From positions 1-20,338 of the IMG/VR virus record IMGVR_UViG_3300030103_001451: a stretch of 20,338 bases of DNA, one strand, 5' to 3'. This DNA is from a virus. Position 1 is the stretch's first letter. Each line of letters begins with the position of its first letter. Positions 1-20,338 of this stretch are shown piece after piece. A program made the position numbers and the translations under genes. The notes below the pieces were generated by a model that saw only the letters and a program-made list of their open reading frames with translations, searched no databases and was not told the origin of the DNA.

Positions 1-199
1 CGCAGACCAACGTTGGGTAGTCCGGGTGGAACGATCCGATGCCAACGCCGGTCGCTTGAATTGCTTGTAAGTCAGTTGTTAGTTGGTCATCAACACTGTC
101 AGCCTTCACAGCAAAGCGACGTTGCGTCGTTGTGGTTGGCCCTGCTGCATCAAACTGCAAGCCGCCAGTGTCACCGAGTTCTGTTGATGTCACGGTCAT
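1..199 (-). CDS. Partial tail protein directly after the tape measure (probable tail tip)
   Basis: The gene starts at ATG 199-197, overlapping the tape measure stop by four bases (ATGA), and runs off the left edge of the window after 66 codons. The visible part begins MTVTSTELGDTGG, continues with a Thr-rich stretch followed by QRRFAVKADS, and later shows GSFHPDYPTL. No stop is present in this frame. In siphophages the gene immediately downstream of the tape measure usually encodes a distal-tail or tail-tip component, so the role is inferred from position. The motif of a basic and aromatic strand followed by HPDYP is one I associate loosely with phage tail-tip proteins, but I cannot name a family. 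The reading frame and start are secure and the function is not. Confidence 0.7.
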   Translation of the reverse strand, partial: MTVTSTELGDTGGLQFDAAGPTTTTQRRFAVKADSVDDQLTTDLQAIQATGVGIGSFHPDYPTLVC

Positions 200-1695
200 G
201 TCAATACTCCAGCATCACCCGCACGGGCAATTCTATCCAAAAGATTCACGGCATCTTGCAGAAGATCAGTTTGCTTCGGTGCTTCCTGATCGGCTTTGTT
301 CTCTTCGGCTTTGCCTTTAGTAAGACCACTCAGGGCAAACTTAAACGCACCAATAGCAGTCTCGCCAGCGGTTGCCAATCGTGCCTTCTCGCGTTCGGCT
401 TTCTCTGCTTCGGCTTGTTCTTTGGCTGCGGCCTCTGCAATTTTCTTGGCGTCATCGGCTTGTTTTTGAGCAAGGCTGGCAGCCTGTTCTTTGCGCTTGC
501 GCAAGTTCTCAATGGCTCGCTGTTGTTCCTTGGCTTCAAACTCTTGCTTGACTCTGTCAATTGCGGCTTGCCGTTCTCGCTCCAACCGAGCCACATCGGC
601 TTCAGACTCTTCGCCTTGTTTGGCAAGTTCAACACGCTGGTCAAACAACTTATTGACACGCTCAACAGATTTCTCAAATGCGTTCTCAGCCTTGACCAGT
701 TCCAAGAAGTTCTGCAGTTCTTCTTTGCGTTTCTCGTCCGTCGCCTCAGCAATTTGCAGTTGCAGCCTTGCCAACTCAAGCCGCTCTTTCTGTGCTTCCT
801 CAGAAGCCAAAGCAGCCTGTGCAAGTTGTTCTTGCTTCTGCAATCTGGCATCCTCAAGCCTTTGTTGCTCTTGCTGAATACGCAAAGCCTCTGCTGCTTC
901 TTCTTTTGCCTTGGCTTGCTCAGCAGCAATCTTGGCTTCTTGCTCAGCACGTTCGGCGGCTTGAATTGTCAGATTACGAATCTGCTTGGCTTGTGCTTCG
1001 AGTTCAGCGGCTTGCCTTGAAGCCACACCGGCTCGGCCCTCAGTGACTGACGTACCTTCTTCTTGGGCAAACTTCTTGGCCTCATCCCGCAACTCTTGGG
1101 CTTGCTTCATTTGTGCTTTGAATGCAGCCTCTGCTTTGAGTTTATTTGCCTCAAGCGTATTGCCTTGCAACTCAGCGATTGCCGCTTGATTTGCAAGTGA
1201 TTGATCCATACCACTAACGGCAGCGGCGAACAACTGTTGCTCGCGTGCTAGCGATTCCATTGCCTCTTGCAATTCTTTGGTTTCATCAACGGCAAGGCCA
1301 AGACCAATGGCTAGCGACCGCCCGAAGTTGGCAAAGTTGTTGAGGATCGGCACCTTCTCAAGGAACGCAGCAGTACCCTTGTCGAGAGCATCCAGCCCAC
1401 CGTTTGATTCTTCGATTGCTTCGCTTGCTGCCGTGAATCCGTCAGCAATACCGCCAATCAGTTGAGCCGCTGCCGCAAAGCCAGCAATGACGCCAAGAGA
1501 CTCTGTCAACTTAGATTGAAAGTCTTTGACCTTGCCGCCAGCCTCAAAGAACCCCTTCTTGGTTTTCTCTGTGGTCTGCTCAATGGCCTTGTCGGCTTGT
1601 CCAACTTTCTGCTTTGCTTTGGTCAAGCCATCTTCAAGCGGCTTGATATTGGCGTCAACTTTGACAGTTAGAGAGCCAGCAGGAATGTCAGCCAC
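196..1695 (-). CDS. Tape measure protein
   Basis: This 499-aa protein probably sets tail length and passes with the DNA through the tail tube. The start is GTG at 1695, preceded by AGGTGA about five bases upstream. The N-terminus is a short beta-like segment (about residues 8-20). A Gly/Ala-rich hydrophobic patch lies near residues 68-85 (VIAGFAAAAQLIGGIADGF). From about residue 160 to 450 the protein is almost entirely charged Ala/Glu/Lys/Gln heptad-like coiled coil. It lies directly after the tail assembly chaperone genes and before the tail tip, the usual siphophage position. It is short for the family: at the commonly used 0.15 nm per residue it would predict a tail of roughly 75 nm. No peptidase or lytic transglycosylase domain is visible. 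The low-complexity coding creates a long spurious open frame on the opposite strand. Confidence 0.87.
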   Translation of the reverse strand: MADIPAGSLTVKVDANIKPLEDGLTKAKQKVGQADKAIEQTTEKTKKGFFEAGGKVKDFQSKLTESLGVIAGFAAAAQLIGGIADGFTAASEAIEESNGGLDALDKGTAAFLEKVPILNNFANFGRSLAIGLGLAVDETKELQEAMESLAREQQLFAAAVSGMDQSLANQAAIAELQGNTLEANKLKAEAAFKAQMKQAQELRDEAKKFAQEEGTSVTEGRAGVASRQAAELEAQAKQIRNLTIQAAERAEQEAKIAAEQAKAKEEAAEALRIQQEQQRLEDARLQKQEQLAQAALASEEAQKERLELARLQLQIAEATDEKRKEELQNFLELVKAENAFEKSVERVNKLFDQRVELAKQGEESEADVARLERERQAAIDRVKQEFEAKEQQRAIENLRKRKEQAASLAQKQADDAKKIAEAAAKEQAEAEKAEREKARLATAGETAIGAFKFALSGLTKGKAEENKADQEAPKQTDLLQDAVNLLDRIARAGDAGVLT

Positions 1696-1699
1696 GGTA

Positions 1700-1834
1700 T
1701 CACCTCAACTTGATGAACTCTTCGACTTGCCCAAGCAGTCCGTTCCACTCAGGCAATGTTAGTTCTATCGGCTCACCGACGCCGGGAAAGAAGTGGGCAA
1801 GCAATGCACGTTCGCGTGTCCAATCACGCTTCAC
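1700..1834 (-). CDS. Tail assembly chaperone extension ORF (G-T type, -1 frame)
   Basis: A short open frame fills the gap between the chaperone at 1852 and the tape measure at 1695. Read from GTG 1834 it gives 44 residues (VKRDWTRERALLAHFFPGVG, then a segment including LTLPEWNGLLGQ) and ends at TGA 1702-1700, five bases before the tape measure start. Relative to the chaperone it lies in the -1 frame, which stays open upstream to about 1879. It could therefore be fused to the chaperone by -1 ribosomal frameshifting, as in the lambda G/GT arrangement, or be translated on its own. I see no classical XXXYYYZ slippery heptamer in the 28-base window, and the GTG has only a weak ribosome binding site. 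The position and the compact hydrophobic/aromatic sequence support a real tail assembly factor. Confidence 0.6.
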   Translation of the reverse strand: MKRDWTRERALLAHFFPGVGEPIELTLPEWNGLLGQVEEFIKLR

Positions 1835-1851
1835 CCAACTCAAGCCCGGCG

Positions 1852-2286
1852 TCAGCCTTGATCGTCCGGCTTGATCTCCTCAAGATCCGGGTCAGTTGCT
1901 TCAGGCTGTTCGTTGCCTTCTGCGAACGGATTCCAAAGCCCGCACACTTCTGCCGACGCTGACGCAAGTTCACCAAGATCGCTGATTGCATCAAGCACAT
2001 CAGGTTGCTGCTTTGCACCCGTCAAGGCTGCACCAATGAACAGACGCGCACCAAGTTCGGTATACGCCTGCCGCTTGACTTCTGTGCCTTGGTCCCATGC
2101 TTGTCGCATCTCGGACACCTTCGCCACGGTCTGCTCGTTGTTCAGGCCCACGGCTTGGCAATCGCTGATCATCTCTTTGCGCCGCACCTCAAAGATGCGT
2201 TGCCCTACCTCATGGATCTGGCGAACCGTCAGGCGTGGCACAGTGAACTCTTGCCCGTCAAGTGTGATCGTGACTTCTTTGATCAT
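1852..2286 (-). CDS. Tail assembly chaperone (G-like)
   Basis: A 144-aa soluble protein starting with ATG at 2286, four bases overlapping the preceding gene. It opens with a beta-hairpin-like segment (MIKEVTITLDGQEFTVPRLT) followed by amphipathic helices containing QIHEVGQRIFEVRR. It ends in an acidic, proline-containing tail (residues about 120-144). This is the layout of siphophage chaperones that coat the tape measure before tube polymerisation. The position between the tail tube gene and the tape measure fits, and a -1-frame extension follows immediately. The function comes from synteny and general sequence style, since no catalytic motif is expected. The main alternative is an unrelated small tail protein in the same position. 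Confidence 0.7.
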   Translation of the reverse strand: MIKEVTITLDGQEFTVPRLTVRQIHEVGQRIFEVRRKEMISDCQAVGLNNEQTVAKVSEMRQAWDQGTEVKRQAYTELGARLFIGAALTGAKQQPDVLDAISDLGELASASAEVCGLWNPFAEGNEQPEATDPDLEEIKPDDQG

Positions 2287-2528
2287 GTCATTCCTCTCAA
2301 GTGTGGCGGCAGCGAGACTGTGGTTTCCGTCCAGTCCCGCCGCCGCTTGGTTTCAATACTGACCAGACGGTTGATGTCATTGGTCAAACGATAGAGCGAG
2401 ATGGCACAACGCTGTGCCTCCTCAAGTGTTTCAGCCGAGGAGCCGCACTTCCTCGTGATGATCTTGCCAGTCTTCAGCCCTCTGAACTGTACGACCGACA
2501 CCCAATCATCGGGCGACTTCTTTGCCAT
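2283..2528 (-). CDS. Small basic protein between tail tube and chaperone
   Basis: An 81-aa protein beginning MAKKSPDDWVSVVQF, with ATG at 2528, two bases after the tail tube stop, and its own end overlapping the chaperone start as ATGA. It is rich in Arg/Lys and Thr (a KRRRDW stretch lies near residue 62) and has alternating beta-like segments at both ends. I recognise no family. Its place inside the tail operon, with coupled start and stop codons, argues that it is real and involved in tail assembly or is a minor tail component. It has no signal peptide, membrane segment or cysteine-based motif: a single Cys lies near residue 28. Confidence 0.65.
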   Translation of the reverse strand: MAKKSPDDWVSVVQFRGLKTGKIITRKCGSSAETLEEAQRCAISLYRLTNDINRLVSIETKRRRDWTETTVSLPPHLRGMT

Positions 2529-2530
2529 GC

Positions 2531-2950
2531 TTAGGTTTCATCCCAAGTCAAGGTGATGTCACCAGTAGACTCGCCGTCAACACTGATCGAGGCATCACCG
2601 CCTTGCGTGCTGGTAGGTGACACGTTGCCAATGACAGCCTTGAACGACCACTGACTCAAAGCCTTGCTGGTCGATCCGGTTTGCAAAGTCACATCCTCAC
2701 CAACTTTGTTGAACGCCAAGATATCGGTTGAAGTTGGCATCGGCTCTGTTGTTGAGTCGTTGTCTTGCATGATGCCAGAAGCAGAGAATGTGCCGGACAT
2801 AAGGCCACCACGCTTCTGTGCAAACGCATCAGCAAACGAGGTGACATCAGAGACAACCTGCGAGAAGGTTGCTGACCAAGTGTTGAAGAGGATGTTGTGG
2901 CTCGCAACGGTGCATTGACCGTCTGACCCGGTGATACGGTTTGAAGGCAT
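2531..2950 (-). CDS. Major tail (tube) protein
   Basis: This 139-aa protein is the likely monomer of the tail tube. It begins MPSNRITGSDGQCTVA and is rich in Ser, Thr, Gly and Val, with alternating beta-type segments throughout. It includes the pattern WSATFSQVVSDVTSFADAFA followed by GTFSASGIM, which resembles the sandwich-fold tube proteins of siphophages: an N-terminal self-assembly strand, a tested property domain, and a C-terminal strand ending in ITLTWDET. It lies between the tail terminator gene and the chaperone, which is the standard position. Its length is at the short end for tube proteins, consistent with a single domain and no C-terminal Ig-like extension. A ribosome binding site AAAGGA lies upstream of the ATG. 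Confidence 0.72.
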   Translation of the reverse strand: MPSNRITGSDGQCTVASHNILFNTWSATFSQVVSDVTSFADAFAQKRGGLMSGTFSASGIMQDNDSTTEPMPTSTDILAFNKVGEDVTLQTGSTSKALSQWSFKAVIGNVSPTSTQGGDASISVDGESTGDITLTWDET

Positions 2951-2960
2951 ATTTGGTCCT

Positions 2961-3377
2961 TTAGGTGACGGCCCCAGTGCGAAGCCTGAATTCAGTGATG
3001 ACTCTTAGGTACTCGCCCTCCACTGAGCGGATACCGTCGTTGGTACATTCGATTTTAGCACGACCGTGGTTGTCAATCGTTGGCGTGCCGTTCTGCATTA
3101 GGTCGAACAGTTTGGTTTGGAGTGCGCCCAAGGCTGCCATACCGTCTTGCTTTCTGTTGTAGATATCGACTTGAAACAGATAGTCCTTGATAGTGCTGCC
3201 GTTGAAGGTCTGCTCAAACGGTGCGCTGATCAACTGGAAAATGCACAACGGCACGGCTTCCATGCTTGGTGCTTCTTGCTCGTAGATCCGGCCACCGACT
3301 GCGACGAAGAACCCGTTCACGTTGAGTTGCTGGCTTATCAGTTGCGTGTAGAACGCTTTCACAACGTCTTGGCTCAT
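2961..3377 (-). CDS. Tail terminator / tail completion protein (DUF3168-like)
   Basis: A 138-aa protein starting MSQDVVKAFYTQLISQQ, whose ATG overlaps the upstream stop (ATGA at 3374-3377). It has an N-terminal helix, then mixed strands and helices with the pattern PLCIFQLISAPF followed by KDYLFQVDIYNRKQDGMAAL and a final strand pair (GEYLRVITEFRLRTGAV). This order (short helix, 'P' strand, 'F-x-V-D-I-Y' strand, helix, closing beta-hairpin) is the pattern of the DUF3168/lambda gpU-like proteins that cap the tail tube at the head-proximal end. The position between the HK97 gp10-like protein and the tail tube matches. The assignment is from pattern and synteny only. Confidence 0.72.
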   Translation of the reverse strand: MSQDVVKAFYTQLISQQLNVNGFFVAVGGRIYEQEAPSMEAVPLCIFQLISAPFEQTFNGSTIKDYLFQVDIYNRKQDGMAALGALQTKLFDLMQNGTPTIDNHGRAKIECTNDGIRSVEGEYLRVITEFRLRTGAVT

Positions 3378-3808
3378 GCCCGCCCACCTTTCGCGGCTAA
3401 CTTCGCAAACGTCCGCTTGGCTTCTGCCGTTGCAGCCTTCTGCATTTTCTTCTTAGATCGGTCGAGGGCTGGACGCATGTACGGCCGAGCGGCCTGAAAT
3501 ACGGTGCGGCCTTTGCCATCTGTGCCAGCAAATCCATACTCCAACCGGCGGGCGTAGACTAATTTCGTGCCAACGCGAATCGAAGGCTTCGGTCCAAAGT
3601 TCTTGCTGTCGTCGATCTGGATGCTACGACCAAGCGTGCCAGTCTGCTTGTGCGGTGGGTTTGGCGGTCGTGATGGCGCGCCCGGTCCACCTTGGTTCAG
3701 GTCAACTTTGATTTGACGTTGAAGCACGACAGCCGCAGCAGACAAGGCATCCTTCGCCATTGCCTCTGCAATTCTCTTGCCAAGCATGATGTCGAATTCA
3801 TGGCTCAT
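3374..3808 (-). CDS. HK97 gp10-like head-tail/tail completion protein
   Basis: A 144-aa, strongly basic protein beginning MSHEFDIMLGKRIAEAM. It has a long N-terminal amphipathic helix and then a Pro/Gly-rich loop (around residues 38-55, GGPGAPSRPPNPPHKQTG). It continues with GTLGRSIQI, a KLVYARRLEYGF segment, RPYMRPALDRSKKK and a basic C-terminal helix. The series 'P-H-xx-TG-L-xxSI', 'YA-xx-EYG' and 'A-RP-F/Y-xRPAL' is the hallmark of the HK97 gp10 family. Members of that family sit at the head-tail interface and are needed for tail completion. It lies in an unbroken chain of ATGA-coupled genes between head closure and tail terminator. This is one of the clearer connector assignments in the window. 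Confidence 0.82.
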   Translation of the reverse strand: MSHEFDIMLGKRIAEAMAKDALSAAAVVLQRQIKVDLNQGGPGAPSRPPNPPHKQTGTLGRSIQIDDSKNFGPKPSIRVGTKLVYARRLEYGFAGTDGKGRTVFQAARPYMRPALDRSKKKMQKAATAEAKRTFAKLAAKGGRA

Positions 3809-4179
3809 GCTACCGCCGTCGAGTCCTCTGTACAGTCAACCACAACGTGAGCCAGCGATGCAGCACCAGCAAACATGCCGGGCTTGATCACGCCGACCAC
3901 TTCCAAGAACCGCACGCTGCTGTCTGCCGGATCTGTGAACTTCAGCCGGTTGGTTGGTGCGATGGTCACGCCTGCATCGAAGTACACGCGGTGCGTGATC
4001 ACCAGTTCGTCACGGCCTGCTTGCAGTGGCTCCGACGCACCGGCTGGCTGAATGAACCCGGTGACGGTTGAGCCGTTCGAGTACGTCAGCGTTGGGAAGC
4101 CTGACGCATCGTTTGCGGTTGCGGCGGTCTGGATGGTGATTGACACGCCATGCTTGGTAATGAGTTCCGTGACGCTCAT
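3805..4179 (-). CDS. Head closure / head-tail adaptor protein
   Basis: A 124-aa protein beginning MSVTELITKHGVSITI, coupled to its neighbours by ATGA overlaps on both sides. The sequence is nearly all beta. It has an N-terminal strand that aligns with the 'G-x-x-V-T-I' opening of head-tail joining proteins, a glycine-containing loop with TVTGFIQPAG, then ITHRVYFDAGVTIAPTNRLKF and FLEVVGVIKPG. The pattern 'thrvyF-x-xxv-xi-xxxDrL' is typical of the SPP1 gp16/HK97 gp7-type closure proteins that seal the portal-connector channel. Its position after the connector and before the gp10-like gene supports the assignment. Function is inferred from pattern and synteny. Confidence 0.7.
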   Translation of the reverse strand: MSVTELITKHGVSITIQTAATANDASGFPTLTYSNGSTVTGFIQPAGASEPLQAGRDELVITHRVYFDAGVTIAPTNRLKFTDPADSSVRFLEVVGVIKPGMFAGAASLAHVVVDCTEDSTAVA

Positions 4180-5063
4180 GACTTCCTATCAATGAACTGA
4201 GCGAGCAATTCCCGAATGCGCTCCGATGAGCGGATCGGGTCGGCTGCACGGGTGTACGAGTATGAGCCGATTGACTCAGATTGCATGGTCGGGTTCTCAC
4301 CCTTGTTGCTGTATGCAAATTGCACCAACTCAATGCAGGCTTGTGCAAGATCAGCAGGTATCTCGCTCAGGCCGTCAAAGCCTGCGTCATACTCGACAAG
4401 GATGCCACCGAAGGTGTGAGGCATTGGCAGCCCTGCGTCAGTGGCTTTGCCAAAGAACAGCATGTCGGCTGAATCCACGAACTCAAGCGTGGCACGATCA
4501 TCATGCACGCGGTAGGGGATATCGTCGCGGTCAGGGAACTCAATCTGTGCAGTTGAGAGCATGACGTTCACGCCGCCTTGGCGGAACAGGTCAATGCTCA
4601 AGCAGTTGGTTGACAGGGTTGCATCGAAGCCAGACACAGCATTGATGGCATCGACCAGACCAGAAGCGGTGTCGTTGTTGCTCGACGCGAAGACCAAGTT
4701 GCTTGAAGTCTTCGTGCCGTCGGATTGGTGACGGGTCAGAATCAAGCGGTCGCTGCGAACCTCAACAACTGAGCGCAGATCGCTGGCGGTGTCGCTGCTG
4801 ACACTGAACGCGATCTTGTTGCCGATGGCTACGCGGCTGATTCCAATGACGGGGTAGTTGCGAAGTCGCAGCCGTCGCTGCCCGGAGCCGTTGTACGACT
4901 CACGGTAAGACTGCTTTCTGAAGTTGCGGTCACAATACCGCTCGATGCGGCTTGACTCTGCGTTGATCAGGCGTTCGATCAGGGCATCATCACCGGATGT
5001 GCCAACCCCCATGTACGCCTTTGCATCGGCCAAAGATACGAGTGCGTTGTCAGCCAGAGCCAT
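4176..5063 (-). CDS. Head-tail connector protein (gp6-like adaptor)
   Basis: A 295-aa protein with ATG at 5063 and a good ribosome binding site (TAGGAG, seven bases upstream). Residues 1-50 form the helical opening seen in phage connectors: LVSLADAKAYMG, then DDALIERLINAESSRIERYCDR and FRKQSYRESYNG. A long insert of beta-type sequence occupies about residues 70-200. The C-terminal part carries IPADLAQACIELVQFAYSN and an Arg-rich final helix. The two helical ends match the HK97 gp6/SPP1 gp15 adaptor that docks on the portal. At 295 aa it is much longer than the roughly 100-aa minimal adaptor, so the central beta insert is an elaboration that may decorate the neck. It ends overlapping the head closure gene. 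Confidence 0.72.
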   Translation of the reverse strand: MALADNALVSLADAKAYMGVGTSGDDALIERLINAESSRIERYCDRNFRKQSYRESYNGSGQRRLRLRNYPVIGISRVAIGNKIAFSVSSDTASDLRSVVEVRSDRLILTRHQSDGTKTSSNLVFASSNNDTASGLVDAINAVSGFDATLSTNCLSIDLFRQGGVNVMLSTAQIEFPDRDDIPYRVHDDRATLEFVDSADMLFFGKATDAGLPMPHTFGGILVEYDAGFDGLSEIPADLAQACIELVQFAYSNKGENPTMQSESIGSYSYTRAADPIRSSERIRELLAQFIDRKS

Positions 5064-5087
5064 CAGCAGTCTCCTATTCCCCCCTCA

Positions 5088-5116
5088 GCCCGGCAGCCAC
5101 GAATGGACTGCCGGGC
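5088..5116 (-). other. Perfect 9-bp inverted repeat between head and neck genes
   Basis: GCCCGGCAG (5088-5096) is the exact reverse complement of CTGCCGGGC (5108-5116), with an 11-base loop. In the minus-strand transcript it lies in the 84-base gap between the probable decoration gene (stop at 5148) and the connector gene (start at 5063). The sequence that follows on that strand is G-rich with no run of U, so it does not look like a simple intrinsic terminator. It may be an attenuator, an RNA-stability element or a pause site that lowers expression of neck and tail genes relative to capsid genes. Confidence 0.55.
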
Positions 5117-5147
5117 CTTTGAGAGGAAGGTCACGGGTTGTGAATGA

Positions 5148-5561
5148 TCAGATGATCACGCGGCCTTGCCAGTCGGCAGAAGCAGCGGTGATTGGTCGCT
5201 GATCGTTGAGAGTAAACGCTGCAACGTAGTTGGCGGATGAGGCAGGGCCGTCAAAGCCAACGGTGATGAAGCGTTTGCGGCCTCTAAGATCGACGAAATA
5301 CAAGGCGCATCCATCGTCAGCAGCAACAGCACTTGGTGAAGTGACGGTGCTGGACAAGTCAGTGCCAGAGATTTCTGCTTGACCTGATCCCGAAGCATCA
5401 GATTCCAGCAACCGAAGTTCTGCCATCGCGCCGTTTGATCCACCAGAGGTGAAGAACTGAACGACAAGATAGTCAGCGTTGAGGCAATCAATCTCTTTGT
5501 CTTGGGCTGAAGCGTCGGACTCAGAGAAGTGTTTGAAAGTAATGTCTTGAAGAGCGATCAT
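5148..5561 (-). CDS. Probable head decoration or minor head protein
   Basis: A 137-aa protein beginning MIALQDITFKHFSESD, starting 19 bases after the capsid stop with a GAAAGG ribosome binding site. It is acidic to neutral, Ala/Ser-rich and beta-type. It includes YLVVQFFTSGG, MAELRLLESD and then CALYFVDLRGRKRFITVGF, ending with QGRVII. The 'DLRGRKRFITV' strand is a pattern I associate with small proteins encoded right after the capsid gene in marine and other siphophages, several of which are capsid decorations. No catalytic motif, signal peptide or membrane segment is seen. The position directly after the capsid gene and before the connector supports a head role. The exact function is not established here. 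Confidence 0.62.
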   Translation of the reverse strand: MIALQDITFKHFSESDASAQDKEIDCLNADYLVVQFFTSGGSNGAMAELRLLESDASGSGQAEISGTDLSSTVTSPSAVAADDGCALYFVDLRGRKRFITVGFDGPASSANYVAAFTLNDQRPITAASADWQGRVII

Positions 5562-5579
5562 TTGGTATCAGCCTTTCAA

Positions 5580-7595
5580 TTAGGAGCCGGTCTTGAGGGC
5601 AACAATAGCACCAGCGGCACTGCTGTCACCAACGTCGTGGCAGTTGATGTCAAAGCGAGTCGTTCCACGAACACCGATTTGGTCGGCCTCGAAGAAGCGA
5701 TCTTCACTCACGGCAATCTCGGTTGGCCGACGGTCGCCCATCGTTGCACCGAGTTCGAGTGCGCCGAAGTACGCACAGAGGGTAGAGGTAGCAGTTGCCT
5801 TTGGCATCACATCAGTCAGCACGACTTCATAGCCAAACAACGAAGGCACAGCCACGCCACCAGCAAGGGTGAGGTTGGTGTTGCCGCCAGCGTCAGCAAG
5901 AAGGTCAAGCACGACAGTGTGATAGAACTGAGTGGACATGTACCACTTTGGAGTGCCTTGCGAGAAGACAAACTCAGGGGCCAAGCCAACAGTGCCGGTC
6001 AGGTCAGCAAGAGTCAAAGCAGCAAAAGTGTTGCCCGAACCTTGGGTCTTTGTACCAGCAGAACCAACAGCGTTCTTCAGGCCGACGATGCCGCCGTTGC
6101 TTGAAGTGCCATCACCGTTGAAGCCTGCTTCGTCTTCTGCGTTTGCAAAAGCACGGGCAACTTCACCAGCCAAGAAGTCGCCGAGATTCACAACGGAATC
6201 TTCAGCCAACTCACGGCTGTACTTGGTCAACGTGGCAGCCTTACGGGCAACCAAAGACACTTGGTCGAACGAAGCATCAGTTTCGCTGATCGACGAACCT
6301 TCACCAACGAACGAAGCGGTCAGGCCGCCAGCGATTCGGTTGATGAGCAAGGTGTCGCGGCTCATGTTCAGCACGCGGGTGTTGGCGCGGAACTTGCCAA
6401 ACTGAGCGCGCAAGTCAATGATTGCTTGCTCCAGTTCGTCAGGCACCAAGAACCCACCAAGCGAGTTGTTGGTTTCGCCGTGTGCCTTAGCACCGTAGCG
6501 ATCCGAGACCCACTGTTGAGCGGACTTGTTGCCCATTGAACCCAAGAAGAACTGACCAAGACCGTGTGCGGTTTCGGCGTCGTTCAGGTGCTTGAGTGTT
6601 CCCTTCATAGCAGGAGCAGTCACGACAGGCGTGGCAGCGGCAACACGACGGCGGCCCTCTGCTGCTTGCTTCTTGACAAGATCAGCGACAAGAGCGACAG
6701 CGGACTTGGCAGCCTTGTCCTCTTCTTCTTTGTCCATTTTGGTTGAAGCCTTCTCGACTTCTTCCTCAACCTCAGCACGCACAGCGTCGGCCTCATCTTC
6801 CATTTCCATGGCAGCCATGAGTTCGGCAATGGTCATATCTGGCTTGAGGTCAACCATCATTTTCTTTCGGATATCTTCCGACATGGTTTTTTCCTTTGTT
6901 TCAGAATCATTAGAACTTCGCTCTGGCTGAGTCGTTGATGCCTGCTCTGCTTCTTCAATTGCCTGCCGACAATTGACGCTCTCAGGGTTCTCGCACGATG
7001 CCTGCGAACACTTACATACATCGGCAACGTCGCCGATGTCATTGAGTTGCTTGGTGACTTGGACGGCAATGGCGTCTTCGTTCATGGGCAAGGGTGCAAC
7101 GCTGTACTCCAGCATGCGTGACTTGCTCACGATTCGCTTGATGTCATCACGACCGTATCGGTCAAAGTCTTTCTTGGTGGGCTGGCGCACTTGGGTGTAC
7201 GCAAAGCCGATGCTAAACGCCTTCACAATCGGCGGATCAGAGGCGAACATGGCGAACACCTCATCAGGCAGCCACTTGCCCTCGTAGCCTTCGGGCCGCT
7301 CAGGGAACTGCGTCACCGCCATGATGCCACGATCAGTGTGCTTGATGCTGGTGCAGACGCCGCACGGGGCTGCGTAGTCGTGGTTATAGAACACCGTGCC
7401 AGTCTTCTTGAAGCGTGAGAAGTCAATGCCCTCAGGCACGACAACTTCGCCTTCTTCGTCCACTCGGTCCGTGGTGATGTACGCAAGCACGCTGCGCTTG
7501 GGTTGGTCAATCTCGATGTTCTTGATTGACAGTTCACGCCAGACGGTTGGCACATCAGACTTCAACCCGTATTCGGTTGGGTTCAGTTCGTTCAT
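5580..7595 (-). CDS. Fused HK97-type prohead protease and major capsid protein
   Basis: This 671-aa protein joins two normally separate head proteins. Residues about 20-180 are an HK97-like prohead protease. His72 (in YNHDY), Ser128 (in KAFSIGF) and Glu163 (in MLEYSVAPLP) are placed like the family's His-Ser-Glu triad. A linker at about 190-237 carries four cysteines (194, 196, 201, 209). Residues about 238-330 are a charged, coiled-coil, scaffold-like delta domain. From about 335 to the end is an HK97-fold capsid, with GGFLVPDEL, ARKAATLTKYSRELAEDS, FNGDGTSSNGGIVGL and GDRRPTEIAVSEDRFFEADQ. The ATG at 7595 overlaps the portal-MuF stop by one base. An in-frame ATG at 6884 with a strong ribosome binding site could also make the capsid part alone. 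The protease presumably removes itself and the delta domain during maturation. Confidence 0.88.
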   Translation of the reverse strand: MNELNPTEYGLKSDVPTVWRELSIKNIEIDQPKRSVLAYITTDRVDEEGEVVVPEGIDFSRFKKTGTVFYNHDYAAPCGVCTSIKHTDRGIMAVTQFPERPEGYEGKWLPDEVFAMFASDPPIVKAFSIGFAYTQVRQPTKKDFDRYGRDDIKRIVSKSRMLEYSVAPLPMNEDAIAVQVTKQLNDIGDVADVCKCSQASCENPESVNCRQAIEEAEQASTTQPERSSNDSETKEKTMSEDIRKKMMVDLKPDMTIAELMAAMEMEDEADAVRAEVEEEVEKASTKMDKEEEDKAAKSAVALVADLVKKQAAEGRRRVAAATPVVTAPAMKGTLKHLNDAETAHGLGQFFLGSMGNKSAQQWVSDRYGAKAHGETNNSLGGFLVPDELEQAIIDLRAQFGKFRANTRVLNMSRDTLLINRIAGGLTASFVGEGSSISETDASFDQVSLVARKAATLTKYSRELAEDSVVNLGDFLAGEVARAFANAEDEAGFNGDGTSSNGGIVGLKNAVGSAGTKTQGSGNTFAALTLADLTGTVGLAPEFVFSQGTPKWYMSTQFYHTVVLDLLADAGGNTNLTLAGGVAVPSLFGYEVVLTDVMPKATATSTLCAYFGALELGATMGDRRPTEIAVSEDRFFEADQIGVRGTTRFDINCHDVGDSSAAGAIVALKTGS
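6882..6897 (-). promoter_or_regulatory. Internal ribosome binding site and in-frame ATG for the capsid part
   Basis: Inside the protease-capsid fusion, AAAGGA (6897-6892) lies seven bases upstream of ATG 6884-6882. The ATG is in frame (codon 238) and opens MSEDIRKKMM. It falls exactly at the junction between the protease with its linker and the scaffold-plus-capsid part. Translation from here would give a 434-aa scaffold-capsid protein in excess over the full-length fusion. This matches the need for many capsid subunits and few proteases, and recalls nested starts such as lambda C/Nu3. That it is used is inferred. Confidence 0.6.
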
Positions 7596-10500
7596 CAGTC
7601 AGAATCTCCAAGCACCGGGATGATGTCACACCGGCAGTTCGGGTGAAGTGGCGCACCTTGCACATCGCCATATCGGACGGAATAGGTGCCGCCTCCAGCG
7701 GAGATGGTGTCACCGTTCTTCCAGAAGGGTTCATTCAGGTCAAAGACTTTGGCTGTGCCTTTCACGGCGGTCTGCTGGCAGAACGGGCAAGCACCTGCTG
7801 CGAGTTGCCACTGCTTGCCACGCACCACCCCGGACTCTTCCCACCCGAGCCGCTCGCCTTCGACGAACGCACGGGCAGTCTCGGTGCGTGCCACCACGGT
7901 CGCACGCTCAGGGCTGAACGCATAGTCAGTGCTGATCTGGTCAGCAATCTGCTGCACGCTTTGGCCTTGCTCCAAGCCGCGAGCAATCACCGTGCGCGCC
8001 CGGCGAAGTGATGCCGCCGAAGCCTCACTTGCAAACTCTTGTGCGTACGTTGAAGCGAACTCAGCCACACGCGGGTTGGTCACATCGAACGCACCGGACA
8101 CGCCAACCTCGTTCGTGCCGAAGGTGCTGCCAGATGCAGTCGCCTCTGCCATCGGCCCGGCAACCGCTTCTTGATACTGCACCTCAAAGGCTCCCATAGC
8201 GGTCAGCAACCGCATCAGGTCTTGTGGCCCAAACTGCTTTTTGCCGCCCTTAGCGCCAAGCAGGGCGTTGATGATCTCACGCTTCTGCTCGTCGAGTACC
8301 CGCACCAAGTTGGTCTGGATACGGCGTGCCGGGTTGGCTGGTTCGCCTGCTCGGATGTCATCGCTTGCCGGTTCTGGCTCGTAGTCCTCTACGTCTTCAA
8401 TAGCCTTGCGGGCTTCCTTGGTACGTTCGGGCCAGTCTTCTTTGCTTGGACCGTCAAACGCCTTCTTCTGCATTTCCGGCTCCATGCCGGTCAGGAAGGC
8501 AACCGCACGCTTGGTGGCTGTGCCGCACTGACGGTATGCAATCGCAACCGCTTGGTCACGCTCGTACCCTTCAGACAGCAACTTCTCGATGCCGCGTGCA
8601 ACACAGTTGTCTAGGCTCTCACCTTCTCTCCGCGATACCTTCTCTCCGCGTTCGTCTTCTGCGTCCATACGGTCACGAATCGAGTTGGCCCAACGTTGCC
8701 CGGCGTCGCCTCCCCAAAGCGCCCACGCAATGCGACCGGCTGAAGGGTAGCCGTCCTCACCACGCTCAAAACCTTCTGCTTCTTTGTCAACTTCATGCCG
8801 TGTGAAAAAGTTGACCATACGCCGGATCGTCTCAGGCGAGACAGACACGCCGTTGCTAAGGTCACGCGCCCGTGCCACGCCGACTTCTGTGCCGCCGCGT
8901 CCATGCTCGGCACGCCAGTCCAAGCCACGCTGTGCCTCTCTCTGAACGTCAGCAGGCGGTGTGAAGTCTATGTCTTCATACTTCTTTTGCTGTTCTTTAA
9001 GTGCTGCTTCATAGTCACGGTGCGACAAGCATGGCATGTAGATCACGCCGTCATAGCCGTACGCATCGCCGGGGTGTTCGTGGATGCCATCACATCCAAG
9101 CACCAACGCACGACTCTCGGCTTCCTCTGGCGTGGTGTATACGTCAGGGAAGTTCTCAAGTGCAGCCTTCTCGCTGGTGTCTTGCATATACGCATCGTGC
9201 GAAGAGCAAGGCATATAGATCAAACCATCGTGACCAAAAGGTTCACCCGGTGCGGTGTGGATACCGTCACATCCAAGTTCTTCTGCCCTACGTTCAGCCT
9301 CTTCTCTTGTCGTGAAGTAGTCCTTGTAATCAGGAAGTTCAGCCTTTGTCCCACCTTGGCTTTTGCTAGACAACGGGTGGCCTTCTGGCAGCAAGTCAGT
9401 GTCGTATGGCTTGCGCTTGAACTTGCCGGTCTTGAGTGCGTGCAAGAACCCGTTGACGCGAGCGTATGCCCACTGCTCAGCACCAGCCACGGTGGGCCGC
9501 ACTGACGATGGGTTCTGACGGTAAGCACCAATGCCACGCTCGAAGACAGCAACCAGCGTGCGGGTTGTGGTTCGCTTGCTCTTGGCATTGCCCACTTCTT
9601 CGTTGTGTTCTTCGGCTTTCTCTTTCAGCGTCTCACGCACCTGCTCACTGACTGCCTTGATGCCCTTGGTGACTTCAGGCTCGTCGGTTGGTGTCAAGCG
9701 TGAGACTTGCACGGGTGCGTCACGATCAGACGGCGTGAACGTGCCATCCTCGTTGCGGATGTAAACCTGCACAAAGGCAATTGGATCTTCTGCTGTGGCT
9801 TCACCGTCGCCAACCGTACCCGGCTCAGTGCCGGATTCTTTGAAGCGTCGGATCTTGCCCAGATACTTTCCCTTCTCAGTCCTCCACTCCACCCATGAGC
9901 CAACGCGGACTTCGCTACGAGTTGCCTTCCGATTCTCTTCTTCTTCGTTGCCGTATGCCAAAGCACCCAAAGGCGGCAGGGCTGGCTGACCAAGAACGTC
10001 AAGCGGAATGCCGTTGACGCGCAGTTCGTCTCCATCGTCCGCCGGATCAAGGCCAAGTTCGGCACGGGCTTCGTTGATCGTGCGAATACCTGACGCAACC
10101 TGCGTCTGCATGATGCCTGAGATGAGTTGCTCGTCTTCTTGCACCGGGTTGTCGTAGGCCAAGAACAGACCGTCAGCCAGTCCACCGAAGAGCGGCAGCA
10201 GCGACTGGTTCAGGAACTCAGCGTCAGCAACCAGATACGGGTGGATCGTGTCACGCATGTACGAGGCAAAGCCAACCTGTGCCGATGCAAGGTTTGGATC
10301 GTTAGCCTTCAGCAAGGTGACAGGCACGCCGGACACGGCAGCAATGACTTCAACCTTGCGGTTCTCGCCTTCGCTGAACGACAGGTCACGAGGGCTGAAC
10401 TGCAACGGGCGTGCGTCTGATCCACCCTCAAAGATGTAAGGCCGACCGCTGTTGCGGTTGCCTCGAAGGTTCTGATCGAGGTACGCAATCATGCGGTTCC

Positions 10501-11299
10501 ACTGCGTTTCGTTCAGCGTCTCTTTCAGGAAGATGCCCCAGTCAGGACGGGCTTGGTTCTGAAACAGGTGCTTCTCGTACCCGTCCATTGACTGCAACAA
10601 GCCAGCCGCGTCAGACGCAGCGGCAACCCAGCCACGACCGTACAGCGGATCGTTCGGGTCAGGCACGCGGTTGTGCAGCACTTCGTCAGGTGCAAAGAAG
10701 GCGTTGTTCGGTTGCTGCCCGTATTCGTAGCCTTCAATCAGTCGCTCGTCACGGGTTGGCTTGATCTTGACGTACTGCGACGGCATCACCCAGATTTCGA
10801 CCGGGTAGCCCATCGGCCCCATGATCGGGTGCAGATACTCGTTGCCAGTCACTTGCAAGAACGTCTTGCGAAGGATGTTGAAGTTGTACCCGTCATAGAA
10901 CGGTGACACCTTGTTGAGCAAGTCGAGGATCGGGTGATCATAGATTTCAACAACGTCACCCCCGGTGTTCGATCCAAGCATGGCGGACTTCGCAGGACGC
11001 ATCGAGCCGTCGCCCTTGAGATACCGCTGCACGCTCTTGCTGACCGACTTGGTTGGGAACTGTTTTGTGCCGCGTGCTTCAACAGACGCATACAGGCGCA
11101 AGGGCTGTGCGGCAATGCTTCGAGCGTTCATCATCACAGCGGCATAGACGTAGCCTGTCATCAGACGCAAGGAAGCAGCCTGCTCCTGCGTTGACTTGGT
11201 CATGCCATATGTGGCTTCTGGCTTGATGGTTGATCGGACGTAGTCCAAGCGGTCTTGCTTGGCCTTGAACCCAAGAGCGGATTTGAAACCTTCAAGCAT
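7595..11299 (-). CDS. Giant portal-MuF fusion with inserted accessory domains
   Basis: I choose ATG 11299, which overlaps the terminase stop (TAATG) and has GGAG nine bases upstream. A GTG at 11314 would add five residues. Numbers here are from the GTG. Residues 1-440 are an HK97-type portal (TGYVYAAVMMNARSIAAQPL, GNEYL, RVPDPNDPLYG, SGVPVTLLKANDPNLASAQ). Residues about 463-541 resemble a Tudor-like domain found beside phage proteases (VGSWVEW, DPIAFVQVYI). About 551-650 is a phage module with RGIGAY, SSVRP, QWAYARVNGFL and DTDLLPEGHPLSSK. Two repeats follow at 661-768. About 773-890 carries SPETIRRMVNFFTRH and IAWALWGGDAG. About 903-930 reads CVARGIEKLL and QAVAIAYRQC. Residues 1080-1239 are a MuF head-morphogenesis domain with RTETARAF, CPFC and HPNCRC. 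It probably forms the portal ring and the minor head protein in one chain, possibly cleaved later. Confidence 0.87.
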   Translation of the reverse strand: MLEGFKSALGFKAKQDRLDYVRSTIKPEATYGMTKSTQEQAASLRLMTGYVYAAVMMNARSIAAQPLRLYASVEARGTKQFPTKSVSKSVQRYLKGDGSMRPAKSAMLGSNTGGDVVEIYDHPILDLLNKVSPFYDGYNFNILRKTFLQVTGNEYLHPIMGPMGYPVEIWVMPSQYVKIKPTRDERLIEGYEYGQQPNNAFFAPDEVLHNRVPDPNDPLYGRGWVAAASDAAGLLQSMDGYEKHLFQNQARPDWGIFLKETLNETQWNRMIAYLDQNLRGNRNSGRPYIFEGGSDARPLQFSPRDLSFSEGENRKVEVIAAVSGVPVTLLKANDPNLASAQVGFASYMRDTIHPYLVADAEFLNQSLLPLFGGLADGLFLAYDNPVQEDEQLISGIMQTQVASGIRTINEARAELGLDPADDGDELRVNGIPLDVLGQPALPPLGALAYGNEEEENRKATRSEVRVGSWVEWRTEKGKYLGKIRRFKESGTEPGTVGDGEATAEDPIAFVQVYIRNEDGTFTPSDRDAPVQVSRLTPTDEPEVTKGIKAVSEQVRETLKEKAEEHNEEVGNAKSKRTTTRTLVAVFERGIGAYRQNPSSVRPTVAGAEQWAYARVNGFLHALKTGKFKRKPYDTDLLPEGHPLSSKSQGGTKAELPDYKDYFTTREEAERRAEELGCDGIHTAPGEPFGHDGLIYMPCSSHDAYMQDTSEKAALENFPDVYTTPEEAESRALVLGCDGIHEHPGDAYGYDGVIYMPCLSHRDYEAALKEQQKKYEDIDFTPPADVQREAQRGLDWRAEHGRGGTEVGVARARDLSNGVSVSPETIRRMVNFFTRHEVDKEAEGFERGEDGYPSAGRIAWALWGGDAGQRWANSIRDRMDAEDERGEKVSRREGESLDNCVARGIEKLLSEGYERDQAVAIAYRQCGTATKRAVAFLTGMEPEMQKKAFDGPSKEDWPERTKEARKAIEDVEDYEPEPASDDIRAGEPANPARRIQTNLVRVLDEQKREIINALLGAKGGKKQFGPQDLMRLLTAMGAFEVQYQEAVAGPMAEATASGSTFGTNEVGVSGAFDVTNPRVAEFASTYAQEFASEASAASLRRARTVIARGLEQGQSVQQIADQISTDYAFSPERATVVARTETARAFVEGERLGWEESGVVRGKQWQLAAGACPFCQQTAVKGTAKVFDLNEPFWKNGDTISAGGGTYSVRYGDVQGAPLHPNCRCDIIPVLGDSD
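9011..9334 (-). repeat. Two tandem protein repeats (GCDGIH...YMPC units) inside the portal fusion
   Basis: Residues about 661-709 (9334-9188) and 722-768 (9151-9011) of the portal-MuF protein are two copies of one unit. Each has an aromatic start, T-x-EEAE-x-RA, LGCDGIH, a short Pro/Gly loop, YG- or FG-x-DG, IYMPC, SH and a closing Tyr. The two Cys and two His in each copy are conserved between units, which suggests metal binding or a disulfide. The DNA copies are clearly related but diverged, so this is an old duplication. Confidence 0.8.
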
Positions 11300-12582
11300 T
11301 AGAGCGATCTCCACATTCGTTCATCGTTGGCAAACCTGTCACCAGTTGCGGTCTTATCCGCTACGCGCACCCGTGGCTCGACACGGCTGCCATCGAAATG
11401 AACCACGGCATATCGCAATGCGTCCATCGCGTGATCCATCTCTTTCTTCGGTGCATCCTTGTAGCCACTTGAGCCACCAAGCCACTCGTACGACTCGAAC
11501 TCACGAATGGTGTTCTCGCACTTCGGGTCAACCGTCAAGCGTGGCTGACCATCGCCAGCACGGGCAAGACGCTGCTGCACCTTCTGAATACCCGGAAAGA
11601 CGCTGTTTTCAGCCGATGCCACATCGAGGTTGGACTGGTGCATTGCTGCCTTCAGTTTGGCGGCTGACGGATCAAGCACGAAAGACTCGATCTTGTACCG
11701 GCTGGCGATGTCCTTGGCGGTTGCGATCACATCCACTTCAAGCATCTGCGACTTGTAGAACTCTTCGATGATGTGCAATCGACCGTCGCCATCTTCGCCC
11801 ACAACCAGAAGAGCCGCCGGGTTGGTGTAGCCTTCGTCTTGGCCCACGATGATTCTCCGCCACTCTTCGGTGCGTTGCCGAACATGCACAGACCGATCAA
11901 AGCGGTCATACACCAAGCCCTCGCCACCACGCCACTTGCCTTCAACGTATCGCTCAAACGCTACCCCTTCAAGGCTCATCAAGTCTTCCAGATAGGCTTG
12001 CGGCAAGAAGAAGTTGTCCGGGCTTCTGGTCTGGATCGCTCGGCAGTTCTGTGCGGCTTGATGTCCACCGGCAAGCCCGAAGCGTACAGCCAAGAAGTGC
12101 GATGGCGCACCGGGGTTGCAGGCTCCATACAACTGCATGGCAAGGTCATCGAGTTCAAGACGGATGCGACCACGCAGCATGGTCCAGTCGCCTTCGACCA
12201 ACTCAACGGCCTCATCAACTGCACAGCCTGACAGGTTCAAAGACCCCATCTTCTCGTAGTCATCAAGGCCGAAGTAGTAGATCGTTCCGCCACCAAGCAG
12301 GCGAATCACACGCTCGCTCTTGTTGTGTTCGTATGTGCCACGCGGCAGGACGGGTGGCAAGTTGCCGTCTTGCTCAAGCAGCGTGCGAAGCGTCGTTGCT
12401 TTCAGGCTGACAAGGTGCTTTCGTGCCAAGCCCTCACGCGCGCCCGGTCGACCAACCAAACGAGCCACCAACTTCATGCACAACGCCCGCGTCTTGCCTG
12501 CACCAAACGCACCTGAATACAGCACCTCACGCTCTCGCGCTCTGATGAAGTCAAGTTGTGCGGGCAGCAGGTCAAACTTCAT
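11299..12582 (-). CDS. terL: Large terminase subunit (packaging ATPase/nuclease)
   Basis: This 427-aa protein pumps DNA into the procapsid and cuts it. I start it at ATG 12582 (MKFDLLPAQLDF). That ATG overlaps the end of the small subunit by 11 bases and follows AGAAG, and the family usually begins at such a 'P-x-Q' segment. An upstream ATG at 12618 would add 12 residues. The ATPase domain has Walker A SGAFGAGKT (residues 23-31) and Walker B with Asp123-Glu124 in CAVDEAVEL, followed by the motif III-like CNPG. The C-terminal RNase H-like nuclease shows three acidic residues at the expected spacing: Asp249 (VGQDEGYTNPA), Asp304 (FVLDPSAA) and Asp387 (HAMDALRYA). Length and motif order are normal. 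It lies between the small subunit and the portal, the standard packaging-module order. Confidence 0.95.
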   Translation of the reverse strand: MKFDLLPAQLDFIRAREREVLYSGAFGAGKTRALCMKLVARLVGRPGAREGLARKHLVSLKATTLRTLLEQDGNLPPVLPRGTYEHNKSERVIRLLGGGTIYYFGLDDYEKMGSLNLSGCAVDEAVELVEGDWTMLRGRIRLELDDLAMQLYGACNPGAPSHFLAVRFGLAGGHQAAQNCRAIQTRSPDNFFLPQAYLEDLMSLEGVAFERYVEGKWRGGEGLVYDRFDRSVHVRQRTEEWRRIIVGQDEGYTNPAALLVVGEDGDGRLHIIEEFYKSQMLEVDVIATAKDIASRYKIESFVLDPSAAKLKAAMHQSNLDVASAENSVFPGIQKVQQRLARAGDGQPRLTVDPKCENTIREFESYEWLGGSSGYKDAPKKEMDHAMDALRYAVVHFDGSRVEPRVRVADKTATGDRFANDERMWRSL

Positions 12583-12913
12583 CTGGCTTCTCTGGTGGTG
12601 TGGCTTCGGCAAACTCAATGGTCAGAGGCCGCAGACCTTCGCCGCTGTGTTCGGTCTTCTCACGCATGCCAAGGTACTGCTTGCTCAGCCACACCATCAT
12701 CTGCCGGTCGCCGTCCATCGCTGAACTCCACATCTCACGACGCAGCGAACCCTTGCCCGTGTCCCTTGCTTGCTCGATGATTTCGCGGTAGTCCTCACGG
12801 GCATACAACGAGGATCGAGAGCAACCGAAGAATCCGGCAATTTCTTCATACGTCAACTGCATCGACGCCAGTTTGCGTAGTTGCTCAACGTCAAGGTCAA
12901 GTGGTGCGGGCAT
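12572..12913 (-). CDS. terS: Small terminase subunit
   Basis: A 113-aa protein with ATG at 12913 overlapping the upstream stop by one base. Residues about 8-45 form a helix-turn-helix (QLRKLASMQLTYEEIAGFFG, then CSRSSLYARED). After it comes the oligomerisation region with ARDTGKGSLRREMW and MMVWLSKQYLGMREK. The phrase 'M-WL-x-KQ-LG' near the end is typical of phage small terminases and related packaging DNA-binding proteins. It would recognise the packaging site and load the large subunit, whose gene begins inside its last codons. The acidic/proline C-terminal tail is probably the part that contacts TerL. Length is on the short side but within the usual range. Confidence 0.85.
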   Translation of the reverse strand: MPAPLDLDVEQLRKLASMQLTYEEIAGFFGCSRSSLYAREDYREIIEQARDTGKGSLRREMWSSAMDGDRQMMVWLSKQYLGMREKTEHSGEGLRPLTIEFAEATPPEKPDEV

Positions 12914-13398
12914 TACTTCCTTCTCCTTGGTCTTACCATAGCCAGACCGAACAACAGAAGCGGCCCAGCGAACGGCACAAACCTATCTGGTGGATCGGGC
13001 AGAAAGCCTGTCAACAAGAGTGGCGGGCTGATCTCTGGTTCAAACGGTGGCAAGATGCTGCCGGGTATATCAGCCAGCACAGACCGTGAGACCGTGAAGC
13101 CCAATTCAGGCATGCTGGTGCTGAGCCTTGGCTTGGGTGCTTGCGAGGTACTAGCAGCAATGGTCGGATAGATCAACTCGTCATCACTCGTGCCAGCGTC
13201 ACCAACTTGCAGCGTGTTCACAACCTCAGTGACTTGCGTGAACCGATCGAAGGCTTCCTTGCCGATCAGGGTTGACAGCACAGCCACAGCAATCGCCATG
13301 CGTTGATTGACCTTGGCGGCTTGCTCCTGTTGCTTCTCGCACTGGCTCAGGGCTTGCCGTTCGTCCTTGGCTCGTTGCTCGCACTTTGGGCAGGTCAT
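12913..13398 (-). CDS. Protein with CPxC start, coiled coil and PEP-CTERM-like C-terminus
   Basis: A 161-aa protein of unknown function. Cys3 and Cys6 (MTCPKC) open a charged, Gln/Glu/Lys-rich helix. A hydrophobic stretch (MAIAVAVLSTLIG, about residues 34-46) follows, then an acidic Ser/Thr/Pro-rich middle. The final 30 residues run FLPDPPDRFVP, AGPLLLFGLAMV and RPRRRK. That end (a proline-acidic-proline motif, one membrane-length hydrophobic helix and a terminal Arg/Lys cluster) has the architecture of PEP-CTERM sorting signals, although the motif is PDP rather than PEP. It is ATGA-coupled to the beta-helix-like protein upstream and one base from terS. It has no classical signal peptide, so the topology is unclear. 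It might be a membrane or lysis protein, or a virion protein that mimics a host surface signal. Confidence 0.55.
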   Translation of the reverse strand: MTCPKCEQRAKDERQALSQCEKQQEQAAKVNQRMAIAVAVLSTLIGKEAFDRFTQVTEVVNTLQVGDAGTSDDELIYPTIAASTSQAPKPRLSTSMPELGFTVSRSVLADIPGSILPPFEPEISPPLLLTGFLPDPPDRFVPFAGPLLLFGLAMVRPRRRK

Positions 13399-14276
13399 GC
13401 AAGCGTGATCGTTTGACCGCTGACCAACTGCACTTGGATCTCGCCTTGCACGGTCATCGGGTTTGTGTTGGTGATTCGTCGGTTGCTGTCAACGCCATTG
13501 ATGCGACCACCGTTGATCGTACCGTTGCCGATGGTCAGCGTGGCGTTGGTGTCTGAATCCTTCAGCAGTAGTTCGCCACCGTTAAGCGTAAGCGTGGTGA
13601 TCACAGAACCCGATGATGCAAGTTGACCAACACGACCATTGGCACTGGCGTTGGCAATCGTTGCACTTGACTCGAACGCACCAGAAGCGTTCACGGTGTT
13701 CATGGATGCGGCTGAGGTTGCACGATTACCGCGTCCAAGCCTTACGTCAAACGGCCCTGCTGCACTTGCCAGTGGGTTGTCATTGCTGACGTTTGCGCCG
13801 ATGGTCATTTGGCTTGAACCGGGCGAGACAACCAGTTCGTTGATTGTTGCACGGGTGATGGTCAGCACGCCGGTGGTGGTATGGATGTGCAGCCGATTGA
13901 TGCGGCCTGCTGCAATAGTCATCTCACGAGGCATGGCAACGATGTGCAGATCCTCAACGAACGGGCGTATACCGATCACGCATCGACTTGACGCCAGCAC
14001 CATTGTTGTCGCACTGATCTGCAAAGATCCGCCGCCAAGCGTGCCACCGTACGAGTCAGCCACCCGGAACTCACGCAGGTTCACGGCCTTCTGGTTGCTG
14101 TTGGCGACGTCTTGGTTGTTGCCTGCGAAGTAGACAATGCCACCGTTGGCAGGCACGCCGTTGCTCCAGTTGCCGCCGGTCGTGTACGAATCCGTTGTGC
14201 CTTGCCAGATCGTGACCGCCTCAACCGTTGGGCTGGCTGCGTTGCTGTTCCGGTTGTCGAGTACAGGTAGAACCAT
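13395..14276 (-). CDS. Beta-helix-like virion appendage protein
   Basis: A 293-aa protein beginning MVLPVLDNRNSN, whose ATG overlaps the upstream stop by one base. Near residue 22 it has TIWQGTTDSYTTGGNWSNG, then VPANGGIVYFAG. This 'W-x-G...G-NWS-x-G-VP-x-x-G' opening is common in phage surface proteins and in repetitive beta-rich exported proteins. The rest is rungs of short Thr/Ile/Leu/Val strands separated by Asn/Gly/Ser turns (for example TTLTLNGGELLLKDSD and ATLTIGNGTINGGRINGVD), which suggests a right-handed beta-helix or similar stacked-strand fibre. It has no signal peptide, consistent with assembly in the cytoplasm. It follows two other appendage-type genes and probably belongs to a tail fibre or head fibre. 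No enzymatic residues are evident. Confidence 0.62.
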   Translation of the reverse strand: MVLPVLDNRNSNAASPTVEAVTIWQGTTDSYTTGGNWSNGVPANGGIVYFAGNNQDVANSNQKAVNLREFRVADSYGGTLGGGSLQISATTMVLASSRCVIGIRPFVEDLHIVAMPREMTIAAGRINRLHIHTTTGVLTITRATINELVVSPGSSQMTIGANVSNDNPLASAAGPFDVRLGRGNRATSAASMNTVNASGAFESSATIANASANGRVGQLASSGSVITTLTLNGGELLLKDSDTNATLTIGNGTINGGRINGVDSNRRITNTNPMTVQGEIQVQLVSGQTITLA

Positions 14277-15505
14277 CAGACAAGAATGAACGTGTCACCG
14301 TTCGCTGGAGCCTCTGTGAGTGCGTTGACCGTGAACTTGCCACGCCCGCCGCTCAGTGCGTAGTCAGTCACAGCCTTCTGCTGCCCGGCAAGGTTGCCAG
14401 TGACGAACAAGCAGATGCGGTCATTGAAGTGGTCAGCCGTGGCCTCTGAGATGTTGGTTTCAAAAGCCGTAGTGGTCGGCGTGAAGGATGTGTTGTCAAC
14501 CGTGCCAATCGGGCATGCGTCCATCATGGCTTCAAGCCTGTCAGCCGCAGCACTGTCGCCGCTGATCTTGACCGAATCAACTGGCTGATTGCTTGTGCCG
14601 TCGGTGTAGTCAGACAGGTTGGTAGCACTGGTGGTGCTGTTGTCAATCCGCTTGACATTCACAGCCACGACGTTGTTGCTGTTGTCAATCGCAGCGTCAA
14701 GGGCCGCAGCAGCAGAAGCGTCACCGTTGATCTGCGTAGCATTGACTGCAAGCACGCCGCTTGATGATGTGACGTTCGAGTTGCCAACCTGCGTGACATC
14801 CACTTGCAGCGTGTCATCGTCAAGTACCAGTGACTCGTACGCTTGGGTTCGCACCGCAACGCCTGAAGCCAAGACCGGCACAAAGACGTTTGAATCAACA
14901 AGGCTAATGCTGAACTGTCCCATATGGTTCGTGTTGGCACTGGTCAGTTCAAGCGACCAAATGCCGTTGGCAATGTGCGTGAAGTCGTTGTTGCCGCCGC
15001 TTGCAGTCAAAGTCAACGTGCTTGCGGTTGTGGCCTTTATTAACTTGGCAGTGATGTCGCCGGGCGTCAATGAGGTCACAGGCTCGCCGCTGGTCGGATC
15101 AAGCAGCGGGCCGATTGCAACCGTGGTTGCTTCGGCTTGCTCGATCAGTCCAAGGTTCTGGCTGCTAACTCTGCCGCCTGCACCTGTACGGGCTTGCACC
15201 GAGAACGTGCCGATGACAGCCCTGACCGATTGCGAGTCAACCGTGCCAGCCACCACCACCGAGAACGTCGAGCCAACCGCGTAGAACGAGGCGTCACTGC
15301 TGGTCGTGATGGTCACCCGGTGAAAGCCGGTCAGCGAGTTGACATCAACGGTGAGCGTCGCACCCGATGTCGAGTTTGACGTTGTGCCGTCCTTGTAGAT
15401 TACGACCGATCCGCTGGTGATGGTTGCAGCAGCACCGGCTTGATCTGACGTTGAGAAGAAGGCGTTGACTGAATCGCCTTGTTGGATATCACCGAAGTTG
15501 CTCAT
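14276..15505 (-). CDS. Large beta-rich virion protein (probable tail appendage)
   Basis: A 409-aa protein starting MSNFGDIQQGDSVNAFFSTS, ATGA-coupled to the LamG-like gene. Residues about 1-105 form an Ig-like or carbohydrate-module-like beta domain with the pattern GVSV/GSVVIYKDGTTSN, LTVDVNSLTGFHRVTI, SFYAVGSTFSVVVAGTVD. This opening recurs in phage structural proteins. A second beta domain lies at about 130-225. The middle has short repeats of the type 'Q(V/I)NG-x-x-A-AA-LD-AAID' and 'VKRIDNSTTSATNL'. The last 85 residues (FTPTTTAFETNIS, DHFNDRICLFVTGNLAGQQK, LTEAPANGDTFIL) are a terminal domain found on many environmental phage structural proteins. I infer a role in adsorption or the baseplate. 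No host-type signal peptide is seen. Confidence 0.65.
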   Translation of the reverse strand: MSNFGDIQQGDSVNAFFSTSDQAGAAATITSGSVVIYKDGTTSNSTSGATLTVDVNSLTGFHRVTITTSSDASFYAVGSTFSVVVAGTVDSQSVRAVIGTFSVQARTGAGGRVSSQNLGLIEQAEATTVAIGPLLDPTSGEPVTSLTPGDITAKLIKATTASTLTLTASGGNNDFTHIANGIWSLELTSANTNHMGQFSISLVDSNVFVPVLASGVAVRTQAYESLVLDDDTLQVDVTQVGNSNVTSSSGVLAVNATQINGDASAAAALDAAIDNSNNVVAVNVKRIDNSTTSATNLSDYTDGTSNQPVDSVKISGDSAAADRLEAMMDACPIGTVDNTSFTPTTTAFETNISEATADHFNDRICLFVTGNLAGQQKAVTDYALSGGRGKFTVNALTEAPANGDTFILV

Positions 15506-16323
15506 GCTTGTATCAAGCCTCCATCTATTAGGCCGCTAGACATTCCATATTGAACGCGGAACTTGGGGGCCGCTGATTTGTACGGGTGGTCGCTTGGCAA
15601 AGATCCTGTCAGGCTGTACTTGTGTGCCGCGTAGCCTTCAACCTTTTGAATCTGCGACAGCGTAGGATTTGCCATATAGACCATTTCAGCAATCTCACCT
15701 TCGCAACCGCCAGAGAAAAACGCCGACCCAATTGCATACTGCGTTTGGTCAAGATCAATGCTTGAAGCGTCTGCCTCGTCTGAGAGTTCATCACCTATGT
15801 ATCGCATCATCAACTTGCCAGAGTGACGCCCAAACACAAGGGAACGGTAAGCCGTGCCAGTTGTACCAGATGGGAAGTCGCTGTTAGAAATAACATCAGA
15901 AACACTTCCGACGCTTATCTGAATCCCGGCATCACCATTCTGGTAGAGCAGTTGAATTGATTTGGAGCCGTTTTGCCCACGTGTCAGAGTGCCAAAGTTA
16001 AGAGCCGATCCATCATTCGCGTTGCCAATGAAGCAGCAAACGCAAGCACCCGAAGTGCCGACGTTCAAAGCCGATGCTGTGAAGTTCAACTGGTCAAACC
16101 GTGCAGCACCATCAAATTGAACAGCAGGCTTGCTGCTGATCGTGCTGCTTGCAACGTACGTCGGCTTGGCGGATGCAGCGGTCTGCGTTGCACTTATGCT
16201 GTTGCCTTCGGTGCTTGTCCAAGTTGCTACAGAATCGCCATCAGACAGAGAACTTAGAGAATCCGCTGTGAACCAAGCAACGCAAGTTGACTTGCCAAGA
16301 TTTGTGGGCGTCCAATCGGGCAT
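15502..16323 (-). CDS. LamG/concanavalin-like virion protein
   Basis: A 273-aa protein beginning MPDWTPTNLGKSTCVAWFTA. The features are those of phage and environmental LamG-type (concanavalin A-like lectin/glucanase) proteins. There is an N-terminal 'aWFtADslsslsDGdsVatW' strand pair, then PAVQFDGAARFD and repeated beta strands. Near the end come EGEIAEMVYM, QKVEGYAAHKYSL and LPSDHPYKSAAPKF. The closing 'EGYxAHKY-x-L...LP-x-HPYK-x-xAP' is a strong family signature. It probably binds a surface polysaccharide and belongs to a fibre or other virion appendage. Its ATG follows the stop of the 39-aa gene by one base, and its stop overlaps the next appendage gene. Confidence 0.75.
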   Translation of the reverse strand: MPDWTPTNLGKSTCVAWFTADSLSSLSDGDSVATWTSTEGNSISATQTAASAKPTYVASSTISSKPAVQFDGAARFDQLNFTASALNVGTSGACVCCFIGNANDGSALNFGTLTRGQNGSKSIQLLYQNGDAGIQISVGSVSDVISNSDFPSGTTGTAYRSLVFGRHSGKLMMRYIGDELSDEADASSIDLDQTQYAIGSAFFSGGCEGEIAEMVYMANPTLSQIQKVEGYAAHKYSLTGSLPSDHPYKSAAPKFRVQYGMSSGLIDGGLIQA

Positions 16324-16324
16324 G

Positions 16325-16444
16325 TCACTTCCGCAAGATTCGGTTGCTCAACAGTTCTAAGAGTGGTCTGCCGATCCATGCTCCGGCGGCAAAGGCGATA
16401 ACGTACCCCGAAGCGAGGGCGATGAAGGAAATAACTTGATCCAT
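16325..16444 (-). CDS. 39-aa single-pass membrane peptide, overlapping the lipoprotein gene
   Basis: A short gene not apparent as a separate long frame. ATG 16444 is preceded by a strong ribosome binding site, AAGGAG, eight bases upstream. It ends at TGA 16327-16325, directly before the LamG gene. The product (MDQVISFIALASGYVIAFAA, then GAWIGRPLLELLSNRILRK) has one hydrophobic helix of about 20 residues and a basic C-terminus. The first 88 bases overlap the end of the 144-aa lipoprotein gene in another frame. A minus-strand frame extending up to 16819 contains it, but the upstream part is not credible protein. Size, topology and place beside two other membrane proteins suggest a holin-like or lysis-regulating peptide, but no family is recognised. 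Confidence 0.62.
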   Translation of the reverse strand: MDQVISFIALASGYVIAFAAGAWIGRPLLELLSNRILRK

Positions 16445-16791
16445 GTCCGAATCTCCTTGAAGTTGAGGGCCGCCACTCCTGCTGTCACGCAGAGTCCGGC
16501 TATGAGTGTGAATACGAATATCTGCGACTCTAGCACCTTCGCCAGAATCGCCATCACCACTGTGAGTGCTATGCCCAAGGCTACCGGTATCCAACCCCGG
16601 TTGCCTCTCGTCACGAACAGCAAGCCGCCGCCCGTCAATATCAGAATCGTGCCGCTGAACTTGAGCGGGTCCAAAGCATGAGCCACCTCGTTGCTTGGTG
16701 ACTCCGATATTGCTTTGGCAAAAGGGAGCGACAGCCCACCCTCCTGAGTGGACTGGCAGCCAAGCATCAAGATGGGCAGCAAGAACCTCAT
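16357..16791 (-). CDS. Lipoprotein with three transmembrane segments (possible holin/spanin component)
   Basis: A 144-aa protein beginning MRFLLPILMLGCQST. The short hydrophobic start ending in LMLGC (Cys12) fits a lipoprotein signal peptide and lipobox. Three hydrophobic segments follow: about residues 45-61 (FSGTILILTGGGLLFV), 67-84 (GWIPVALGIALTVVMAIL) and 91-109 (IFVFTLIAGLCVTAGVAAL). A basic amphipathic stretch and a Pro/Ser-rich tail end the protein. It is ATGA-coupled to the small TM/coiled-coil gene upstream, and its end encodes the start of the 39-aa peptide in another frame. Several small membrane proteins together between the nuclease and the appendage genes suggest a lysis cassette. 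It could equally be a membrane-anchored exclusion protein. Confidence 0.62.
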   Translation of the reverse strand: MRFLLPILMLGCQSTQEGGLSLPFAKAISESPSNEVAHALDPLKFSGTILILTGGGLLFVTRGNRGWIPVALGIALTVVMAILAKVLESQIFVFTLIAGLCVTAGVAALNFKEIRTWIKLFPSSPSLRGTLSPLPPEHGSADHS

Positions 16792-16991
16792 GCCTCTGTC
16801 TTGCCCTCCAACCGGGCAACGCGCTGCTCGACCTCGTGCGTTCGTGTCTCGATCAGTTGCACCGCTGCTTCGAGGCGATCCACGGCACGCCGCAGTTCAT
16901 CAATCGCAGCCTTGACGCGGCCCGCTCCAAAGACAACACCGAAGATGATGCTTGCGGGGGTTATGAGTTCGGGGAGGAGTTCTGATTGCAT
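16788..16991 (-). CDS. Small protein with one TM segment and a C-terminal coiled coil
   Basis: A 67-aa protein beginning MQSELLPELITPASIIFGVV. One hydrophobic segment (about residues 10-26) is followed by a long charged helix with heptad spacing (AAIDELRRAVDRLEAAVQLI, then THEVEQRVARLEGK). The shape recalls phage lysis-associated proteins such as XhlA or Rz-like proteins, in which a coiled coil is joined to a single membrane span. In XhlA the order is reversed, so this is only an analogy. The gene overlaps the nuclease end by 31 bases and the lipoprotein start by four (ATGA). The ribosome binding site is weak, which suggests translational coupling. Confidence 0.65.
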   Translation of the reverse strand: MQSELLPELITPASIIFGVVFGAGRVKAAIDELRRAVDRLEAAVQLIETRTHEVEQRVARLEGKTEA

Positions 16992-17329
16992 GCTTGCCCT
17001 GCGAGTACAGATACCAGATCAGCAAGACGATCCAAGCGAACCATGACGGCCCAGTTCCGGTCGTTGTCTTGACGCATGAGTACCAACGGCACGCCGCCGT
17101 GGCTTTGTTGTTCATCGGCTGCATCTGTCTCAGCCTGAAGCAAGAAGTCAAGTGACGCGATCCGCGCACGCCGCTTGACCTCCATGTGCAAGCCCTCAAC
17201 GCCAGTGAGGTCAGAAGACAACTTGCCGTCCACTTGTGCCGTGCGTCTGACGCTCAGCCCGGTCGCCTCTTCCCACGCTTTGGCTGCTTCGAGTTCGCCA
17301 CGCTTGCCTTTTTGTCTTGAGTTGGTCAT
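16961..17329 (-). CDS. PD-(D/E)XK nuclease, Holliday-junction-resolvase-like
   Basis: A 122-aa basic protein starting MTNSRQKGKRGELEAAKAWE. It carries the expected order of a small PD-(D/E)XK phage nuclease. Glu12 lies in KRGELEAAKAW, an Arg pair at 28-29 in LSVRRTAQ, Asp40 in SSDLTG, and the catalytic Glu50-Val-Lys52 in GLHMEVKRR. A Gln-containing helix (LDFLLQAETDA) and the strand VPLVLMRQDNDRNWAVMVRL follow. The combination 'G-x-xxE ... RR ... DL-x-G-x-GLH-x-EVK' is seen in phage endonucleases and Holliday junction resolvases of this size. It could process replication intermediates before packaging. It is ATGA-coupled to the zinc protein upstream. Confidence 0.78.
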   Translation of the reverse strand: MTNSRQKGKRGELEAAKAWEEATGLSVRRTAQVDGKLSSDLTGVEGLHMEVKRRARIASLDFLLQAETDAADEQQSHGGVPLVLMRQDNDRNWAVMVRLDRLADLVSVLAGQACNQNSSPNS

Positions 17330-17526
17330 GGAGTGCGTTGTATCTCAGTCCAGTGCTTCTTGCTCATCGCCACAGGATCGGGCTTGGGCTGCCAGTTGTT
17401 GTCGCTATTGCGGATGCAGCCAAGGCAGAACGGGCCGCACCCGTCTTTGGCGTTGCGTTCCCGAAGGAAGGCGGCAAGCGGTAGGTGCTGGCGGCAACTC
17501 AGACATATACGGCTTACTCGACTCAT
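17326..17526 (-). CDS. Small CxxC...CxxC zinc-ribbon-like protein
   Basis: A 66-aa protein. I start it at ATG 17526, which overlaps the upstream stop as ATGA. An ATG at 17541 would add five residues. Cys8-x-x-Cys11 (ICLSCRQHLPLAAF) and Cys34-x-x-Cys37 (FCLGCIRN) lie about 22 residues apart and would bind one zinc ion, with a further Cys30. The spacer reads like the 'P-L-xxF-x-x-xxxKDG-x-xx-C-x-x-C' module that precedes HNH or endonuclease VII-type nucleases in phages, but no nuclease domain follows. It lies directly before a PD-(D/E)XK nuclease, so a partner or accessory role in DNA processing is plausible. It may instead be a truncated HNH-type protein reduced to its zinc module. Confidence 0.68.
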   Translation of the reverse strand: MSRVSRICLSCRQHLPLAAFLRERNAKDGCGPFCLGCIRNSDNNWQPKPDPVAMSKKHWTEIQRTP

Positions 17527-18569
17527 GGACACGCTCCCCATTCTGACAACACCTTGATGATAGCGTTGAAGCCGTTGTTGGTTTGCGGGTGGTACTTGAA
17601 CGCGGCAACGTCACCAAGCACCTGCAACAAGTCTTGAAACCCAACCATGCCATCTTCGTTCAAATCTGAAGGGCAAGAGTTGTCGGAATAGTAATTCACT
17701 GAGTACGGTGCCGGTTCGCAAGGGTGTCCGTTGCCACAAGCAAAGCGAACAACGCCCCCAGATCCAAAGTAATCTGGACCGGTAAACCGAGCGATGTGGA
17801 ACGAACCGGGCCACTTCTCGCTTCCCCAGTCAACGTCAGCGTTCCAACGGATCAGATCACCGTAGTCGTTCTGGGATGGAGAGGAGCAGCATTGTTCACC
17901 AACGATAGTTTCCCGGTGGGGCCAGTACTTGAGAACTCGGTTGTATGAATAATGCGGGGTAATCAGGTCTTTGTGTTGCTGCTGCACCTGCGGATACTTG
18001 TATTGTGCGTTCACCGAGCCGTACTTCTTGCCGAGTGGACCGTGCAGAATCCATGAGTCCGACCATGCGTACTCCAAATCAACCAGATCCGCCGTCCTTG
18101 GACAGCATCCCTGTGGTCCCTCAAAGACCCAGTTGACTGGCGTGAAATTCGCACCGAGGTACATCCACCGTTGATACGGGTTGGACTGGATGCAGTCCCA
18201 ATACTCACCGGGATCTGGGCAGACAATCCCAGTGTCTATTTCCCAGTAGTCAATGCACTCTTGGCAGTTCTCTAGCCAAGGGTACAGGTGGTTGGGTCGG
18301 CTGTTCTTGAAGATGTCACCCTCGATAGACCAACCAAACGCTCGTGTTGGTGACTCGTTGCCATAGGTGCTGCCGATCATGTACGGCCGGCGTGGCTCGC
18401 CATTGGGGTACGAGAACTCTGGATCAAAGCCGGTCTGTATGTAAACGTCAAACGTACGACCAAAGGGCGTCAAGCGTCCAAGGTCATCAATCCACATGGC
18501 AACTGAATCAGGATCAGCAGGCGGCCCGCTTTGGGCCACAAGCAACGCAACTACGCTTTCAATCATCAT
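17523..18569 (-). CDS. Exported, Cys-rich protein with C-terminal dockerin/EF-hand-like tail (planctomycete type)
   Basis: A 348-aa protein. I start it at ATG 18569, inside the end of the upstream gene (GATGATGATTGA), with GAGGACG before it. An ATG at 18599 would add ten unlikely residues. It begins MMIESVVALLVAQSGPPADP, a short, weak export signal. The body is rich in Trp, Tyr, Pro and Cys, with several Cys pairs (NCQEC, CCPR, CCSS), as in a disulfide-bonded extracytoplasmic protein. The last 50 residues begin CPSDLNEDGMVGFQDLLQVL. This contains the EF-hand loop D-x-N-x-D-G-x-V-x-x-x-D, followed by a degenerate second half ending KVLSEWGACP. Dockerin-like tails of this kind are common on secreted planctomycete proteins. 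No glycosidase, peptidase or lysozyme motif is recognised. It could act on the host envelope, be an unknown lysis enzyme, or be an acquired host gene. Confidence 0.68.
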   Translation of the reverse strand: MMIESVVALLVAQSGPPADPDSVAMWIDDLGRLTPFGRTFDVYIQTGFDPEFSYPNGEPRRPYMIGSTYGNESPTRAFGWSIEGDIFKNSRPNHLYPWLENCQECIDYWEIDTGIVCPDPGEYWDCIQSNPYQRWMYLGANFTPVNWVFEGPQGCCPRTADLVDLEYAWSDSWILHGPLGKKYGSVNAQYKYPQVQQQHKDLITPHYSYNRVLKYWPHRETIVGEQCCSSPSQNDYGDLIRWNADVDWGSEKWPGSFHIARFTGPDYFGSGGVVRFACGNGHPCEPAPYSVNYYSDNSCPSDLNEDGMVGFQDLLQVLGDVAAFKYHPQTNNGFNAIIKVLSEWGACP

Positions 18570-18771
18570 CGTCCTCGTCCTCGTCTGCATCAAACTCAAT
18601 CAAGGAATCTAGATCGGGCGGGTGCAGGTTGTCCCAATCATTCCACAGCGTCAACTTGGCCTGCTCGACCGCACCAAGAACTTCGTGCAGGGACATGTCC
18701 CATTCGACACCCATGTATCGGCAGCACTTCAGAATGGTCATCTGCAACTTGACGCTCGGATCGGTAGCCAC
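18559..18771 (-). CDS. Small protein with an acidic C-terminal tail
   Basis: A 70-aa protein with GTG at 18771 and a strong AGGAG nine bases upstream, lying in the last codons of the metallophosphoesterase gene. Residues 1-56 look helical and contain Trp24, Trp43 and Trp46 and two adjacent Cys (LKCCRYMGVEWD). The last 15 or so residues are nearly all Asp and Glu (FDADEDEDDDD). The run of GAC/GAG/GAT codons in this tail also supplies the purine-rich ribosome binding site and the ATG of the next gene. I recognise no family. The acidic tail could mimic DNA or bind a basic partner. Coupling to both neighbours makes it likely to be real. Confidence 0.65.
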   Translation of the reverse strand: MATDPSVKLQMTILKCCRYMGVEWDMSLHEVLGAVEQAKLTLWNDWDNLHPPDLDSLIEFDADEDEDDDD

Positions 18772-18774
18772 GGT

Positions 18775-19548
18775 TTATATCTCCTGAAGGCGGACAAGTT
18801 CCGCGTTCCAATTCTTTGCACAGAGGCGGTTCGGTCTGTCCGTCTTCGTTTCCGCGATGAGGCACGCAGCACCCCAAGCAGAGGTATCCATACGGCTTGC
18901 CCACTCCGGCGTGAGCGGCCCAAGAGTACCCACGTTCGCATACCAGTAAGGCAAAGGTACTTTGCGGGTTCGCAAGCACTGTGTTGGTGGTATCGGTCGG
19001 TGGGTGTGACCACGCACGAAGAGGCGATGAGAATGACCGCCAGTGATGTTGTTGAACTGCAACGCTTCCAACTCATCAGAAGTCTGCCCGGCATCGAAGC
19101 CATGAGAGAAGACCACTTGCCCAATCTGTACCTGCCCACGCTGGTTCTTTGCATACGGGTGTTGCGTCCAATTCGAGAACTCTGGCCACCGGGAGTCGCG
19201 GCCTATTTCGATCATGTCCCGAAGAGCCTTTGGAATCCGGCGCGGGTCACGCTTGAAGATGTTGTCATCGTGGTTGCCGTTCATCCAGATCAGGCGGCAG
19301 GACTCAGGCAAGGCTTCCCGGATCGACCGCAAGAAGTTGCTGGCATGCTCGAACTCGTCAGCAAGCGTGTGGTCATGCTCGCCTGCGTGGACGCTGGCTG
19401 CTGCTGCTTCGAGAAGGTCGCCACAGTGGACGAAGTGGGTGAGGCTTGGGCCAACGTCATCGAGCAACTCCATCAGCCTTGCGTGAGCCACCGGACTCGT
19501 GAAGGGCGAGTGGCTGCATGAGATGGCTGCGATGCGTGCCGTGTCCAC
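18775..19548 (-). CDS. Calcineurin-like metallophosphoesterase
   Basis: I start this 257-aa protein at GTG 19548. The frame extends up to 19683, but the upstream part is unlike the family and contains a terminator-like hairpin. It has most of the calcineurin-like metal-binding blocks: IAAISCSHSPF (motif I, with Cys11 where Asp is usual, then His13), HCGDLLEA (Asp44), MNGNHDDN (Asn92, His93, Asp94), VVFSHGF (His149) and GGHSHRLFVRGHTHRP (His181, His183). The middle carries EFEHASNFLRSIREALP, as in the phage-encoded metallophosphatase subgroup. Such enzymes usually hydrolyse phosphoesters or nucleotides, and the substrate here is unknown. Replacement of the first metal-binding Asp by Cys may weaken one metal site. 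It heads the operon that continues through the nuclease, probably from the promoter just upstream. Confidence 0.82.
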   Translation of the reverse strand: MDTARIAAISCSHSPFTSPVAHARLMELLDDVGPSLTHFVHCGDLLEAAAASVHAGEHDHTLADEFEHASNFLRSIREALPESCRLIWMNGNHDDNIFKRDPRRIPKALRDMIEIGRDSRWPEFSNWTQHPYAKNQRGQVQIGQVVFSHGFDAGQTSDELEALQFNNITGGHSHRLFVRGHTHRPIPPTQCLRTRKVPLPYWYANVGTLGPLTPEWASRMDTSAWGAACLIAETKTDRPNRLCAKNWNAELVRLQEI

Positions 19549-19579
19549 ATTTGTATATCGGCAGTCCTGCTGTCGTTCT

Positions 19580-19607
19580 GTTATACGCGCACGCGCGCGC
19601 GGGCAAA
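19580..19607 (-). promoter_or_regulatory. Possible promoter with an alternating CG spacer
   Basis: On the minus strand TTTGCC (19607-19602) and TATAAC (19585-19580) are separated by 16 bases, close to a sigma-70 layout. The spacer is almost purely alternating pyrimidine-purine, CG repeats with one CA step, and with the adjoining TATA gives a 20-base alternating run at 19582-19601. It lies just downstream of a terminator-like hairpin and about 32 bases upstream of the metallophosphoesterase GTG. That is where a promoter for the following operon would be expected. The -35 match is poor, so this is a weak call. Confidence 0.35.
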
Positions 19608-19620
19608 CTGTCCGAAGCAT

Positions 19621-19658
19621 CAAACAAACAAACCCGCAGAAGTGAGAACTACGGGCTT
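19621..19658 (-). terminator. Rho-independent terminator after the 109-aa gene
   Basis: On the minus strand CCCGTAG (19655-19649) pairs with CTGCGGG (19639-19633) around a nine-base loop, with one G-U pair. The outer AAG (19658-19656) and TTT (19632-19630) extend the stem to about ten base pairs. It is followed by the U-rich TTTGTTTGTTTG. The position, after the regulatory-type genes and before the metallophosphoesterase, fits the end of one transcription unit. Confidence 0.62.
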
Positions 19659-19832
19659 GCTGGCTCACTTGATCGGGAGGCAAGGAGCAAGGGAACTGAG
19701 TTGTCGCCCGGAGGCTAGAACCTCACCCGCACTTGCGAACGAATGAGGCTGGCGAGTAGTCCATCCACACGCCGCTACAGAAAGGAAAGCCGCCGCTGGT
19801 CGCCAGATCAACGACGGCAGGAGGGGTGGACT
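19659..19832. other. Non-coding stretch with possible RNA structure
   Basis: With the terminator and promoter, this forms the 284-base gap between the 109-aa gene and the metallophosphoesterase. No credible protein and no tRNA cloverleaf is seen. CTGGCGA (19749-19755) is complementary to TCGCCAG (19800-19806), and AGTCCA (19758-19763) to TGGACT (19827-19832). The two pairings interlock in the order of a pseudoknot. Near 19710-19723 the minus strand also has the small hairpin GAGG-TTCTAG-CCTC. These could form part of a leader, a small RNA or a regulatory site, but short pairings arise by chance and I cannot name a known RNA family. Confidence 0.35.
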
Positions 19833-20162
19833 TCAATGATACAGCCTCGAGACTTGGTTGCAAGCAATTTGCAGAAGATCAAGGCGGGCATTCACATCAA
19901 AGTTTTTCTTGTAGATCCTGAAGACGTACGCGCCATCTTCTCGGGACATGCCAACGTACTTGGATGCTTGGCTGAGGCCGAAGCGGTCGCAGGCTGATCC
20001 AAAGAACTTGAAGGCTCTGACCCACCTTGGATCGGTATACCGAGACGGTGGCAGCCTGCCGAAGTCTTGCAAGCGTTCAATCGGTTTGCGTGGACACCAG
20101 TGGTTGTACAGAGAATCCATCTCAAGCAACTTGCGTCGAAGTGGTGATTTGGGCTTTCTCAT
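19833..20162 (-). CDS. 109-aa basic protein of unknown function
   Basis: The ATG at 20162 overlaps the upstream winged-helix gene (ATGA). The protein begins MRKPKSPLRRKLLEMDSLYN and is basic, with PRKPIERLQDFGRLPPSR and a Trp/Phe-containing helix (PRWVRAFKFFGSACDRFGLS). The segment QASKYVGMSREDGAYVFRIY could be a helix-turn-helix recognition part, but the match is loose. There is no signal peptide or membrane segment. It follows a DNA-binding-type protein and is followed by a terminator, so it may be the last gene of a regulatory or replication operon. I do not recognise a family. Confidence 0.65.
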   Translation of the reverse strand: MRKPKSPLRRKLLEMDSLYNHWCPRKPIERLQDFGRLPPSRYTDPRWVRAFKFFGSACDRFGLSQASKYVGMSREDGAYVFRIYKKNFDVNARLDLLQIACNQVSRLYH

Positions 20163-20338
20163 AGTTCAAACAACGTCTCTCGGTAAACCGGGCGGTACAA
20201 GTTGGCCTTGCGTCCATACCGGGTGACACCGACTTTGCCTGACTTCTCGATCAAGCCCTTCTTGACCAGATAGTTGAACGTGGCAGAGCATGACTGGTGC
20301 GACATCTCAAGGTCGAGTTCAGCCCGGTCGCATGTGAC
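20159..20338 (-). CDS. Partial winged-helix DNA-binding protein
   Basis: The gene enters from the right edge and its last 59 residues are visible, ending at TGA 20161-20159. The visible part shows a helix-turn-helix with a wing: CDRAELDLEMSHQSCSATFN, then LVKKGLIEKSGKVG and TRYGRKANLYRPV. The 'LVKKGLIEK-x-G...TRYGRKA-x-LYRP' end is typical of winged-helix proteins of the MarR/DprA-C or phage replication-regulator type. The frame is open to the edge. Whether it is a transcription regulator or the C-terminal DNA-binding domain of a larger replication protein cannot be told from this fragment. Confidence 0.7.
   Translation of the reverse strand, partial: VTCDRAELDLEMSHQSCSATFNYLVKKGLIEKSGKVGVTRYGRKANLYRPVYRETLFEL

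Follow-up and report, generated by a model that had tools for sequence, protein, structure and literature searches.

The window, by which we mean the whole stretch of DNA that was analysed, corresponds to a 20,338-base IMG/VR virus record, and the features located in it are listed in Table 1. The gene of interest, here called CYS, is a real open reading frame on the minus strand, and since it shares 11 nt with the upstream gene at its 5' end and 19 nt with the downstream gene at its 3' end, the coupled operon proposed in the first-pass annotation holds. An in-frame ATG upstream of the CYS start, at 18590, would add MQTRTRT to the product. The cysteine- and tryptophan-rich character that had been noted for the protein is borne out by its composition (12 Cys and 14 Trp), and its C-terminus reads CPSDLNEDGMVGFQDLLQVLGDVAAFKYHPQTNNGFNAIIKVLSEWGACP, with the canonical loop in the form D302-x-N-x-D-G-x-V-x-x-x-D313.

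Table 1. Features of the CYS locus and of other parts of the window
Feature	Positions	Strand	Basis or remark
CYS, accessory single-gene cassette, 348 aa	17523-18569	minus	open reading frame, viral relatives, empty sites
CYS, N-terminal hydrophobic export signal, residues 1-14	18528-18569	minus	hydrophobicity; signal peptides in relatives
CYS, Cys- and Trp-rich body, residues 15-298	17676-18527	minus	conservation, AlphaFold2 models
CYS, Phycisphaerae-type, dockerin-like tail, last 51 residues (SCPSDLNEDG...WGACP)	17526-17678	minus	profile matches, GTDB pattern
CYS, canonical calcium loop, residues 302-313, DLNEDGMVGFQD	17631-17666	minus	sequence; nearly invariant in two alignments
CYS, degenerate second loop, residues 325-336, KYHPQTNNGFNA	17562-17597	minus	comparison with host two-unit tails; phage alignment
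Acidic 70-aa gene, upstream, left flank of cassette site	18559-18771	minus	where the site is empty, its stop directly overlaps the zinc-finger gene start
Small zinc-finger gene, endonuclease VII/HNH-like, downstream, right flank	17326-17541	minus	weak PHROG match (E 0.002-0.03); empty-site comparison
Metallophosphoesterase	18775-19683	minus	
PDDEXK/RusA-like gene	16961-17329	minus	
Small membrane protein	16788-16991	minus	
Small membrane protein	16357-16791	minus	
Lectin-like virion protein gene	15502-16323	minus	PHROG virion structural protein
CxxC/membrane segment/C-terminal VPFAGPLLLFGLAMVRPRRRK protein, PEP-CTERM-like	12913-13398	minus	cluster 2
Large terminase	11299-12618	minus	
Portal-MuF fusion, two DUF3721 copies between portal and Mu-F-like domain	7595-11314	minus	
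Prohead protease-capsid fusion	5580-7595	minus	

Relatives of CYS were detected in at least 83 IMG/VR contigs (62-100% identity, mostly full length, with some contigs ending inside the gene) by pattern-based viral scans, which find mainly close relatives, and these homologues in other phages carry the same tail. An alignment of 44 distinct full-length sequences has 108 invariant positions; nine of the 12 cysteines are invariant and a tenth nearly so, and conserved D, H, R, and K residues are present as well. In each of the 68 relatives compared, hydrophobicity over 10 aa peaks at the N-terminus, whose sequence varies, and several relatives possess textbook signal peptides (e.g., MRHFLTLVVCTLSSFSFA), which agrees with the export that had been predicted. 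Where dS was measurable (37 sequence pairs), dN/dS has a median of 0.08, and CYS is under strong purifying selection. No match for CYS was found in Pfam, PHROGs, or NCBIfam, and CYS was equally unmatched among phages of other hosts (50,697 records). Relatives were also absent from 84,980 bacterial and archaeal genomes (one per species) when conserved peptide patterns were searched, and literature searches for Phycisphaerales phages with CYS-like proteins gave nothing specific. A PDB sequence match to S100 (E 0.04) was dismissed because it covers the EF-hand loop alone, and no PDB match was retained.

Protein clustering of the carrier contigs separated them into groups without overlap, namely 25 T7-like, 9 T4-like, 13 window-type (HK97), and 9 other-terminase phages. 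No protein cluster except CYS is shared by 739 of 1,596 contig pairs, in which the median identity of CYS is 75.6%, and pairs with at least 11 clusters in common have 78.6% (near-duplicate contigs are included, so the pair counts are not independent). Compared with relatives of the window phage whose terminases are 95-97% identical (L028, L052, and L070), CYS shows only 67-82% identity over much of the gene and the flanks mostly 85-96%; for L070 the difference is limited to the middle of the gene. Four further close relatives obtained by terminase search (L373, L375, L380, and L396) have an exact empty site, in which the stop of the acidic gene overlaps the start of the zinc-finger gene. In T4-like carriers CYS comes right after the major head protein, in one T7-like carrier it lies between the scaffold and head genes, and the T4-like contig L292 has the head protein adjoining the tail tube, where carriers have CYS and other genes in between. 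Thus, CYS is a phage moron, or accessory cargo: closely related phages either have this one gene at the fixed site or lack it. The empty sites together with the exchange pattern imply that it is dispensable, traded as a unit, and inserted without disturbing translational coupling, and it is a freely exchanged single-gene cargo whose history is unlike that of phage core genes. This mobility across unrelated phages, which goes beyond the first-pass annotation, is the main point of our analysis. The lectin-like gene of the window, whose product also matched a TcdA1 receptor-binding-domain model weakly, is hypervariable, with 27-35% identity where the flanks are near-identical, and is another exchange hotspot in addition to CYS. 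Cultured relatives of the window phage are distant (under 60% identity for terminase and capsid), and tRNAs are present in two T4-like loci only.

The position next to head genes in T4-like and T7-like carriers might point to a virion-associated decoration or adhesin whose tail docks on host surfaces, and a structural protein of this kind had been among the earlier suggestions. However, all CYS relatives have a signal-peptide-like N-terminus, the protein would need to fit three unrelated virion types, and relatives of the phage exist without it; considering these points, a virion role is very unlikely.

All GTDB contigs were scanned with a degenerate DNA pattern that encodes the tail motif CP[AS]D(L/F)NxDG...WG. 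Planctomycetota labels were found on 76 of the 80 matches listed, two others being labelled as uncultured bacterium and two as Bacteroidota, and at least one of the two Bacteroidota-labelled matches listed carries a Phycisphaerae-like tail. Tails of this type mostly terminate secreted proteins and occur in a one-unit (about 25 aa) or two-unit (50-55 aa) form. The CYS tail has the two-unit length, and its loop 1 is canonical as had been claimed; loop 2, where host tails have DxNxDGxxxxxD, has lost the acidic ligands and is kept in that state among phages. Of 181 genomes from one Phycisphaerales family, to which a Station ALOHA Phycisphaerales MAG belongs, 53 were matched by the CYS family profile, and in all 53 the match is the tail region of a protein, with a few matches extending weakly upstream. 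Best E-values against single genomes range from 1.5e-9 to 8e-8, matches being confined to positions about 290-342, and in three small genomes the profile recognized tails like CPSDLNNDGNVGFADVLVVLGDW...WGDC. When 397 genomes drawn from the whole class were searched, with few candidates per genome scored, only two matches reached 1e-5, both from the same Phycisphaerales family. On these profile matches, the CYS tail can be assigned to the Phycisphaerae type of secreted protein tails, as the first-pass annotation had proposed.

Strict membership in the type I dockerins, the other part of that proposal, was rejected, since Dockerin_1 (PF00404) matches neither the isolated tail (E up to 5) nor the whole protein (E up to 1) and one of the two calcium loops is non-canonical. 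Dockerin_1 does weakly match several host tails, and proteins above its cut-off are present in all 11 candidate host genomes. Because freshwater Phycisphaerae have been proposed to carry a cohesin-dockerin surface complex, the "planctosome" (PMC6461901), a calcium-dependent surface partner for the CYS tail is plausible by analogy. The Pfam cohesin model (PF00963), which a divergent partner would escape, has no match in the 11 candidate hosts. Like the two-unit-tail secreted proteins of Phycisphaerae (PMC6461901), CYS combines a signal peptide with a ~50-residue CPxDLNxDG...WGxC tail with a canonical loop 1, whereas it differs from them in the degenerate loop 2, in the lack of a Dockerin_1 match for the tail, and in its body, to which none of the host bodies found is related.

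Profile searches, which linked the tail to Phycisphaerae secreted proteins, found nothing for the body in Pfam, PHROGs, and NCBIfam, and structure prediction gave little more. In both AlphaFold2 models (pLDDT 61 and 58) the core is rich in beta structure and carries a Cys-rich insertion that the models do not resolve; the body may, at low confidence, be a beta-sandwich into which a Cys-rich region is inserted; the tail of the full-length model contains two helices (low confidence). As the alignments are shallow (effective depth 1.6), these low-confidence models reveal little on the true fold. Foldseek searches with them returned nothing at E < 0.85 in the PDB or < 0.12 in BFVD. A structural family was indicated neither by PHROG matches nor by a viral fold match of the low-confidence models.

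A 278-aa tandem paralog with its own signal and a degenerate DLNYDDRVDFGDLL...WGN tail follows CYS in T4-like carriers (L043:3464-4300, L045:1921-2757, L077:6874-7710, and L080:8985-9821). Phycisphaerales genomes (e.g., L237-L247 and L261-L290) harbor a large secreted paralog family with a TxRxYA...YDSWVTIG motif and PEP-CTERM ends, which reaches up to 18 copies per genome and, in one family of 181 genomes, is present in 72. The CYS body might derive from this abundant host family and CYS might compete for the surface partner of its members, considering that the tandem paralog shares a motif with CYS (E 3.8e-4) and that the start of the paralog, IQNMG...TYRFFI, resembles the IQNMG...TYRVVL of host proteins in genome G069. 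However, profile comparison was not significant for either the CYS body (E 0.13 to 0.37) or the paralog (E 0.07 to 0.09). Homology of the CYS body to the family was rejected, the resemblance being one of motif alone, and we regard such a descent as distinctly unlikely.

Other phage genes with PEP-CTERM-like ends lie beside CYS. Cluster 2, whose window member is the PEP-CTERM-like protein in Table 1, occurs at most 8 genes from CYS in 28 loci, its relatives adjoin CYS in many other phages, and 23 of 24 distinct members of this family have a basic C-terminal end; such ends characterize both cluster 2 and cluster 11 among the CYS neighbors. Curated PEP-CTERM models do not match the window protein. 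In 13 loci, a secreted protein ending in VPAPAS...RRRR is encoded just downstream of CYS (e.g., L080:9870-10511 and L022:1146-1778); two of the three proteins tested match a PEP-CTERM model just under the cut-off (E 0.002-0.003), and these proteins have host relatives (best E 1.9e-11). An exosortase is present in six of seven candidate hosts. CYS itself is not a PEP-CTERM protein, as it ends in WGACP: compared with known PEP-CTERM/exosortase substrates (PMC1569441), such C-termini are found on phage genes neighboring CYS and the candidate hosts have exosortase, but CYS has no PEP-CTERM signal and its tail is dockerin-like. Taken together, the paralog, the PEP-CTERM-like companions, and the host exosortase suggest that these phages may exploit host surface-sorting systems. 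A separate family of ~155 aa with conserved Cys/His, a HWYISLASPKYAHCAILLG...NCVHC pattern, and a papain-like look is encoded directly downstream of CYS in T7-like carriers (L072, L074, L014, L050, and L054). Considering the tails, the sorting signals, and the absence of CYS elsewhere, the hosts of CYS-carrying phages are most likely members of one Phycisphaerales lineage.

The mimicry of host secreted proteins by CYS, the resemblance of its PEP-CTERM-like neighbors to host exopolysaccharide-associated proteins, and its occurrence in unrelated phages could also fit a secreted modifier of host or community behavior (aggregation, matrix, grazing, or competition), i.e., a phage-borne public good. 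Yet the CYS body has no homologue in hosts, implying that CYS was not just taken over from a matrix protein of the host, and this explanation appears rather unlikely.

The first-pass annotation had seen no endolysin nearby and had listed CYS as a candidate for that role. In a longer contig (L002), outside the window and about 6 kb from CYS, we found a destabilase (i-type lysozyme)-like gene with a membrane or signal segment (L002:3895-4311, Destabilase E 3.8e-5), which has relatives in about 12 carrier contigs and is a candidate endolysin of the phage. It belongs with the destabilase/i-type lysozyme-like phage endolysins and is unrelated to CYS. Two genes of the window, one for a small membrane protein with a lipobox-like LMLGC motif and the other for a small protein with a membrane helix and a coiled coil, are possibly a lysis cassette. 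Given the destabilase-like lysozyme in the same phage and the close relatives that lack CYS, and with no hydrolase domain found by Pfam, PHROGs, NCBIfam, or fold searches, CYS is unlikely to be the endolysin. Since the body has no recognizable fold, it could still be an enzyme, and a Cys-stabilized enzyme or binder that is secreted late to help the endolysin in lysis or envelope opening would be compatible with the export signal, the strong purifying selection, the conserved D, H, R, and K residues, and the location of CYS in many carriers in the late/head region or close to a lipobox protein and small membrane proteins that could form a lysis cassette. The same lysozyme, the CYS-free relatives, and the lack of any hydrolase family or fold match speak against such a helper as well, and we consider it unlikely.

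We tentatively favor another role, at somewhat less than an even chance, in which CYS is an accessory exported protein that is held on the host surface by its host-type tail and serves in superinfection exclusion or receptor masking in Phycisphaerales phages. The product is predicted to leave the cytoplasm via its signal peptide during infection, and disulfides would form outside the cytoplasm. The tail, copied from host secreted proteins, would then retain CYS at the host surface, where the beta-rich body may mask or alter surface structures so that other phages fail to adsorb or inject. Tail type, export signal, conserved cysteines, exchange, empty sites, and purifying selection support this reading at the sequence level, from which we infer the host, the surface location, and the exclusion function; the exosortase of most candidate hosts and the PEP-CTERM-like neighbors agree with it. 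A counterpoint is that many exclusion proteins act early, whereas the location of CYS among head genes in T4-like and T7-like carriers makes late expression likely. Known exclusion genes, for example cor (phi80/N15) and sieA (P22), are single-gene, dispensable, envelope-directed cargo (PMC11436027, PMC10883804), and CYS is likewise a single, dispensable, and apparently envelope-directed gene that is accessory in its phage group. Unlike Cor and SieA, to which it has no sequence relation, CYS is much larger, Cys-rich, equipped with a host-type surface tail, and distributed over several unrelated phage types, and exclusion is here a putative role.

To our knowledge, almost nothing is known about phages of abundant aquatic Phycisphaerales. 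The persistence of CYS at ~75% identity across T4-like, T7-like, and HK97-type phages that have nothing else in common marks a benefit to many phages of that host; its host-type tail makes a surface role testable, provides a sequence marker for planctomycete phages in metagenomes, and suggests phage use of planctomycete protein sorting. It is possible, though we put it forward with less than even confidence, that tailed phages which are unrelated to each other but infect one planctomycete lineage share and exchange a secreted toolkit for surface mimicry (CYS, the tandem paralog, and PEP-CTERM-like proteins), which relies on host surface sorting to re-coat the infected cell, leading to host-range-wide exclusion or surface takeover. 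If this is true, CYS and its companions would represent an exclusion or cell-surface takeover system that has not been described before.
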